Positions 1 through 64,000 of a stretch of DNA of 64,000 bases are shown here, in pieces; within the stretch, counting starts at the first letter, position 1; every line of letters starts with the position of its first letter. The notes under the pieces were generated by a model. That model was not told the DNA's origin and ran no database searches. It was given only the letters and a program-made list of their open reading frames with translations. Made by a program: the position numbers and the translations under genes. Origin of the DNA: Sphingomonadales bacterium (GTDB taxonomy: Bacteria; Pseudomonadota; Alphaproteobacteria; Sphingomonadales; Sphingomonadaceae); assembly GCA_027486415.1 (NCBI GenBank), contig JAIXPC010000002.1, forward strand, positions 868,001 to 932,000, read 5' to 3'.

Positions 1-904
1 CGCGGCTGGGCAGTGCCCGGCCCATGATGCCGGCGAACCATGCATTGGCTGCCAACGCCGCATCGAGATTATAGCCTGTCGCGATGCCTGATTTTTCAAA
101 CAGATAGATCAATTCCTCGGTGCCGACATTGCCGGCGGCGCCGGGCGCGAACGGGCAGCCGCCTAGTCCGCCGAGCGCGCTGTCAAAGGTTCGGCAGCCG
201 GCCATGTAGCCGGCCCAGGCGTTGGCGGGGGCGAGGCCCCGCGTGTCGTGCAGGTGCAGGCGGATCGGGATGGGTGCGATGGCGTCGATTACGCGTGCCG
301 TCAGGTCGCCAACCTGCCCCGGAACGGCGACACCGATCGTGTCGGCCAGAGCGATTTCTTGGGCGCCAGCGTCGGCCATGCGCTTGGCAAGGTCCACGAT
401 CCGGTCGGCGGGGACGGGGCCTTCATAAGGGCAACCGAAGGCGGCGCTGATCGTCACCTGGGCGTAAAGCCCTGCGTTCTTTGCCATTTTCAGCATGGCC
501 GTGTTGGCCGTGATGCCGTCCGCGATGGTCTGGCCCTGGTTGACGACGCCAAATGTGTCGCTGGCCACCAGCACGCAGCCCGCCTCGTCAAGCGGCCGTG
601 CCGTGTCCAGGCTGGCGATGGCGCGGGCCACCCCGCGCTCGTTCAGGCAGAGGCCGATCATGCGAACGCCGGGAGCGGCGGGAAGCCCGGCAACGATGGT
701 TTCGGCGTCGGCCATCTGCGGCACGCGGCGCGGATTCACAAAGCTTGCAACTTCGATGCGGCGGGCACCAATGGCGATCAGATGGTCAACCAAAGCCAGC
801 TTGTTGGCACTGGAGACCAGCGTTTGTTCGTTCTGGAGGCCATCGCGGGGCGCGACCTCGACGATGGAGACCGGATCGGCGGCAATTGGGCTGGCGGCGG
901 ACAT
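1..904 (-). CDS. Hydroxymethylglutaryl-CoA lyase-like aldolase (partial, 3' end off window)
   Basis: This gene is missing from the ORF track because it has no stop inside the window. Translation from the ATG at 904 gives about 301 residues. The N-terminal motif EVAPRDGLQNE (about residues 15-25), HLHDTRG near residue 215 and GLGGCPFAPGAAGN near residue 240 are hallmarks of the HMG-CoA lyase TIM barrel, including its divalent-metal histidines and active-site cysteine loop. The family cleaves 3-hydroxy-3-methylglutaryl-CoA or related hydroxyacyl-CoAs to acetyl-CoA and a ketoacid. Only the last few residues should be missing. It diverges from the isochorismatase gene across a 64-bp gap that holds a TTGTATACAA palindrome. 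Family assignment is firm; the true substrate is inferred. Confidence 0.93.
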   Translation of the reverse strand, partial: MSAASPIAADPVSIVEVAPRDGLQNEQTLVSSANKLALVDHLIAIGARRIEVASFVNPRRVPQMADAETIVAGLPAAPGVRMIGLCLNERGVARAIASLDTARPLDEAGCVLVASDTFGVVNQGQTIADGITANTAMLKMAKNAGLYAQVTISAAFGCPYEGPVPADRIVDLAKRMADAGAQEIALADTIGVAVPGQVGDLTARVIDAIAPIPIRLHLHDTRGLAPANAWAGYMAGCRTFDSALGGLGGCPFAPGAAGNVGTEELIYLFEKSGIATGYNLDAALAANAWFAGIMGRALPSR

Positions 905-908
905 GGCG

Positions 909-921
909 TTTTGTATACAAA
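909..921. promoter_or_regulatory. Palindromic operator TTTGTATACAAA (copy 1), probable GntR/FCD site
   Basis: A perfect 12-bp palindrome lies 5 bp before the lyase start codon and about 48 bp before the isochorismatase ATG. The same 10-bp core occurs upstream of the GntR and TonB receptor genes. An AT-rich palindrome of this form suits a FadR/VanR-type GntR regulator dimer, and such a gene lies 0.65 kb away. Regulator-to-site pairing is inferred. Confidence 0.72.
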
Positions 922-968
922 GCCGTGATCGGCCTGTATAGAGCGCCGGGCAGGAGAAATCGTTCATT

Positions 969-1598
969 ATGACCGATGCAGACGCGGATTATGCGGCAGC
1001 GGGCTTTGGCCAGGGCCTGGTGCCTGGCCCGCGGCCGGCGCTGGTGATGATCGATTTCGCGCGCGCCTATTTCGATCCGGCTTCGCCTCTTTACGCGGGG
1101 GTTGAGCGTGCGCGCGACATGGCGACGCGGGTGCTGGCGGCTGCCCGGCGCTGTGCCGTGCCGGTGTTTCACACCCGGGTGGAGTATCAGCCCGGTGGCG
1201 CCGATGGCGGGGTGTTCTATCGCAAGATCGCAGCGCTGAAGGCGTTTGATGCCGGCAGTCCGCTTGGCGATTTCGAGCCGCCGCTGCTGCCCGAGGGTGG
1301 GGAGGTGGTGATCACCAAGCAGTATCCATCCGCCTTCTTCGGTACGGATCTGGCCGCTCGCCTGAAGGCAGGTGGCATCGACACGCTGGTGATCTGCGGC
1401 CTGTCCACATCGGGCTGCGTGCGGGCTTCGGCGGTGGACGCTATCTGCCACGGGTTCGTCCCCGTCATCGTGGCCGATGCCGTTGGCGACCGGTTGCCGG
1501 CGGTGCACGATGCCAATTTGTTCGATCTGGCCGCCAAGACCGCAGAGTTGCGGATGGCGGATGAGATTATCGTTTATTTCGAGGGGCTTGCGTCCTGA
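969..1598 (+). CDS. Isochorismatase-family cysteine hydrolase
   Basis: The 209-residue protein has the isochorismatase/N-carbamoylsarcosine-amidase fold. The catalytic triad is visible as D29 (VMIDF), K117 (ITKQYPSAFF) and C150 (STSGCVRA). Members hydrolyse amide bonds in N-carbamoylsarcosine, maleamate, nicotinamide and similar compounds; the length and the YPSAFFGT loop resemble the N-carbamoylsarcosine amidase/maleamate hydrolase branch. AGGAG lies about 12 bases before the ATG. It diverges from the lyase gene across the operator. Its 3' end overlaps the 3' end of the convergent GntR gene by 25 bp. The substrate cannot be read from the sequence. Confidence 0.93.
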   Translation: MTDADADYAAAGFGQGLVPGPRPALVMIDFARAYFDPASPLYAGVERARDMATRVLAAARRCAVPVFHTRVEYQPGGADGGVFYRKIAALKAFDAGSPLGDFEPPLLPEGGEVVITKQYPSAFFGTDLAARLKAGGIDTLVICGLSTSGCVRASAVDAICHGFVPVIVADAVGDRLPAVHDANLFDLAAKTAELRMADEIIVYFEGLAS

Positions 1599-2248
1599 AA
1601 CGCGTGCAGCGCGCGCCGGATATGCGCGGTCATTATCGCGCGTGCCCACTCTTCATCATGGGCAGCAAAGGCCTGGATCAGCTGTCCGTGCTCATGGGCT
1701 GACCGGGCCAGATCGGCCCGGTCATATCGGGTCGCCGTGCGCCGCACGATCGGCTGTTCCACGAGGCTGGCCAGCATGGCGACCAGCCGTGCGGAGGCCG
1801 ATGCATTCAGCACCAGATCGTGGAAGCGGCGATTTTCGCCGAGAAAGCGCGCAATGTCTGGCGTGGGCTGGGCGATGGCGGCTTCGATGGCGGCGTTGCA
1901 CTGGCGCAGGCTGTCCAGCTGGGCTGCGGTGATGCGCTGTGCCGCGCGGGCGGCGGCATGGCCTTCCAGCATGGCGCGCAGCGCAAACATCTCGGCAACG
2001 TCGTCAACGTCCCATTCGGCGACGACCAGCCGGCCGCCGGGCGTGCGGAAGGCGTAATGCTCTGCCTCCAGCCGGCGCAGCGCATCGCGGATCGGTGTGC
2101 GCGACACGCCAACGATATCGGCCAGCGCCTCTTCCCTGAGCGGCGTGCCGGGGCTGGCATCGCCGGCCAGGATCAGGCTGCGGATCTCGGCATAGGCGCG
2201 ATCGGCAGCCTTGCTGGCGGCGGCTTTCTTGGACGCAGAACCCGGCAT
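1574..2248 (-). CDS. GntR family transcriptional regulator, FCD (FadR-C) domain
   Basis: An N-terminal winged helix-turn-helix (YAEIRSLILAG, then SRTPIRDALRRLEAE) is followed by an all-helical FCD ligand domain. That domain has the metal-site pattern of the family (RFHDLVL, later EHGQLIQAF and TAHIRRA). The ORF track extends to 2479, but an AGG six bases before the second ATG of the pair at 2254/2248 supports the start at 2248, giving 224 residues, normal for FCD regulators. It is divergent from the TonB receptor and convergent with the isochorismatase gene. It probably senses a small carboxylate and represses the neighbouring genes through the TTGTATACAA sites. Confidence 0.94.
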   Translation of the reverse strand: MPGSASKKAAASKAADRAYAEIRSLILAGDASPGTPLREEALADIVGVSRTPIRDALRRLEAEHYAFRTPGGRLVVAEWDVDDVAEMFALRAMLEGHAAARAAQRITAAQLDSLRQCNAAIEAAIAQPTPDIARFLGENRRFHDLVLNASASARLVAMLASLVEQPIVRRTATRYDRADLARSAHEHGQLIQAFAAHDEEWARAIMTAHIRRALHAFQDASPSK

Positions 2249-2325
2249 GATCATCCTGTGACAAATTGATCGCGCCGCGGGGATTTGCAGCGAAACGGAC
2301 GAATGCCGGCTTGCCAGCATGGTGT

Positions 2326-2337
2326 TTTGTATACAAT
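2326..2337. promoter_or_regulatory. Palindromic operator TTGTATACAA (copy 2)
   Basis: This is the second copy of the 10-bp palindrome, in the divergent region between the GntR gene and the TonB receptor gene, about 43 bp before the receptor's upstream GTG codon. The matching core at 911-920 makes a specific operator more likely than chance. Its position would allow autoregulation of the GntR gene together with control of the receptor. Confidence 0.72.
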
Positions 2338-2403
2338 AAGGCCCGACATGGCGCCAGACAATTAGCGGGAGGAGCTGTTGTGGCGCAAGCGGGGAGCGAC
2401 CAG

Positions 2404-4992
2404 ATGAGCGAAATTCGCAACCAATTTCAGTCCTTTTCGGCGCTGCACTCGCTGCCGAATCTGCGGCGCGTGCGGACATCGGCTGCGCTGCTGGCGACCG
2501 TTTCGGGCCTGATGCTGGCCAATCCTGCCCTTTCGCAGCAAACGGCTGACACGGCTGCGGCCGACGATGGCGAGATCCTGGTCACTGCCCGGCGCAGCAG
2601 CGAGCGCCTGATTGACGTGCCCGCCACGGTTTCGGTGATCACAGCCGATACGCTGGCCGCAACCGGCACCTTCCGCGCCCAGGAAATGCTGCAGCTCACC
2701 CCCGGCGTGACGATCGTTTCGGGCACTGCCGAAGCCGGTGACACCCAGATCAACATCCGCGGCCTGAACGGTGCGCGCGATGCCGAGAGCAGCGTGGCGC
2801 TGGTGGTGGACGGCATCCTGAAGACCAACACCGCCCAGCTGAACCAGGTGCAGGGCACGTTGCGCCAGGTCGAAGTGCTGAAGGGGCCGCAGGGCGCGCT
2901 TTATGGCCGCAACGCGGCTGCCGGTGCCATCGTCATGTCCACCTTGAAGCCGACGGAGGTGCTGTCGGGTGCGGTGCGCGCCAATTATGGCGAATTGGGC
3001 ACGGCGCAGGCCTTTGCCCACGTCGCCGGCCCGATCAGCGACCGCATCGGTTTCGTGCTGTCGGCCAATTATCAGACCACCGATGGTTTCTGGCGCAACG
3101 AATTCCTGGGCAATGCCAAGGTGGTCGACGATCAGGAAAACTATGGTGTCGATGGCCGGGTGATCGCCAGGCTGGGCGATGCCACCACGCTTGATGTCAA
3201 GGCGCGCTATGCCAAGCTGTCGGGTGCCTCGATCAACTTCAACGCCAGTTTCCACCTGCCCAATTTCGCGGCGGTGAACCCGGCGTTTTACGAGAATGTC
3301 AACAATCGCCGGTTCCGTTATTACAGCAACATCCGCCCGACCAACGACCAGGAAACCTGGGAAACCTCCGCCCGGATCGAGCATGATTTCGGCACCGGCA
3401 AGCTGACTGGCTGGCTGCTCTACAGCAATGTCGACCAGTCGCTCACCGCCGATGGCACTTCGGCCGATTTCGCCCGCTACACCTTCCCGGGCGCGACCGC
3501 CGCCAGCCAGGCCGCGGCTGCGCGCTGCGCCGCCACCACGCTGCAGCTGGCCGGCTTTCCGCTGAACCCGCCGACGTTCATCGGCACCAGTTCCACCCCG
3601 TTCATCTTCAATCCGGCCAGCGGCTCCACCTATGGCGCCTACAGCCCGACCACCTGCGACGGCACCCAGCTGCAGACCCGCAGCCAGAAGGACATCTCGG
3701 GCGAAATCCGCTATGCCTCCACGCTGGATGGTCCGATCAACTGGTCGGTTGGCCTTTATTATCTGAACATCGATCGCGAAACCGGCGTCAGCCTGGGGGC
3801 CGATCTGGGCCAGGGCGTGTCGCGCCAGCTTTACAACGCGCCCGGATCGTCGAACCCGACCAGCCAGCTGTTCAACGATCGGTTCCGCACCGATGTCTAT
3901 GCCGCCTTCGGCTCGCTGGACTGGAAGCCGGTGGACGCGATGACGGTGGGCCTGGCCCTGCGTTACGACATCGAACGCCGCCGCGCCGACAATCTGGTGC
4001 CGTTCGTCACCGATCCCATCACCGGCGGCCCGATCAACCCCGGCCAGAACGGTGGCCCGATCCCGCCGGCGGAAAACACCTTCAAGCAGCTGCAGCCCAA
4101 GGTGACGCTGGCGTACAAGCTGGATGACGACAACAGCCTGTTTGCCAACTGGGGCGTGGGCTTCAAGGCCGGCGGCTTCAACAACCAGGGCTCGGCCGCC
4201 ATCGTCAACAACAACTTCAACAACGGTCGCGTGCCCGGCACCATCAACGCCGGGGTGACGATCAACGATCAATATCGCCTCGAACGCTCGTCGGCCTTTG
4301 AAGCCGGCATCAAGGGCAGCATCCTCGATGGCCGCGTCACCTATGATCTTGCCGGCTATTACACCCGCGTGCGCGACATGCAGTTCTTCGAATTCTTCGT
4401 CGGCGGCTTTGGCCTGCTGCGCGTCGTGTCGAACATCGACCGGGTCGACCTGTGGGGCGGCGAACTCAACCTGACGGCGAAGATCGTCGAAGGCTGGACG
4501 CTGTTTGGTTCGGGCAACATGACCGGCAGCCAGATCAAGGCCAACCGCAGCCGGCCCGACACGGTTGGCAACAAGAGCCCCTATACCGCCGATTACACGC
4601 TGAATCTGGGCACGCAGATCAGCGTGCCCATGAACGACGCGCTGAAGGCCAATTTCCGCGCCGATTACCGCCTCACTGGCCCGACCTGGTTCCACAGCGT
4701 GCAGGATCAGGAAAAGCCGACCCTGTTCAGCGGCCTGCTGCCGATTTCGGCGCTGGCGCTGCCCGGTTTCGTGGGCAACGCCCGATATGACGTGACGCAG
4801 CGCAAGGCGTTCGGCATCGTCAACCTGCGCGCCGGCATCGAAGGCCGCAACTGGCAGGTTTCGATCTTTGCCAACAACTTGCTGGACCAGAAGTGGCTGA
4901 ACGAGGTCATCCCCGCCATCGAATTTGGCGGATCGTTCATTTCGCCGGGTCAGCGCCGCGTGATTGGTGGGGAACTCAGCTTCAAGTTCTGA
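2404..4992 (+). CDS. TonB-dependent receptor
   Basis: This is an outer-membrane beta-barrel transporter energised by TonB-ExbBD. After a signal peptide (TSAALLATVSGLMLANPALSQQ) comes a TonB-box-like segment (EILVTARRSSERLIDVP) and a plug domain (VEVLKGPQGALYGRNAAAGAI). The barrel ends in ELSFKF with the usual terminal Phe. ATG 2404 has GGGGAG seven bases upstream and gives 862 residues; an in-frame GTG at 2380 behind GGGAGGAG is a credible alternative. The ORF-track start at 2266 overlaps the operator and is rejected. Co-location with the lyase, hydrolase and regulator suggests uptake of the substrate those enzymes degrade. Confidence 0.95.
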   Translation: MSEIRNQFQSFSALHSLPNLRRVRTSAALLATVSGLMLANPALSQQTADTAAADDGEILVTARRSSERLIDVPATVSVITADTLAATGTFRAQEMLQLTPGVTIVSGTAEAGDTQINIRGLNGARDAESSVALVVDGILKTNTAQLNQVQGTLRQVEVLKGPQGALYGRNAAAGAIVMSTLKPTEVLSGAVRANYGELGTAQAFAHVAGPISDRIGFVLSANYQTTDGFWRNEFLGNAKVVDDQENYGVDGRVIARLGDATTLDVKARYAKLSGASINFNASFHLPNFAAVNPAFYENVNNRRFRYYSNIRPTNDQETWETSARIEHDFGTGKLTGWLLYSNVDQSLTADGTSADFARYTFPGATAASQAAAARCAATTLQLAGFPLNPPTFIGTSSTPFIFNPASGSTYGAYSPTTCDGTQLQTRSQKDISGEIRYASTLDGPINWSVGLYYLNIDRETGVSLGADLGQGVSRQLYNAPGSSNPTSQLFNDRFRTDVYAAFGSLDWKPVDAMTVGLALRYDIERRRADNLVPFVTDPITGGPINPGQNGGPIPPAENTFKQLQPKVTLAYKLDDDNSLFANWGVGFKAGGFNNQGSAAIVNNNFNNGRVPGTINAGVTINDQYRLERSSAFEAGIKGSILDGRVTYDLAGYYTRVRDMQFFEFFVGGFGLLRVVSNIDRVDLWGGELNLTAKIVEGWTLFGSGNMTGSQIKANRSRPDTVGNKSPYTADYTLNLGTQISVPMNDALKANFRADYRLTGPTWFHSVQDQEKPTLFSGLLPISALALPGFVGNARYDVTQRKAFGIVNLRAGIEGRNWQVSIFANNLLDQKWLNEVIPAIEFGGSFISPGQRRVIGGELSFKF

Positions 4993-5052
4993 TACCGTCT
5001 GCTATCCGGTCGTCTCCCCCCGGGATGACCTGATCGGCGGGCACGCCCCGCC

Positions 5053-5101
5053 CGGCCCGTCGCTCCACCCCACCCAGGAGCGACGGGCCGTTCGCGTTTT
5101 T
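5053..5101 (+). terminator. Rho-independent terminator of the TonB receptor gene
   Basis: A perfect 14-bp stem (CGGCCCGTCGCTCC pairing with GGAGCGACGGGCCG) with a 10-nt loop is followed by TTCGCGTTTTT. It sits 60 bp after the receptor stop. Confidence 0.9.
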
Positions 5102-5119
5102 GGGGCAGGGTCTTGAAAA

Positions 5120-5722
5120 TCAGGCGAAATTGAAGCTGATCGAGATGCGATCGGCCTTGGCGGCGCTGGTCATCACTTCGTGGCGCAGCCAGCTTTCCCA
5201 CAGCAGCAGCGTGCCGGCGGCCGGTTCGACATGGACGAAATGGCGCTGTTCGGGCGGCGCATCGGGGTGGCGCGGCGGGGCGTGCATCAGCATCGGCAGC
5301 CGCGGGTCTTCAAAACGGATGGCACCGGCGCCGGCTGGCACCTCCACATAGAGCGTGCCGGAAATCGTGCTGTGCGGGTGGATGTGGCCGCTGTGGCCAC
5401 CGCCGGGTTTCAGGATGTTGATCCACAGGCTGTCGATGCGCGGCTTGCGGCCACCCATGTCGAGATGGGCCGCAGCGGCGAAGGCCTGGGCCTGGCGGAC
5501 AAGCCAGCGCGCCAGATCGGCAAAGGCCGGATCGCGCGCCGGCAGATCATTCAGCGAGGCATAGCTGGTGTAGCCGCGATAGGCGTGGTCGCGGCTCCAG
5601 CGGCGACCGGCGCCATCATCGGCGGCAATGGCGCGGCAGCTGTGCGCGAGATCGGCGAGCAGGCCGGCATCATCAAGCGCGGAGCGCCACAGGGGCGTGG
5701 GGAACAGCATCTGGATGGCCAT
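5120..5722 (-). CDS. Putative 2OG-Fe(II) oxygenase (TIGR02466-type)
   Basis: The 200-residue protein starts with the typical LFPTPLW segment and has a double-stranded beta-helix core. The core carries GHIHPHSTISGTLYVE (candidate iron ligands) and a late LRHEV ... RISISFNF block (third His and the 2-oxoglutarate Arg). This matches the uncharacterised 2OG-FeII oxygenase family found in many proteobacteria and phages. The reaction is unknown. It converges on the TonB receptor gene and diverges from the beta-helix protein gene. Confidence 0.85.
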   Translation of the reverse strand: MAIQMLFPTPLWRSALDDAGLLADLAHSCRAIAADDGAGRRWSRDHAYRGYTSYASLNDLPARDPAFADLARWLVRQAQAFAAAAHLDMGGRKPRIDSLWINILKPGGGHSGHIHPHSTISGTLYVEVPAGAGAIRFEDPRLPMLMHAPPRHPDAPPEQRHFVHVEPAAGTLLLWESWLRHEVMTSAAKADRISISFNFA

Positions 5723-5875
5723 GCTGGCGGCATGGCCGCTTGAGCCTTCCGGTGCAAGCCCCGGCGCGATTCCTCCGAAATGGCGGCGATTTGCACCGAT
5801 GCTGCGCTTTGCCCCGCAAGTCGGGCCGGCGGGCGGCCGTTATCCGCTGGAAACCAGCCACTGGAGACACGGGTG

Positions 5876-7039
5876 ATGACGGCAGGGACGGTGCGCGCGA
5901 TGATGGTGGCGGGGCTGGCCGTGCTGGCCAGTGCGGCCAGTGCACAGGCAATCATCACGCTGACACCGACCAGCAACCAGCGCAGCGTGCTGGGATCCCT
6001 GCGCCCCGGCGACACGCTGCGGATCAGCGGGAATTTCACCACGCCCTTCGTGATCCGCAACCGCGATTTCGGCAATGTGCGGGTGGATGCGCGCAGCGCG
6101 ACCTTCCAGGGCGGCATGGCGCTGGTGAATGTGCAGAACCTGTCCATCACCGGCGGCACCTATGGCCGATCCGATATCGATCTGGCGGCCTGGCACACGG
6201 TGCGCGTGGAATCGAGCAGCAACATCAGCCTGCGCGATGGCCTGTTCCTGGGCAATGGCGATCAGCGCGGATCGGGCCTGCAGGTGGTGCTTTCCAACCA
6301 GGTGACGGTGCGTGATTCCCGCTTCACCGGGCACGGCACCGGGCTGGGCGTCAGGACATCCACGAACGTGCTGGTGACGCGCAACAACATCATCGGCAGC
6401 ACCGGCGATGGCATCAACGTCATCGACAGCCAGCGCGTTGTCGTGTCCCACAACAGCTGTTCGGCCTTTGTGCCGGGGCCGGGCGCGCATCCGGACTGCA
6501 TCCAGCTGTGGAGCCTGGCCGGCCGTCCGCTGCAATCCGATATCGCCGTCATCAACAACAGCGCCATCGGCGACATGCAGGCGTTCGTGTCGTTCGATCC
6601 GCGCACCGGCAGTGGCAACCGCCTGATCTTTGCCGGCAATTATGCCGCCGTCACCTACACGCACGGGGTGAGCTGCACGCGCTGCAACGACAGCATCTTC
6701 ATCGACAATGTGCTGACCAACCTGCCCGGTGCGCGCTGGGGCGCGCCCAGTGTGCGGTTGACCGAAGGCACCGGCAATCTTGTCGCCAACAACCAGACAT
6801 TCGACGTCCGCCAGCTGGCGCTGCAACCGGGCTTTGTGCTGCCGGGGCCGGCGTGGTCAAACTTCGTGCCCAGCTTTGCCGGGCTGGTGGGCAGCCGCCT
6901 TGATCTCGTGCCGTGGGGGGCGGGCGGCGTCTCCCCGGCGGCGGTGCCGGAACCGGCCAACTGGCTGACGATGGGGCTGGGCTTTGCGATGATCGGGCGG
7001 ATGTTGCGGCGGCGCGGACCGCGGCGGGTGATGGCCTGA
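5876..7039 (+). CDS. Exported right-handed beta-helix protein with PEPxxWA-CTERM tail
   Basis: A signal peptide (MMVAGLAVLASAASAQA) precedes about 300 residues of short repeated strands rich in Asn, Val and Gly, such as NVLVTRNNIIGSTGDGINVIDS, typical of parallel beta-helix proteins that bind or cut polysaccharide. The C terminus VPEPANWLTMGLGFAMIGRMLRRR is a PEPxxWA-CTERM signal (Pro-Glu-Pro, hydrophobic helix, Arg cluster) used for exosortase-type sorting. GGAG nine bases upstream supports ATG 5876; the ORF-track start at 5780 would place the signal peptide internally. No catalytic residues were identified, so enzyme versus adhesin is open. Confidence 0.85.
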   Translation: MTAGTVRAMMVAGLAVLASAASAQAIITLTPTSNQRSVLGSLRPGDTLRISGNFTTPFVIRNRDFGNVRVDARSATFQGGMALVNVQNLSITGGTYGRSDIDLAAWHTVRVESSSNISLRDGLFLGNGDQRGSGLQVVLSNQVTVRDSRFTGHGTGLGVRTSTNVLVTRNNIIGSTGDGINVIDSQRVVVSHNSCSAFVPGPGAHPDCIQLWSLAGRPLQSDIAVINNSAIGDMQAFVSFDPRTGSGNRLIFAGNYAAVTYTHGVSCTRCNDSIFIDNVLTNLPGARWGAPSVRLTEGTGNLVANNQTFDVRQLALQPGFVLPGPAWSNFVPSFAGLVGSRLDLVPWGAGGVSPAAVPEPANWLTMGLGFAMIGRMLRRRGPRRVMA

Positions 7040-7540
7040 TCAGGGCGCGATCAGGCTGCGCTGCATCATGACGATATCCAGCGGGCGCCCGAATTTCTCT
7101 CCCACCTGCGACAGCAGGCCGACCCGTTCGAACCCGCATGAGGCGTGCAGCGCGACGGAGGCGGTGTTGCCGCTGTCGCCGATCACCGCGATCAGCTGGC
7201 GGAACCCGGCGCGTCGCGCTGCGCCCACCGCCGCCCCCAGCAGCGCCTGGCCGATGCCGGTGCGCTGGGCATCGGGGGCGACATAGACGCTGGTTTCGCC
7301 GCAATAACGATAGGCGGCACGATCGCGGAACTGGGTGACATAGGCATAGCCATCGACCTTGCCCATCGTCACGTGCACCAGCCACGGCCAGCCATGCGAT
7401 GTCACCCGCATCAGCCGCGTCGCCATTTCGGCCGGGCTGGGCGGATCAATCTCGAAACTCGCGGTGCCGGACAGGACGGCGGGCGCGTAGATGGCAGCAA
7501 GTGCAGACGCGTCTTCGGCGCGGGCCGGGCGGATGCTCAT
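7040..7540 (-). CDS. GNAT N-acetyltransferase (phosphinothricin-acetyltransferase-like)
   Basis: The 166-residue single GNAT domain begins IRPAREDASALAAIYAPAV and contains TASFEIDPPSPAEM and the acetyl-CoA loop region ETSVYVAPDAQRTGIGQALL. That pattern is typical of the PAT/MnaT group, which acetylates amino groups of phosphinothricin, methionine sulfone or related amino acids. It is the second gene of a two-gene operon: its ATG overlaps the ArsC-like stop by four bases (ATGA). Substrate not determinable. Confidence 0.92.
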   Translation of the reverse strand: MSIRPARAEDASALAAIYAPAVLSGTASFEIDPPSPAEMATRLMRVTSHGWPWLVHVTMGKVDGYAYVTQFRDRAAYRYCGETSVYVAPDAQRTGIGQALLGAAVGAARRAGFRQLIAVIGDSGNTASVALHASCGFERVGLLSQVGEKFGRPLDIVMMQRSLIAP

Positions 7541-7878
7541 ATGGTTTCCAGCGCCCGTTCGACGGGACGGGCAAGCACGGTGCCACCGGGGCCGATGACC
7601 ACGGGCCGGTTGATCAACACGGGATCGCTGGCCATGGCGGCAAGGATGGCCGCATCGTCGGCATCGGGCAATCCGCGCGCTTCCGCATCGGTGCCGCGGG
7701 TGCGAAGCAGGGCCTTGGCCCCGCCCACCGCTGCCGCCACCCGTGCCAGCGTGGCGGCATCCGGCGGCGTTTTCAGATACTCGATCACGGTCAGATCATG
7801 GCCGGCGTGCTGCAGCAGCGCCAGCGCATTTCGCGACGTGCCGCACTTGGGATTGTGCCAGATGGTGATGCTCGCCAT
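7537..7878 (-). CDS. ArsC-family (glutaredoxin-dependent arsenate reductase-like) protein
   Basis: The 113-residue thioredoxin-fold protein starts MASITIWHNPKCGTSRNAL, with the catalytic Cys12 of the HNxxCxxS motif. It continues with IEYLKTPPDAATLARV and ends with DPVLINRPVVI, the Arg-containing segment that binds the oxyanion. Length and motifs match the glutaredoxin-coupled ArsC family, which also includes YffB/Spx-like members. The ORF track over-extends it to 8145; the start at 7878 matches the family N terminus. There is no arsB or arsR nearby, so arsenate resistance is uncertain. Confidence 0.9.
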   Translation of the reverse strand: MASITIWHNPKCGTSRNALALLQHAGHDLTVIEYLKTPPDAATLARVAAAVGGAKALLRTRGTDAEARGLPDADDAAILAAMASDPVLINRPVVIGPGGTVLARPVERALETI

Positions 7879-8074
7879 GTCTGTGCGTTCCGCCGCAGTC
7901 GTTGGGCCGTCTTTGGCGACGACCTTGTTTTTTGGCAGTCTGGCATGGCCTTGCTGGCGAAGTCCAGTGGCAAGGCGGCGCGTCAGGAGGTGTTTGCCCT
8001 GCCACCCCCGACAGCTTGACCGGGCCTGCCGAACTGGCACGGGTGGGCGGCAACCGATTTGGGGAGAGATGCAC

Positions 8075-9199
8075 ATGGCCGGGCCGCTGCAGGGTATCAG
8101 GATCATCGAACTGGCCGGGATCGGGCCGGGGCCGTTTGCCGGCATGATGCTGGCCGATCACGGGGCGGAGGTGATCCGCGTCGATCGCCCCGGCGCGCGC
8201 ATCGATGCCCGTGATCCGCTGCTGCGCGGCCGGCGGGTGATCGGCGTCGATCTGAAGAGCGCCGAAGGCAAGGCGCTGGTGCTCGATCTGGTGAAATCCG
8301 CCGATGCGCTGTTCGAAGGCTTCCGCCCCGGCGTGACCGAGCGGCTGGGCCTGGGCCCGGCGGAGTGTCACGCCGTCAACCCGCGCCTGGTCTATGGCCG
8401 CATGACCGGCTGGGGCCAGTTCGGGCCCTATGCCAATGCCGCCGGGCACGACATCAACTATATCGCGCTCGCCGGTGCGCTGCACGCCTATGGTCGCGCT
8501 GGCGACAAGCCGACGCCGCCGATCAACATGGTCGGTGATTTCGGCGGCGGCGGCATGATGCTGGCATTCGGCATGGTTTCGGCACTGCTGCACGCGAAAA
8601 CCACCGGGCAGGGTCAGGTGATCGATTGCGCCATGACCGATGGTGCCGCCGCGCTGATGGCGATGATCTGGGGTTTCCGCGCCAACGGCATCTGGAAGGA
8701 CGAGCGCGGCGTCAACCTGCTCGATACCGGCGCGCACATGTATGACACCTATGAATGTGCCGACGGCAAGTGGATCAGCATCGGCAGCCTGGAACCGCAA
8801 TTCTATGCGCTGTTGCTGGAAAAGACCGGCCTGAAGGACGATGCGGGCTTTGCGAACCAGATGAACAGCGCGAACTGGCCGGCGCTGAAGGAGCGGCTGA
8901 CCGCCCTGTTCAAGACGCGCACCCGCGACGAATGGTGTGCCGACATGGAAATGACCGACGTGTGCTTTGCGCCCGTGCTGTCGATGAGCGAGGCGCCGCA
9001 CCACCCGCACAACGCCGCGAGGCGCACCTTCGTGGAGGCTGACGGCGTGATGCAGCCGGCCCCGGCCCCGCGCTATTCGGCGACGGTGACCGATGCGCCG
9101 CGCATGACGAGGGCCGCCGATACCGATGCGATCCTGGCCGAACTGGGCTATGGCGCGGACAAGGTGGCAGCGCTGAAGGCCGGCGGCACGGTGAAGTGA
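8075..9199 (+). CDS. CaiB/BaiF family CoA-transferase (alpha-methylacyl-CoA racemase-like)
   Basis: The 374-residue family III CoA-transferase fold shows GIRIIELAGIGPGPFAGMMLADHGAEVIRVDRP at its N terminus, the signature of AMACR-type racemases. It also has GMTGWGQ-like and AGHDINYIALAG segments with the catalytic Asp/His region. AMACR-type members epimerise 2-methylacyl-CoAs; others move CoA between acids. GGGGAGAG about seven bases before ATG 8075 makes it a better start than ATG 8069; the ORF-track start at 7145 is a read-through extension across the ArsC and GNAT genes. Confidence 0.93.
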   Translation: MAGPLQGIRIIELAGIGPGPFAGMMLADHGAEVIRVDRPGARIDARDPLLRGRRVIGVDLKSAEGKALVLDLVKSADALFEGFRPGVTERLGLGPAECHAVNPRLVYGRMTGWGQFGPYANAAGHDINYIALAGALHAYGRAGDKPTPPINMVGDFGGGGMMLAFGMVSALLHAKTTGQGQVIDCAMTDGAAALMAMIWGFRANGIWKDERGVNLLDTGAHMYDTYECADGKWISIGSLEPQFYALLLEKTGLKDDAGFANQMNSANWPALKERLTALFKTRTRDEWCADMEMTDVCFAPVLSMSEAPHHPHNAARRTFVEADGVMQPAPAPRYSATVTDAPRMTRAADTDAILAELGYGADKVAALKAGGTVK

Positions 9200-9248
9200 G
9201 GGGCAAAGCCCTCTCCCGCCGGGCGCAAGGGTGTCGTAAGACGGCGGC

Positions 9249-10412
9249 GTGACAACGCTCGCCCCTTACGCCACCCACTGGCAGCAGTCGCGCGGACGGC
9301 TCCACCCGGAGCCGGCGTCGGCCACGCGCAGCCCGTTCGCGCGCGATCGCGACCGCATTATCCATTCCGGCGCGTTTCGCCGGCTACGTTACAAGACGCA
9401 GGTGTTCGTCGCGCCCGATGGCGATCATTTCCGCGTGCGGCTGACGCACAGCCTGGAAGTGGCGCAGATCGCCCGCAGCCTCGCCCGCGCGCTCAACGTT
9501 GACGAGGATCTGACTGAGGCGCTGGCGCTGGCGCATGATCTGGGCCACCCGCCGTTCGGCCATAGCGGCGAGGATGCGCTGGAGGCAGTGATGGCGCCGT
9601 GGGGCGGCTTTGATCACAACGGCCATGCGCTGCGTATCGTGACGCGTCTTGAGAGCCGCTATCCGGGCTTTGATGGCCTCAACCTCAGCTGGGAAACGCT
9701 GGAAGGCCTGGCCAAGCACAATGGGCCGATCTTTGAACCCGGCTGGGCGCTGGCCGGGGTGAACGCGGCGTGGCCGCTCGATCTCGCCAGCCATGCCGGG
9801 CTGGAAGCGCAGCTGGCGGCGATTGCCGACGATATTGCCTATGACAATCACGACCTCGACGACGGTATCCGCGCCGGCCTGTTCGGGATCGAGGAGATTG
9901 CCGCCGCCGTGCCCTTCGTCGCCGATTGCTGGGCCGCCGTCACGCGGCGCTGGCCGGGCGTTTCGGCGCGGCGGCGGCTGGTGCCCGAGCTGGTGCGCGA
10001 ACAGATCGGGCGGATGGTGGCCGACCTGCTGACGACGACGCGTGCCGGCCTGGCGGGCATGGACTCGGTTGATGACGTGCGCCGCTGTGGCCGCACGCTG
10101 GCGCGGCTTTCCGACGGGCTGGCGGCCGAGGTGCGGGTGCTGAAGGCCTATTTGCGTGAGCATATGTATCGCGCGCCGCAGGTGGCGCGGCTGCGCGATC
10201 CGTCGGAAGAGGTGGTGAAGGGCCTGTTTGCCCGGCTGCATGGCGATCCGGCGCTGTTGCCCGGCGACTGGGCGGCGACCTGCCCAACCGATGAACCGGG
10301 CCGCGCCCGCCACGTTGGTGATTTCGTGGCTGGCATGACCGATCGTTACGCGCTGCGTTTGTATGAGCAACTGGTGGGGCCATCGCCCCTGCCGCGGGAG
10401 ATGGTGACATGA
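9249..10412 (+). CDS. dgt: Deoxyguanosinetriphosphate triphosphohydrolase-like HD protein
   Basis: The 387-residue HD-domain dNTPase starts at GTG. It shows the family opening SPFARDRDRIIHSGAFRRLRYKTQVFV, the HD metal motifs (LTHSLEVAQIAR and ALAHDLGHPPFGHSGEDAL) and the later AYDNHDLDDG segment. It hydrolyses dNTPs (typically dGTP) to deoxynucleoside and triphosphate, controlling pool size. Its stop overlaps the start of the next gene by four bases (ATGA), so the downstream serine hydrolase is probably translationally coupled to it. Confidence 0.95.
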   Translation: MTTLAPYATHWQQSRGRLHPEPASATRSPFARDRDRIIHSGAFRRLRYKTQVFVAPDGDHFRVRLTHSLEVAQIARSLARALNVDEDLTEALALAHDLGHPPFGHSGEDALEAVMAPWGGFDHNGHALRIVTRLESRYPGFDGLNLSWETLEGLAKHNGPIFEPGWALAGVNAAWPLDLASHAGLEAQLAAIADDIAYDNHDLDDGIRAGLFGIEEIAAAVPFVADCWAAVTRRWPGVSARRRLVPELVREQIGRMVADLLTTTRAGLAGMDSVDDVRRCGRTLARLSDGLAAEVRVLKAYLREHMYRAPQVARLRDPSEEVVKGLFARLHGDPALLPGDWAATCPTDEPGRARHVGDFVAGMTDRYALRLYEQLVGPSPLPREMVT

Positions 10413-11542
10413 GTGAGGTGCAGGGGTTCGTTGATCCGCGCTTTGAAGGGGTGCGGACGGCATTTGCAGCAGCGCTGGAGCGCGGCGACGATATCGGCGC
10501 GAGCTTTGCCGCCACCATCAACGGCGAACCGGTGATCGACCTGTGGGGCGGTTTCGCCGATGCGGAACGGACGCGGCCCTGGGAGAAAGACACGATCGTC
10601 AACGTCTATTCCACCACCAAGACGATGTGTGCGCTGACGGCGCTGTGGGTGGCGGATCAGGGCGAACTCGATTTCGGCCAGCGCGTGGCGCATTACTGGC
10701 CGGAGTTTGCGGCGGCCGGCAAGGCGGACGTGACGGTGGCGCAGTTGATGAGCCATTCCGCCGGCCTGTCGGGCTTTGCCGAACCGATGCAGCCGGATGA
10801 CCTGTATGACTGGGATCTGGTGTGTAGTCGGCTGGCGGCACAGGAGCCGTTCTGGGCGCCCGGCACCGCGCCGGGCTATCACGCCGTCACCCAGGGCTAT
10901 CTGGTGGGCGAAGTGGTGCGGCGCATCACCGGCAAATCGCTGGGGACGGTGTTTGCCGAGCAATTGGCCGGGCCGCTGGGCGCTGATTTCCACATCGGGC
11001 TGGACGCCGCCCACGATGGCCGCGTGGCCGATCTGGTGCCGCCGCCGCAGGGCGCCAGCATCAGCGACGGGCCGCAATCGCCGCTGGCGAAGAACATGGC
11101 GACCAACCCGCCCATCAATCCCGCCGATACGCGCACGCGCGGCTGGCGCGGGGCGGAAATCCCGGCGGCAAACGGCCAAGGCAATGCCCGCAGCGTCGCG
11201 GCCGTGCAGACGCTGATGGCCAATGGCGGCGTCGCCGGTGGCAAGCGGCTGCTGTCGGAAGCCGGGGTGCTGAAGGCGCTGGAGCTGCAGATCGAGGGGC
11301 AGGACCAGGTGCTGAACATGCCGGTGCGTTATGGCATGGGCTACGGCCTGCCCGGCCCGATGCGGCCACTGCCCAACCCCAACACCGTGTTCTGGGGCGG
11401 TTATGGCGGCAGCCTGGTGGTGTGCGACATGGATGCCCGCCTGTGCATGGCCTATGCGATGAACAAGATGGCCGGCACCACCGTGGGTGACATGCGCGCC
11501 GGGATGCTGATGGCCGGCGTGTGGGGGAGCCTGATGGCATGA
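10409..11542 (+). CDS. Serine hydrolase, class C beta-lactamase/esterase family
   Basis: The 377-residue protein has the S-x-x-K nucleophile motif STTK (S68, K71) in VYSTTKTMCAL. A YHAVTQGY segment is typical of family VIII (EstB-like) esterases, and LMSHSAGL is also present. No signal peptide is visible, so it should be cytoplasmic, unlike true beta-lactamases. It overlaps dgt upstream and the next serine hydrolase gene downstream by four bases each, forming a tight three-gene operon. It likely hydrolyses short-chain esters; substrate unknown. Confidence 0.93.
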   Translation: MSEVQGFVDPRFEGVRTAFAAALERGDDIGASFAATINGEPVIDLWGGFADAERTRPWEKDTIVNVYSTTKTMCALTALWVADQGELDFGQRVAHYWPEFAAAGKADVTVAQLMSHSAGLSGFAEPMQPDDLYDWDLVCSRLAAQEPFWAPGTAPGYHAVTQGYLVGEVVRRITGKSLGTVFAEQLAGPLGADFHIGLDAAHDGRVADLVPPPQGASISDGPQSPLAKNMATNPPINPADTRTRGWRGAEIPAANGQGNARSVAAVQTLMANGGVAGGKRLLSEAGVLKALELQIEGQDQVLNMPVRYGMGYGLPGPMRPLPNPNTVFWGGYGGSLVVCDMDARLCMAYAMNKMAGTTVGDMRAGMLMAGVWGSLMA

Positions 11543-12933
11543 AGCGCGCCCTGATTGCCCTGGCGCTGCTGGCCGCGCCGGCAGCCGCGCAAAACGCGCC
11601 CGATCCGCACCGGCTGGCGCTGGCGGCGGGATACAAGGCGGCGTTCCTGTGTTCGGGGCGCTGGAATGCCGGGCAGGGCGTGGACGCCATCACCCGTGAT
11701 GATCTGACCGGCATCTACCGCGAGTATCAGGATCTGATCGTCGAACTGCCGGCGACGATCGACGAAGCCGCGCGAACCGTTTCGGTGAAAATGCCGGGAT
11801 CGCTGCCGCCGCGCGTGGCGGTATGGCGACCGTTGCTGGGCTGCGCGCAGCTGCCGCCCGGCGCAGGGGAGGCTGCGGCGGCCGCCGTGCCGCGCCTGAC
11901 GCCTGATCTGGTGAAGCCCGATCTGGCGGTGACGGATGCGCGGGCCTGGCCGCTGGGCGATGCTGGCGCGGTGCAGCCGGTGAAGGATCGCCGCACGCGC
12001 GCCGCGCTGGACGGCGTGGTGGCCCAGGCCTTCACCGATGCCTTCCGAAGCGACAAGACGACGGCAGTGATAGTGATCCGCGGCGGGCGGATCATTGCGG
12101 AGCGGTATCGCGACGGCTGGACGATGCACACGCCGCAGCGCACCTGGAGCGTGGCAAAATCGCTGACGGCAACGCTGGTCGGCCGCGCCGTGCAGATGGG
12201 CATGGTGGACGTGACGCAGCCCGCCCCGGTGCCGGGCTGGAGCGCGCCGGGCGATCCGCGCGCGGCCATCACGTGGAGCCAGCTGCTGCGGATGAACAGC
12301 GGGCTGTGGACGGCGGGGCCGGGCAACCGCACCGATGAAGCCTATCTGGGTGGTGCCATGGTGGCGCAGACCGCCGCTACCATGCCGCTGGAACATGCGC
12401 CCGGCAGCCATTTCAATTACAGCAATAACGACATCATGCTGGCGGCGCTGGCGCTGTCACGGCGGCTGGGGCCGAGTGCGCTGGCCTTTCCCTTCACGGA
12501 ACTGCTGTGGAAGACCGGCATGACCCGCACGACGCCGGAAACCGATTGGCGCGGCGATTTCATCCTGTCGAGCCAGGTGTGGATGACGGCGCGTGACCTC
12601 GCCCGGCTGGCGCTGCTGTATCGCGATGGCGGCAAGGCGGGTGGGGAGCAGTTGCTGCCGCCGGACTGGCCGGCATTCGTGGAGCGCGCCGATGCCACCC
12701 AGCCTGCCGCTGGTCCCGGCTATGGCGCCGGTTTCTGGCGCTGGGGCGGGGCCGCCGGGCTGCCCGCCGGCACCTACGCAATGAACGGCAATCGTGGCCA
12801 ATATGCGGTGATTGTGCCGGCACATGACATCATCGTGATCCGGCGCGGTTTCGATCACCTGGGTGCGGCCTTCGATATGCCGCGCTTTGCGGCTGCGGTG
12901 GTGCAGGCGGTGACGGCGCGGAACAAGAAATAA
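11539..12933 (+). CDS. Exported serine hydrolase (beta-lactamase-fold)
   Basis: The 464-residue protein starts at ATG 11539, which overlaps the previous stop (ATGA) and is preceded by GGGGAG. The start gives a clean signal peptide (RALIALALLAAPAAAQ). A roughly 170-residue N-terminal segment with no recognised domain precedes the catalytic domain. That domain has S204-V-A-K207 (TWSVAKSLTATL) and Y294-S-N296 (HFNYSNNDI), the S-x-x-K and Y-x-N motifs of penicillin-binding-type hydrolases. It is a periplasmic partner of the cytoplasmic hydrolase encoded just upstream; the two are different subfamilies rather than a recent duplication. Confidence 0.92.
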   Translation: MKRALIALALLAAPAAAQNAPDPHRLALAAGYKAAFLCSGRWNAGQGVDAITRDDLTGIYREYQDLIVELPATIDEAARTVSVKMPGSLPPRVAVWRPLLGCAQLPPGAGEAAAAAVPRLTPDLVKPDLAVTDARAWPLGDAGAVQPVKDRRTRAALDGVVAQAFTDAFRSDKTTAVIVIRGGRIIAERYRDGWTMHTPQRTWSVAKSLTATLVGRAVQMGMVDVTQPAPVPGWSAPGDPRAAITWSQLLRMNSGLWTAGPGNRTDEAYLGGAMVAQTAATMPLEHAPGSHFNYSNNDIMLAALALSRRLGPSALAFPFTELLWKTGMTRTTPETDWRGDFILSSQVWMTARDLARLALLYRDGGKAGGEQLLPPDWPAFVERADATQPAAGPGYGAGFWRWGGAAGLPAGTYAMNGNRGQYAVIVPAHDIIVIRRGFDHLGAAFDMPRFAAAVVQAVTARNKK

Positions 12934-12953
12934 CCAAATAGGCACATTAATGC

Positions 12954-12982
12954 TTGACTAGCGTAACGCTATTGGTTATAGA
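12954..12982 (+). promoter_or_regulatory. Near-consensus sigma70 promoter with embedded palindrome, upstream of the GTA-like operon
   Basis: TTGACT at 12954 and TATAGA at 12977 are separated by exactly 17 bp. The spacer contains TAGCG-TAA-CGCTA, an inverted repeat covering most of the space between the boxes. The transcription start would fall about 68 bp before the first GTA-like gene. Such a strong promoter is rare in this GC-rich background, and an operator inside it implies repression by a dimeric DNA-binding protein not encoded in this window. Confidence 0.7.
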
Positions 12983-13056
12983 TTCGGCATGGTCGCAAAA
13001 GACCGCCCGCATCAAGGGTGGCGGCGGCATCTGATCCCCCCAGCGGGAGAGAGTTC

Positions 13057-13539
13057 ATGCCTTTCGAAGACGCGCCGGTGGCGAAGCTGCCGCGGTATCG
13101 CCATCGCCCCGGTTCACGGCTGGCGGTGAAGATGATCGGCCGTCGCAAGGATCGGCTGGCCTTTCTGGAGCAGCTGGCGCGCTGCGGCGATCCCGCCGTG
13201 GCTGCCGATCAGGCGGGTCTGCCGCTGTTCGAAGCCTTCCGCTATCGCGATGCCGACCCGAATTTCGGTGCGGAATGGCAGGCGGCGGTGAACTATGCCT
13301 GGGAACGGGTGGAAAGCCGCGTTCTCGCCGCCCTGCTGGGCCAGTTGGCAGACGGCGAAGTGCCTGCGGCGGTGGGCAATGGTGCCGGGCAGATCGATAC
13401 CAGGCTGGCGCTGGCTATCGTCAATCGCCGCGAAAAGCCGGTGGCGGTGACCGGCGGACGCCCCGCCGATGGCGCCGGCGCCGCGCGGCTGAGGGCCGAA
13501 CTTCGCGCCCTTGCTGGCCTGACTGACACCAAGAAATAA
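13057..13539 (+). CDS. GTA gp1-like protein, probable small terminase subunit
   Basis: The 160-residue protein carries a homeodomain-like helix-turn-helix reading LEQLARCGDPAVAADQAGLPLFEAFRYRDADPNFGAEWQAA. This is the layout seen in small terminase subunits that bind DNA and feed the packaging motor. It is the first gene of the operon and lies just before TerL, where gp1 (TerS) sits in Rhodobacter GTA. GGGAGAGAG about seven bases before ATG 13057 fixes the start; the ORF-track GTG at 13018 is less likely. Function rests on position and fold pattern, not on a strong motif. Confidence 0.8.
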   Translation: MPFEDAPVAKLPRYRHRPGSRLAVKMIGRRKDRLAFLEQLARCGDPAVAADQAGLPLFEAFRYRDADPNFGAEWQAAVNYAWERVESRVLAALLGQLADGEVPAAVGNGAGQIDTRLALAIVNRREKPVAVTGGRPADGAGAARLRAELRALAGLTDTKK

Positions 13540-13602
13540 CCGTTCCGGCACGTCCGGTCCCTGTTCCCACACGCCTGTGCGGCGTGAACGGAGACGACTG
13601 CC

Positions 13603-14916
13603 ATGACGGTTTCGCCCGACGACATCCCGCTGATCGAGATCTTCCGGCGCCTGTCGCCCGCCCGCCGCCAGAGTTTCCTGCGCCGTTTTGGCGAGGATCT
13701 GGTGCTGGACACCTTCATGGGCTCGGCCAGCCTCAGGCTCGCGCAGCGGCCGCCGGCGGGGGAATGGAGCATCTGGGTGATCCTGGCCGGGCGCGGATTT
13801 GGCAAGACGCACGCCGGGGCGGAATGGGTGCATGCCCGTGCCGCCGGCAACCGGCCGCGCCGCATTGCGCTGGTGGCGCCGACGCTGGACGTGGCGCGCG
13901 CGGTGATGGTGGAGGGGGAATCCGGCCTGATGGCGCGGCTGCCGCCGGGCCAACGCCTGATCTGGCACCCCAGCACCAAGCTGCTGAAATGGTCGAACGG
14001 CAGCGAGGCCCGGCTCTATTCCGGGGCAGAGCCTGACGGCCTGCGCGGCGGCCAGTTCGATTATGCCTGGGGCGATGAATTCGCCCATTGGCCGGGGGGT
14101 GAGGACACGCTGATGAACCTCAGGATGGCGACCCGGCTGGGGACCCTGCCGCAGATGCTGCTGACCACGACGCCGCTGCCGCTGGCCTGGTTGAAGGCGC
14201 TGATTGCCGAGCCGGACGTGGTGATCACGCGCGGCGGCACCGAAGACAATGCTGCCCATCTGCCAAGAACCTATCTGGCACGCTTGCAGCGGCGCTTTGG
14301 TGGCACAGCGACGGGCCGGCAGGAACTGGCAGGGGAAATTGTCGAGGATCTGGAAGGCGCGCTGTGGACGCGCGCCCTGATTGATCGCCAGCGGGTGATC
14401 ACGGCGCCCGCGCCGGTGCGGGTGGTGGTGGGCGTTGATCCGCCGGCCGGTGCGGGCACCTGCGGGATCGTCGTCGCGGCGCTGGCCGGCGACGGCCATG
14501 CCTATGTGCTGGATGATGCGAGTGTGAGCGGCCAGCGCCCGGAACAATGGGCGCGGGCCGTGGTGAAGGCCGCCGATCGCTGGCAGGCGGACCGGGTGAT
14601 TGCCGAGGTCAACCAGGGCGGTGCGATGGTGACGGCGATGCTGAAATCGGTCGATGCCGCATTGCCGGTGCAACCCGTGCACGCGGCGCGCGGCAAGGTC
14701 GCCAGGGCCGAACCGGTGGCCGCGCTCTATGGCGAGGGGCGGGTGTTTCATGCCGGCGTGTTTCCGGCGCTGGAAGATCAGTTGTGCGGCCTGTTGAACG
14801 ATGGCCGCTTTGCCGGACCGAGCGCGTCGCCCGACCGCGCCGATGCCGCGGTGTGGGCGCTGACCGCGCTCCTGCTGGGAGCGCGCGCCGCGCAGCCCGG
14901 CATCCGCAAACTTTGA
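13603..14916 (+). CDS. Large terminase subunit (GTA gp2-like, DNA-packaging ATPase/nuclease)
   Basis: The 437-residue motor protein has a Walker A motif GRGFGKT (residues 63-69, K68) and a Walker B region with the catalytic acid at FDYAWGDEF (D158/E159). A C-terminal RNase H-like nuclease domain begins around VVVGVDPPAG, with a later SPDRADAAVWAL acid. It translocates DNA into proheads using ATP and cuts it headful-style. Length is normal for GTA TerL. GGAG precedes the ATG. It is the best diagnostic gene for placing this cluster among GTAs by phylogeny. Confidence 0.96.
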   Translation: MTVSPDDIPLIEIFRRLSPARRQSFLRRFGEDLVLDTFMGSASLRLAQRPPAGEWSIWVILAGRGFGKTHAGAEWVHARAAGNRPRRIALVAPTLDVARAVMVEGESGLMARLPPGQRLIWHPSTKLLKWSNGSEARLYSGAEPDGLRGGQFDYAWGDEFAHWPGGEDTLMNLRMATRLGTLPQMLLTTTPLPLAWLKALIAEPDVVITRGGTEDNAAHLPRTYLARLQRRFGGTATGRQELAGEIVEDLEGALWTRALIDRQRVITAPAPVRVVVGVDPPAGAGTCGIVVAALAGDGHAYVLDDASVSGQRPEQWARAVVKAADRWQADRVIAEVNQGGAMVTAMLKSVDAALPVQPVHAARGKVARAEPVAALYGEGRVFHAGVFPALEDQLCGLLNDGRFAGPSASPDRADAAVWALTALLLGARAAQPGIRKL

Positions 14917-14935
14917 ACCTGAAAGGTTAGATGCC

Positions 14936-16057
14936 ATGCGATTGCCGTTTGTGCGGACGAAGTCCGTCGCGCCTGCTTCTGGCCCGCGCATTCCGAGCTG
15001 GGCGACGCCGCTGCGCGATGAGCCCGCCGGCTATGCCGGGCAGGTGCAGGCGGCGTTCCTGGCCAACCCGGTGGCGGCGCGCGCCATCCGCATGATCACC
15101 GAAAATGCCGGCAGCGCGCCGGTGGTCAGCACGCCGGCCGGGCATCCCGCCGTGGAACTGCTCCGCAGCTGCGGCTTTGGCGCCTCTGGCCCCGGTCTGC
15201 TGGAGACCCTGGCCGGGCATATGTTGCTGCACGGCAACGCCTTTGTGGACGTGGCCGTGGGCCATGATGGCCTGCCGGCGGCGCTGTTTGCGCTGCGCCC
15301 GGAACGGGTGAGCATCGAGGTTGATGACGAGGGCTGGCCAGCGACCCACGTCTATCGCGCTGGCTCTGCCGTCAGGCGTTATCCGGTGGGCGGCGACGGG
15401 GGTCTGCTCCACATCCGCAGTTTCCATCCGACCGATGATCATCATGGCGCCGGCTGCCTGGGCGCTGCGGCGAGCGCGGTGGCAGTGCACAACGCGGCGA
15501 CGACATGGAACAAGGCGCTGCTTGACAACGCGGCGCGGCCCAGTGGGGCCCTTGTGTACCAGCCTGGTGACGGATCGACGCTGAGCCCGGATCAGTACAG
15601 CCGCCTCCGGACGGAGATGGAGGCCGCCTTTGCCGGCGCGGCCAACGCCGGGCGGCCGATGCTGCTGGAAGGCGGATTGAGCTGGCAGGCGTTGAGCCTC
15701 TCACCCGCCGAGATGGATTTTGCCGGCATGCGGGAGGCGGCGGCGCGCGACATCGCGCTGGCGCTGGGCGTGCCGCCGCTGCTGCTGGGCCTGAAGGGTG
15801 ACAACACCTTTGCCAATTACCGCGAGGCCAATGTTGCGCTGTGGCGGCTGACCCTGCTGCCGCTGCTGGCCCGCCTGCTGGGGGCGCTTTCGGCGCATCT
15901 GCAGTGGTGGTGGCCCGGCCTTTCCCTGCGTGTCGATCGCGATGCGGTGCCGGCGCTTTCGGAAGATCGCGAACGGCTGTGGGCGCAGGTGAGCGGGGCG
16001 GATTTCCTCGATCCGGCCGAAAAGCGGCGGATCCTCGGGCTGGAGGACGGACAATGA
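14936..16057 (+). CDS. Phage portal protein, HK97 family (GTA gp3-like)
   Basis: The 373-residue protein has the core features of HK97-type portals: NPVAARAIRMITENAGSAPV near the start, LLETLAGHMLLHGNAFVDV, a crown/stem region and PPLLLGLKGDNTFANYREANVALWRLTLLPLL. It forms the dodecameric ring through which DNA enters and to which the tail connectors attach. It follows TerL by 19 bp, and its stop overlaps the next ATG by four bases. Confidence 0.95.
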   Translation: MRLPFVRTKSVAPASGPRIPSWATPLRDEPAGYAGQVQAAFLANPVAARAIRMITENAGSAPVVSTPAGHPAVELLRSCGFGASGPGLLETLAGHMLLHGNAFVDVAVGHDGLPAALFALRPERVSIEVDDEGWPATHVYRAGSAVRRYPVGGDGGLLHIRSFHPTDDHHGAGCLGAAASAVAVHNAATTWNKALLDNAARPSGALVYQPGDGSTLSPDQYSRLRTEMEAAFAGAANAGRPMLLEGGLSWQALSLSPAEMDFAGMREAAARDIALALGVPPLLLGLKGDNTFANYREANVALWRLTLLPLLARLLGALSAHLQWWWPGLSLRVDRDAVPALSEDRERLWAQVSGADFLDPAEKRRILGLEDGQ

Positions 16058-16359
16058 CCGGTATCCTGGAAGGGCTGTTGGCGCAGGCCGAAGCACAGGG
16101 CGCGGCGCGCGTGACGTTGCAGGCCATCGTGGAGGAGGGCGCCGAAGCCGGGGCCGAGCGCGCCCTGAAGCGGCTGGGCCTGATGGACGAGCGCGCCGGC
16201 GATGATGTGCGCGAACTGCGCCAGCTGGTGCAGGGCTGGCGCGACATCAAGAAATCGGCGCTGCGGTCCCTCGTCGGTTGGGCGTCGCGCACGGTGGTGG
16301 CGCTGCTGTTGCTGGGGCTGAGTTTCAAGCTGGGCCTGTTGCAGGGTGGTCGGCCATGA
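16054..16359 (+). CDS. DUF6127 family small membrane-associated GTA protein
   Basis: This 101-residue protein has a helical, charged N-terminal half (LEGLLAQAEAQGAARVTLQAIVEEGAEAGAERALKRLGL). A single hydrophobic segment near the C terminus (ASRTVVALLLLGLSFKLGLL) could span or dock at the membrane. A DUF6127-type gene between portal and protease is characteristic of sphingomonad GTA clusters. It overlaps the portal stop by four bases and the protease start by four. Role unknown; connecting particle assembly to the membrane is one possibility. Confidence 0.82.
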   Translation: MTGILEGLLAQAEAQGAARVTLQAIVEEGAEAGAERALKRLGLMDERAGDDVRELRQLVQGWRDIKKSALRSLVGWASRTVVALLLLGLSFKLGLLQGGRP

Positions 16360-16766
16360 GCGCGCTGCGGATCGCCGGCTATGCGTCGGTGTTCGCGCTG
16401 CCCGATGCCAGCGGCGACGTGGTGATGCCCGGTGCCTTTGCGGGCGCTGCGGCCCCGGTGCCGCTGCTGTGGCAGCATCAGCCCCACGAACCGATCGGGT
16501 TCGTCGACAGCCTGGCAGAGGATGCACGCGGCCTCAGGATCACCGCCACCATCGTTGATGAAGGCCGCGGCGGGCAGGCGGCGGCGCTGGTGCGGGCCGG
16601 CGCGATGACGGGATTGAGCTTTGGATACCGGGTCAAGGCCGCCAGCCCGGCCCGGGGTGGCCGCCGCCTGGAGCGGATCGAACTGGTTGAGGTGTCACTG
16701 GTGACCTTCCCGATGCAGCGGGAGGCACGGGTGCTGGGCTGGCAAGAGGAGCAGACGCATGGTTGA
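16356..16766 (+). CDS. HK97 family prohead protease (GTA gp4-like)
   Basis: The 136-residue serine protease of the herpesvirus-assemblin fold begins LRIAGYASVFALPDASGDVVMPGAF. It carries the catalytic His in LLWQHQPHEPIG and the Ser in TGLSFGYRV. It normally removes the scaffold-like N-terminal domain of the major capsid protein during maturation. ATG 16356 overlaps the previous stop (ATGA); the ORF-track start at 16278 lies inside the previous gene. It overlaps the capsid start by 8 bp. Confidence 0.94.
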   Translation: MSALRIAGYASVFALPDASGDVVMPGAFAGAAAPVPLLWQHQPHEPIGFVDSLAEDARGLRITATIVDEGRGGQAAALVRAGAMTGLSFGYRVKAASPARGGRRLERIELVEVSLVTFPMQREARVLGWQEEQTHG

Positions 16767-17763
16767 AGTGAAATCGGAAATGCTGGCCGCCGTATTCGAC
16801 GCGGCCGAAGTGGGCACGGCCACGGTGGAAACGCCGCTGGCACGCCCGGCGCTGGAGGCCAAGGCCGCCACCATCACGCCGCCGGCCAAGGGCGGTTCGG
16901 CGGTGCCGCTGGACATCGATGCGGTGATCAACCGCGTGTTGCTGGCCGCATCGCCGATCCGTTCGATCGCGCAGGTGGTGGATATCGGTTCGGCCAATTA
17001 TCGCCGGCTGATCACCACCAGTGGCGTCGTTTCGGGCTGGGTTTCGGAAACGCAGGCGCGTCCCGAGACGGACACGCCGAATTTTTCGGAAATCGCGCCG
17101 CCGATGGGCGAGCTTTACGCCAATCCCGCCGCCAGCCAGGCGATGCTGGATGATGCCGGCTTCAACGTGGAAGCCTGGTTGGGCGAGGAGATCGGCCGCG
17201 AATTTGCCCGCGCCGAAGGCGTGGCGTTCGTGACGGGCGATGGCGTCAACAAGCCGCGCGGGTTTTTGAACGCCCCCAATGCCGCCACGGCGGACGCCAC
17301 GCGCCCGTTCGGCACGTTGCAGTTCCTCACCTCGGGCGCGGCGGGGGGCTTTGCTGCCACCAACCCGCAGGATCGCCTGATCGACATGGTGCACGCGCTG
17401 GCCAGCCCCTATCGCCAGGGCGCGGTGTGGGTGATGAACAGCGCCACGCTGGCACGCATCCGCAAGTTCAAGACGACCGATGGCGCCTTCATCTGGCAGC
17501 CGGGCCTGGGGCCGGAACAGCCGCAGACGCTGCTGGGCCATCGCGTCGTCGAGGTGGATGCCATGCCCGACGTGGCCGCTGACAGCCTGTCGATCGGGTT
17601 TGGCAATTTCCAGGCCGGTTACCTGATCAGCCAGCGCGCCGAGACCACGGTGCTGAAGGACCCGTATTCCAACAAGCCCTATGTGCATTTCTATGCCACC
17701 AGGCGGGTTGGCGGTGCGGTGCTGGACAGCCGCGCCATCAAGCTGATGCGCTTTGCCGTGTGA
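16759..17763 (+). CDS. Major capsid protein, HK97 fold (GTA gp5-like), short scaffold domain
   Basis: The 334-residue capsid subunit shows typical HK97 elements: a Pro-Leu-Asp entry to the mature fold (GGSAVPLDIDAVINRVL), WVSETQARPETDTPNFSEI (E-loop region), GVAFVTGDGVNKPRGFLN and the C-terminal YVHFYATRRVGGAVLDSRAIKLM. GAGGAG precedes ATG 16759. The conserved fold begins around residue 45, so the N-terminal delta/scaffold region is far shorter than the roughly 100 residues usual in GTA and HK97 capsids, although the protease gene is retained. Confidence 0.95.
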   Translation: MVEVKSEMLAAVFDAAEVGTATVETPLARPALEAKAATITPPAKGGSAVPLDIDAVINRVLLAASPIRSIAQVVDIGSANYRRLITTSGVVSGWVSETQARPETDTPNFSEIAPPMGELYANPAASQAMLDDAGFNVEAWLGEEIGREFARAEGVAFVTGDGVNKPRGFLNAPNAATADATRPFGTLQFLTSGAAGGFAATNPQDRLIDMVHALASPYRQGAVWVMNSATLARIRKFKTTDGAFIWQPGLGPEQPQTLLGHRVVEVDAMPDVAADSLSIGFGNFQAGYLISQRAETTVLKDPYSNKPYVHFYATRRVGGAVLDSRAIKLMRFAV

Positions 17764-17868
17764 TCCCCCGGTGCCGCCGCGCTGGTGATCCGGCGCGGCG
17801 GCACCACCCCCGATTGTCGCAACATCGATCACGCCCCGGCCAGCTGGCCGCCGGGCCGGAGACCGCCC

Positions 17869-18360
17869 ATGCCCAACAATATCACCGCCCCTGCCGGGGG
17901 CACGATCTTTGCCACCGACGATGTGGGCGGCGTGCATTACCCGTTCGCCAAGCTGGCCTTTGGCGCCGAGGACGTGGCGGTGGCGGTGGCCGATGCGGCT
18001 GGCGCGCGCCTGCCGGTGGCGGTGGGCGGCACGGTAAGCGTGGCTGGCGCGGTGACGGTGCCGACCATCGCCACCACCACCCGCGCCTATGATTATGCCG
18101 GTGGCCAGCGCCTGACCACCACTGGCGCCGGCCAGGTGCGTTCGGCGGCGGTGCTGGCGACCGAAGTGCTGCTGCACGCATCGGTGCGCGGGTTTTTCCG
18201 GGTGGGTGACGCTGCCGTGGCGGCGAGCGTGGGCGCCGGATCGATCCCGCTGGAAACGGGTGAGAAATTCCACCTGCGGCTGGTGAGCGGCCAGTTCGTC
18301 AGTTTCGTGCGCGACGGCGCCAGCGATGGCAGCCTGACCATCATGCCGGTGCTGGCATGA
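17869..18360 (+). CDS. Phage-type hypothetical protein following capsid (insertion gene 1)
   Basis: The 163-residue protein begins MPNNITAPAGGTIFATDDVGGVHYP. It is rich in small residues and beta-strands, with an Ala/Val/Gly tract (VAVAVADAAGARLPVAVGGTVSVAGAV) and a closing HLRLVSGQFVSFVRDGASDGS. Proteins with this opening occur in tailed-phage structural modules. It is the first of six genes placed between capsid and gp6 that Rhodobacter GTA lacks. A capsid decoration or fibre-base role is a guess. The start at 17869 avoids an unsupported upstream extension. Confidence 0.75.
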   Translation: MPNNITAPAGGTIFATDDVGGVHYPFAKLAFGAEDVAVAVADAAGARLPVAVGGTVSVAGAVTVPTIATTTRAYDYAGGQRLTTTGAGQVRSAAVLATEVLLHASVRGFFRVGDAAVAASVGAGSIPLETGEKFHLRLVSGQFVSFVRDGASDGSLTIMPVLA

Positions 18361-18581
18361 TCAGCCTGGGGCGCGTTGGCGCGGTGGGCGGATCGCGCGG
18401 GCGCGCCATCATGGCCGCCCCGGATTTCGCACTGTCAGGAACGACGGTGGCAACGACATGGGGCGTCGTCACTGTGGGCACGCTGACCCCGATCAACGCG
18501 CCCCCAGGGGCTTATTTCCTGCTGGTTGAGGGCACCGCTGCCAGCGGTGACGAAGCCGGCCTTGCGGTGGTGAACGGCTGA
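18357..18581 (+). CDS. Small hypothetical protein (insertion gene 2)
   Basis: This 74-residue ORF starts by ATGA overlap with the previous gene, and its stop shares a base with the next ATG, so it is embedded in a tightly coupled run. It is glycine-rich at the N terminus (ISLGRVGAVGGSRGRAIMAAP), followed by beta-prone sequence. The small-residue start resembles the short collagen-like or fibre-linker proteins found next to phage adhesins, but no family was recognised. Support comes from the overlaps and codon usage consistent with the neighbours. Confidence 0.65.
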   Translation: MISLGRVGAVGGSRGRAIMAAPDFALSGTTVATTWGVVTVGTLTPINAPPGAYFLLVEGTAASGDEAGLAVVNG

Positions 18582-21235
18582 TGGCGATCCAGGTCCAGAC
18601 TTTGAATGCCACCGATCTGCGGCTGGCGACGGCGTATCCCAAGCGCAGTTACGCGACGGCGTTGAGCGTTGGTGGTGCCGGCGGGCAGGTGGTGGGCCAC
18701 TGGCACGGCGTGTGGGTGCGGCTGCCGGCCACCTATGCCGGATCGGGTCGCCCGGCGCTGATGGGCTGGGATTTCGGCGGCACGGGCGCGTTCAACACCA
18801 CCCAGGACTGCGTGATCCGCGTGCCGCAGGACAGTTTTGCCACCACCACGATCCGGCGGCGGTTGCAGATCACCTATGGTTCGGGAAGCCAGGCCTTTGC
18901 CGGCACCGAAGGCAATATCAGCGGCATCGATCAGATCGGCTATGGCGTGCCGACCCTGATCGTTGCCGGCGTCACGAACATCGGCACCAATGCCGCACCG
19001 GTGTGGCGCAACTGGGCTGCGATCTGCCCCACTGGCGGCACGCCGGCCAGCATGGTGGCGGCAACGGCAACCGCGCCGGCCTATGTCACCGGCACCACCG
19101 GGCGCTTGTTCCACCAGGTGTTCGTGCGGCAGGGCAGCAGCACCATCGTCGGCACCGCGCTGGAAGAGGCCGTGCTGGTGACCGGCGACTTCCCGTGGGA
19201 CACGCTGAACAACCGCCCGCACCACTCCGCCCTGCAGGCGCTGGCCGGTGCGGGAGCCAACCCGTTTCTGGATTACGCCGGGCTGGTGGCAGCACAGAAC
19301 GCCGGCAACCTGCCCTATCCGAACCTGCGTGCCGAAGGCGGGGCGCAGGGGCGCGGCACCATCGAGTTCCGCTTTTCCCTGAGCAATCTGACGACGGGGT
19401 TGATCAACCTGGGCGCGCAGGCCGGGCAGAACCTGGCCGAAAGCGGCGCCGCGGGCGGACTTGCCGACGTGGCCAGCATCGTGCCGCCACACTGGACCGG
19501 CGGTGCGCCGACGATCAGCGAGCCGGCGGTGAAGTTCATCGGCGGGCGCGGCCTGCGCGCCTATACGGTAGCCGGCACCTGGCTTGCCGGCACCACGACG
19601 CTGCAACGGCGCTGGGAGGTGACGGCGACGGGCGCGGCCGTGCCGGGGTTTGATTGGGCGACTGTTGGCACGTTCGGCAGCGGCGTGTGGAGCGATACCG
19701 CCACGCTGCCGGTGGGCGGGCCCTATGCCCTGAAGATCCGCGATCCGGGCGATGCCGCGCGCACCGCCGAAAGCGGCGGCTGGCTGGTGGGCACCGTGGT
19801 GCTGACCCACGGCCAGTCGAGCATGGACCAGGTGACATTTGGCGAGGGCGACGGATCGGGCAATCCGCTTGGCCTCAACCGTCTGGGCCTTGCGGTGGAT
19901 GCCGGCGCCATCGGTGTGCTGCTGCGATACAGCAACCCCGGCAGCGGGCCGACATGGTCAACCGCGCGGCCGATCATCACCGTCGGCACCATGGCCGGCG
20001 GTACCACGCCGGCTGTTGCCCACGGCGCGGTGGCGATGCTGAACGAATGGAACGCGCGCAATCCCGCCCATCCGCTGTTGATCGCCAATGTCGCGATCGG
20101 TGGCACCGGCATGCCGGATTGGGCCAACAACATCGCCGCCTATTCCGGCAGCGTGGGCAGCGGCAATGGCAGCTGGCTGTTCATGGGAACGATCGGCGCC
20201 GTGCCGGATGCCACCAGCGGCAACAGCAGCGGCGTCATGGAGGTGATGGCGCAGACGCTGGGCCGCCATGTTGATGTCCATGCGCTGATGTGGGCACCCG
20301 GCATCGCCGATGCGTCGGCTGATCGGGCGCTGTATGTCGCCCGAACGGATGAACGGTTCAGCAATGCGGCCGGCGCGCCGTGGCTGGTGTTTCCGGTGTG
20401 GCGCATCGCCCGCGACGTGAATGATGCCAGCGGCAGCCCGACGCGGCGGATGCGGCATCTGGATTTCATCGCCGAACTTGGCTGGCGCGGCCTGCAGGGG
20501 CCATGCTGGCTGGATCCGGTGATGGTGGGGGCCATCGGCCACAGCGCCTATACCAATGGCAACAACGTGGTGGCCGGCCAGCCTGGCGACCAGAACCATG
20601 TTGGCCAGGCCCGGCTGGGGCGCAGCATCGGGCGGGCGCTGGCCTGGGCGTGGGATCGCCGCGTCAAGGTGCATGGCGGCCGGCTGCTGAGCGCCTATTT
20701 CGGCGACGGCACGCGCACCACGATCGAGATCGATCTGGGCCGGCAACTGCGAACGCTGAACGGCGCTGCGCTGTCAAACCAGTTCTGGATCAGCACGGAT
20801 AACGGCGTGAACTGGTCGCAGGCCGGTTTCAGCGTGGCACTGGCGCGCGGCAACACCGCCGCGATCCTGACGACGACGGGCGCAGCCTTTCCCGCGGCGA
20901 ACGTGCGCGTGGAATATGCCTGGAATTTCCCGTTTTCCGACGGCACCAACCCGCCGGAACTGAGCGCCGAAACCAATCTCTACGGCCTTTTGTATGACAA
21001 CCAGACCCATCGCGGCAGCATCAACCTGGCGGCCGGGGCGCGGGCCGGCACGCCGTTGCAGGGCATCAACCGCAGCGGGGCGGGCGTCGCCGGCCTGCCG
21101 GTGCTGGTGAAGGGCGCGGCGCGGCTGGTGACCAGCGAGCGCTTTTCCGGCCCGCGCACCATCACCGCCCGGCTGATGGCGGCCGATGGCGTGACGGTGC
21201 TGCGCGAACGCACGCTGGCGATTTCGGCAAGCTGA
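18581..21235 (+). CDS. Large SGNH-hydrolase-like protein, probable tail-spike/adhesin esterase (insertion gene 3)
   Basis: This 884-residue protein has three visible parts: a beta-rich N-terminal region of about 400 residues, a central SGNH-type domain, and a C-terminal beta-sandwich-like segment. The SGNH domain opens with THGQSSM (candidate Ser413, as in the GQS block of sialate O-acetylesterases), has a glycine block GGTGMPDW near residue 507, and closes with D670-Q-N-H673, a D-x-x-H. Together these form a plausible catalytic triad for removing acyl groups from surface polysaccharide. It has no signal peptide and lies inside the head-tail operon, consistent with a virion-borne receptor-modifying enzyme. 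Function is inferred. Confidence 0.8.
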   Translation: MAIQVQTLNATDLRLATAYPKRSYATALSVGGAGGQVVGHWHGVWVRLPATYAGSGRPALMGWDFGGTGAFNTTQDCVIRVPQDSFATTTIRRRLQITYGSGSQAFAGTEGNISGIDQIGYGVPTLIVAGVTNIGTNAAPVWRNWAAICPTGGTPASMVAATATAPAYVTGTTGRLFHQVFVRQGSSTIVGTALEEAVLVTGDFPWDTLNNRPHHSALQALAGAGANPFLDYAGLVAAQNAGNLPYPNLRAEGGAQGRGTIEFRFSLSNLTTGLINLGAQAGQNLAESGAAGGLADVASIVPPHWTGGAPTISEPAVKFIGGRGLRAYTVAGTWLAGTTTLQRRWEVTATGAAVPGFDWATVGTFGSGVWSDTATLPVGGPYALKIRDPGDAARTAESGGWLVGTVVLTHGQSSMDQVTFGEGDGSGNPLGLNRLGLAVDAGAIGVLLRYSNPGSGPTWSTARPIITVGTMAGGTTPAVAHGAVAMLNEWNARNPAHPLLIANVAIGGTGMPDWANNIAAYSGSVGSGNGSWLFMGTIGAVPDATSGNSSGVMEVMAQTLGRHVDVHALMWAPGIADASADRALYVARTDERFSNAAGAPWLVFPVWRIARDVNDASGSPTRRMRHLDFIAELGWRGLQGPCWLDPVMVGAIGHSAYTNGNNVVAGQPGDQNHVGQARLGRSIGRALAWAWDRRVKVHGGRLLSAYFGDGTRTTIEIDLGRQLRTLNGAALSNQFWISTDNGVNWSQAGFSVALARGNTAAILTTTGAAFPAANVRVEYAWNFPFSDGTNPPELSAETNLYGLLYDNQTHRGSINLAAGARAGTPLQGINRSGAGVAGLPVLVKGAARLVTSERFSGPRTITARLMAADGVTVLRERTLAISAS

Positions 21236-21246
21236 GGGCCCAAGGC

Positions 21247-21432
21247 ATGATCCTGACCCATTTCCTCGCCCTTGCCGGCCTGCCGCCAGCCGTGATCGCG
21301 GCCGATGCGGGCCTGCTGCCGCTGGCCAGCAGCGCCGCCCCGCTGAGTGTTGGCGGTGGTGGCAGCGCGGCACCGCCTGCGTCCATCGTGGTGCGGACGC
21401 GCGCGCCCGTGCTGCCGGTGCGGCAACCCTGA
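21247..21432 (+). CDS. Small hydrophobic hypothetical protein (insertion gene 4)
   Basis: The 61-residue ORF has a hydrophobic N-terminal half (ILTHFLALAGLPPAVIAADAGLLPLA), a Gly/Ser/Ala linker and a Pro/Arg tail. AAGG precedes the ATG. It fits the 11-bp gap after the esterase stop, and the next gene's Shine-Dalgarno follows 14 bp after its stop, so the spacing favours a real gene. No homologous family recognised. Confidence 0.55.
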   Translation: MILTHFLALAGLPPAVIAADAGLLPLASSAAPLSVGGGGSAAPPASIVVRTRAPVLPVRQP

Positions 21433-21456
21433 TCAACCGAACACAGGAGGCAGACG

Positions 21457-21825
21457 ATGGCGAAATTCGCCAGCAACGACGTGCTTGATGCCGCGCTGGG
21501 CGTGGTGGCCAGCGCCGATCGCCTGGTCGTGGTGGCGGGCCAGCCGGCGACTTATGCCGCGGCTGCTACCGGCGCCCTGGCGCAGGCCGTGGTGACGCCG
21601 GCCGATTTCGCCATCACCGCCGGCAGCGGCGCGGGCCGTCGCCTGCAGGTGGCCGGGCGGCCGGGGCTGGTGGCCCAGGCTCCCGGCACTGCCGATCATG
21701 TCGCCCTGATCGATACCGCCGGGCAGCGGCTGATCTATGTCACCACCTGCCCGGCCCAGCCACTGCTGGTGGGCAGCGCGATCAACGTCGCGCCCTGGCA
21801 GGTCGAAATCGGCGCGCCGTTGTGA
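21457..21825 (+). CDS. Phage-type structural hypothetical protein (insertion gene 5)
   Basis: The 122-residue protein begins MAKFASNDVLDAALGVVASAD and is followed by a beta-rich segment (ATYAAAATGALAQAVVTPADF, GSGAGRRLQVAGRP) ending ALIDTAGQRLIYVTTCPAQPL and WQVEIGAPL. Small phage proteins with this start and the LxYVTTC near the end accompany fibre-tail adaptor genes in many siphophages. AGGAGGCAG before the ATG is a strong ribosome-binding site. Exact role unknown. Confidence 0.78.
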   Translation: MAKFASNDVLDAALGVVASADRLVVVAGQPATYAAAATGALAQAVVTPADFAITAGSGAGRRLQVAGRPGLVAQAPGTADHVALIDTAGQRLIYVTTCPAQPLLVGSAINVAPWQVEIGAPL

Positions 21826-21839
21826 GCGGGAGGGACGCG

Positions 21840-22112
21840 ATGACGATGTTTGTGAAGGATCCCGGCAGCAGCGTTGCGCACGCGGTGGACTGGGACGCCG
21901 GTTATCTGGCGGGGCGCAGCCTGGCGCAATCGCAGTGGAGCGTGATCCCGGCCGGCCTGACCTTGACGGGCGCGCAGCTGGTGGGCGGGCGCACGTCGAT
22001 CCTCTTGGGCGGCGGTGCGGTGGGCACGCTGTATCACGTCACCAATCGCGTGACGCTTTCCGATGGCAGCAGCGATGAACGCACCCTGGTGGTGCGGGTG
22101 GAGGACCGGTGA
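21840..22112 (+). CDS. Phage fibre-tail adaptor-like protein (insertion gene 6)
   Basis: This 90-residue Ig-like protein opens FVKDPGSSVAHAVDWDAGYLAG and contains the buried Trp segment SQWSVIPAGLTL, then GGAVGTLYHVTNRVTLSDG and DERTLVVRVEDR. The order KDP ... DW ... W-x-VPxGL ... GTxYxVTNR matches the small fibre-tail adaptor proteins of tailed phages as I know them. GGGAGGGA lies about six bases before the ATG. It would join the esterase/adhesin to the particle. It is the last insertion gene; gp6 starts on its stop codon. Confidence 0.78.
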   Translation: MTMFVKDPGSSVAHAVDWDAGYLAGRSLAQSQWSVIPAGLTLTGAQLVGGRTSILLGGGAVGTLYHVTNRVTLSDGSSDERTLVVRVEDR

Positions 22113-22645
22113 TGGCCATGATGATCCAGGAACCGGGGCCGCTGCTGGTGGGGCTGGCCGAATGCAAGGCGGCGCTCAGGCTTGATCGTGATGACGAAGA
22201 TGCGCTGATCGCCGGCCACATCCGCACCGCCATGGCGCTGTGCGAGGCGTTTACCGGCCAATGGCTGATCGAACGCGACGGCGAACAGCGGCTGGCCGCC
22301 AGCCTTGATTGGCAGCGGCTGGAGGCCAGCCCGGTGCAGGCGATCAGCGGCGTGTTTCGTGCCGGTGTGGCGCTGGCCGATGGCTGGCAGGCGGATATCG
22401 CCGCCGATGGCACTGGCTGGGTGCGGCTGTCGGGATTGCCCATGGCCGGGGACGCGCTGTCGGCACGGTTCCGCGCCGGGCTGGGCCCGGATTGGAACGG
22501 CGTGCCCGAACCGTTGCGGGCAGGGGTGGTGCGACTGGTCAGCCATTTCTTCAGCCACCGCGACGCGGCTGATGGCGGTCCGCCGCCGGCCGCTGTGGCA
22601 GCGCTGTGGCGGCCGTGGCGCCGGCTGCAACTGGGAGGCTGGTGA
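22112..22645 (+). CDS. Head-tail connector protein (GTA gp6-like)
   Basis: The 177-residue protein matches the phiE125 gp8/GTA gp6 connector family: LAECKAALRLDRDDEDALIAGHIRTAMALCEAFTGQ, a beta-hairpin with SPVQAISGVFR, and PEPLRAGVVRLVSHFFSHRD. It forms a ring under the portal. It starts with ATG sharing the last base of the previous stop (TGATG); a GTG three bases upstream is possible. In Rhodobacter GTA it directly follows the capsid gene; here it is about 4.3 kb away. Confidence 0.92.
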   Translation: MAMMIQEPGPLLVGLAECKAALRLDRDDEDALIAGHIRTAMALCEAFTGQWLIERDGEQRLAASLDWQRLEASPVQAISGVFRAGVALADGWQADIAADGTGWVRLSGLPMAGDALSARFRAGLGPDWNGVPEPLRAGVVRLVSHFFSHRDAADGGPPPAAVAALWRPWRRLQLGGW

Positions 22646-22977
22646 TGGGCGCGGAAGTGGCAGGCGCGCTCGATCAGCGCGTGGTGATCGAACGCTGGCA
22701 GGGCAGCCGCGACGGCGCGGGCGATGACGTGGGCCAGTGGCAGGCGGTGGAGCGCGTGTTTGCAGCCGTGGCGCGCGATGGCGATGCGCGCGGGCAGGCG
22801 GCGGGTGATGCCGCACGATCGGGCCGGCGCTGGCGGGTGCGGCTGCGGACACGGGATGATCTCGATCTCGCCGTGCGGATCATCTGGCGCGACCAGATCC
22901 TGGCGGTGCGCGGCATCGATCGCGATCCCGGCGCGCCCGGCATCGTGACGCTTTGGTGTGATGGGAGACCGGCATGA
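22645..22977 (+). CDS. Head-tail joining protein (GTA gp7-like)
   Basis: The 110-residue protein has the stopper/head-closure layout: LDQRVVIERWQGSRDGAGDDVGQWQ near the start and LAVRIIWRDQILAVRGIDRDPG near the end, typical of the phage head-tail adaptor family (HK97 gp10/SPP1 gp16-like). It starts on the stop of the previous gene and overlaps the next ATG by four bases. Confidence 0.9.
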   Translation: MGAEVAGALDQRVVIERWQGSRDGAGDDVGQWQAVERVFAAVARDGDARGQAAGDAARSGRRWRVRLRTRDDLDLAVRIIWRDQILAVRGIDRDPGAPGIVTLWCDGRPA

Positions 22978-23180
22978 AACTGATCGACATGGTGAAACGG
23001 GCGGGTCTGGCACTGGCGGCGCAGGCGCTGGCCCAGCTGCGGGCGCGGGTGGCGCGGCGACTGGGCGTTGCGGACAATCGCGATGACGGCGTGGCCATTC
23101 CGCCTGACGTGCAGGCGCGGCGGCGCGGCAATCGCCAGCGGCAGGCTGATGCCGATCTGCTGTGGCCGGGTGAGCGGTGA
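22974..23180 (+). CDS. Small hypothetical protein between gp7 and gp8
   Basis: The 68-residue, strongly basic protein (MVKRAGLALAAQALAQLRARVARRLG, then DVQARRRGNRQRQADADLLWPGER) overlaps gp7 by ATGA and gp8 by TGATG, so it is translated as part of the run. The pattern, an amphipathic Arg-rich helix, could bind nucleic acid or membrane. No family was recognised, and it has no named counterpart in Rhodobacter GTA. Confidence 0.65.
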   Translation: MKLIDMVKRAGLALAAQALAQLRARVARRLGVADNRDDGVAIPPDVQARRRGNRQRQADADLLWPGER

Positions 23181-23563
23181 TGGCCGCCGGCCTTGCCATG
23201 CAGAAGGCGGTGGTGTCGGCGCTGGCCGACATGCCGGGCCTGACCGGCGTGTATGACGGCCCGCCCGCCGATGCGGCCGCTCCCTATGCGGTGATCGGGC
23301 CGGATCTCGTCACCGATGCCGGCACCAAGACGGGCGAAGCCCATGATCACCGCGTCGTGGTGACGATCTGGGATGATCGCCCCGGCGGCGCCCGCGTGCA
23401 GGGGCTGCTGGGTGCGGCGGAGGCGCGGCTGCGCGCCCTGGCCGGGGCATGGGATGGCCACCGCATCGTCTGGGCGCGGCTGGTTCGGGCCGGGGTGGGT
23501 GCGGCGGAGGACGGCTGGCGTCCCGGCGTGATCGAGATGCGGCTGCGCAGCGAGCAGATGTAA
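23180..23563 (+). CDS. DUF3168 tail completion protein (GTA gp8-like)
   Basis: The 127-residue DUF3168 protein shows ALADMPGLTGVYDGPPADAAAPYAVIGP, then HDHRVVVTIWDDRPGGARVQGLLGAAEARL and a final VIEMRLRSE strand. The family terminates the tail tube and docks it to the head connectors. It starts on the stop codon of the preceding small gene (ATG preferred over the GTG three bases earlier). Confidence 0.92.
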   Translation: MAAGLAMQKAVVSALADMPGLTGVYDGPPADAAAPYAVIGPDLVTDAGTKTGEAHDHRVVVTIWDDRPGGARVQGLLGAAEARLRALAGAWDGHRIVWARLVRAGVGAAEDGWRPGVIEMRLRSEQM

Positions 23564-23583
23564 GCGCGAAAGGACCAACGAAC

Positions 23584-23991
23584 ATGGCAATGGAAAAAGG
23601 GGCCGCCTTCCTTTTGAAGGTCGGCAATGGCGCGGCTGTGCCGGTGTTTTCGACCGTGGCTGGGCTGCGGACGACGCAGCTGACGGTGAACACCGAAACC
23701 GTGGTGGTGACCAACCAGGGATCGGGCGGCTGGCGCGAGCTGCTGTCGGGGGCCGGTGTGCGATCCGTTTCGCTGTCAGGGTCGGGCGTCTTTACCGGAT
23801 CGTCCGCCGAACAGCGGGTGAAGGCGACCGCGCTGTCGGGCCAGATCGATGATTACCAGGTGCAATTCGAAAGCGGCGAGACGATCACGGGTCGATTCCA
23901 GATCGCACGGCTGGATTATGCCGGCGATTTCAATGGTGAGCGCACCTACAGCCTGCAGCTGGAATCGAGCGGCCCGGTGGTGGCGGCGTGA
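23584..23991 (+). CDS. Major tail tube protein (GTA gp9-like, TP901-1 family)
   Basis: The 135-residue tail tube subunit begins EKGAAFLLKVGNGAAVPVFSTVAGLRTTQLTVN, has the family VVVTNQGSGGWRELLSGAGVRSVSLSGSGVF and ends DFNGERTYSLQLESSGPV. Rings of it stack to form the flexible non-contractile tail. GAAAGGA lies before ATG 23584; the ORF-track start at 23449 is inside gp8. Its stop overlaps the gp10 GTG. Confidence 0.93.
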   Translation: MAMEKGAAFLLKVGNGAAVPVFSTVAGLRTTQLTVNTETVVVTNQGSGGWRELLSGAGVRSVSLSGSGVFTGSSAEQRVKATALSGQIDDYQVQFESGETITGRFQIARLDYAGDFNGERTYSLQLESSGPVVAA

Positions 23992-24287
23992 TCGCCAACC
24001 CCGTTCGCGGCGAGGCGCAGCTGGTGCTGGGCGGGCGCGCGTTGCTTGTGCGCCCGACATTCACGGCGCTGGTGGCGGCCGAGGCCGAACTGGGGCCGTT
24101 GTTTGCCCTGTGTGAGCGGGCGGCGGCCGGGCAGCTGACCCTGGCCGAGATGGCGGCGCTGCTGTGGCACTGCACGCCCGATGCCGGCCCGCGCGAGGCG
24201 TTTGGCGAGGCGTTGCTGGCGGGCGGGCTGGCGCAGGCAACGCCGGCGCTGCGCGTGCTGCTGGGCCAGATCCTGGCCGGACAATGA
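23988..24287 (+). CDS. Tail assembly chaperone-like protein (GTA gp10-like)
   Basis: The 99-residue protein with GTG start has ANPVRGEAQLVLGGRALLVRPTFTALVAAEAELGPL followed by a helical half (LTLAEMAALLWHC). This matches the GTA gp10 chaperone family acting on the tape measure. It overlaps both neighbours by four bases (GTGA and ATGA). In siphophages the equivalent pair is often expressed by frameshift; here the two chaperones appear as separate overlapping genes. Confidence 0.88.
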   Translation: MIANPVRGEAQLVLGGRALLVRPTFTALVAAEAELGPLFALCERAAAGQLTLAEMAALLWHCTPDAGPREAFGEALLAGGLAQATPALRVLLGQILAGQ

Positions 24288-24487
24288 GCTTTGCCGATGC
24301 GGCGCGCGGCGCCGCGCACGTGGCCGCTGCCGCCCTGGGCTGGCGGCCGGCGGACTTCTGGGCGGCGACGCCGGCAGAGCTGGTGACGGCGCTGGGGCTG
24401 GATGCGCCGCCAGCCGCAACGGTGAACCGCGATGCCCTGGCCTCCCTGATGGAGCGATATCCCGATGCAGACCGAACCGATCGATGA
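24284..24487 (+). CDS. Small tail assembly chaperone (GTA gp10.1/rcc01693-like)
   Basis: The 67-residue protein reads MSFADAARGAAHVAAAALGWRPADFWAATPAELVTALG, the classic start of the short tail chaperone family in which W-x-P-x-x-F-W is conserved. It overlaps gp10 by ATGA and the tape measure start by 23 bp. The ORF track reports a longer false extension from 24164 and needs trimming to this ATG. Confidence 0.88.
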   Translation: MSFADAARGAAHVAAAALGWRPADFWAATPAELVTALGLDAPPAATVNRDALASLMERYPDADRTDR

Positions 24488-25031
24488 TCTGGTGGTGCGC
24501 GTGCGCGCCGATACCGGCGGGTTCCTGGCCGGCGTGAACGACATGCAGCGCACGCTGGAAGGGCCATTTGCCGCCGGGATCGAGCGGGCGGGCGGAGGCC
24601 TGTCGCGCGCGCTGGGCCGGGCCTTGTCGGATGGCAAGCTGGGCTTTGACGATCTGCGCCGGCTGGCGCTGTCGGCGCTGGCCGACATCACGCAGGGTGC
24701 GCTCAGGCTTGATCTGGGCGGGCTGTTGGGTGGCGGCAAGGGTGGCGGCCTGATCGGCGGGCTGGTCGGCAGCCTGCTCGGCCTGCCGGGACGAGCCACG
24801 GGTGGTCCGGTGACGGCGGGGCGGCCCTATCTGGTCGGTGAGCGCGGGCCGGAGCTGTTTGTGCCAACCGCTGCCGGACGGGTGGAGGCCAACGGCGCTG
24901 CCGGCGGTCGGGCTGTGAACATCACGGTGAACGTGGCGGCCCCGCGCGATGCCGGGCCGGGCGTCATGCAGCAGACCGGCAACCAGGTCGCCCGCGCCGT
25001 CGCCCGTGCCATCGATCGGGCCCGGCCATGA
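24465..25031 (+). CDS. Tail tape measure protein (GTA gp11-like)
   Basis: The 188-residue tape measure has the family start (DDLVVRVRADTGGFLAGVNDMQRTLEG), a glycine-rich hydrophobic centre (LGGLLGGGKGGGLIGGLVGSLLGLPG) and the conserved ATGGPVTAGRPYLVGERGPELFVP close to the C terminus. It sets tail length and is ejected with DNA. The short length predicts a short tail, as in GTAs. It overlaps gp12 by four bases. Confidence 0.93.
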   Translation: MQTEPIDDLVVRVRADTGGFLAGVNDMQRTLEGPFAAGIERAGGGLSRALGRALSDGKLGFDDLRRLALSALADITQGALRLDLGGLLGGGKGGGLIGGLVGSLLGLPGRATGGPVTAGRPYLVGERGPELFVPTAAGRVEANGAAGGRAVNITVNVAAPRDAGPGVMQQTGNQVARAVARAIDRARP

Positions 25032-27382
25032 TGCGCTGGTGGCTGGCAAGGCCTGACGATCAGGGTGCGACGCGCTGGGTGAAGCGCTTTGATCCGCGCT
25101 GGTGGCTGGTGGATTTTCCGCGCCCGATGATGGCCAGCGTCGTCACCGAGGGCGACGAGACGGTGGCGGTGCAGCTGGAATTCCAGCGGCGGGCCGATCT
25201 GGCCGGATTGATCTGGGAATCAGCCGACCGCTGGAGCCATCCCCTGTGTGCGCTGGAAACGCGGCGAGATTACCGCGGGCTGCTGTGGCGGTTCCGCTGG
25301 CAATCATCCGGCGCGGTGCTGCCGCTGGATGCGGTCAACGGCCCCGTGCTCACCATCGAGGGCCGCGATGAAAGTGGCGCGGCGCGCACCTGGTATGTGC
25401 GGCTGTGGAACTATGCCAGCGGTAGCCCGACCGATGCCGAGATCAGCCTTGATTTCGATGCGCTGAACGGAGGCTTCCTGCTGCCGGGCGAGGCCGATCC
25501 GGTGTGGGCCGGCGATATCGACCGATTGTTCATCAGCCTGGTGCCGGACGGTCATGACGGTGTCGACGCGCCGCTGCCGGTGGTGGCGAGTGGCAGTGTG
25601 CGGCTGACCAACCGGCAGGTGGATGGCCCCGGCGCGGCGCTGAAGGCGGGCGCGCCGTTGCTGGGCGAACATGGCCTGCGGCTGTGCACGGCCTATGACG
25701 ACATTTACAATCAGACGCCGGAGCGGGTGCTGGAACAGGCGCTGCTGCTCGGCTGGCGCGGGGCGGTCACGCACTATCTGGGCATGAGCCATTTCATGGC
25801 GTTTCTGCCCGATGGCGCGGGCGGTTATGTCGTTGATCCGGCGCGGCCGCTGTGCGGGCCGGCGGTGGCGTGGCACGCGGATTTCCTCGCCCGCGCACAG
25901 GCACTGGGCTTCGCGCCCATCCTGTCCCTCTCGATGGAATTGCTGGCCCAGCACTGCCCGCCGGCGTGGGCGCAGCGGGATTCGACCGGGGCCATCGGGC
26001 TGACCGGCTGGTCGCCGCCGTCGGCGCTGCTCTCTCCTTGCCACACCGGGGCGCAAGCCTGGTTGCAGGCGGTGGTGGCGGCGGTGATGGGGCTGGCGCT
26101 GGCAGCAGGGTGCGCGCCGGCGTTCCAGGTGGGCGAACCATGGTGGTGGGTCGGCCCGAATGACAGGCCCTGTTTCTACGATGCGGCGGCCACGGCGCGC
26201 TGGCAGGCCGAACAGGGCGCGCCGCCGCCGGTGATGGCCGACATCAAGGGCAACAAGAGCGCGGCCGAACGCGCCTTCCTCGATTGGTGCGGCGCGCGGC
26301 TGGCCGAGGCGACGGCAGGCATGACCGCAGCGGCACGCGCTGCTGCGCCCGGCACCGTCACGCACCTGCTGTTCTATGCGCCGCAGGTGCTGTTGCCCGA
26401 TCGCCCGGATCTGGCGCGCGCCAATCTGCCGGCGGGGTGGGCGGCGCCCGCCTTCGATGTGCTGCAGCTGGAGGACTACACCTTCGTCACCAGTGGCAAC
26501 CAGGCCGGGCAGGCGAGCGGCCGGGCGCTGGTCGAAGCGCAACTGAGCTATCCCCGCAGCGCCCAGCATTATCTTGCCGGGTTCGTGCTCGATCCGGCCG
26601 ATGCCGCCGCGCAGTGGCCGCGGATTGCCGACGCCGCCGCCGCGGCCACTGCGCTTGGGGTGAGCGAGGTCTTTGTCTGGGCCTGGCCGCAGGTGGCGCG
26701 CGACGGCTTCACCCCGTTCCGCATTGCCGCCGAGGAGGATGCGATGACTGCGTTTCACGATGTGCGTTTTCCGCTGGAGCTGGGCTTTGGCGCCGCCGGT
26801 GGCCCGGCCTTTTCCACCCAGGTCGTCGTCACCGGATCAGGGGCGGAGCAGCGCAATGCCGAATGGAGCGATGCGCGGCTGGAATATGATGCGGGGCTGG
26901 GCATCCGTTCCGAGGAGGATCTGAAGCGGCTGGTCGGCTTTTTCAGGGCGCGGCGCGGGCAGGCGCATGGGTTTCGCTTTCTGGATCCGCTCGACCACAG
27001 TTCGGCGGGCGATAGTGGCGATCCTGCACCGACCGATCAGCGGCTGGGCACGGGCGACGGCGGCACCACCCGCTTTGCCCTGGTGAAACATTATGGCGAC
27101 GCCAGCCTGCCCGACGAGCCGCCGCAGACGCGGCGTATCACGCGGCCAACGGCCGGCAGCGTGCGCGTGGCGGTTGGCGGCGTCGAAGTGTCGGGCTGGG
27201 TGCTGGCCGACGGCGGCTTCATCGATTTTGCGGCGGCCCCGCCTGCGGGCGCGGCGATCACCGCCGGCTATCGCTTTGATGTGCCAGTGCGATTTGCCAC
27301 CGACCGGATCGAGGTGTCGATCGCCGGCTGGCGGGCGGGCGAACTGCCGTCGGTGCCGCTGATCGAGATAAGGGAGGGGTGA
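25028..27382 (+). CDS. Fusion tail protein: TIM-barrel/glycoside-hydrolase-like domain plus DUF2460 distal tail domain (GTA gp12-like)
   Basis: This 784-residue protein has two parts. Residues about 573-784 (TAFHDVRFPLELGFGAAGGPAFSTQVV ...) are a complete DUF2460/TIGR02217 distal tail (Dit) protein of the size of stand-alone gp12. The first 570 residues contain a beta-rich leader and a barrel-like region with candidate acids E370 (FQVGEPWWW) and E482/D483 (QLEDYTF), reminiscent of glycoside hydrolases. An internal ATG at 26744 with GAGGAGG five bases upstream lies exactly at the domain junction, so a separate Dit could also be made. Enzyme activity is not established. Confidence 0.9.
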   Translation: MMRWWLARPDDQGATRWVKRFDPRWWLVDFPRPMMASVVTEGDETVAVQLEFQRRADLAGLIWESADRWSHPLCALETRRDYRGLLWRFRWQSSGAVLPLDAVNGPVLTIEGRDESGAARTWYVRLWNYASGSPTDAEISLDFDALNGGFLLPGEADPVWAGDIDRLFISLVPDGHDGVDAPLPVVASGSVRLTNRQVDGPGAALKAGAPLLGEHGLRLCTAYDDIYNQTPERVLEQALLLGWRGAVTHYLGMSHFMAFLPDGAGGYVVDPARPLCGPAVAWHADFLARAQALGFAPILSLSMELLAQHCPPAWAQRDSTGAIGLTGWSPPSALLSPCHTGAQAWLQAVVAAVMGLALAAGCAPAFQVGEPWWWVGPNDRPCFYDAAATARWQAEQGAPPPVMADIKGNKSAAERAFLDWCGARLAEATAGMTAAARAAAPGTVTHLLFYAPQVLLPDRPDLARANLPAGWAAPAFDVLQLEDYTFVTSGNQAGQASGRALVEAQLSYPRSAQHYLAGFVLDPADAAAQWPRIADAAAAATALGVSEVFVWAWPQVARDGFTPFRIAAEEDAMTAFHDVRFPLELGFGAAGGPAFSTQVVVTGSGAEQRNAEWSDARLEYDAGLGIRSEEDLKRLVGFFRARRGQAHGFRFLDPLDHSSAGDSGDPAPTDQRLGTGDGGTTRFALVKHYGDASLPDEPPQTRRITRPTAGSVRVAVGGVEVSGWVLADGGFIDFAAAPPAGAAITAGYRFDVPVRFATDRIEVSIAGWRAGELPSVPLIEIREG
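26732..26746 (+). promoter_or_regulatory. Internal Shine-Dalgarno GAGGAGG and ATG at the gp12 domain junction
   Basis: GAGGAGG (26732-26738) sits five bases before the in-frame ATG 26744 that begins the DUF2460 part of the fusion gene. It has the strength and spacing of a genuine start and would yield a 212-residue stand-alone distal tail protein from the same message. Confidence 0.6.
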
Positions 27383-27387
27383 GGGCG

Positions 27388-28188
27388 ATGCTGACCGATG
27401 ATCTCACCCATCTGGCGCTGTGCTGGCGGCTGGTGCGCCGTGATGGCGCGGCGCTGGGGTTCACCAGCCATGATCTGCCGCTGATGGTGGATGGCCTGCG
27501 CCATGACAGCCGGCCGGGAATGTCCGCCTCGGCCGTCGTGCTGGGCAGCGGCATCGGCGCCGACGACATGGAGGTAGCCGGCGCGCTGTCGGCCGACGCG
27601 CTGTCGGCGGCCGACCTTTTGGCCGGGCGCTGGGATGGCGCCAGCCTCCGCCTGTTCCTGGTGGACTGGCGCGATCCTGATGGCGGCAAGGTCGAACTGG
27701 CGCGCGGCACGCTGGGTGATGTCGCGGTTGGCAGTGGCGGGGATGCCGGCTTCAGCGCCGAGCTGATCGGCCCCGGCGCCGCCCTGGCGGCAAGCGCGGT
27801 CGAAAGCTGCTCGCCGGAGTGCCGGGCCGAACTGGGCGATTGGCGCTGCCGCGTCTCGCTGCGCGGGCGCGAGCTGGTGGCGACGGTGGCGGCGAGTGAT
27901 GGCGATCGGGTGCAGATTGCCGGCATTGCCGCTGCCGATCATGCCCATGGCGGGTTGGCCGTGCTCGATGGCGGCAGCGCCGGCCTGGTGCGCCGCGTGC
28001 TGGCCACAGATGGCAACTGGCTGGTGCTGGATGAACCGATCAGTCTTGGGACGGGCGCGCGGGTGCACCTGCGCGAAGGTTGTGACAAGCGTTTCGCCAC
28101 CTGCCGCGACCGTTTTGGCAATGCCGCCAATTTCCGTGGCGAGCCGCACGTGCCGGGGGGTGACCTGCTCACCCGTTATGCGCTGTGA
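27388..28188 (+). CDS. Baseplate hub protein (GTA gp13-like, DUF2163/BR0599 family)
   Basis: The 266-residue hub protein has THLALCWRLVRRDGAALGFTSHD at the start and the C-terminal cysteine-rich segment (SCSPECRAELGDWRC, later GCDKRFATCRDRFGN). In the R. capsulatus GTA structure this protein is reported to hold an iron-sulfur cluster. The conserved cysteines here are consistent with that. ATG 27388 with GGGAGGGG eight bases before is preferred over the GTG at 27379. It overlaps the next GTG by four bases. Confidence 0.93.
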   Translation: MLTDDLTHLALCWRLVRRDGAALGFTSHDLPLMVDGLRHDSRPGMSASAVVLGSGIGADDMEVAGALSADALSAADLLAGRWDGASLRLFLVDWRDPDGGKVELARGTLGDVAVGSGGDAGFSAELIGPGAALAASAVESCSPECRAELGDWRCRVSLRGRELVATVAASDGDRVQIAGIAAADHAHGGLAVLDGGSAGLVRRVLATDGNWLVLDEPISLGTGARVHLREGCDKRFATCRDRFGNAANFRGEPHVPGGDLLTRYAL

Positions 28189-28607
28189 GCGCGCATCGCA
28201 TCACCCGGCGGCGGCTGGCTGCCATCGCCGCGGCCCGGGCCGGGGTGGGCACGCGCTTTCGCCCGCAGGGCCGCAGCGTTGACATCGGGCTGGACTGCAT
28301 CGGCGTGGCGCTGCTGGCGGCAGCGGGGGCGCGGGTGCGCCTTGGGCCGGTTCCGGCCTATGCGCTGGGCGGTGATCATGCCGTCGTTCTGGGCCAGACG
28401 CTGCGGACCCTGGGGTTGCGGCGCGTGCGGCGGGGCGAACCCGGCGATCTTGTCGAATATCAGCTTGGCCCCGGCCACCGCCACCTCGCGGTGATCAGCG
28501 AGGCCGGCATCATCCATGCCCATGCCGGCCTCGGCCGCGTGGTGGAAGGGCCGGCCCCGGCAGACTGGCTGGTGTCGGCGTGCTGGGCGCTGCCGGGTAT
28601 CAGATAG
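28185..28607 (+). CDS. NlpC/P60 family peptidoglycan peptidase (GTA gp14-like)
   Basis: The 140-residue papain-like cysteine peptidase has its nucleophile Cys38 in SVDIGLDCIGVALL and the catalytic His in the HRHLAVISEAGIIHAHAG region. It cuts peptidoglycan so that the tail can reach the inner membrane of the recipient. GTG start overlaps the gp13 stop (GTGA). It lies between hub and fibre genes as in other GTAs. Confidence 0.93.
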   Translation: MSAHRITRRRLAAIAAARAGVGTRFRPQGRSVDIGLDCIGVALLAAAGARVRLGPVPAYALGGDHAVVLGQTLRTLGLRRVRRGEPGDLVEYQLGPGHRHLAVISEAGIIHAHAGLGRVVEGPAPADWLVSACWALPGIR

Positions 28608-28617
28608 GAATTTCACG

Positions 28618-30768
28618 ATGGCAACATTAGTGCTGGGGGTGGTGGGTCGGGCCGTGCTCGGCCCGGTCGGCGGGCTGGTCGGCACGCTGCTGGGTGGTGT
28701 GGTAGATCGCCGCCTGCTGGGGGGCGGCGGCGGCCGCGCCGGCGCGCGTCAGGCCGCGCCCGAATTGCAGGCTGCCAGCTATGGCGAGCCGTTGCCGGTG
28801 GTGCGAGGCCGGATGCGGGTGAGCGGCAATGTCGTGTGGGCGGCACCGGTGCGGGAGACGACCACGCGCAGTGGCGGCGGCAAACGCGGGCCTGCCACCA
28901 CCAGCTATGCCTATTCGGCGAGCTTTGCCGTCGCGTTGGCGGCGCGGCCGATCGTGGGGATTGGCCGCGTGTGGGCGGACGGCAAATTGCTGCGCGATGC
29001 CGGCGGCCAGTGGCTGCAGCCGGTGACGATGCGGCTGCATCAAGGAGGAGAGCGGCAATTGCCCGACCCCTTGATTGCGGCGGCGGAAGGCGATGCTCCG
29101 GCCTTTCGCGGAATTGCCTATGCCGTGTTCGAGGATCTGGCGCTGGCCGAATTTGGCAATCGTCTGCCCAATCTGTCGTTTGAACTGATCGCTGACGATG
29201 GTCCGGTCGCCCTGGGATCCGTCCTGGGCGATCTGGCCGCCGGGATTGGCGTCGATCTGCCGGTGCGTGGCGATTTCCCGGTGGTGACGGGTGTCCATAT
29301 CGGCACCACCGGGCCGCTGGGGGATGCGCTGGCACCGGTGCTGAAGGCAACGGGTGCCGTTATGGCCGGCGGGCAGGCGCTGGTCGGGCCCGGCCTGGCG
29401 GCAGTGACAATCGACGCGGCGGGCGCCGCCGATGCGGACGCGCCGGGCGGCCGGAAGCCGCGTGATCGCCAGCGCCGCGCCGCAGCGGCCGCCACTCCCG
29501 ATGCCATCGAACTGGGCTATTATGATGTCGATCGCGATTATCAGCCCGGCCTGCAGCGGGCGCGGCTGCGGGTGGGTGGCCGGGTCGACGGCGATGGCCT
29601 GCCGCTGGCGTTGACGGCAGCAGCGGCGAAGTCCCTGTGCGGCGACCGCTTGCTGCGGCTCGCGGCCGAACGGCAGCAACGCACGCTGCGGCTGCCGTGG
29701 CGTTTTCTCGGCATCGCGCCCGGCGACGTGCTGCGGCTGGACGGCGCCGACTGGCAGGTGCGGGAAACGCGTTTTGAACGCTTTGTGCTCGGCCTGGATC
29801 TGGTGCGCGTCGCCGCCATCCCTGCTCTGGCGGTCGCCAGCGATCCGGGCCGTGTGCTCGATCATGGCGACAGCGCCGCCGGCCCGACAACGCTCGCCGT
29901 GATGGATTTGCCACTGCTGCCCGGCGAGACCGGCGACACTCCGCGCCTGTGGGTTGCCGCTGCGGGGGCCATGCCCGGCTGGCGGCGCGCTGGAGTGGCG
30001 ATCAGCCTTGATGACGGTGCCAGTTACGAAGCGGCAGGCATGGTGCCGACAGCTGTTGCCATGGGCCGCGCCCTGACCGTGTTGCCGGGCGCCGATCCGG
30101 CAGGGTGGGACCGGCTGGGCCATGTCGATGTCGAACTGGTCGCCGAAACGATGTGGCTGGAAGACCGCAGCGAGGCATCGGTGCTCGCCGGCGCCAACAT
30201 GGGGCTGCTCGGTCAGGAGATCATCCAGTTCGCCGTCGCCGAAGCCCTGGGCAACCGGCGATTCCGCCTGTCTGGCTTGCTGCGCGGACGGCGGGGAACG
30301 GATCACGCCGTGGCCGGTCATGCCGTGAACGACCGCTTTGTGCTGTTGGATATGGCAGCGATGCTGGCACTGCCGATGCCTCTGGAACGGCTGGGACAGC
30401 CGCTTCTGGTGCGCCCCACCGGGCCTGGGGATGCCGGCACGCCGCCGCAAAGCGTGACGGTCGGTGCCGAGGCGATCCGGCCTCTGGCCCCGGTGCATCT
30501 GACCTGGTCACGCGTCGGCGGCGCGCTGGCCTTCCGCTGGGTGGCACAAAGCCGCGTCGGCTTTGGCTGGCCAGATCTTACCGACGTGCCGGCCGGTGAG
30601 GTGCAAGTCGCCTTCCGGGTGGTGCTGCGTGATACGGCGGGTGTGGTTGCCGAGGCGGAAACCGCCGCCGCGCAATGGAGCACGGCTGATCGTGCCGGGC
30701 CGTTGTGGCTGGACGTCGCTCAACTAGGGGCCACCCTCGGGCGCGCCGCCACCCTGTTCATCCCCTGA
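28618..30768 (+). CDS. Tail fibre/host-specificity protein (GTA gp15-like) without the TIM-barrel domain
   Basis: The 716-residue protein starts ATLVLGVVGRAVLGPVGGLVGTLLGGVVDRRLLGG (hydrophobic glycine-rich leader). It continues ASYGEPLPVVRGRMRVSGNVVWA and contains a phage-tail_3-type region around ELGYYDVDRDYQPGLQRAR. It ends with a C-terminal block (LTWSRVGGALAFRWVAQSR ... AAQWSTADRAGPLWLDVAQL) like that of rcc01698. Rhodobacter gp15 is about 1,300 residues and has a large TIM-barrel domain between these parts; that segment is absent here. AGGA nine bases upstream supports ATG 28618. Confidence 0.92.
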   Translation: MATLVLGVVGRAVLGPVGGLVGTLLGGVVDRRLLGGGGGRAGARQAAPELQAASYGEPLPVVRGRMRVSGNVVWAAPVRETTTRSGGGKRGPATTSYAYSASFAVALAARPIVGIGRVWADGKLLRDAGGQWLQPVTMRLHQGGERQLPDPLIAAAEGDAPAFRGIAYAVFEDLALAEFGNRLPNLSFELIADDGPVALGSVLGDLAAGIGVDLPVRGDFPVVTGVHIGTTGPLGDALAPVLKATGAVMAGGQALVGPGLAAVTIDAAGAADADAPGGRKPRDRQRRAAAAATPDAIELGYYDVDRDYQPGLQRARLRVGGRVDGDGLPLALTAAAAKSLCGDRLLRLAAERQQRTLRLPWRFLGIAPGDVLRLDGADWQVRETRFERFVLGLDLVRVAAIPALAVASDPGRVLDHGDSAAGPTTLAVMDLPLLPGETGDTPRLWVAAAGAMPGWRRAGVAISLDDGASYEAAGMVPTAVAMGRALTVLPGADPAGWDRLGHVDVELVAETMWLEDRSEASVLAGANMGLLGQEIIQFAVAEALGNRRFRLSGLLRGRRGTDHAVAGHAVNDRFVLLDMAAMLALPMPLERLGQPLLVRPTGPGDAGTPPQSVTVGAEAIRPLAPVHLTWSRVGGALAFRWVAQSRVGFGWPDLTDVPAGEVQVAFRVVLRDTAGVVAEAETAAAQWSTADRAGPLWLDVAQLGATLGRAATLFIP

Positions 30769-30788
30769 TCCTTGAAAGGCCTGTCATC

Positions 30789-31283
30789 ATGCCCGCCTCG
30801 CCCCGCCTCGCCCTGCCGCTGCTTGCCGCTGGACAGGCCCAGAAGGATGTCACCCACAATGATGCCGTGCTGGCGATCGATCGCCTGCTGGCGTTGGCGG
30901 TGGCATCGCGTAGTGTGACCACGCCGCCGGCGTCGCCCGCACCGGGCACCTGCCATATCGTGCCCGCCGCAGGCGCTGCTGCCTGGGGTCAGCCGGCCGG
31001 TACGCTGATGCACTGGGTGGGCGATACTGGCTGGCAGTCGGTGGCGCCCCGCGACGGCCAGACCGCCCTGGTGGTGGACGAAGATGTGATGCTGGTGCAC
31101 CGCGGCGGTTGGCAGGCGAGCTGGCCGGTGGCTGGTCTGACGATCGGCGGGCGAACCGTGTTGGCCGCGAATCCTGTGGCCATCGCGCCACCGACCGGCG
31201 GAACTGTGGTCGATGCCGAAGCCCGTTCGGCGATTGCGGCCCTGATCACTGCCCTGCGCCAGATGGGCGTCCTCGCCCCGTGA
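30789..31283 (+). CDS. DUF2793 domain protein at the end of the GTA-like operon
   Basis: The 164-residue DUF2793 protein reads PRLALPLLAAGQAQKDVTHNDAVLAIDRLLALAV, with the strongly conserved LP-x-x-AAGQAQKxxTHNEA-type opening. It then has beta strands (AWGQPAGTLMHWVGDTGWQSVAP) and a C-terminal helix. DUF2793 genes close GTA clusters in sphingomonads and rhodobacters and are thought to act in fibres or host binding. GAAAGG precedes the ATG. Confidence 0.9.
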   Translation: MPASPRLALPLLAAGQAQKDVTHNDAVLAIDRLLALAVASRSVTTPPASPAPGTCHIVPAAGAAAWGQPAGTLMHWVGDTGWQSVAPRDGQTALVVDEDVMLVHRGGWQASWPVAGLTIGGRTVLAANPVAIAPPTGGTVVDAEARSAIAALITALRQMGVLAP

Positions 31284-31315
31284 CTCGCCTGTTAACCGAC
31301 ATTTTCGGATTGCAC

Positions 31316-31335
31316 CTGTTGCGATTGGGCAACAG
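31316..31335. repeat. Inverted repeat CTGTTGC-N6-GCAACAG upstream of the OmpA gene
   Basis: Perfect 7-bp arms with a 6-nt spacer, 93 bp before the OmpA start and 33 bp after the GTA-like operon. No T-run follows, so it is not a standard terminator. It may be an operator or a 5'-UTR hairpin. Confidence 0.45.
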
Positions 31336-31427
31336 AGTGCGGAACTCCCCACTTGCGCCGCTTTGTCTTGGCGCGCTAAAGAACAGTCTGAGGCCAGAAT
31401 TTACTGGTGCTGCATAAGGGGAAGACG

Positions 31428-32624
31428 ATGCGCAAGCTTGCGATCGGCCTGGCCCTCGCCGCGACTGCGCTTTCGGGTGCTGCGTCGGCGAAGGACAAGG
31501 CTTGGTATATTGGTCTGGAAGCCGGGGTGAACCTGCTGCAGAAGCAGCGTCTGGACATTTCCACCGCCAACGGTGCGACCACCACCCGTGAAGCCATCAC
31601 GCACACTTACTTCCCCGGCTTCGATGTCGGCGGCAACATTGGTTATGATTTCGGTGGCTTCCGCACCGAATTCGCTCTGAACTACATCCGCGACAAGAAC
31701 CGCGAATCGTCGGTTCTGAACGTGCCCCCGGCCATTCCGTTCACCACCGCTGGTGGTGTCAACAACGTTGCTGGTCCGGCCCCGGGCCAGTATGCCAACG
31801 CCGGCGGCACCGCCAGCGCGCTGGCCTTCATGATGAACGGCCTCGTCGATTTCGGCGGCCAGGGCAATGACATCGGCGGCTACTTCGGCGCCGGTGCCGG
31901 TATCGCCCGCGTGAAGCAGTTCGCTCGCCTGCAGGCTCCGGGTCTCGTGTTCCACGACGATGCCGATACCTCTTTCGCGTGGAACCTGCTCGCTGGCGTC
32001 TACAAGCCGATCAGCGACAAGGTTGATCTGGGTCTGAAGTATCGCTGGATGAACGTCAGCTCGGTGAACACCTTCACCGTGAACGGTCTGCCGGTTTCGA
32101 ACAAGTTCCGCAGCCACAGCGTGCTGCTGACCCTGACCTACAACTTCTTCGACGCGCCGCCGCCGCCGCCGCCGCCGGCCCCGCCGGCTCCGCCGCCCCC
32201 GCCGCCGCCCCCGCCGCCGCCGCTGCCTCCGTGCCCGGTTGCTGCTGCGACCCCGGGTCCGTTCCTGGTCTTCTTCGCTTGGGACAAGTCGGCCATCACT
32301 GCTGAAGCTGCTGCGATCCTCGATCGCGCTGCCGAACAGTATGCCGCGACCGGCCAGACCCGCGTTGCGCTTGCCGGCCACGCCGACAAGTCGGGCAAGG
32401 ACGATTACAACCAGAAGCTGTCGCAGCGCCGTGCTGACGCCGTGAAGGCCTATCTGGCCGGCAAGGGTGTCCCCGCCGATGCGATGGGCACGGAAGCCTT
32501 CGGTGAAGGTCGTCCGCTGGTTGATACCGCCGATGGTGTGCGTGAACCGCAGAACCGCCGCGTGGAAATCACCTTCAGCGGTGCTCCGGCTCCGACGCCG
32601 ACCGGTCCCTGCCAGCCGCAGTAA
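31428..32624 (+). CDS. OmpA family outer-membrane protein with long proline-rich hinge
   Basis: The 398-residue porin starts at ATG 31428 (AAGGGGA upstream) with a signal peptide (KLAIGLALAATALSGAASA). The N-terminal 8-strand barrel runs to about residue 245, ending in SVLLTLTYNFFDA. A run of about 25 Pro/Ala residues follows, then the C-terminal peptidoglycan-binding OmpA domain (FFAWDKSAITAEAAAILDRAAEQY ... ALAGHADKSGKDDYNQKLSQRRADAVKAYL ... NRRVEITF). It links outer membrane to cell wall. Codon choice looks optimised for high expression. A strong terminator follows. Confidence 0.95.
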   Translation: MRKLAIGLALAATALSGAASAKDKAWYIGLEAGVNLLQKQRLDISTANGATTTREAITHTYFPGFDVGGNIGYDFGGFRTEFALNYIRDKNRESSVLNVPPAIPFTTAGGVNNVAGPAPGQYANAGGTASALAFMMNGLVDFGGQGNDIGGYFGAGAGIARVKQFARLQAPGLVFHDDADTSFAWNLLAGVYKPISDKVDLGLKYRWMNVSSVNTFTVNGLPVSNKFRSHSVLLTLTYNFFDAPPPPPPPAPPAPPPPPPPPPPPLPPCPVAAATPGPFLVFFAWDKSAITAEAAAILDRAAEQYAATGQTRVALAGHADKSGKDDYNQKLSQRRADAVKAYLAGKGVPADAMGTEAFGEGRPLVDTADGVREPQNRRVEITFSGAPAPTPTGPCQPQ

Positions 32625-32646
32625 GCGGCCGACAGGCACAGAATTA

Positions 32647-32680
32647 GGGGGAGCGGCCCGCGCCGCTCCCCCTTTTTCTT
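32647..32680 (+). terminator. Rho-independent terminator of the OmpA gene
   Basis: Perfect 11-bp stem GGGGGAGCGGC / GCCGCTCCCCC with a 4-nt loop and a TTTTTCTT tail, 23 bp after the stop. Confidence 0.93.
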
Positions 32681-32762
32681 TGTCATGCGAAGATCGCCGC
32701 CGGTTGAGGCGCAGCGGATCACCGCCGCCAGTGGGCAGCCGCACACTTTGGAATGGGGAGAG

Positions 32763-33428
32763 TCAGCCCTCGCCGGCGAGGGCGGCGTCGACGATGGGTT
32801 CCATCCGGAAATCCGGCATCGGCGGCAGTGATGGCACCACCAGACCAGCGGCGGGCGGCACGAACGCCAGCGCTGCCCGCATCTGCGGCACATATTGTTC
32901 GGCCAGACGTGCCATGCTGCCGACATCGCCAAGCCGCAGGGCCAGGCCAGCCTGTCCGGCCGCCCAGCAGAAGTTGTACTGCGCGTCGAGCGTGGAGAAA
33001 CTGTTGTAGCTGCGAGTGTTGTAACGGTCGAACGCGGCAGAACCGCCGCGCTTCAGCGTGCGATTGAAGTGGCTCAACATGACAGATTGCGCGGATGACA
33101 GCTCGTCGCCGTGCTTTCGCAGCATCTGGTTGTAATTGTCGACCGTCCGCAGGAACGGCGAATACTGGCACGCCAGCGCCGCCACGTTCAGTCCGGCGCG
33201 CAGCGTCCATATTGCGTGGGCGCGCGATTCGGCAGGGGTTGGCCTGGTCAGATTGACGGCACGCGGCACCATTATGCCCGGCGTCGTGGGACCAGCCGGG
33301 ACCGCCGGCTTCGGCGCAACCTTTGTCGCGGTGCGCGCCGGTGCGCGGCGCTTGGCCTTGCGAGGGGCGGCATCGGCTGCACCGGCTATCAGTACGGCCA
33401 TCACGACAGCGGACGATATCAGACGCAT
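32763..33428 (-). CDS. Exported hypothetical protein
   Basis: The 221-residue protein begins with a signal peptide (RLISSAVVMAVLIAGAADA), then a basic Lys/Arg/Pro segment (RKAKRRAPARTATKVAPKPAVPAG). A helical domain (SRAHAIWTLRAGLNVAALACQYSPFLRTVDNYNQMLRKH ... AQYNFCWAAGQ) follows, with two cysteines that could form a disulfide. The RAGLNVAALACQ and YNxMLxxH pattern looks conserved rather than random, but I do not know a function. It is convergent with the OmpA gene and has Pro-rich ends. Confidence 0.8.
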   Translation of the reverse strand: MRLISSAVVMAVLIAGAADAAPRKAKRRAPARTATKVAPKPAVPAGPTTPGIMVPRAVNLTRPTPAESRAHAIWTLRAGLNVAALACQYSPFLRTVDNYNQMLRKHGDELSSAQSVMLSHFNRTLKRGGSAAFDRYNTRSYNSFSTLDAQYNFCWAAGQAGLALRLGDVGSMARLAEQYVPQMRAALAFVPPAAGLVVPSLPPMPDFRMEPIVDAALAGEG

Positions 33429-33514
33429 TTTCCTACCCCGAACGAATGATCTGCCCTCGCCAAACGGCCACCGGGCAAGCCGTTGCGGCTGCCCGGTGAG
33501 CCATGGGCCGTCGA

Positions 33515-33814
33515 TCAGCCCAGGATGCTGCCCAGCGAAAGCGCGACCGACATGTCGCCGTCAATCTTGAGCTTGCCCATCATGAACGCCATCTGAGCAT
33601 TCTGCTTGCCAGTGGCAATATCCATGAAATCGGCCATGCTGACCTTGATGGTGCAGGCCGTCGGGCCGTCTTCGTTGCTCACCACCACGGGCGACACGGT
33701 ATCATCGATGCGAACCAGGCCATCGCCGCCGAAATCGAACTTGACCGACTTCTTGAACTGGCCGCCAGCGCCGATGCGCTGCTTCATGGTTTCAGTGATC
33801 TCTGCAAGGCTCAT
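33515..33814 (-). CDS. SCP2 sterol-binding domain protein
   Basis: The 99-residue single SCP2 domain reads MSLAEITETMKQRIGAGGQFKKSVKFDFGGDGLVRID, then ACTIKVSMADFMDIATGKQNAQMAFMMGKLKIDGDMSVAL. It has a hydrophobic tunnel that binds lipids or acyl-CoAs. GGAAGGA upstream fits either ATG at 33817 or 33814; the latter is chosen for spacing. The ORF-track start at 33850 falls in the terminator of the upstream lipoprotein gene. Confidence 0.9.
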   Translation of the reverse strand: MSLAEITETMKQRIGAGGQFKKSVKFDFGGDGLVRIDDTVSPVVVSNEDGPTACTIKVSMADFMDIATGKQNAQMAFMMGKLKIDGDMSVALSLGSILG

Positions 33815-33833
33815 CATGCTTCCTTCCGCAATG

Positions 33834-33864
33834 AAAAAGGGCCGCCCCATGCGGGACGGCCCTT
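33834..33864 (-). terminator. Rho-independent terminator of the lipoprotein gene
   Basis: On the minus strand, AAGGGCCGTCCC and GGGGCGGCCCTT form a stem with one mismatch and a GCAT-type loop, followed by TTTTTC. It separates the lipoprotein gene from the SCP2 gene. Confidence 0.85.
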
Positions 33865-33892
33865 CCTAAAGCAAATCGACGAAAAGTCGAAA

Positions 33893-34156
33893 TTACTTGG
33901 CAGCCGGAGCTTCGGCAGCCGGAGCAGCAGCGGCGTCAGCGGCCGGAGCAGCAGCGGCGTCAGCAGCCGGAGCAGCGGCGTCAGCAGCCGGAGCCATGGC
34001 GTCGGCAGCCGGAGCGGCTTCCGGAGCCGGAGCGGCTTCAGCGGCCGGAGCTTCAGCGGCCGGAGCTTCTTCAGCCTTCTTTTCGCCGCAAGCGACGACG
34101 AGCAGGGCGGCGCCAGCGATGATCGAGGCGGTCTTCAGCTTTTCGATGACGGTCAT
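33893..34156 (-). CDS. Small Ala/Pro-rich lipoprotein
   Basis: The 87-residue protein has a lipoprotein signal (KLKTASIIAGAALLVVAC, lipobox LVVAC with the lipidated Cys). A charged patch GEKKAEEA follows, then about 60 residues of low-complexity Ala/Pro/Glu/Asp repeats (units such as PAADAA, PAAEA). AGGAG eight bases upstream supports ATG 34156; the track's 123-residue version is too long. The tail likely extends as an unstructured spacer in the periplasm. Function unknown; such proteins are often abundant. Confidence 0.85.
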   Translation of the reverse strand: MTVIEKLKTASIIAGAALLVVACGEKKAEEAPAAEAPAAEAAPAPEAAPAADAMAPAADAAAPAADAAAAPAADAAAAPAAEAPAAK

Positions 34157-34288
34157 GTTCAATCTCCTATAGGACGTATCGCCTGAACCCAGGACGAGTT
34201 GGGTCGGCTCGGCCTTAATCCCCCAACTGCGGTAGACATTAGCGATGCCGGCGAAATCGTGCAAGCGGGTCGTTTGCCCCTCGCAACC

Positions 34289-34930
34289 TCATGCGACAAG
34301 GCGTGCCAGCATGGCGGGCAACTGCCGATGCAGCGCCGCATCCACTTCGGCCAGCGTCACATTCCGGCCACGTGCGGCCAAGCTGGTGACCGGCTCAGTG
34401 AGGCCGCACGGGATGATCCCGTTGAAATCATTCAGATCGGGGTCGACGTTCAACGACACACCGTGAAACGTGACCCAGCGCTGAACCCGCACGCCGATGG
34501 CGGCGATCTTGGCGGCGCCTGCAGGTGTGTCGACCCAGACGCCTACCTTGCCCTCGATGATGCGCCCCGTAACGCCGAATTCGGCCAGCGTGTCGATCAG
34601 CCAGTGTTCCAGCGCGGCCACATAATTTCGAACATCACGCCCGCGCTCAGCGAGATCGAGCATGACATAAGCCACGCGTTGGCCCGGCCCGTGATAGGTG
34701 TAACGCCCGCCACGGCCCGCATCGAACACGGGAAAGCGTTCCGGATCAACAAGCTCGGCAACATCGGCGCTGGTGCCGGCCGTGTAGAGCTGTGGATGCT
34801 CCACCAGCCAGACCCGTTCCGATTCGGTGCCAGCCCGAATGCCGGCGGCGATCGCCTGCATCCGGGCAAGCGCGTCGGGATACGCGGTGAGCCCTGGCGA
34901 GACCTCCCAGACTGGCGACGAACTGCTCAC
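34289..34930 (-). CDS. lipB: Octanoyltransferase LipB
   Basis: The 213-residue lipoyl(octanoyl) transferase moves octanoyl from acyl carrier protein to lipoyl domains. It shows [39 protein letters not shown] (substrate loop) and the catalytic cysteine in [17 protein letters not shown]. The start is GTG 34930, which overlaps the epoxide hydrolase stop by four bases (GTGA). The track's 415-residue ORF starting at 35536 is a read-through. Being the last gene of a catabolic-looking operon is unusual. Confidence 0.94.
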
Positions 34931-36069
34931 AGGCTGGCAACGAAGGCCCTGATATCGGCCAGGAACAATTCCGGCTCTTCCAGGCTGGCGAAATGCCCGC
35001 CGCGCGGCATCGTCGTCCAGTGCGCGACATTGTAGCCGCGTTCCACCATGGGCCGCGGCGGAAAGGCGAGCAGATCGCGCGGGAAGGCGGCAACGCCCAC
35101 CGGCACCTCGACCCGAAGGCCTTCCGGCATGGCAAAGCCGCCTTCCAGGAACATGCCCCGATAGATCCACGTGGCGGTGAGAAAGCTGCGCGTGGTGAGA
35201 TAGATCATGATGTTGGTGAGCATCTGGTCCATCGTGAACGGCGGATCGGTGTAATCGCCCGCCACATCCGACCAGCCGACGAACTTTTCCGCAAACCACG
35301 CCGCGACGCCCATCGGCGAATCCATCATGGCAAAGCCCAGGCTTTGTGGCTTCGTGCCCTGCAACTGCAGATAGGCGGTTTCGACATCGCGCACGGCGAC
35401 GGCTTTGTGCAGCCACGCGCCTTCTTCCGGCGAGGTTGGGGCCATGTTGGCGGGGCGCAGGCCAAAGCCGTTCAGGTGGATGGCCTGAACCCGCCTCGAA
35501 TCCAGCCCGATCCAGCCGCCGATCACACAGCCCCAATCGCCGCCCTGATAGACATAGGCATCATAGCCCAGCACGCCCATCAGGGTGTCATAGCGGCGGG
35601 CGACCTCACGCGGGCCGATCGGGGCCGACGGCCGGTCAGACCAGGCATAACCGGGCAAAGATGGCGCCACGACATGGAAGGCGGGCATCGCGGGGTCTTC
35701 GGGCTCGGCCAGCCGCTCGATGATGGCGTCAAACTCCAGGATAGAACCGGGCCAGCCGTGGGCGATCAGCAATGGCCGCGCGTCGGGCCTGCTCGATCGC
35801 AGATGGATGCAGTGGAGATGGAAGGGCTGGCCGCCGTCCTCGCCCACTGCCACCCGAAAATGCGGCAGCCGGTTGAGATGCGCCACGGCAGCCGACCAGT
35901 CGAACCGGTTCAGCCAGCAATCCTGCAACCGCTGCATGTAATCGCGGTTGGCGCCGTGGCGCCAGCCGGCGGCCGGCGGCTCCTCGAACCAGCGATAGGC
36001 GGCGACGCGGTCGCGGATCCACGCCACCTCCTCGTCGTTCACCGGGATCGTGAACGGCGTTGCCGTCAT
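34927..36069 (-). CDS. Epoxide hydrolase (EHN-type, alpha/beta-hydrolase)
   Basis: The 380-residue protein has an N-terminal EHN region ([22 protein letters not shown]) and an alpha/beta-hydrolase core. The oxyanion HGWPGS, nucleophile Asp in YQGGDWGC and C-terminal catalytic His in [14 protein letters not shown] are all visible. It opens epoxides to diols through an alkyl-enzyme ester. It is the middle gene of the GMC oxidoreductase-epoxide hydrolase-lipB operon and overlaps both neighbours by four bases. Natural substrate unknown. Confidence 0.94.
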
Positions 36070-37703
36070 GCCGCGATGCCCAGCTTGCGATCGCGCCGGC
36101 TTTGGCTGGCGATGATGTCGGCGGCCTTTTCCGCGATCATGATCGTCGGTGCGTTGGTGTTGCCGGATACGAGATAGGGCATCACGCTGGCATCGACCAC
36201 GCGCAGACCTTCGACGCCGTTGACGCGCAACTGGCCATCGACCACGGCATTCTCATCGACGCCCATGCGGCAGGTGCCGACCGGGTGATAGATGGTTTCG
36301 GCCCAGCCCCGCATCCTTTCGATCAGCGTGTCGCGATCGGTCACGTCCGGGCCCGGCCACGCCTCCCCGGCGTTGTAGGCCGAAAGCGCCGGCTGGCCGC
36401 CGATGGCACGCGCCATCTCCACGCCGCGCACCAGCGTTTCCACGTCTTCGGCCGCGCTGAGATAATTGGGGTCGATCGCCGGCGGTGCCAGCGGATCGGC
36501 AGAGTTCAGCCGCACCGTGCCGCGGCTTTCGGGGCGCAATTGGCAGACGTGGAGCTGATAGCCGTGGCTGGCATCCAATTGGCCGGCCCCGTGTGGATTG
36601 CCGCGCACCGGCATGAAATGCATCTGGATGTCCGGCGCGGCCAGCCCTTCACGGGTGGACAGGAACGCGCCCATCGGCGTCGGCATATGCGCGCCATTGC
36701 CGGTGCGCTTGAAGGTCCACAGCCCCAGCGCCTTCATCTTGTTGAGGAATTTGCTGTTGCTGTTGAGTGTGATCTTCTGCGTGCAGCGCCACTGCACGAT
36801 CACGTCGAGGTGATCCTGCAAATTGCCGCCGACATCCGGCGCATTCACCAGCACGTCGATGCCATGCTGCGCCAGGTGCGCCGCCGGGCCGATGCCGGAC
36901 AGCATCAGCAGTTGCGGGCTGTTGACCGCGCCGCCGCACAGGATGATCTCACGTGCGGTAGCCGTCTGCACGGCGTTGTTGCGGGTGAACTCTACACCGG
37001 TCGCGCGCTTGCCGTCGAACAGCACCCGCCGCGCCTGCACGCCGGTGAGGATCTGCAGATTGGCGCGGGCGCGCACGTCGGGCGTCAGATAGGCCTTGGC
37101 CGCGGAGAAGCGTTCGCCATCCTTGATCGTCGCATCATATTGGCCGACGCCTTCGAACTGCGGCCCGTTGAAATCGTCGGTGCGCTGGTAGCCGGCCTGC
37201 ACGGCGGCCTCGACGAAGGCGGCGTTGAGCACGTGGGGCAGCGCGCCCTTGCGGCTGGTGTGCAGCGGGCCGCCCTGGCCGTGATAGTCGTCCGATCCGC
37301 GCTCCGAATCCTCGGCCTTGCGGAAATAGGGCAGCACATCGTCCCAGCCCCAGCCGGTCAGTCCCAGTTGTGACCAGCGGTTGTAGTCACTGGCGTGGCC
37401 GCGGATATACACCATGCCGTTTATCGACGACGATCCGCCCAGTGCCCGGCCGCGCGGCCAGTAAAGGCGGCGGCCGCCCAAGTGCGCCTGCGGTTCCGTC
37501 CAGAACGACCAGTCGAACGGGCTGGGCTTGTCAGGCGGGATGATCTGGGCAATGCCGGCCGGCATCTGGATCAGCATCGAATTGTCATTGCCGCCGGCTT
37601 CCAGCAGCAACACGCGCGTGGCGGGATCAGCCGACAATCGATTGGCGAGCGCGCATCCGGCCGACCCGGCCCCAACGATGATGAAATCGAACGTCTCGCT
37701 CAC
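36066..37703 (-). CDS. GMC family FAD-dependent oxidoreductase (choline/alcohol dehydrogenase-like)
   Basis: The 545-residue flavoenzyme has the N-terminal Rossmann motif FDFIIVGAGSAGCALANRL and GMC signature 1 (YWPRGRALGGSSSINGMVYIRG). The active-site His lies in the C-terminal segment IYHPVGTCRMG, with a second FAD segment VVDASVMP. Members oxidise primary alcohols to aldehydes. It is first in an operon with an epoxide hydrolase, consistent with oxidation of hydrocarbon or terpenoid intermediates, an inference from context. Confidence 0.94.
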   Translation of the reverse strand: MSETFDFIIVGAGSAGCALANRLSADPATRVLLLEAGGNDNSMLIQMPAGIAQIIPPDKPSPFDWSFWTEPQAHLGGRRLYWPRGRALGGSSSINGMVYIRGHASDYNRWSQLGLTGWGWDDVLPYFRKAEDSERGSDDYHGQGGPLHTSRKGALPHVLNAAFVEAAVQAGYQRTDDFNGPQFEGVGQYDATIKDGERFSAAKAYLTPDVRARANLQILTGVQARRVLFDGKRATGVEFTRNNAVQTATAREIILCGGAVNSPQLLMLSGIGPAAHLAQHGIDVLVNAPDVGGNLQDHLDVIVQWRCTQKITLNSNSKFLNKMKALGLWTFKRTGNGAHMPTPMGAFLSTREGLAAPDIQMHFMPVRGNPHGAGQLDASHGYQLHVCQLRPESRGTVRLNSADPLAPPAIDPNYLSAAEDVETLVRGVEMARAIGGQPALSAYNAGEAWPGPDVTDRDTLIERMRGWAETIYHPVGTCRMGVDENAVVDGQLRVNGVEGLRVVDASVMPYLVSGNTNAPTIMIAEKAADIIASQSRRDRKLGIAA

Positions 37704-37780
37704 GCATTTTCCCCTGACTGGATGGCGAAAGCGTAACCGCCTTGCCGGCGGGGTGCAAACCGGCAGCTTGGGGAGGGACG

Positions 37781-39004
37781 TCAGGCCGGATGCCAGGTCT
37801 TCAGCGGGGTCTCGGTATCCGACAATGCTGCCAGTGGCACCACCACGCCTTGTTCCACCAGCGCCTTGCCCTGCACATAATCGCGGGCCGCATTGACGCA
37901 GTCCAATGCGATAACCCGGCCGTGCTTCAAATAGATCAGGCTGAAACTGCGCGTGGCGGGATCGCCGCGCAGAACGGTCTGATCATGGCCAATGCTCAGG
38001 CCCATCGTCTGCAGCCTGAGATCATATTGGTTCGACCAGAACCAGGGCACCGCCTTGTAGGGGGCGGGATCGCCGGTGATGGCACGCGCCACGGTGGCAG
38101 CCATGTCGGCGGCGTTTTGCACCGATTCCAGCCGGATCTCGGCGCCATCGGCAAACGGATTGGCGTGCAGCGCGCAATCACCGATGGCGAACACGTCGGG
38201 CAGGGTCGTGCGGCAATGATCGTCGACCCACACGCCGTTGCCGCCCGTCGCGCCGGCCTCCAGCAGCGGCTGCATTGACGGCACGATGCCGATGCCGACG
38301 ATCACAACATCCGCGATCAAGTGGCGGCCATCGGCCAATGTGGCATGCTTGGCGATGCCGCCAGCGGGCGCCAGCGCGGTCAGCAGCGCATTGGTCGCTA
38401 TGGTGACGCCGTGGGCGGCATGTTCCGCTTCGTAAAAGGCGGACAGCTGCATGCCGGCAACGCGCGCCAGCACACGGTCCATCGCCTCGATCACGGTCAC
38501 GCTGTGGCCGAGTTTGGCCAGCACGGCGGCCGATTCCAGCCCGACATAGCCGCCGCCCACGATCAGCACGCGCGACGCTTCCCCCAAATCGGCCTTCAGC
38601 GCATCGACATCGGCGCGGGTGCGGATGGCATGGATGCCGGGCAGATCATGGCCGGGGCAGGTAAGTTTGCGCGCGTCGCCGCCGCCAGCCCACACCAGCG
38701 TGCCGTACGCAATCGGGCCAGCACTGGTTTCCAACCGATGCGCCGCCGGATCAACGGCAGTGACCCGCGTGCCGGTCATCACCTCGACATTGCGCTCCGC
38801 CCAGAACGCCGGCGGGCGCAGCAGCATCCGTTCGAAGCTCTTCTCGCCAGCCAGATATTCCTTTGACAGGGGCGGGCGCTCGTATGGCAGTTCGGGCTCG
38901 GCGGTGATGATCGCGATGCTGCCGGCAAAACCGCGCTGCCGCAGCTGCGCCGCCTGTGCCGCGCCGCCATGGCCGCCGCCCACGATCACCACATCAAATT
39001 GCAT
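37781..39004 (-). CDS. NAD(P)/FAD-dependent ferredoxin (rhodocoxin/putidaredoxin-type) reductase
   Basis: The 407-residue two-dinucleotide-fold flavoprotein has VIVGGGHGGAAQAAQLRQ for FAD, VLIVGGGYVGLESAAVLAKLG for NAD(P)H and the FAD motif VFAIGDCALHANPF. PYERPPLSKEYL is diagnostic of the oxygenase-coupled ferredoxin reductase family that feeds electrons to [2Fe-2S] ferredoxins for cytochrome P450s or dioxygenases. GGGAGG precedes ATG 39004, so the track's 17-residue extension is dropped. No P450 or ferredoxin lies in this window. Confidence 0.93.
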   Translation of the reverse strand: MQFDVVIVGGGHGGAAQAAQLRQRGFAGSIAIITAEPELPYERPPLSKEYLAGEKSFERMLLRPPAFWAERNVEVMTGTRVTAVDPAAHRLETSAGPIAYGTLVWAGGGDARKLTCPGHDLPGIHAIRTRADVDALKADLGEASRVLIVGGGYVGLESAAVLAKLGHSVTVIEAMDRVLARVAGMQLSAFYEAEHAAHGVTIATNALLTALAPAGGIAKHATLADGRHLIADVVIVGIGIVPSMQPLLEAGATGGNGVWVDDHCRTTLPDVFAIGDCALHANPFADGAEIRLESVQNAADMAATVARAITGDPAPYKAVPWFWSNQYDLRLQTMGLSIGHDQTVLRGDPATRSFSLIYLKHGRVIALDCVNAARDYVQGKALVEQGVVVPLAALSDTETPLKTWHPA

Positions 39005-39104
39005 GGCCTTGCCTCCCGTTGGCCGTGCCATGCGACAAGGGCGCCGCCTTGCCAAGCCGGGTTGTTGCTTATCTGCCCTTCACATCCCCCGGCCGCGCTG
39101 CCAC

Positions 39105-39986
39105 ATGAAGGCCATGGATCTGGCCAGCCACCCCGATGCAAGCGCCTATGGCGTGCTCGCCCCGCGATCGCCGCTGGTGCGCCGCCTGCTGGCGCGCAAC
39201 CCGTCGGCCTTTACGTTCACCGGCACCGGCACCTTCGTGGTGGGACAGGGAACGGTGGCCGTCATCGACCCTGGCCCCGACGATCCCGACCATATCGCTG
39301 CCCTGATCGGCGCGCTGGTCGGTGAGACGGTCAGCCATATCGTCATCACCCACACCCACATGGATCATTCGCCGGCCGCCCCGGCGTTGAAGGCCGCCAC
39401 GGACGCCGAGATCGTCGGCTGCGCCCCGCTGGTGCTGTCCGACGATGGCCCGCGCGCCGATGCGGGCTTTGACGCGACCTACGCCCCCGATCGCGTGCTC
39501 GCCGATGGCGACAGCATCAGCGGCCCCGGCTGGACGCTCACCGCCGTCCACACGCCGGGGCACACCAGCAATCATCTCTGCTTTGCGCTTCCGCAAGAAA
39601 AGGCGCTGTTCACTGGCGATCATGTCATGGGCTGGAGCACCACTGTGGTCGCGCCTCCGGATGGCGACATGGCCGATTACATGGCCAGCCTCGAAAAACT
39701 GATGGCCCGCGATGATGCCATCTATCACCCCACCCATGGCGAGGCGGTCACCGATCCCCAGCGCTTCGTCAAGCATCTGCTCGGCCACCGCCGCCAGCGC
39801 GAGGCGCAGGTGCTCCGCGCCATCGGAGAGGGGTGGACGACCATCCCGCAGATGGTCGCCGCCATGTATGCGATGGTAGACAAGCGCCTGCACCCCGCCG
39901 CCGGCCGCAGCGTGCTGGCACATCTGATTGATCTCGAACGGCGCGGCAAGGTCGCCCGCGCCGGCGATGTGTGGAGCCTTGCCTGA
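39105..39986 (+). CDS. MBL-fold metallo-hydrolase (LACTB2-like)
   Basis: The 293-residue metallo-beta-lactamase-fold protein has the zinc motif HTHMDHS and later LFTGDHVMGW and YHPTHGEAV. A C-terminal winged-helix region (LAHLIDLERRGKVARAGDVW) is typical of the LACTB2/RNase-like branch. ATG 39105 or 39114; both lack a clear Shine-Dalgarno. Its stop overlaps the nadA start (TGATG), so it forms an operon with the NAD biosynthesis genes. Substrate unknown. Confidence 0.92.
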   Translation: MKAMDLASHPDASAYGVLAPRSPLVRRLLARNPSAFTFTGTGTFVVGQGTVAVIDPGPDDPDHIAALIGALVGETVSHIVITHTHMDHSPAAPALKAATDAEIVGCAPLVLSDDGPRADAGFDATYAPDRVLADGDSISGPGWTLTAVHTPGHTSNHLCFALPQEKALFTGDHVMGWSTTVVAPPDGDMADYMASLEKLMARDDAIYHPTHGEAVTDPQRFVKHLLGHRRQREAQVLRAIGEGWTTIPQMVAAMYAMVDKRLHPAAGRSVLAHLIDLERRGKVARAGDVWSLA

Positions 39987-40951
39987 TGGACGCCCGGCTG
40001 AACCTTTTGGGCGGCGGCCCGGCCGTCGACGTGAAGGCGGAAATCCAACGCCTGAAGCGGGAGCGCAACGCCGTCATCCTCGCGCATTATTACCAGGCAC
40101 CTGAAATCCAGGATATTGCCGATTTCGTCGGCGACAGCCTTGATCTGTCACGCAAGGCTGCCGCCACCGATGCCGACGCCATCGCCTTTTGCGGTGTCAA
40201 ATTCATGGCCGAAGTGGCCAAGATCCTGTCGCCGGAAAAGACGGTGATCCTGCCCGACCTCAAGGCGGGATGCAGCCTCGAGGATTCCGCGCCGCCGGAG
40301 GAATTTGCCCGGTTCCGCCGTGCCCACCCCGATCACCTCGCGCTCACCTACATCAACTGTTCGGCGGCGGTGAAGGCGGAGAGCGACATCATCGTCACGT
40401 CTTCCTCTGCCGAGCGCATCATCAGCCAGATCTCGGCGGATCAGAAAATCCTGTTCGCGCCCGACAAGCATCTGGGGGCGTGGCTGTCGCGCAAGACCGG
40501 GCGCGAGATGCTGCTGTGGGACGGTTCGTGCATCGTCCACGAACGCTTCTCGGTGACCGAACTGCTCAAGCTGAAGGCGCAATATCCGGACGCGCCGGTG
40601 CTTGCTCACCCGGAATGTCCAGCCCCGATCCTGGAGCTTGCCGACTATGTTGGCGCCACGAGCGGCATCCTGAAACAGGCGACGGATCGCGACGATCAGG
40701 TCATGCTCGTCGCCACCGAACCGCACATCATCCACCAGATGCAGAAGGCCGCGCCGGGAAAGATCTTCATCGGTGCGCCCGGCGCCGACGGCAATTGCGG
40801 CTGCAACATGTGCCCCTACATGGCATTGAACACGCTGGAAAAACTGCATCGGTGCCTGCGCGACCTGTCACCTGTGATCGAGGTGCCGGAGGATATCCGC
40901 ATCCGCGCCAAGCGCAGTCTTGATCGCATGCTGGAAATGTCGGCGCGATGA
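39986..40951 (+). CDS. nadA: Quinolinate synthase
   Basis: The 321-residue NadA condenses iminoaspartate with dihydroxyacetone phosphate to quinolinate using a [4Fe-4S] cluster. The pseudo-threefold repeats are visible: NAVILAHYYQAPEIQDIADFVGDSL, then FCGVKFMAEVAKIL, PECPAPILELADYVGATSGI and NCGCNMCPYMALNTLEKL with cluster cysteines. It starts at ATG 39986 on the previous stop. It is followed by nadC with ATGA overlap; nadB is not in the window. Confidence 0.97.
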   Translation: MDARLNLLGGGPAVDVKAEIQRLKRERNAVILAHYYQAPEIQDIADFVGDSLDLSRKAAATDADAIAFCGVKFMAEVAKILSPEKTVILPDLKAGCSLEDSAPPEEFARFRRAHPDHLALTYINCSAAVKAESDIIVTSSSAERIISQISADQKILFAPDKHLGAWLSRKTGREMLLWDGSCIVHERFSVTELLKLKAQYPDAPVLAHPECPAPILELADYVGATSGILKQATDRDDQVMLVATEPHIIHQMQKAAPGKIFIGAPGADGNCGCNMCPYMALNTLEKLHRCLRDLSPVIEVPEDIRIRAKRSLDRMLEMSAR

Positions 40952-41778
40952 TCGGCGGTTTTGATGTTGCTGCCTTTGTGGCCGCGACATTGGCGGAGGA
41001 TCTGGGCAGCGGCGGCGACATCACGTCGGCCGCTGTGATCCCCACCGATGCCCGCCTGTCGGCGGTGATGGCGAGCCGGGATGACGTGGTGATCGCCGGC
41101 CTGCCACTGGCCGAAGCCTTCTTCCACGCGCTCGATCCCGATTGCCGCGTCACGCACCTCGTCCACGATGGGGATCGGGTGGCCGCCGGCACCCCGGTGA
41201 TGCGGATCGAGGGCAATGCCCGCGCGCTGCTGTCGGCCGAACGCTCAGCGCTCAACACGGTCCAGCATCTCACCGGCATCGCGACGATGACCCGCACCTA
41301 TGTTGATGCCATTGCCGGCACGGGCGCCGTGCTGCTGGATACGCGCAAGACGCTGCCGGGCCTCAGGGCGCTGGAAAAATATGCCACGCGGATGGGCGGC
41401 GCCACCAACCACCGGCTGCGGCTGGATGATGGCGTGATGATCAAGGACAATCACATCGCCGTGGCCGGCGGCGTTGAACCGGCCGTGCGCGCTGCCAAGG
41501 TGGCGGGTCTGACCGGCGTGGTGGTGGAGGTTGACCGCATCGACCAGATCGCGCCCGCGCTTGCGGCTGGCGCCGATCGGCTGCTGCTCGACAACATGGA
41601 TGTGCCGACCCTAAAGCAAGCCGTGGTGCTGGTTGCCGGCCGCGTGCCAACCGAAGCATCGGGCGGCGTCCGGCTCGACACGATCCGCGCCATCGCCGAA
41701 ACCGGCGTCACCTATATCAGCGTCGGCCGCATCACCCAGAGCGCGCCGGCGGCCGACATTGGCCTGGATTTCGCCTGA
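40948..41778 (+). CDS. nadC: Nicotinate-nucleotide pyrophosphorylase (carboxylating)
   Basis: The 276-residue QPRTase converts quinolinate and PRPP to nicotinate mononucleotide. Hallmarks are LAEDLGSGGDITSAAV at the start, LNTVQHLTGIATMTRTYV, DTRKTLPGLRALEKYATRMGGATNHRLRLDDGVMIKDNHI (substrate-binding Arg/Lys/His) and LLLDNMDVPTL. It is coupled to nadA by a four-base overlap. Confidence 0.97.
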   Translation: MIGGFDVAAFVAATLAEDLGSGGDITSAAVIPTDARLSAVMASRDDVVIAGLPLAEAFFHALDPDCRVTHLVHDGDRVAAGTPVMRIEGNARALLSAERSALNTVQHLTGIATMTRTYVDAIAGTGAVLLDTRKTLPGLRALEKYATRMGGATNHRLRLDDGVMIKDNHIAVAGGVEPAVRAAKVAGLTGVVVEVDRIDQIAPALAAGADRLLLDNMDVPTLKQAVVLVAGRVPTEASGGVRLDTIRAIAETGVTYISVGRITQSAPAADIGLDFA

Positions 41779-42186
41779 TCAGCGCGCCAGCCGCTTGATG
41801 ATCTTCAGGTTGCGGCTGTTCGATCGGAAAAACAGGTCGAACACGTCGCCAACAAACGGCACGCTGCCCAGCGCAGCATCGACGCCGACGTTGCCCAGCA
41901 TGCGCAGCAGTTGCAGCCGCGACGCGCCCAGATTGCGCGCTTCCCACACCAGATACAGCCCCATGGCGGCCGTGACGGCGTCGCCGATCCCCGGCACCAG
42001 GCCGATCAGGGCGTCGGCACCCACACGCGTGTTCAAGCCGGGCACGCGGATGGCGCCTTCCAGAAGGGTTTCCAGCCGTTCGATCCGCGCCCGTGCCGAA
42101 ACAGCATCAGTGCGGGGCAGGGCGGCAGCAGTACGGTAAAGGGCGGCGGGGCTCATGCCCTGAATCTGGCCCTGCAGCGCCCGCAT
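41779..42186 (-). CDS. DUF4112 family membrane-associated protein
   Basis: The 135-residue protein has the DUF4112 core: RIERLETLLEGAIRVPGLNTRVGADALIGLVPGIGDAVTAAMGLYLVWEARNLGAS, then GSVPFVGDVFDLFFRSNSRNLKII. One or two hydrophobic helices suggest membrane association; function unknown. The start is uncertain, with an internal ATG at 42156 equally likely. It is convergent with nadC; the stop codons are adjacent. Confidence 0.85.
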   Translation of the reverse strand: MRALQGQIQGMSPAALYRTAAALPRTDAVSARARIERLETLLEGAIRVPGLNTRVGADALIGLVPGIGDAVTAAMGLYLVWEARNLGASRLQLLRMLGNVGVDAALGSVPFVGDVFDLFFRSNSRNLKIIKRLAR

Positions 42187-42200
42187 TCAAGGGGTGCGGC

Positions 42201-42590
42201 CTATTTCCGGCCGAACATGCCCATGATGTCGTCGATCGGGTTGCCGTCGCCATCGCGGTCCAGCAGGCCCGCCACCTGGCCCAGCATGCCGCCGGCGTTG
42301 CCACCAAGCCCGGCCATGACCTGCTGCAGCACACCGCCGGCACCGCCCGCGCCCTGCACCTGCTGCAACAGTTGCGGCAGCAGGGCGCCCAGGGCACTGG
42401 CATCGATGCAGGTCTTGCCCGCGACATCGGCCACGGCGGCCGCATTGTTCACATTCGGGTCGGCAATCTGCGGCAACAATTGCCCCAGCGCGCCCTGCAC
42501 GGCGGTGGGATCCAGCCCGGCCTTTGCAGCCATCCCGGCGATATCGATCCTGCCGCCCGCCTGGGCCAGCAGATCATCAAGCATGCTCAT
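42201..42590 (-). CDS. DUF937-like protein
   Basis: The 129-residue protein has two helical repeats (MLDDLLAQAGGRIDIAGMAAKAGLDPTAVQGALGQLLPQI and LGALLPQLLQQVQGAGGAGGVLQQVMAGLGG). It ends with an EF-hand-like loop DRDGDGNPIDDIMGMFG that could bind calcium. GGAGGA five bases upstream supports ATG 42590. The layout resembles DUF937/YidB-like proteins. Cellular role unknown. Confidence 0.8.
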   Translation of the reverse strand: MSMLDDLLAQAGGRIDIAGMAAKAGLDPTAVQGALGQLLPQIADPNVNNAAAVADVAGKTCIDASALGALLPQLLQQVQGAGGAGGVLQQVMAGLGGNAGGMLGQVAGLLDRDGDGNPIDDIMGMFGRK

Positions 42591-42661
42591 GTCGTCCTCC
42601 CTGTCCGCTGACCCGGGCGGGAGAATGACGCAGATATGCCGCGGCGGCAATCGCCGCCCGG

Positions 42662-44824
42662 TCAGCCCGCGATCATCGCCGGCAGTGCGCTCTCGTGGAT
42701 GTGCTTCAGTTCGGCCAGCGTGACGCTCTCGCCATTGATCACCAGCGCAGGGCCGCCCACCGTGCCGATGCGGCGCATCGGGGCGGGCGCTTCGTGCCAG
42801 CGCAGGTCGGCCTTCATGGTCACCAGGTAGCGGCCCTGGTCTTCGCCGAAGGCCGTTGCGGCCTCCAGCGGCAGATCGACCGTGGCACCCAGGCCGCCGG
42901 CCAGCGCCATGTCCGCCAGCGCCACGGCGAGGCCGCCATCCGACAGGTCGTGCACCGCGGTCGCCGTGCCATCGGCAATCAGCCGGGCAATGAAATCGCC
43001 GACGTTGCGCTCGTGGTCGAGGTCCACCACCGGCGGCGGGCCATCCTCGCGGCCATGGCATTCGCGCAGCCACAGCGATTGGCCAAGGTGGGTGGTTTCA
43101 CCGCCGATCAGCCAGATCGCCTCGCCTTCGGCCTTGAACGCCAGGTCCATCTGGTTGGCATAATCGGTCAGCACGCCGACACCGCCGATGGCCGGCGTGG
43201 GCAGGATGGCGTTGCCGCCGCCTGTTGCCTTGCTTTCGTTGTAGAGCGACACGTTGCCCGACACGACCGGGTAGTCGAGCGCGCGGCAGGCTTCGGCCAT
43301 GCCCTCGATGCAGCCCACCAACTGGCCCATGATCACCGGGTTCTGCGGGGACGCGAAGTTCAGGCAGTTGGTGATGGCCAGCGGCTTGCCGCCGACGGCG
43401 ACGATGTTGCGCCACGTCTCCGCCACCGCCTGCTTGCCGCCCTCGTGGGGGTCGGCAAAGCAGTAACGCGGCGTGCAGTCCGTCGCGATCGCCAGCGCTT
43501 TCCGGGTGCCGTGCACGCGCACCACCGCGGCATCGCCGCCCGGCCGCTGCAGCGTGTCGGCGCCGACCTGGTTGTCATATTGCTCCCAGATCCAGCGGCG
43601 GGAGCACAGGTCCGCGCTGCCCATCAGCGTCTTGAGGTCGGCCACGATGCTCGCGCTGGCCGGCACATCGGCCAGCGGCGCGCGCTTGGGCGTCGGCACG
43701 TGCGGACGGTCATATTTGGGTGCGGCATCGGCGAGCGGATCGAGCGGGATGCGGCCGACCACCTCGCCGTGGAAGGTCATGGTCAGGTCGCCACCCTCGA
43801 CGACTTCGCCGATCACCGCGAAATCCAGTTCCCACTTCTTGAAGATGGCTTCGGCAAAGGCTTCGCGGCCGGGCTTCAGCACCATGAGCATGCGCTCCTG
43901 GCTTTCCGACAGCATCATTTCATAAGGGGTCATGCCGGTTTCACGGCACGGCACCTTGTCGAGATCGAGGCGGATGCCAACCCCGCCCTTGGACGCCATT
44001 TCGACGGACGAGCTGGTCAGCCCGGCGGCGCCCATGTCCTGAATGGCGACGATGGCATCCGACGCCATCAGTTCCAGGCATGCTTCGATCAGCAATTTTT
44101 CGGTGAACGGGTCGCCCACCTGCACGGTCGGGCGCTTTTCCTCGCTGTTCTCGTCGAACTCGGCGCTGGCCATGGTGGCGCCGTGGATGCCGTCACGGCC
44201 CGTCTTGGAACCGACATAGACGACCGGATTCCCGACGCCGGCAGCGGCCGAATAGAAGATCTTGTCGGCCTTGGCGATGCCGACGGTCATCGCGTTGACG
44301 ATGATGTTGCCGTTGTAGCTGGGGTGGAAGATCGTCTCCCCGCCCACGGTCGGCACGCCGACGCAATTGCCATAGCCGCCGATGCCGGCCACGACGCCCT
44401 TCACAAGGTGGCGCATCTTGGGCGCGTTGATGTCGCCAAAGCGCAGCGCGTTCATGTTGGCGACGGGGCGCGCACCCATGGTGAACACGTCACGCAGGAT
44501 ACCACCCACGCCGGTCGCGGCACCCTGGTAGGGTTCAATGTAGCTCGGGTGGTTGTGGCTCTCCATCTTGAAGATGGCGGCATCACCATCGCCGATATCG
44601 ATCACGCCGGCATTTTCTCCCGGTCCCTGAATCACCCACGGTGCCTTGGTCGGCAGCTTGGCGAGGTGCAGGCGGCTGGACTTGTAACTGCAATGTTCCG
44701 ACCACATCACCGAAAAAATGCCCAGTTCCAGAAGGTTGGGCTCGCGTCCCATTGCGCTCAGCACGCGATCATATTCGTCCGGCGTGAAACCGTGGGCGGC
44801 AACGATATCGGGGGTGATGCTCAT
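42662..44824 (-). CDS. purL: Phosphoribosylformylglycinamidine synthase subunit PurL
   Basis: The 720-residue small-type PurL catalyses the ATP-dependent amidation of FGAR, with PurQ supplying ammonia and PurS bridging. Visible are [14 protein letters not shown] (catalytic His), [52 protein letters not shown] and the second ATP-binding-like half. Length matches the PurS-dependent type, and purS and purQ occur separately at 51.5-52.4 kb. Confidence 0.97.
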
Positions 44825-44966
44825 GAACGCGCCCCATAGCGATGTGCGCGAGGGAAGTCATGCCGAAATGGCCGTTCAGCGGGCGCGGCGGTGGTCAGAT
44901 TGCTGCTTTCGCTTGTTGCATCCGGCGGTTATGGCATTGCCGGCAAAACAGGGGCAGACGGGCAAT

Positions 44967-46298
44967 ATGCCACGCACGCGCGCAGACGGGAAGAAAACGC
45001 AGATCGTCGTCGTGGGCGGCGGCGCCGGCGGGCTGGAATTGGTCACCCGGCTGGGCGCGCATTTCCCGCGCGATGATTTCGATATCATCCTCGTGGATCG
45101 CAACCCCACCCACATCTGGAAACCGCTGCTGCACGAGGTGGCCGCAGGCAGTCTTGACGCCAACCTCGACGAGGTCGGCTATCGCGGCCATGCCTATCGC
45201 TGGGGCTATCGTTATTTCGACGGTGCGCTGGAAGGCATTGATCGTGAGGCCAAGCAGATCATCATCGCGCCGATCCGCGATGATGACGGCAGCGAGGTGA
45301 TCGGCCGCCACCGCATCCGTTATGACATTCTCGTGATCGCCGTCGGCAGCGTGTCCAACGATTTCGGCATCCCGGGCGTGAAGGAGCATTGCCTGGCGCT
45401 GGAAACCCGTGTTGATGCCGACAGATTCCGCCGCAAACTGCTCAACCAGTGCCTGCGGGTCTCCCGCCAGATGATGGCCAATCCGGCCAATGATGCGACC
45501 GTGAACGTCGTGATCGTCGGCGGCGGCGCCACCGGTGTCGAACTGGCGGCCGAGCTTTATTCGGCGGCGGACGCTCTGGGTTTTTACGGGCTGGAGGTGT
45601 TCGACCGCAATCGCCTGAAGGTGACGCTGCTGGAAGCCGGGCCGCGCATCCTGCCGCAACTGCCGGACAAGCTGGCGGCGGCGGCGCATGGGGAACTGGA
45701 AAACCTTGGCGTCACCGTGCTGCCCGGCACGCAGGTTGTCGCCGCTACGCCAGACGCCATCCACGTGAAGGACGGCACCGTGATGCCGGCGGATATCCGC
45801 GTGTGGGCGGCCGGCGTGAAGGGCGCGGATTTCCTGGCTGACATCGGCGGGCTGGAAACCACCCGCAACAACCAGCTGCTGGTACGCGACACGCTGCAGA
45901 CCACGCGGGACGACTGCGTCTACGCCATCGGTGATTGCGCCAGCTACACGCCGCCGGCGCACACCCGTCCGATCCCGCCGCGCGCCCAGGCCGCGCACCA
46001 GATGGCTGATACGGTGTTCCGCAACATCAAGGCGCAACTGGCCGGCAAGCCGCTGCGCCCGTTCGTCTATCAGGACAAGGGCTCGCTGGTCAGCCTGGCG
46101 CGCTTCTCAACGGTGGGCAGCCTGATGGGCAATCTGGTCGGCGGCAAGATGGCAATCGAAGGCCGGCTGGCCCGCTTCGTCTACACGTCCCTGTATCGGA
46201 TGCATCTGATCGCCATCCACGGCTGGATCAAGGGGCTGTTCCTGATCCTTGTCGGCCACGTGAACCAGGTGGTGCGGCCCAAGTTGAAACTGCACTGA
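44967..46298 (+). CDS. ndh: Type II NADH dehydrogenase (NDH-2)
   Basis: The 443-residue non-proton-pumping NADH:quinone oxidoreductase has FAD motif IVVVGGGAGGLELVTRLG, NADH motif VVIVGGGATGVELAAELYSAAD and CVYAIGDCASY. A C-terminal amphipathic region (VYTSLYRMHLIAIHGWIKGLFLILVGHVNQVVRPKLKLH) anchors it to the membrane. It diverges from purL; the track start at 44718 overlaps purL and is replaced by ATG 44967. Confidence 0.95.
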   Translation: MPRTRADGKKTQIVVVGGGAGGLELVTRLGAHFPRDDFDIILVDRNPTHIWKPLLHEVAAGSLDANLDEVGYRGHAYRWGYRYFDGALEGIDREAKQIIIAPIRDDDGSEVIGRHRIRYDILVIAVGSVSNDFGIPGVKEHCLALETRVDADRFRRKLLNQCLRVSRQMMANPANDATVNVVIVGGGATGVELAAELYSAADALGFYGLEVFDRNRLKVTLLEAGPRILPQLPDKLAAAAHGELENLGVTVLPGTQVVAATPDAIHVKDGTVMPADIRVWAAGVKGADFLADIGGLETTRNNQLLVRDTLQTTRDDCVYAIGDCASYTPPAHTRPIPPRAQAAHQMADTVFRNIKAQLAGKPLRPFVYQDKGSLVSLARFSTVGSLMGNLVGGKMAIEGRLARFVYTSLYRMHLIAIHGWIKGLFLILVGHVNQVVRPKLKLH

Positions 46299-46311
46299 TC
46301 ACAAGGAAACG

Positions 46312-46342
46312 GCGCGGCGACCGGGGGTCGGTGGCCGCGCCA
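46312..46342. terminator. Stem-loop between convergent ndh and metalloprotease genes
   Basis: GGCGCGGC and GCCGCGCC pair across a GACCGGGGGTCGGTG loop that can also pair internally. It lies between two convergent stops, but no long T-run follows on either strand, so only a weak terminator is claimed. Confidence 0.45.
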
Positions 46343-46359
46343 GTTTGCAATTGCGGCAA

Positions 46360-47592
46360 TCAGGCCGCGACGGTGCGGCGGCGGCGGCGCATGGCGGCGC
46401 CGGTCAGCCCAAAGCCCATGATCAGCATCGCCCAGCTCGACGGTTCCGGCACGCCGACATCGTAACCCATGGTGTCGAACGCAATCAGGTCGAAATAGGA
46501 CAGGCGCATCATCGGGCGCGTGCCATTGGGGCCGCTCGCGGTCGGATCCATGATGCCCAGCGGCAAGTTGCCGGTGAGCATGTCATCCTTCCAGTGGCTG
46601 GCCTGGCGAAGGTCGCCATTCAGCCGCCCAGTCGACAGCGGTGCCAGGCAGCTTTTGCCGGCATTGATCGAGAAGCACGAGGTCCCGCCGATCGACCAAT
46701 CCAAGGTCTGAGAACCATTGAACGCGCCATAACGCTGAAGATCGTTCACCGTGCCCCAGGCAATGTTGTTCAGGCCGCGGCGGCCCGGCAGCGCCACGCC
46801 CGGGAGCGCGTTGATGTCGGCCGTATCGACACCGGACCGAAAGCCCAGCGCGTGGCCGATTTCGTGGGCAGCAACGCCGACGAAATCGATCTTGCCAGCG
46901 TCGATGCCGTCAGTCGGATCGAAATCCCAGTCGAACAGCGTGCTGAACGAAACCGAACCGTCGCGTTGCGTGGTGTTGCCGGCGGCATAAACCGGATTCA
47001 GTCCAAGCGCCTTCAACTGGGCGGTGTTCACGCTGAGGTTGTTGTTGTCGACAGTGTTGTTGTTGTCGAGGAACCGCAGGCGCGAATCGATGGCCCCACC
47101 ATTGGGCGGTTCGTTGGTCACAAACGCCAGTGGCCCTGTCTGCAGGGAGCCGACTGCACGATTGTCGAAATAGGATTTGGCGTCGCCAGCCAGGGCGGTG
47201 CGCAGGCCGGCATAGGCTACAGTGTTGGTCGTCGATCCGGTGGAACCCAGAATGTTCGGACCGAGCGCGGCGAACTGCACGTCAAGCCGAATTGTGATCG
47301 GATCCTTGAGAACGCGCGACCACATGGCCGCGGCCATTTCGAACCCCGAGCGCGCCTGGGTGCCGGTGCCCACGCCACCAAGGTCGTTCAGGATGAACGT
47401 CATGCCTTGCGAGCTTTGCGAGGCCGCCGTCGCGCGCAATTGGCTGCTGGTTGCAAGTGCGGACGCAACATCAAGAACGCCCTGATGTTCGACGAACTGG
47501 TGACCGCAGGTCAGAGTGTGGACGTGCGCTTGTGCCAATGCAGCCACGGACGAGGCAGCGGCAAGCGCTGCCGACGCAATCTTAAGAAACAT
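46360..47592 (-). CDS. Exported zinc metalloprotease with PEPxxWA-CTERM tail (NF038122-type)
   Basis: The 410-residue protein has a signal peptide (FLKIASAALAAASSVAALAQA), a metzincin-like zinc motif AAHEIGHALGFRSGVD (HExxHxxGF) and a C-terminal sorting tail VPEPSSWAMLIMGFGLTGAAMRRRRR. The protein likely cleaves extracellular protein after exosortase-dependent processing. ATG 47592 starts at the signal peptide; the track's 21 extra residues are dropped. GGGGG/TTTACC precedes it, a weak match to a Shine-Dalgarno. Second PEP-CTERM protein in the window. Confidence 0.9.
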   Translation of the reverse strand: MFLKIASAALAAASSVAALAQAHVHTLTCGHQFVEHQGVLDVASALATSSQLRATAASQSSQGMTFILNDLGGVGTGTQARSGFEMAAAMWSRVLKDPITIRLDVQFAALGPNILGSTGSTTNTVAYAGLRTALAGDAKSYFDNRAVGSLQTGPLAFVTNEPPNGGAIDSRLRFLDNNNTVDNNNLSVNTAQLKALGLNPVYAAGNTTQRDGSVSFSTLFDWDFDPTDGIDAGKIDFVGVAAHEIGHALGFRSGVDTADINALPGVALPGRRGLNNIAWGTVNDLQRYGAFNGSQTLDWSIGGTSCFSINAGKSCLAPLSTGRLNGDLRQASHWKDDMLTGNLPLGIMDPTASGPNGTRPMMRLSYFDLIAFDTMGYDVGVPEPSSWAMLIMGFGLTGAAMRRRRRTVAA

Positions 47593-47705
47593 GGTAAACC
47601 CCCTGCTTGTATTATGCAGGAGCGTAAAGGCCGCGATTAACGTTATCAAGTGCATTATTTACCTTGATGGCACGTCAATTGTGCACTGCAGCGCGCTGCA
47701 GCGGC

Positions 47706-48974
47706 CTATTCGTGGAATTCGGCCAGTTCCGGGATGCGGGTGAAGGCAATTGCCGGCCCGCGTGATCGCGTGGCACCGCGGGCATCGTGGCCCAGTGTCA
47801 CGGCATCGCGCCCGAAACGCTGGTTCATGCGATCCATCGCCTGGCTCAGCGCCAGCCGGCGCTGATCGGTCTTCGCGCACAGCAGGGCATTGCTGTCGAA
47901 CAGGTCGGCCTGGGCGGCGCTGGCTTCGGTCAACTCGCCCAGCACCACGCCCACCTGCAGCAGCCGGCGCGGTGCAAATTCGCGCTCCATCTGCGCCCAC
48001 AGCCGCTCCATCGCCTCCACCAGGCTGATCGAATCCGCAACGCGCGGCAGCTTCACGCCGCCCTTCCACTTCGTGCCGCGCTCCTCCCCCTTCACGAACA
48101 GGCCCAGCCAGCCGGCGCGGCTGTCAGCGCGGCGCAGGCGGGTGCCGGCCTTCATCACCAGCCGCCGCGCCACCAGCCGCGCGACGGAGAACGGACGCTT
48201 TTCTGGCCCCAGCACATGACTGTGCCCGATCGATCGCCGTTCGGTCGCCACCTCGGCCACCTCGTGACCGTTCAGCAGCCAGTGCAGCCGTTCGCCCCAC
48301 ACATTGCCCCAGGCCCGCGCCGCCTGCGCCGGTGACAGCGCGAACAATTGTTCCATCGTCACCAGGCCAGCGGCCGCCAGCCGGCGTTCCATGGCCCGGC
48401 CCACGCCCGGAATGTCTGACAGTTTCAACCGCGACAGCCGCGCCCGGCGCACATCATCGGTCAGGATGGTCAGTCCATCCGGCTTCTCCATGTCGGCTGC
48501 CATCTTGGCGAGCAGCCGGTTCTGCGCGACGCCGATGGAGGCGGTCAGGCATTCTCCCACATTCGCCGCCAGTCCGGCCTTGATGCGCCGGGCCAGGTCA
48601 GCCGCCGCCTGCGGGCTGTTCTCGTTATCGAGCAGGCGACACGCCACTTCGTCGATGGAGCAGACGCTGGTCACAGGCACGTGCCGCTCCACCTCGGCGA
48701 TCACCTTGTGGTGAAAGCGCACATAGTCATCGTGGTGGCCGGGCACGATCACCACGTCGCGGCACATCGCCTTGGCCTGCCAGATCTTCGTGCCGGTGCG
48801 GATGCCATGGGCCTTGGCCTCGTAACTGGCGGCAATCGCGCTGGTGCTGTCGGTCATCACCGGCGCCATCACCACCGGGCGCCCGCGCAGCGCCGGGTTC
48901 AACTCCTGCTCCACGCTCGCGAAATAGCTGTTGAGATCGAGATAGAGCCAGCGAAGGGGCGGGGACTTGGCCAT
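47706..48974 (-). CDS. Y-family DNA polymerase (DinB/ImuB-like, stand-alone)
   Basis: The 422-residue translesion polymerase retains the catalytic acids: D13 (LYLDLNSYFASVE) and D108-E109 (VCSIDEV). It also has the helix-hairpin-helix region KLSDIPGVGRAMERRL and a little-finger domain. QADLF near residue 360 matches the beta-clamp-binding consensus. Intact SIDE separates it from catalytically dead ImuB, and no imuA or dnaE2 neighbour is present. It bypasses damaged bases with low fidelity. It is divergent from the queuosine transporter gene. Confidence 0.92.
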   Translation of the reverse strand: MAKSPPLRWLYLDLNSYFASVEQELNPALRGRPVVMAPVMTDSTSAIAASYEAKAHGIRTGTKIWQAKAMCRDVVIVPGHHDDYVRFHHKVIAEVERHVPVTSVCSIDEVACRLLDNENSPQAAADLARRIKAGLAANVGECLTASIGVAQNRLLAKMAADMEKPDGLTILTDDVRRARLSRLKLSDIPGVGRAMERRLAAAGLVTMEQLFALSPAQAARAWGNVWGERLHWLLNGHEVAEVATERRSIGHSHVLGPEKRPFSVARLVARRLVMKAGTRLRRADSRAGWLGLFVKGEERGTKWKGGVKLPRVADSISLVEAMERLWAQMEREFAPRRLLQVGVVLGELTEASAAQADLFDSNALLCAKTDQRRLALSQAMDRMNQRFGRDAVTLGHDARGATRSRGPAIAFTRIPELAEFHE

Positions 48975-49069
48975 GTCCGGATGCTAGCACAGAAGGAACA
49001 GACCAAGAACATGATTTCTGCGTCATCCGGCACCTTCCCCGCCGCGCCGCGGACTGTATGGTGCGCGCC

Positions 49070-49858
49070 ATGACGCAGACGCCCGACGACAAGACCATCC
49101 TCGCTGCCGCCGCTGCCGACGAACCGGCCGGCATCCGGGCGGTGTCTGCCGGCGCGCTCGCCGGGCGACAGTTGCGCTATTATGATTTCTGCATGGCGGC
49201 CTTTGCCGTCATCCTGATCTGTTCCAACCTGATCGGTGCCGGCAAGCAGGCCGCGATCAGCATCGGCAGCAGCGATCCGATCATCTTCGGCGCCGGCATC
49301 CTGTTCTTCCCACTGGGCTATGTGCTGGGCGACGTTCTCACCGAAGTCTATGGCTATGCCCGCGCCCGCCGGGTCGTCTGGGTGGGCTTTGCCGCCTCGG
49401 CCTTCACCGCCTTCATGTGCGCTGTCGTTGTCGCCATGCCGCCGGCGCCGGGATGGAGCGGGCAGGAAACCCTGGCCGCCGTGTTCGGCCAGACGCCGCG
49501 CATCTTCATCGCCTCGATCACCGCCTTCTGGGCCGGCGAATTCGCCAACAGCTTCGTGCTGGCCCGGCTGAAGCTGCTCACGCAGGGCCGTCACCTGTGG
49601 ATGCGGACGATTGGCTCAACGGTGGTGGGGCAGGGGGTGGACAGCCTGATCTTCTACCCGCTCGCCTTTTTGGGGCAGCCCGATTGGCCGGTGGAGCGCG
49701 TGTTCCTGATCGCGGGCACCAATTATCTCTTGAAGGTGTTGTGGGAAGTGGTGCTCACGCCGCTCACCTACGCCGTGGTCGGCTGGTTCAAGCGGGTCGA
49801 GGGCCTCGATGTCTATGACACCGGCACCGATTTCACGCCGTTCCAGACGCGGGTTTAA
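49070..49858 (+). CDS. yhhQ: Queuosine precursor transporter (YhhQ/VUT family)
   Basis: The 262-residue integral membrane protein has about six hydrophobic segments. Family features include FAVILICSNLIGAGKQAAI, ILFFPLGYVLGDVLTEVYGYARARRVVWVGF, FWAGEFANSFVLARLK and TIGSTVVGQGVDSLIFYPLAF. It imports 7-cyano-/7-aminomethyl-7-deazaguanine for tRNA queuosine. ATG 49070 is preferred, the track start being four codons earlier. Its stop overlaps the convergent MBL gene by four bases. Confidence 0.94.
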   Translation: MTQTPDDKTILAAAAADEPAGIRAVSAGALAGRQLRYYDFCMAAFAVILICSNLIGAGKQAAISIGSSDPIIFGAGILFFPLGYVLGDVLTEVYGYARARRVVWVGFAASAFTAFMCAVVVAMPPAPGWSGQETLAAVFGQTPRIFIASITAFWAGEFANSFVLARLKLLTQGRHLWMRTIGSTVVGQGVDSLIFYPLAFLGQPDWPVERVFLIAGTNYLLKVLWEVVLTPLTYAVVGWFKRVEGLDVYDTGTDFTPFQTRV

Positions 49859-50778
49859 AGCGGCATCGCCATCAGATCGCGGCCGACGATGATGCGGCCG
49901 CCGAACGCCTTCGCCGCTGCACTGCGCCAGTCTTCGTCGCCGATGCTGGCATCGCCTCCCGGCACGAAATGGCTGAGCACCAGCGTCTTCACGCCGGCCG
50001 CCGCCGCAAGCTCGCCGGCCTGTTCAACCAGCGTGTGGCTGGCGAGCAGATGGGCGCGCAGGGATGGCGCGTTGCTTTCGCTGGCGATCAGCCGTTCCAT
50101 CGCCGGCAGATACATCACCTCCTGCACCAGGATGTCAGCACCCTTCGCCAGATCAATCAGCGCCCGGCACGGCCGCGTGTCGCCAGACCACACCACGGAT
50201 CTGCCCGCCCAGTCGAAGCGATAGGCAAAACTGTCGATGAGCGGCGGATGCTCCACCCGCGCAGCCGTCACCTTCAGCCCGGCCGCATTGTGCTGCACCC
50301 CGGGCTGTACCTCTTCCACACGGATCATCTGCCTGAGATCGGGCCGGCCCTCGTCGGCCATCCGGGTTTCGATATCCACCCGTGCAAAGCGCAGCCAGTC
50401 CCGCGCCATCTGCTTCATGCCGTTGGGGCCATGCACCGTCACCGGCGTGGTCAGCGCGCCGCTCCATGCCAGCCAGGGCAGGGTAAAGGCATCGGCAACA
50501 TGATCATTGTGCAGATGGGTGATCCACACGTGCGCCAGTGCCTTCAGCGGCAGGCCGGCCAGTGCCGCCTGTCGCGCCACGCCATTGCCGGCGTCCACGA
50601 TGTGGAGCTGGCCGCCGATCATCAGGGCCATCGCCGGCGCGGCACGCAGGGCCTTTGGCGTCGGCCCGCCGCCGGTGCCGAGCAGGACGAGCTGATCGGG
50701 CGCGGGCTGGGCGCGCACCGCACCTGGCAGACATGCCGCAGCCGCAGCCATGGCAAGCATCTGGCGTCGTGACGGCAT
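49855..50778 (-). CDS. Exported MBL-fold hydrolase (RNase Z-like fold) with Tat-type signal
   Basis: The 307-residue protein starts MPSRRQMLAMAAAAACLPGAVRAQ, with a twin-Arg signal pattern suggesting export of a folded metalloenzyme. The metallo-beta-lactamase core has LVLLGTGGGPTPKALR, the zinc motif ITHLHNDHV, VWSGDTRPC and LVLSHFVPGG. It resembles arylsulfatase/RNase Z-type MBL proteins. Substrate unknown; export argues against an RNA role. Confidence 0.9.
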   Translation of the reverse strand: MPSRRQMLAMAAAAACLPGAVRAQPAPDQLVLLGTGGGPTPKALRAAPAMALMIGGQLHIVDAGNGVARQAALAGLPLKALAHVWITHLHNDHVADAFTLPWLAWSGALTTPVTVHGPNGMKQMARDWLRFARVDIETRMADEGRPDLRQMIRVEEVQPGVQHNAAGLKVTAARVEHPPLIDSFAYRFDWAGRSVVWSGDTRPCRALIDLAKGADILVQEVMYLPAMERLIASESNAPSLRAHLLASHTLVEQAGELAAAAGVKTLVLSHFVPGGDASIGDEDWRSAAAKAFGGRIIVGRDLMAMPL

Positions 50779-50923
50779 GACGTGGCCTTCCCCTTTGCAC
50801 CGTTGCGCGCAGGGTGGGGCAGCGGCTGGCAGGAGGCAAGGCAGGAATGATCGGGGATCCGGGAGGTGGTCCGGTTTCAGGCAGCCCTCGGGTCAGGTGG
50901 CCCTCAGGTCAGGCCGACGGTCG

Positions 50924-51205
50924 TCAGGCGGGGCCGTTGCCGTCCCGCGCTGCACCAGCCTGCGCGCGGACCACCGCGCTGAACCACGCGATGTCGATCA
51001 TCACCGTCACCGCCAGAAGCAGGGTGAGGCCATAGACGCCGAGCATGGCGAGATCGGAAGCGGAGGCGCTCACGGACTGCTGTTCCAGTTGGACGAGCAA
51101 CAGGAACTGCACCGCGGTTACGGCGAGCAGACAAAAACCGGCGAGCGTCCGCAGCGTCGGGGAGGTCAACAGGGTGAGGCCGGTGGCTTGCATGGCTCTG
51201 GGCAT
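50924..51205 (-). CDS. Small two-helix membrane protein (hypothetical)
   Basis: About 93 residues from ATG 51205 (AAAGG nine bases upstream), with two hydrophobic helices (LRTLAGFCLLAVTAVQFLLLVQLE and LAMLGVYGLTLLLAVTVMIDIAWFSAVV) joined by a short polar loop. The track start at 51271 would add a polar N terminus. The start region is made of a 12-bp tandem duplication encoding PRAM repeats. No family recognised. Hydrophobic ORFs can arise by chance in GC-rich DNA, so support is moderate. Confidence 0.5.
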   Translation of the reverse strand: MPRAMQATGLTLLTSPTLRTLAGFCLLAVTAVQFLLLVQLEQQSVSASASDLAMLGVYGLTLLLAVTVMIDIAWFSAVVRAQAGAARDGNGPA

Positions 51206-51214
51206 GGCTCTGGG
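51191..51214. repeat. Exact tandem duplication of a 12-bp unit
   Basis: CATGGCTCTGGG occurs twice back to back at the start of the small membrane-protein ORF, creating alternative in-frame ATG codons. A replication-slippage origin is likely. Confidence 0.7.
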
Positions 51215-51510
51215 CCTTTCGCTCGTGTCCTGCTGCAGCGGGATGCTCTGCGGTGATGATGCGGCAGGCATCTATGGCGTCTCCCCCGGCGCCGACAATC
51301 GGCGTTGCTGTCGATATCATTAAGGAAATATTTACCATACCACAAGAGTGGAATAGCGGAGGGGTCAAAATATTGAAAAAACAGGATTTATAGCGTTCAC
51401 AGCGGATGATTTTGCACCCGGAACGGATGCAATTTCGAGGACGCCTGGCCCTGAATTTGCGGAGAAGCCGCGAATCGCGTGTCAGTTGCCGGCGCCGCGG
51501 CAGCAGCGGC
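51215..51510. other. AT-richer intergenic stretch downstream of purQ
   Basis: About 300 bp without a convincing gene. Part of it (about 51310-51400) is markedly richer in A+T than the surroundings, for example AAGGAAATATTTACC and AAAATATTGAAAAAACAGG. No promoter boxes with proper spacing, terminator or RNA gene could be assigned. Confidence 0.5.
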
Positions 51511-52176
51511 TCAGCCCAGTGCGGCCTGCACGGCTTCAAACATGCGGCGGCCATCGGTGCCGCCCTGTTCGGCTTCGATCAGCCGTTCCGGGTGGGGCAT
51601 CATGCCCAGCACGTTGCCGGCGTCGTTCAGGATGCCGGCAATGTTGCGCGCCGAACCATTGACGGCCTCGGCATAGCGGAAGGCGACACGGCCTTCGCCT
51701 TCCAGCCGGTCAAGCGTCCCCTCGTCGGCGAAATAATTGCCGTCATGGTGGGCGACTGGAATGGTGAGCGTTTCGCCAGCGGCATAGCGACTGGTGAAGA
51801 TCGACTGGCTGTTGCCGACTTCGAGGCGGACATGGCGGCAGACGAAATTGAGGCCGGCGTTCCGCATCAGCGCGCCCGGCAGCAGCCCGGCTTCGGTGAG
51901 CACCTGGAAGCCGTTGCAGATGCCGAGGACGGCGCGGCCCTGGCCCGCCGCCTGCACCACGGCCTGCATCACCGGTGAACGCGCCGCCATCGCGCCGGAG
52001 CGCAGATAATCGCCGTAGGAAAAGCCGCCCGGCACGCCAATGAAATCAAGGCCGTCCGGCAGGCTGGTTTCGGCGTGCCACACCATCGTCGGCGCCGCGC
52101 CGGTCACCTTGGTGATGGCATCGGCAAGATCGCGATCGCAATTCGATCCCGGAAAGACGATGACCGCGGCTTTCAC
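51511..52176 (-). CDS. purQ: Phosphoribosylformylglycinamidine synthase subunit PurQ
   Basis: The 221-residue class I glutamine amidotransferase supplies ammonia to PurL. It has [38 protein letters not shown], nucleophile Cys87 in [10 protein letters not shown] and the His-Glu pair in [12 protein letters not shown]. It is coupled to purS by a four-base overlap. Confidence 0.97.
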
Positions 52177-52403
52177 GGCATCTCGATCCGGAAATTCTCG
52201 ATCACAGTGTTGGCCAGCAGCTGGCGGGCCATGGCTTCCACCGTTTCGCGGGGCGTGCCGTCGGCCAGTTCCAGTTCGATGATCTTGCCGGCCCGGACGT
52301 CGCCGACACCTTCAAACCCCAGCCCCTTCAGGGCCGATTCGATGGCCCGGCCCTGCGGGTCGAGCACGCCATTCTTGAGCGTGACGGTGACGGTGGCTTT
52401 CAT
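52173..52403 (-). CDS. purS: Phosphoribosylformylglycinamidine synthase subunit PurS
   Basis: The 76-residue PurS reads [46 protein letters not shown], then [22 protein letters not shown]. It is the small adaptor that docks PurQ to PurL. The track entry begins at 52637 inside ubiB; the conserved MKA start is at 52403. It follows ubiB by 46 bp. Confidence 0.95.
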
Positions 52404-52449
52404 GGGCGCGGCCATAGGCCGAACCGGGCCGGCGTGCAAGCGCGGCGCT

Positions 52450-53988
52450 TCAGCCCAGCAGCAGCGCCGCGGCAGCGCCCGCGCCGGCGGCCAGCAGCAG
52501 CCACGGCGTCGACCAGCCCACCGACCGGGATTCGGGCAGCGGCGGCAGCGGTGGTTGCGGCGGCGCGGCGCCTGGCATCGGATGTTCGGCGACCCACTGA
52601 CGGAAAATGCGCGGCAACTGGCGCAGCGCCCGGGCATTGAGCACCAGGCTGTCGGCGATCACGGCTTCCGGGCCCATCTCGTCACGCACCCAGTCGCGCA
52701 CATAGGGCGCCGCCACGTCCCACATGTTGACCTGCGGATCGATGGTCAGCGCCACGCCTTCCACCATCACCATGGTCTTTTGCAGCAGCAGCAGGTGCGG
52801 CTGCACCGGCATGTCGAAACTGCGGGTGATCGAAAACAGGCCTTCCAGCAGATCGGTGATGGCGATGTCCTTCGCCTGCCGGCCGCGGATGGGTTCGCCC
52901 ACGGCCCGCAGCGCCGTCGCAAACGCCGCCGGATTGTGGTGGCCCGGCACATAGCCGGCCTCGAAATGGATTTCGGCGACGCGGGCGTAATTGCCGGTCA
53001 CCAGCCCGTGCAGGATTTCTGCCAGATACAGGCGAGCGCGGCGGTTGATGCGGCCCATGATGCCAAAATCGATGACGCCGATACGGGCATGATCGCACGC
53101 ATCGCTGGGCGGGATGACGAAAAGATTGCCCTGATGGAGATCGGCGTGGAAAAAGCCCTTGGCGATGGCCTGGGCCAGGAAGCCGTTGACCAGCACCCGC
53201 GCCAGCGCTGGCCGGTCGATTGCCAGTGCCTCCAGCCCGGCACGATCAGACACTTTCACCCCGTCGATCCAGTCGATCACCAGCATCCGCCGTGTCGAGC
53301 GCTGCCAGTCGACGGCCGGCACGACGAAATCGGGCTCGCCGGCAAGGATTTCACCCAGTTCCGAGCAGTTGGCAGCCTCGCGGCGCAGATCCAGCTCGGC
53401 CTCGATCCAGCTCTTGAAGGTGGCGATGACGGCACGCGGGCGCAGGCGGGCAAACTCGCCGCCCAGCGTCTCGATATGGCCTGCTCCCCATTCGTAGGTG
53501 CTCAGCGCTGATGCAATCTCCGCCTCGATGCCGGGGCGCAGCAGCTTGATGGCGACACGGCGGCCATCGCTGGTGATGGCGCGATGCACCTGGGCAATGG
53601 ACGCGGCGCCCACGGCTTCGGGTTCGATCGATTGAAAGCGGCTTTTCCAGTCGCCGCCGCAATTGGCATTGAGCACGGGTTCGATCGCGGCGAACGGAAC
53701 CGGCGGCACCTGATCCTGCAGGCGGGCAAGATCGGTCGCGGCCTCCACGCCGATCAGATCAGGACGGGTGGCGAGCGCCTGGCCCAGCTTGATCGCCGCC
53801 GGGCCGACGGCGGCCAGACCGCCGGCAAAGTCCGGCGTTTTGGGCGCGGCGGACGCAAATCGGGCGACGCGGGCCAGCAATCGCACGGCAAAGGGCAGCC
53901 GATCCGATTCAAACGGCCGCAAGGCGCCGTGGCGCGCCATCCGGCGGCCCCACACCAGCAGTCGCCACAGGTGGAGCAGTGCGGTCAA
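52450..53988 (-). CDS. ubiB: UbiB family ubiquinone biosynthesis kinase-like protein
   Basis: The 512-residue atypical kinase has the KxGQ motif (AAIKLGQALATRPDLIG), RVAIKLLRPGIEAEI, DLHQGNLFV and VIDFGIMGR. A C-terminal transmembrane hairpin begins STPWLLLAAGAGAAAALLLG. It supports ubiquinone ring assembly, probably by mobilising lipid intermediates. The start codon appears to be TTG at 53988: GGAAGG lies six bases upstream and no ATG occurs until residue 17. It begins 1 bp after the ubiE stop. Confidence 0.95.
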   Translation of the reverse strand: MTALLHLWRLLVWGRRMARHGALRPFESDRLPFAVRLLARVARFASAAPKTPDFAGGLAAVGPAAIKLGQALATRPDLIGVEAATDLARLQDQVPPVPFAAIEPVLNANCGGDWKSRFQSIEPEAVGAASIAQVHRAITSDGRRVAIKLLRPGIEAEIASALSTYEWGAGHIETLGGEFARLRPRAVIATFKSWIEAELDLRREAANCSELGEILAGEPDFVVPAVDWQRSTRRMLVIDWIDGVKVSDRAGLEALAIDRPALARVLVNGFLAQAIAKGFFHADLHQGNLFVIPPSDACDHARIGVIDFGIMGRINRRARLYLAEILHGLVTGNYARVAEIHFEAGYVPGHHNPAAFATALRAVGEPIRGRQAKDIAITDLLEGLFSITRSFDMPVQPHLLLLQKTMVMVEGVALTIDPQVNMWDVAAPYVRDWVRDEMGPEAVIADSLVLNARALRQLPRIFRQWVAEHPMPGAAPPQPPLPPLPESRSVGWSTPWLLLAAGAGAAAALLLG

Positions 53989-53989
53989 A

Positions 53990-54721
53990 TCAGACCTTCC
54001 AGCCCGAATGGATTGCGACCGCGCCGCCCAGGATCGGCCGGTACCGCACCTGGCTGAAACCGGCGGCCCGGATCATGTCGGCAAAGTCCGGCATCTTCGG
54101 GAAACGGCGGATCGATTCGATCAGATAGCGATAGCTGTCGGCATCCTTGGCCACCATTTCGCCGATGCGGGGCACCAGTTTCTCCGAATAGACGTCGTAG
54201 ATTTCGGCGAAGCCCGGCCATGTGGTCGTCGAGAATTCGAGGCAGAAGAACCGCCCGCCATAGCGCAGCACGCGGTGCGCTTCCTTCAGGGCTGCCGGAA
54301 TGTCGGTGACATTCCTGATGCCAAAGGCGATGGTGTAGGCATCGAAGCTGTTGACGGGAAACGACAATGTTTCGGCATTTTCCTCGCGCCAGATCAGGCT
54401 CGTCAGCCCGCGTTCGGCGGCCCGTTCCATGCCCACTTCCAGCATCGCGGGATTGATGTCGGCGACCGTCACGTTGGCACCGGCCTTGTCCATGCGGAAG
54501 GCGATGTCGCCAGTGCCGCCAGCCATGTCGAGAATGTCTTCACCGGCACGCGGGTTCACCAGACGGACGAAATCATCCTTCCAGATCCGGTGCATGCCGG
54601 CCGACATCAGGTCGTTCATGATGTCGTACCGTTTGGCCACCGACCGGAACACGTCGCCGACCCGGCGTGTCTTTTCCTCGCGCGAGACCTCTTCATATCC
54701 AAAGCTGACGGTGTCGGTCAT
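53990..54721 (-). CDS. ubiE: Demethylmenaquinol/ubiquinone biosynthesis C-methyltransferase UbiE
   Basis: The 243-residue SAM-dependent methyltransferase acts in quinone synthesis. It shows [49 protein letters not shown] motif [15 protein letters not shown] and the late [11 protein letters not shown] and [22 protein letters not shown] is six bases before ATG 54721; the track ORF from 55492 is antisense to mutM. It is first gene of a ubiE-ubiB-purS-purQ run and divergent from mutM. Confidence 0.96.
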
Positions 54722-54793
54722 CATTCGTCCTTTTCGCAGCGCGCGGCTTAGCTTAGGCTTGGCGGCCATGCAAACGCCGCCTATGTCGCGGCA

Positions 54794-55633
54794 ATGCCTG
54801 AATTGCCCGAAGTCGAAACCGTGATGCGTGGCCTGACGCCGGTGTGGCAAGGCCAGCGTTTCACCCGTGTCGTGGCCAACCGGCCCGATCTGCGCCGTCC
54901 GCTGCCGGAGGGTCTGGGCCAGCGGTTGACTGGCGCGACCGTGGTCCGGCTCGGCCGTCGCGCCAAATATGGTCTGGTTGAAACCGACCGCGGCGACACG
55001 CTGATCATCCACCTTGGCATGTCCGGCCGGATGCGGGTCGATCCCGGTGTCCTTGAGAAGCATGATCATGTCGTTTTTGAAACGGCCAATGGCCGCATCG
55101 TGGCCTTCAATGATGCGCGGCGGTTTGGCAGCCTTGATCTGGTGCCGACCGAAGCGGCCACGGCGCACCCGCTGCTGGCCGGCATCGGGCCCGAACCGCT
55201 GGGGCCTGATTATGGCCTGGCGTTGCTCACGCGTATCTTTGCCGAACGGTTGGCGCCGGCAAAGGCCATCCTGCTCGATCAGCGTCTGATCGCCGGGCTC
55301 GGCAATATCTATGTCTGCGAGGCGCTGCACCGGGCCGGCATCCATCCCGAAACACCCGGTGGCGCGGTGACCCGGCGCCAGCTTGATCGCCTGTTGCCGG
55401 CAATCCCGGCGGTTCTGGAAGAAGCGATCGCCGCCGGTGGCTCGACCCTGCGCGATCATGTTGCGCCTGATGGCACGCTCGGCTATTTCCAAAAGGACTT
55501 TGCCGTTTACGGGCGTGAGGGCGACACGTGCACGACGTGCGCGGCCACCGTATCGCGCATCGTCCAGTCCGGCCGGTCAAGCTTCTTCTGTCCATCGTGC
55601 CAGACGCTGCCGAAGGGGTCGCGAAAGGCTTGA
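54794..55633 (+). CDS. mutM: Formamidopyrimidine-DNA glycosylase
   Basis: The 279-residue bifunctional glycosylase/AP lyase removes 8-oxoguanine. It starts [14 protein letters not shown] with catalytic Pro2 and Glu3, has the conserved Lys in [17 protein letters not shown] and the helix-two-turn-helix [22 protein letters not shown]-terminal zinc finger (CTTCAAT ... FFCPSCQ) follows. Divergent from ubiE. Confidence 0.97.
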
Positions 55634-55760
55634 CCGCCGGCCACGTGTCGCTTAAGGCGCTCACCTTCCGGTGCTCGCCCGTTGGGTGTGCACCCGTTCG
55701 GGTTGTGCAGGTGCGCAGGTCGGGCGGTTCAAAGATCAACATCAGTGATTGCAGGAACTC

Positions 55761-56030
55761 ATGGCCAATACGCCCCAGGCTGAAAAGCGCATCCGCCGCA
55801 ACGACCGTCGCGCCGCGATCAACAAGGCGCGCGTCAGCCGCATCCGTACCTTCGTCAAGAAGGTCGAATCGAGCCTCGCCGCCGGTGATGCTGCTGCCGC
55901 TGCCGCTGCTCTGCAGGCAGCTCAGCCGGAGATGATGCGCGGTGTCGCCAAGGGAGTGCTCCACAAGAACACCGTCTCGCGCAAGATCAGCCGTCTTGCC
56001 GCTCGGGTGAAGGGTCTGGCGACCGCCTGA
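55761..56030 (+). CDS. rpsT: 30S ribosomal protein S20
   Basis: The 89-residue basic helical protein reads [36 protein letters not shown], then [20 protein letters not shown]. It binds 16S rRNA early in 30S assembly. AGGAACTC directly before ATG 55761 fixes the start, dropping four residues from the track entry. A strong terminator follows, and dnaA lies downstream, an arrangement seen in many alphaproteobacteria. Confidence 0.97.
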
Positions 56031-56073
56031 TGGTGCCCCGCTGGCGTGTCGCCAGCGCGTGATGTGATCGACG

Positions 56074-56110
56074 AAAACGGGGTGCAGCGGCCGGCTGCGC
56101 CCCGTTTTGC
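56074..56110 (+). terminator. Rho-independent terminator of rpsT
   Basis: AAAACGGGGTGCAGC and GCTGCGCCCCGTTTT form a 15-bp stem with one G-T wobble and a 5-nt loop, 44 bp after the rpsT stop. Built-in T-run on the plus strand. Confidence 0.88.
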
Positions 56111-56696
56111 GTTGCGTGCGTGCCACACGCCCGATTCGCCCGACCAGGGTGTGATTCGTTCATCAGGAGCGATTCGGTGTGCCGGGAGCCGGCAGATGTG
56201 CTCTAACAGGAACATTGCCGCCAGAAGCGTTGCCCGGCGGCACTTTTTTGAACCAGTTTGACTGCCGAATCCGCGGCGGCCGCAGTCATCGAAGTGTCAG
56301 CATTTTGACACAAAAAATCCAAGCAGTTAGCCACGCCGCTTGCCGAATCGGGGAAAATGCCGAATCCGATTCTGACTGTGAATTCAGTGCTTTGAGGGCG
56401 CCTCCTTCGTAAGTCTGCCGATTGCGTGTCAACAGCTTTATTTGCCGTTGGACGGAATTTGGCCGCTTGCGGACAACGGTTGCGGCTGCTTATTTGGCGC
56501 TCGGTTTGGGTCGGCCGGCGTGATGAACGCCAACGGGTCCAATCGCAGATGATGCATGGCATCCTGGGTTCGACGCAGAGCCCAGCAGGACAGATGTGGC
56601 CGCATACGCCCGCTTGTCCGCGATGTCCGTGTGAATGGTGGGTTCTATCTTCGCTGCGGCGGGGGAAATGCCGGGGGCGGCGGAAGGAAAGGGTGC
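56111..56696 (+). promoter_or_regulatory. dnaA upstream region with seven GANTC (CcrM) sites
   Basis: No gene is supported here. GANTC occurs at 56133, 56153, 56171, 56267, 56344, 56362 and 56368, seven sites in 240 bp where about one per 340 bp is expected at this base composition. Three lie in GATTCG units. In Caulobacter, methylation of GANTC by CcrM modulates dnaA transcription. No consensus DnaA boxes (TTATNCACA) were found, so an origin is not claimed. Confidence 0.6.
56294..56311. repeat. Inverted repeat GTGTCA-N6-TGACAC upstream of dnaA
   Basis: Perfect 6-bp arms around GCATTT, in the middle of the GANTC cluster and about 390 bp before dnaA. The size suits a dimeric regulator. It is followed by AAAAAATCC. 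Confidence 0.5.
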
Positions 56697-58094
56697 GTGT
56701 CGACGGCTGCTGCATCATTGCTGCCTTCCGGTAATGCAACGCTGGCGCATGGCGGGCCGATGGAATCGACCGCCGATCGCGACACGTGGTTCCGCGTCCG
56801 CTCTGCGCTGAAGGCCGATGCCGGCGATCACAGCTATGAAGCCTGGCTGGCACCCTTGGTGCTGGTTGGCTGCGATGGCGATACCGTGCGACTCGCGGCT
56901 CCCTCGCCATTTGCTGCGGACTGGGTGACCAGCCATTACGGCGATCTGCTGCGCCGGCACTGGTCGACGCACCAGCCTGCGATACGCCGTGTCGCCGTGC
57001 AGACCGGCACTGCCGGCCCGGCCACGCCGCTTGTCGGCAGGGCCGCCGCGCCGCCCGCCGTCAGCCAGCCGCTGCCGGTCGATGCACGCTACAGCTTTGA
57101 CAATTTCATCGTCGGCAAGGCCAATGAACTGGCCTACAACGCCGCGCTGTCGATGGCCGAACCGGGCATGCCGGGCTTCAATCCGCTGTTCCTTCACGGC
57201 ACCACCGGGCTCGGCAAGACCCACCTGATGCACGCCATCGGCAACGCCTACCTCGCCCATCACCCGCAGGGACGTGTTGCCTATCTTTCGGCGGAAAAAT
57301 TCATGGTCGAATTCATGGCTGCCCTGCGCGCCAAGGATACGATCAGCTTCAAGCAGCGGCTGCGCTCGGTCGATCTCCTGATGATCGACGATGTGCAGTT
57401 CATCGCCGGCAAGGAATCGACCCAGGAAGAATTCTTCCACACGATGAACGAGATCATCGGTGCCGGGAAGCGGCTGGTGATCACGGCCGATCGTTCACCC
57501 CAGAACCTGGAAGGCATCCAGGATCGCATTCTTTCGCGCATGGCCTGGGGCCTTGTGGCCGACATCAACCCGGCCGATTACGAGCTCAGGCTCAACATCC
57601 TGCACGCCAAGGTGGCGGCACTGGGTGCTCGCGTGTCGGTGCCGGATGACGTGATCGATTTCCTAGCCCGCAAGATCACCGCCAACGTGCGCGAACTGGA
57701 AGGGGCGCTGAACCGCGTCACCGCGTTTGCCACGCTGGTCGGCAAGCCGGTCACCCTGGAATTCACCCGCGAAACGCTGGCCGACCTGCTGCGCGCGCAC
57801 GAGAAGAAGCTGACGATCGACGAGATCCAGCGCAAGGTGGCTGATTATTATGGACTGAAGGTCGCTGACCTGTTGTCGGAGCGCCGTGCCCGCGAAGTGG
57901 CGCGTCCGCGCCAGATCGCCATGTATCTGGCCAAGAAGATGACCCCGCGATCGCTGCCCGAGATTGGCCGCCGCTTTGGCAAGCGCGACCACACCACGGT
58001 CATGCACGCCGTCAAGCGCGTCGAGCAACTGCGCGCCGACGACCGCGAGATCGACAGCGACGTCGCGACGCTGACCCGCCTGCTCGACGGCTGA
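56697..58094 (+). CDS. dnaA: Chromosomal replication initiator DnaA
   Basis: The AAA+ initiator opens the origin. Domain I is [28 protein letters not shown], followed by a short linker. Domain III has Walker [17 protein letters not shown] and Walker [26 protein letters not shown]. Domain IV contains the DNA-binding signature [29 protein letters not shown] 56697 has AAGGA eight bases upstream and gives 465 residues; ATG 56760, 21 codons later and without a good Shine-Dalgarno, is the alternative. The track start at 56556 is not supported. Confidence 0.97.
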
Positions 58095-58133
58095 GGCCTT
58101 TCCCCCGCCGCCGTGACGGCGTAACCCGGGGGC

Positions 58134-58994
58134 GTGTCCCGTCTCGCCCGCTCCGGCCCCTTCTGGTTCATCGTCTCGTGCGGCGCCTTCGCGTCGATGT
58201 GGGTGATGATCCGCTATGCCGCGCGCGATCTGCACAGTTTCGAGATCGTCTTCTTCCGCAATTTTCTGGGGCTGCTGTTCCTGTTGCCGATGCTGGTCCG
58301 CACCCCCGGCATCATACGGTTGGACCGGATGCCCTTCCACCTGCGCCGTGCCACGTCGGGCTTTGTCGCCACCATGGGCACCTTTTATGCGGTCGCCAAC
58401 GCGCCGCTGGCGACGACATTGGCCATCAACTACACGGCGCCGCTGTTCGGCACCGTGGGCGCCGTGCTGGTGCTGGGGGAGCGCATCCGGGCCCGCCGCA
58501 TCGCCGCCTTGGCCATCGGCTTTGTCGGCATGCTGCTGGTGCTGCGGCCCGGCCAGCTGCCGATGACGGCGGGCATTGCAGCGGCCATCATCTCGGCGGT
58601 TTCCACCGGCTATTCCATCGTCGCGATGCGCAGCCTGGTTGGGGTCGATGACAGCCGCGCCGTGGCCGCCTGGACCTTCATTCTCACCACCATTCCCAGC
58701 CTTGCCGTCGCCCTTTCCGTCTGGACGGCCCCGCCGGTGGCCGTCTGGGGTTGGCTGGTCGGCATCGGCGCTGCGGCCGCCATCGGCCAGCTCACCCTCA
58801 CCAGGGCATTCTCGCTTTCCGAAGCCTCTGCTGTGCTGCCGCTGGATTTCGTCCGCTTCGGCCTGATCACGGCGGCGGGCGTGCTGCTGTTCAACGAGAC
58901 CTATGATCTGCTCACGCTGGCCGGCGGCGCGCTGATCCTGGCCTCCACCATCTATCTCGCCATCCGGGAGGCGCAGTTGAAAAAGCAGGGCTGA
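58134..58994 (+). CDS. DMT/EamA family transporter
   Basis: The 286-residue inner-membrane protein (GTG start) has ten predicted helices in two EamA repeats, for example [21 protein letters not shown] and [22 protein letters not shown] in repeat 1 and [41 protein letters not shown] in repeat 2. The family exports small metabolites such as amino acids or S-adenosylmethionine. Substrate unknown. It begins 39 bp after dnaA and may share its transcript. Confidence 0.92.
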
Positions 58995-59065
58995 CGGTTT
59001 GCCAAGGTTGCCGCGCTGTCACCTGCCCCGCATAACCGCATCCGACATCTCAACGGGAGGATCAC

Positions 59066-59845
59066 ATGAATCTGGAAGGTTGTTCGGCGGTCGTCACCGG
59101 CGGCGCATCGGGCCTGGGCGCTGCCACCGCGCGCCTGCTCGCTGCCAACGGCGTCAAGGTCGCCATCTTCGACATGAATGCCGAGAAGGGTGAGGCCATG
59201 GCCGCCGAAGTCGGCGGCGTGTTCTGCAACGTCAATGTCACCGACGAAGCTTCGGTGGACGCCGGCTTTGCCAAGGCCCGCGCCGCCATCGGGCAGGAGC
59301 GCATCCTGATCAACTGCGCCGGCACCGGCAACGCCATCAAGACGGCCAGCCGCTCCAAGGAAGACGGCAGCATCAAGCATTTCCCGCTCGATGCCTTTGA
59401 TCGCATCATCCAGATCAATCTGGTCGGCACCTTCCGCTGCATCGCCAAGTCGGCTGCCGGCATGATGACGCTGCCGCCGATGGAGAATGGGGAGCGCGGC
59501 GCCATCGTCAACACGGCGTCGGTCGCTGCCGAAGACGGCCAGATCGGCCAGGCGGCTTACTCGGCATCCAAGGGCGGTGTCGTCGGCATGACTTTGCCGA
59601 TTGCCCGCGACCTTTCATCGGAAGGCATTCGCGTCAACACCATCCTGCCTGGCATCTTCAATACGCCGCTGCTGCAGGGTGCGCCGGAAAACGTGAAGGC
59701 GGCGCTGGCCGCCACCGTGCTGTTCCCCAAGCGTCTGGGCGGCCCGGAAGAATATGCATCGCTGGCCGTCGAAATGTGCCGCAACAGCTACTTCAATGGC
59801 GAAGACGTCCGCCTCGACGGCGGTATCCGGATGGCGCCGCGATAA
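59066..59845 (+). CDS. Short-chain dehydrogenase (3-hydroxyacyl-CoA dehydrogenase type 2-like)
   Basis: The 259-residue SDR has NAD-binding VVTGGASGLGAATARLL, NCAGTGNAIKT, the Ser in NTASVAAEDGQIGQ and the catalytic YSASKGG. The long substrate loop with SIKHFPLDAFDRIIQINLVGTF is characteristic of HSD17B10-like 3-hydroxyacyl-CoA dehydrogenases, which act late in fatty-acid or branched-chain degradation. ACGGGAGG precedes the ATG. A terminator follows 55 bp after the stop. Confidence 0.94.
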   Translation: MNLEGCSAVVTGGASGLGAATARLLAANGVKVAIFDMNAEKGEAMAAEVGGVFCNVNVTDEASVDAGFAKARAAIGQERILINCAGTGNAIKTASRSKEDGSIKHFPLDAFDRIIQINLVGTFRCIAKSAAGMMTLPPMENGERGAIVNTASVAAEDGQIGQAAYSASKGGVVGMTLPIARDLSSEGIRVNTILPGIFNTPLLQGAPENVKAALAATVLFPKRLGGPEEYASLAVEMCRNSYFNGEDVRLDGGIRMAPR

Positions 59846-59900
59846 TCGCAGCCGGGCGCGCGAATGGCAGCGTCATTTGCCGACTTCGGACGGCGAGCGA

Positions 59901-59928
59901 AAAGGGCGGGGCATTCCCCGCCCTTTTT
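59901..59928 (+). terminator. Rho-independent terminator after the SDR gene
   Basis: AAAGGGCGGGG-CATT-CCCCGCCCTTTTT forms an 11-bp stem with T-run on the plus strand. Confidence 0.92.
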
Positions 59929-59994
59929 GATTCGTCTGTCAGCATGGCATTGCCAACGCCCATTCGTTCGCCGTGCCCTCACGCCCACCCCCAG

Positions 59995-60016
59995 CCCCTC
60001 CCGCTTGCGGGAGGGG
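59995..60016. repeat. REP-like palindrome CCCCTCCCGC-TT-GCGGGAGGGG
   Basis: A perfect 10-bp inverted repeat with a 2-nt loop. From general knowledge, this motif is dispersed in intergenic DNA of many sphingomonads and neighbouring proteobacteria. It lies in a 385-bp gene-free gap. Confidence 0.65.
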
Positions 60017-60036
60017 AGTCGCAGGCGCCAATCCAG

Positions 60037-60145
60037 TTTTGACACTTTTGCTGATTTCCGGCGTGTGGGGGTTCAAAGGCACCCGGCTGCGAACTACCCC
60101 CTGTTTTCAAAGAGCAATCATGTCGATTCAATTTTGACACTTTTG
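60037..60145. repeat. Pair of 14-bp direct repeats TTTTGACACTTTTG flanking 81 bp
   Basis: Identical copies at 60037-60050 and 60132-60145, each preceded by a CAGT/CAAT-like tract. The 81 bp between them contains no ORF of note. The structure could be a mobile-element footprint or a paired regulator site; neither is proven. The rest of the 59929-60230 gap shows no gene. Confidence 0.6.
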
Positions 60146-60230
60146 ACGAATCGCACCTGACCTGTAACATTGTCAGCCAGACTGCGCTCGACGTCCTCAT
60201 CATGCCACGCGCGACCCGTGTAGGACAGGC

Positions 60231-60515
60231 TCACCCCACCAGCGCGTCGATGGCCTTGGCCAGCCGCACATCGCGCGCCGACAGGCCGCCCGCATCGTGG
60301 GTGGTCAGCGCGATGTCCACCTTGTTGTAGACGTTGAACCATTCCGGGTGATGGTCCTGCGCTTCAGCCAGCAGCGCCACGCGGTTCATGAACCCCCACG
60401 CCTGGCTGAAATCGCGGAAGCGGTAGGACCGGCGGATATGCTCGCCATCGACACGCCAGCCGGGCAGTTCGTCCGCCAGCGCGGCGCGGGTGGCTTCGTC
60501 CAGTTTCTCGACCAT
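60231..60515 (-). CDS. 4a-hydroxytetrahydrobiopterin dehydratase (pterin-4a-carbinolamine dehydratase)
   Basis: The 94-residue PCD/DCoH protein reads [20 protein letters not shown] ... [60 protein letters not shown]. The catalytic histidines are in DHHPEW and TTHD. It regenerates pterin cofactor after aromatic amino acid hydroxylation or acts in molybdopterin-related metabolism. No hydroxylase gene lies nearby. Divergent from the zincin-like gene. Confidence 0.95.
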
Positions 60516-60538
60516 CTGTTTTGCCCTATGTCACGGGG

Positions 60539-60931
60539 ATGCTGATCGCCCCGAGCCTTGCCGACATCGAACGCCTTGCACAAGCCGCCGTCGAACGCCT
60601 GCCGGACCTGTTCCGCGAGCACCTCGCCTCGGTCATCCTAAAGGTCGAAGATTTTCCCGATGCGACCGTGATGGCCGAAATGGAACTGGAAACGGTGTGG
60701 GACCTGCTTGGCCTCTATTGGGGCCGCCATGTCGGCATGAAGGGCGACGTACCCACCGGCACTTTGCCTGACATGATTTTCCTCTACCGCCGCCCACTGC
60801 TTGATGTGTGGGCGGAAGGCGAAGAGACGCTGGAAGGGCTGGTGACGCACGTGCTGGTGCACGAGGTCGGGCATCACTTCGGGCTGTCGGACGAGGCGAT
60901 GGAGATGATCGAGGCGCAGGCGCAGGAATAG
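60539..60931 (+). CDS. Zincin-like metallopeptidase family protein (DUF1025/PF06262)
   Basis: The 130-residue minimal zincin has a C-terminal zinc motif VLVHEVGHHFGLSDEAME (HExxHHFGxxDE) and the family segments VERLPDLFREHLASVILKVEDFP and DLLGLYWGRH. Activity of this family is uncertain; many are treated as putative peptidases. ATG 60539 is the start; the track's TTG at 60521 overlaps the divergent gene's upstream region. Confidence 0.93.
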   Translation: MLIAPSLADIERLAQAAVERLPDLFREHLASVILKVEDFPDATVMAEMELETVWDLLGLYWGRHVGMKGDVPTGTLPDMIFLYRRPLLDVWAEGEETLEGLVTHVLVHEVGHHFGLSDEAMEMIEAQAQE

Positions 60932-60998
60932 CGGGGGGGCCGGCGGGGGCCAGACGGAAAGAAGGGGGCGTGGCGAAGCCACGCCGTCAGACGACACA

Positions 60999-61028
60999 AA
61001 AAAGGGCGGCTGAAGAGCCGCCCTTTTT
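60999..61028. terminator. Bidirectional terminator between convergent genes
   Basis: AAAAAGGGCGGCT and AGCCGCCCTTTTT form a 13-bp stem with a 4-nt loop, with A-run and T-run on both sides. It serves the zincin-like gene and the convergent TonB receptor gene. Confidence 0.9.
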
Positions 61029-61091
61029 CGGTCGCTGGCCGATCTTGCCAGAGTCGGCCGGCAACGCGCAGCGTTGCGCGCCTGGCTGCGA

Positions 61092-63431
61092 TCAGAAGTT
61101 CACGCGGCCCATGATGCCGAAGTAACGATCGGCTTCACGCGGGATGATGTAGCGCAGGCCCACCAGCTGGTTGCCGCCCAGGCCCGAGTTGGTGATCTGG
61201 GCCGGGAAGCTCTGGTCGAACAGGTTCTTCACGAACACGGTCACCCGGAACTTGTCGTCCTTTTCGACGATGCCGAACTGCAGGTCGACCAGGCTGTAGG
61301 GGCGGATGTAGCTGAGGTTGCGCAGCGCCGCGTTCACGTCGAACAGGCTGAGCTGGCTCGACTGGGTCGAGACATTGCCGGCGAGGGCAAAGTCGATCGC
61401 GCCGCCGGTGCGGTAACGATAATCCAGACCCACAGTGCCCTTCCAGCGCGGCGCAAAGCCCAGCGGGGTGCCCGGCGGGATGACCGGCTGGCCCGGGATG
61501 ACCTTGAACTGATCAACCTGAGCGTCGGTGAAGGCGAGGCCGCCGGTGATGTTCAGATCCTTGACCGGACGCAGCAGGAAATCGGCTTCGATGCCGCGGG
61601 TCGAAACCCGGCCGGCGTTGGTGAAGCGCGTCACCGGCACACCCGCCACCAGATCGGGGATGTTGGCCTGGAAGTTGCGATACTCGGCGTAGTACGCCGC
61701 CAGGTTCAGCACCAGCTTGCCGCCGAACAGGGTGTTCTTCAGGCCGATTTCGAAGCTGTCGGCGATTTCCGGAGCGATCGCGTTTGTGCCGGTCGCGTTC
61801 AGGTTGAAGAAGGTGTTGAACGCCGGGCCCTTGTAGCCACGGGTGTAGCTGGCATAGCTGTTCACCGCGTCGCTGAACTCATACTGCAGGCCGACCTTGC
61901 CCGAGAAGTTGGTGGCGCTGGTCTTGGCACGGAACGGCACGCCGTTGCTGGCGAGCGGGTTGCCGTTGTTGATGCCAAAGCTGCTGGTATCGAACACGCC
62001 CTGATCGAAATTGCGCTGGATGCCCGGCAGGCCGGCGATGTTCGGGGTGGCGACGCGGCTGTGGAACACCGACAGTTCGTCCACCGTGAAGCGGGCGCCC
62101 ACGATGCCCTTCAGCTTCTCGGTGAAGTTCAGGAGGCCCTGGCCGAACACGGCATAGTTGTCGAACGCCGAGCCGAAGGTTGCGGTGCCGCTGACATTTT
62201 CCGTGGCCGCCGCACCAGCGCTGCCGCAGGTGACCAGCGCCAGCGGCACCGGTTCGCCGCCGCAGCGGGTGACGTTGCGAGTGAAGGTGCGTTCCGTCAC
62301 CGCGCGGCTGAAGAAACCGCCCAGCACATAGGAGAAGAACTGATCGGTGGCCGAGGTCAGGCGCAGCTCCTGGCTGATCGTGGTGCCGGTCTGCGGGCCG
62401 ATGTCGTGCAGCTGCGCCTGGCCGGCAGCGGCGCGATCAAACCAGTCGCCATCGCGGATTTCGTTATTGTCATACCGGCGCCAGGCGGTGATCGACGTGA
62501 AGGTTGAGGTGCCGACTTCGGCATCAAGCTGCAGCGAGACGCCATAGCTTTCCTCTTCCGTGCGCGTGATGAGGTTCTGGCGGATGGTGCGGGTGCGATC
62601 GCCTTCGAAATTGATGCCGGCCAGCGCCAGACCCGCCGGGCCGGCCGGACGGTCACCGATCACTTCGGCGCAGCAATCGTCGTTGGCACGGCGATAATCG
62701 CCGATCACCGTCACCTTCACCGTTTCGGTCAGATCGGCTTCGATCACGCCGCGGACGCCATAACGGTCATAGCCGTTGACACGGCGGTTCACGTTGGCGG
62801 CATCGTTGAAGATATTGCCTTCATAATTGCCATAGAAGGCGGTCCAGCGGCTGCGGACATTCTCGGAGATCGGCAGATCGATGCTGCCGCGCACGCGATA
62901 TTCATTGCCGTTGCCAAAGAACCAGCCGCCTTCGGCATAGCCGCCCAGAGTGTCGCCGGGGCGCTTGGTGACGATGTTGACCACACCGGCCGAGGCGTTC
63001 TTGCCGAACAGCGTGCCCTGCGGGCCGCGGAGCACTTCGATGCGCTCGATATCGACGAGGTCGCTGAAGGCTTCGCCGGCGCGGGCCAGCACGACGCCAT
63101 CCAGCACGGTCGAGATCGACGGTTCGCCGGCAAGGCTGAACGTCGCCGTGCCGACGCCGCGGATATAGAGCGACTGGTTGATGGTGGTGCCCGATTTGCG
63201 GAAGTTCAGGGTCGGCACCAGATACTGGGCGTTTTCCAGGTTCAGCACCGCCTGGCGGCCCAGCTGATCCGCACCCACCACCGACACGGCGACCGGGATG
63301 TCCTGCAGGCGTTCGCTGCGCTTCTGCGCGGTCACGACGATTTCCGCGGGCTCATCGGCACCCTGCGCGAACGCGGGAGCGGCGGATACCGCCATCAGAG
63401 CGGCGGAACTCATCAACAAAGTGCGGATCAT
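61092..63431 (-). CDS. TonB-dependent receptor
   Basis: The 779-residue outer-membrane transporter has a signal peptide (RTLLMSSAALMAVSAAPAFAQ), TonB-box-like EIVVTAQKRSERLQDIPVAVSVV and the plug (IEVLRGPQGTLFGKNASAGVVNIVTKRPGD). The barrel ends YFGIMGRVNF. GGGGAG five bases before ATG 63431 fixes the start; the track adds 33 residues. It resembles the FecA/IroN-like receptors that sphingomonads use for siderophores or plant glycans. It follows a Gfo/Idh/MocA oxidoreductase gene on the same strand, hinting at a sugar substrate. Confidence 0.95.
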   Translation of the reverse strand: MIRTLLMSSAALMAVSAAPAFAQGADEPAEIVVTAQKRSERLQDIPVAVSVVGADQLGRQAVLNLENAQYLVPTLNFRKSGTTINQSLYIRGVGTATFSLAGEPSISTVLDGVVLARAGEAFSDLVDIERIEVLRGPQGTLFGKNASAGVVNIVTKRPGDTLGGYAEGGWFFGNGNEYRVRGSIDLPISENVRSRWTAFYGNYEGNIFNDAANVNRRVNGYDRYGVRGVIEADLTETVKVTVIGDYRRANDDCCAEVIGDRPAGPAGLALAGINFEGDRTRTIRQNLITRTEEESYGVSLQLDAEVGTSTFTSITAWRRYDNNEIRDGDWFDRAAAGQAQLHDIGPQTGTTISQELRLTSATDQFFSYVLGGFFSRAVTERTFTRNVTRCGGEPVPLALVTCGSAGAAATENVSGTATFGSAFDNYAVFGQGLLNFTEKLKGIVGARFTVDELSVFHSRVATPNIAGLPGIQRNFDQGVFDTSSFGINNGNPLASNGVPFRAKTSATNFSGKVGLQYEFSDAVNSYASYTRGYKGPAFNTFFNLNATGTNAIAPEIADSFEIGLKNTLFGGKLVLNLAAYYAEYRNFQANIPDLVAGVPVTRFTNAGRVSTRGIEADFLLRPVKDLNITGGLAFTDAQVDQFKVIPGQPVIPPGTPLGFAPRWKGTVGLDYRYRTGGAIDFALAGNVSTQSSQLSLFDVNAALRNLSYIRPYSLVDLQFGIVEKDDKFRVTVFVKNLFDQSFPAQITNSGLGGNQLVGLRYIIPREADRYFGIMGRVNF

Positions 63432-63598
63432 GTGACTCCCCTTGAATATCCGGACGCGTGCCGGGTTCACCCGCACATGAGAATGCGAGCGTGTTGCATT
63501 GCCAAGACAGGCTTTCTTCGTGCGGGTCAATTATCGCTGTGCAACGAGTTGTGCAGTTGCTGCCACGCTGTGGCAACACAGTCACAGTTGCTGGTCGC

Positions 63599-64000
63599 TT
63601 ACAGGCCCAATTCGGCCATGGTGACAGCGCGATGTTCCTTGGCGGAGATTTCGGCAGCAAGGCCAATGGCGACAGCGCGCATGCCATCGTCCGCCGAAAC
63701 GATCACCGGGCCCTCACCGCGAACCGCCGCAGCAAATTGGCGGTGCTGGAAGAAGGTCGAGCCGTGGTGTTGCCCGGCGGCCAGCGCATCGGCGGGCGTT
63801 TCGACGTGCCAGCGCGTCGCCTGCTTGGGATTCATGAAGCCGACGCGCGGCGAGTGGATGATGTCGCCGGCCGGGATCAGCACGTCGAGCCGTGCCTGAT
63901 CACCGGTGGCGAGAATTTCTTCCTGTTGTTCAGCACCATCGGCGAACATGCACAGATCCAGCATGGCGCGCACGCCGTTGGCGAAATCGACGGTGGTGTA
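63599..64000 (-). CDS. Gfo/Idh/MocA family oxidoreductase (5' end off window)
   Basis: The C-terminal 133 residues of the open frame that continues past the window edge include YTTVDFANGVRAMLDLCMFADG. They also include GFMNPKQATRWHVETPADALAAGQHHGSTFFQHRQFAAAVRGEGPVIVSADDGMRAVAIGLAAEISAKEHRAV, the usual end of NAD(P)-dependent sugar or inositol dehydrogenases, where the H-x-GSTFxxH region and the A-DGMRAVAIG helix are typical. The track starts at an internal Met. Substrate cannot be inferred from the fragment. Confidence 0.88.
   Translation of the reverse strand, partial: YTTVDFANGVRAMLDLCMFADGAEQQEEILATGDQARLDVLIPAGDIIHSPRVGFMNPKQATRWHVETPADALAAGQHHGSTFFQHRQFAAAVRGEGPVIVSADDGMRAVAIGLAAEISAKEHRAVTMAELGL

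Follow-up and report, generated by a model that had tools for sequence, protein, structure and literature searches.

Seven GANTC sites lie within 240 bp in the dnaA leader of this Sphingomonadales genome (56133, 56153, 56171, 56267, 56345, 56362 and 56368; 56133-56372). With a probability of about 0.62, we read them as an array through which CcrM and GcrA control the transcription of dnaA, in an expanded form of the scheme known from Caulobacter. Judged from the sequence, the cell probably links the expression of dnaA to DNA methylation and to the cell cycle.

The GANTC cluster in the dnaA leader

We found that the leader is bounded upstream by a strong hairpin (56069-56114, forward strand; fold -35.2 kcal/mol, z=-4.1), the probable terminator of the upstream neighbour rpsT. 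The gene rpsT encodes the 30S ribosomal protein S20 (55764-56030, forward strand; TIGR00029, E=1e-23), and the aligned Sphingomonas leaders have an equivalent hairpin plus a T run after it. The dnaA gene (56697-58094, forward strand; TIGR00362, E=3e-157) probably starts at the GTG at 56697. This start is preceded by the Shine-Dalgarno sequence GGAAGGAAAGGG (56682-56693) and is shared by the Sandarakinorhabdus relatives in the alignment. The cluster is located 325-564 bp upstream of it, just past the rpsT terminator.

The distal group (56133-56176, forward strand) consists of three direct GATTCG repeats at 56133, 56153 and 56171, spaced 20 and 18 bp apart, all of which match YGAKTCG. The proximal group (56345-56372, no strand assigned) holds the sites at 56345, 56362 and 56368, and close relatives have one or two sites here. 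The remaining site (56267-56271, no strand assigned) is in CGAATC context; it is absent from the closest relatives, and leader L012 has one nearby. Two TGTCA/TGACA elements in the leader are more strongly conserved than the GANTC sites. The first is the block GTGTCAgcattttGACACAAAAAATCCAA (56294-56322, forward strand), a TGTCA inverted repeat; 9 of the 11 relatives in the alignment have TGACACAAAAAATCCAA without a mismatch. The second is the GTGTCAA...TATTT element (56426-56443, forward strand), conserved across the order. One of the two is an inverted repeat joined to AAAAAATCCAA.

The window, meaning the whole 64-kb stretch of DNA analysed, contains 57 GANTC (0.89/kb) compared to 207 expected from shuffles, an overall depletion of the motif. 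The cluster reported by the first-pass annotation is real: in 20,000 random placements of the 57 sites, none reached seven per 240 bp, and the next-densest 240-bp stretch (59929-60152) has four. Its density of 29/kb is approximately 33-fold over the window mean. We also sampled the genome in stretches totalling 464 kb (17% of the genome), with the ccrM stretch deliberately among them. With rough gene calls, GANTC occurs in this sample at 1.79/kb between genes and 0.92/kb within them, and the cluster stands approximately 16-fold over the intergenic rate. Thus, the enrichment claimed earlier was correct, and the figure of roughly tenfold understated it.

Among 148 intergenic stretches of the 464-kb sample, the dnaA leader ranked second in GANTC density and the ccrM leader first, and all others held at most four sites. 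The claim that such density is confined to the dnaA leader therefore holds within the window but not genome-wide, the ccrM leader being denser (nine sites in 194 bp). The second-densest GANTC stretch of the window (59846-60230, four sites) falls between an SDR-type gene and a pterin carbinolamine dehydratase-like gene, both recognised by eye.

Six of the seven sites, not three as first counted, are in GATTCG/CGAATC context, compared to 19 of 50 elsewhere in the window (Fisher p=0.02). The YGAKTCG match is found in 4/7 cluster sites versus 11/50 elsewhere (p=0.07), and these four are placed well upstream of the inferred dnaA promoter.

Conservation of the leader and alternative readings

The nearest relatives of the DnaA protein belong to Sandarakinorhabdus (Sphingomonadales). 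The comparison covered 75 measurable dnaA leaders of sphingomonads, all preceded by rpsT; as these leaders are related to one another, counts over them are not independent. All 75 carry at least two GANTC, with an average of 6.58/kb compared to 1.93/kb in flanking DNA. Of 16 palindromes built like GANTC, GANTC itself has the highest leader/flank ratio (3.4); AANTT (3.0) and TGNCA (2.7) come next. The ratio for GANTC partly reflects a bias that holds between genes in general. Leaders of the Sandarakinorhabdus group have the conserved TGACACAAAAAATCCAA block between a distal group, with up to three GATTCG at intervals of approximately 20 bp, and a proximal one. At dnaA, and nowhere else in the source genome, GATTCG forms the triple pattern, which four other genomes of the genus (G100, G104, G107, G117) likewise have in their dnaA leaders. 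The number of seven is peculiar to the source genome, with 3 to 7 in close relatives. Conservation in relatives, on which the first-pass annotation had let its reading depend, was thus found for the distal group and a proximal site, and the closest relatives lack 56267 and some of the proximal sites, 2-3 of the seven in all. A search of open-licence papers returned no paper on GANTC in Sphingomonadales dnaA leaders.

GANTC clusters in the apparent Polymorphobacter leaders L024, L025 and L060 were rejected as leader clusters because they lie mostly within the 5' coding part of dnaA, a different place at the same gene. The first ~130 bp of dnaA hold 5-7 GANTC there, mostly in frame (Glu-Ser and Asp-Ser codons).

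Sphingomonas-type leaders have TGTCAA 40-41 bp before TTGATC, with a CTAAAA-like box 17 bp further on. The window keeps the same 40-bp gap between TGTCAA (56427) and TTGCGG (56467). From this alignment with TTGATC-N17-CTAAAA, at equal distance from TGTCAA, we infer a dnaA promoter at 56467-56495 (forward strand), with the -35 box TTGCGG (56467-56472) and the -10 region GCTTATTT (56488-56495). A sigma-70 consensus scan of the dnaA leader gave no promoter site. After the box, 25 of 27 anchored Sphingomonas-type leaders carry a promoter-proximal GANTC, in 23 of them 47-50 nt from the start of the -35 box. The central base of this site is free (A in 14, T in 9, C in 2) and the next base varies too, while the GANTC core is kept, which points to selection on the fixed-distance site as a methylation site. 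In the leader of the window, no GANTC follows the inferred promoter, so this promoter-proximal site is absent. Its array lies entirely upstream, approximately 130-370 bp before the inferred transcription start, and would have to act at a distance or on an unrecognised upstream promoter.

These patterns bear on whether the repeated GATTCG serves mainly as an operator for a protein that is not GcrA, the overlap with GANTC being incidental or secondary. We consider this unlikely. The prevalence of GATTCG in the cluster agrees with it, as do the three distal direct repeats, whose spacing of approximately 20 bp (two helical turns) is expected for cooperative binding on one face. GATTCG also makes up 57% of leader GANTC compared to 39% in flanks, and the distal Sphingomonas site has T as its central base in 21 of 27. 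However, an operator does not account for the promoter-proximal Sphingomonas site, which keeps only the GANTC core, nor for the first place of GANTC among the 16 palindromes. The GATTCG preference is also shared by GcrA activation in Caulobacter (PMC7987155). The earlier suggestion that GATTCG may also be bound by a protein agrees with the YGAKTCG/YGAKTCK context in which Caulobacter GcrA is reported to activate transcription (PMC7987155). Brevundimonas GcrA showed no extended-motif preference (PMC7987155), which counts against the proposed GcrA control.

It is quite improbable that the sites have no function, having gathered by chance in a long, AT-richer leader because GANTC is depleted in genes and tolerated between them. 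The intergenic rate is indeed about twice the coding rate, similar biases occur across Alphaproteobacteria (PMC3973325), and the 2-3 unconserved sites would be expected. But neutral accumulation would have to explain a cluster approximately 16-fold over that same intergenic rate, a sample in which, ccrM excepted, no other intergenic stretch exceeds four sites, and site positions that are conserved.

We give still less credence to a shielded array, in which a MucR-like or other protein, perhaps a reader of the TGTCA...TGACA block, would keep CcrM away and create an on/off methylation switch rather than a replication timer. Caulobacter and Sinorhizobium have MucR-shielded groups of GANTC, such as the four sites in the CCNA_00169 promoter (PMC5172544), and a strongly conserved, unexplained TGTCA...TGACA block lies inside the array. 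Unlike the MucR-shielded examples, however, the essential dnaA gene would be expected to be steadily expressed.

CcrM, GcrA and the position of the origin

The genome encodes a CcrM orthologue with a methyltransferase domain (PF01555, E=2e-66) and a RAMA domain (PF18755, E=3e-15), which matches Caulobacter CcrM (CcrMI, 6pbd) at E=1e-156. The presence of ccrM, the first thing to check for CcrM-dependent control, was thereby established. A GcrA orthologue is encoded as well (PF07750, E=1e-43; 7ye1 GcrA, E=7.7e-32). The genome has a second PF01555 methyltransferase (L002, G000 C13:142710-143648; E=4.5e-26, open frame of 597 aa).

The nine GANTC of the ccrM leader lie directly upstream of the gene (L104:9647-9840; G000 C13:382.65-382.84 kb). 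In the family, 30 of 30 ccrM leaders carry GANTC arrays (2-11 sites, spacing often 29/20/19 bp), with a density of 20.2/kb versus 1.3/kb, and ccrM leaders across the class have an O/E of 3.1 compared to 0.48 in the rest (29 genomes). In an evenly drawn class sample, dnaA leaders showed no GANTC enrichment: the O/E was 0.85 where CcrM is encoded (20 genomes) and 0.72 where no clear CcrM is (9 genomes). The dnaA array therefore looks like a trait of Sphingomonadales rather than of the whole class, and the ccrM array is wider and stronger. Both leaders of the source genome place a dense array before a gene of the CcrM network, the ccrM array being denser and less GATTCG-biased. Caulobacter ccrM is under methylation control, as far as its citation in PMC3973325 goes.

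The network genes do not all follow this pattern, since gcrA has no GANTC within 1.3 kb upstream in the source genome. A ctrA-like gene, assigned by its MRVLLIEDD start alone, has six GANTC within ~400 bp upstream (L169:640-1069, G000 C8), of which three seem to lie inside the reading frame that precedes the gene. Two GANTC were observed 45 and 192 bp ahead of the probable start of ftsZ (L172, G000 C14:731790-732725). Caulobacter ftsZ is likewise known for upstream GANTC. Sphingomonadales ctrA promoters contain one to five GANTC within 300 bp (PMC8116508). They share with the array the order, a master cell-cycle gene and multiple sites, whereas the array is at dnaA, is locally denser and lies farther from the start codon.

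Beside hemE, an intergenic region contains two perfect TTATCCACA DnaA boxes and four GANTC (L091:9753-10019; G000 C14:342.75-343.02 kb). On the same contig, the GC skew of the sampled stretches switches sign between ~353 and 420 kb. This region is the probable oriC, approximately 580 kb from dnaA (924.7 kb, same contig). At E. coli oriC, the origin is sequestered by GATC and SeqA. That the array belongs to an origin in the dnaA leader and acts by such sequestration, as dense methylation sites beside dnaA might suggest, is rejected as extremely improbable, since the leader has no DnaA box within one mismatch and the hemE region, with its perfect boxes near the skew change, is the candidate.

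In Caulobacter, dnaA sits near the origin. The ori-proximal timing of that species finds no counterpart here, and methylation at dnaA would mark a passage of the fork that comes later in S phase; with the origin probably at hemE, the mark would have a different timing meaning. In Sphingomonadales, dnaA is not conserved near ori (PMC8116508).

Proposed control of dnaA by CcrM and GcrA

We propose that the seven sites are targets of CcrM and form an array within the control region upstream of dnaA. The GcrA of Caulobacter has a preference for GANTC in its methylated form and makes contact with sigma-70 RNA polymerase. Late in the cell cycle, CcrM would methylate both strands of the array, and passage of the fork would leave all seven sites hemimethylated until CcrM returns. 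GcrA would read the methylation state and change the activity of the dnaA promoter, coupling DnaA synthesis to replication. For the source organism, we infer that the sites are methylated, that GcrA binds and where the promoter lies; that full methylation activates dnaA is an assumption carried over from Caulobacter. Sphingomonas sp. AAP5 has m6A at GANTC (PMC8067484), and GANTC methylation enhances GcrA binding (PMC3667746). Transcription of Caulobacter dnaA is affected by the methylation state, according to its citation in PMC3973325.

As far as the CcrM-dependent dnaA promoter of Caulobacter crescentus is described where it is cited (PMC3973325, PMC2217572), it shares with the source genome GANTC upstream of dnaA together with CcrM and GcrA. 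The source genome differs in having more sites (seven), arranged in two groups around the conserved TGTCA block, in the ~580 kb between dnaA and the probable oriC and in the missing promoter-proximal site. Promoters of the GcrA/CcrM regulon with YGAKTCG/YGAKTCK (PMC3667746, PMC7987155) have a gcrA gene and this context in common with the array, 4/7 sites being YGAKTCG, but these examples have one to few sites compared to seven here, where GcrA binding is predicted. CcrM-dependent control "as in Caulobacter", as suggested by the first-pass annotation, therefore stands as to the presence of ccrM and gcrA and the conservation of the sites. It does not extend to the position of dnaA, the layout of the leader or class-wide enrichment.

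A further-reaching idea, to which we give low odds, is that the ori-distal dnaA array of Sphingomonadales is a multi-site timer of replication passage. Many hemimethylated sites would be read cooperatively and, with the ccrM array, would determine how soon dnaA could be transcribed anew; this would take the place of the ori-proximal logic used by Caulobacter.

Methylation timing of dnaA expression is known mainly from Caulobacter. The dnaA leader pairs with the ccrM leader as the two GANTC-densest intergenic stretches of the sample, and the conserved sites offer concrete predictions, namely the fixed promoter-proximal GANTC in Sphingomonas and the distal triple in Sandarakinorhabdus. Should the proposed mechanism hold, the CcrM link has been retained in Sphingomonadales with dnaA remote from the origin. 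The same mark must then report a later event, and the number and spacing of the sites become testable variables.
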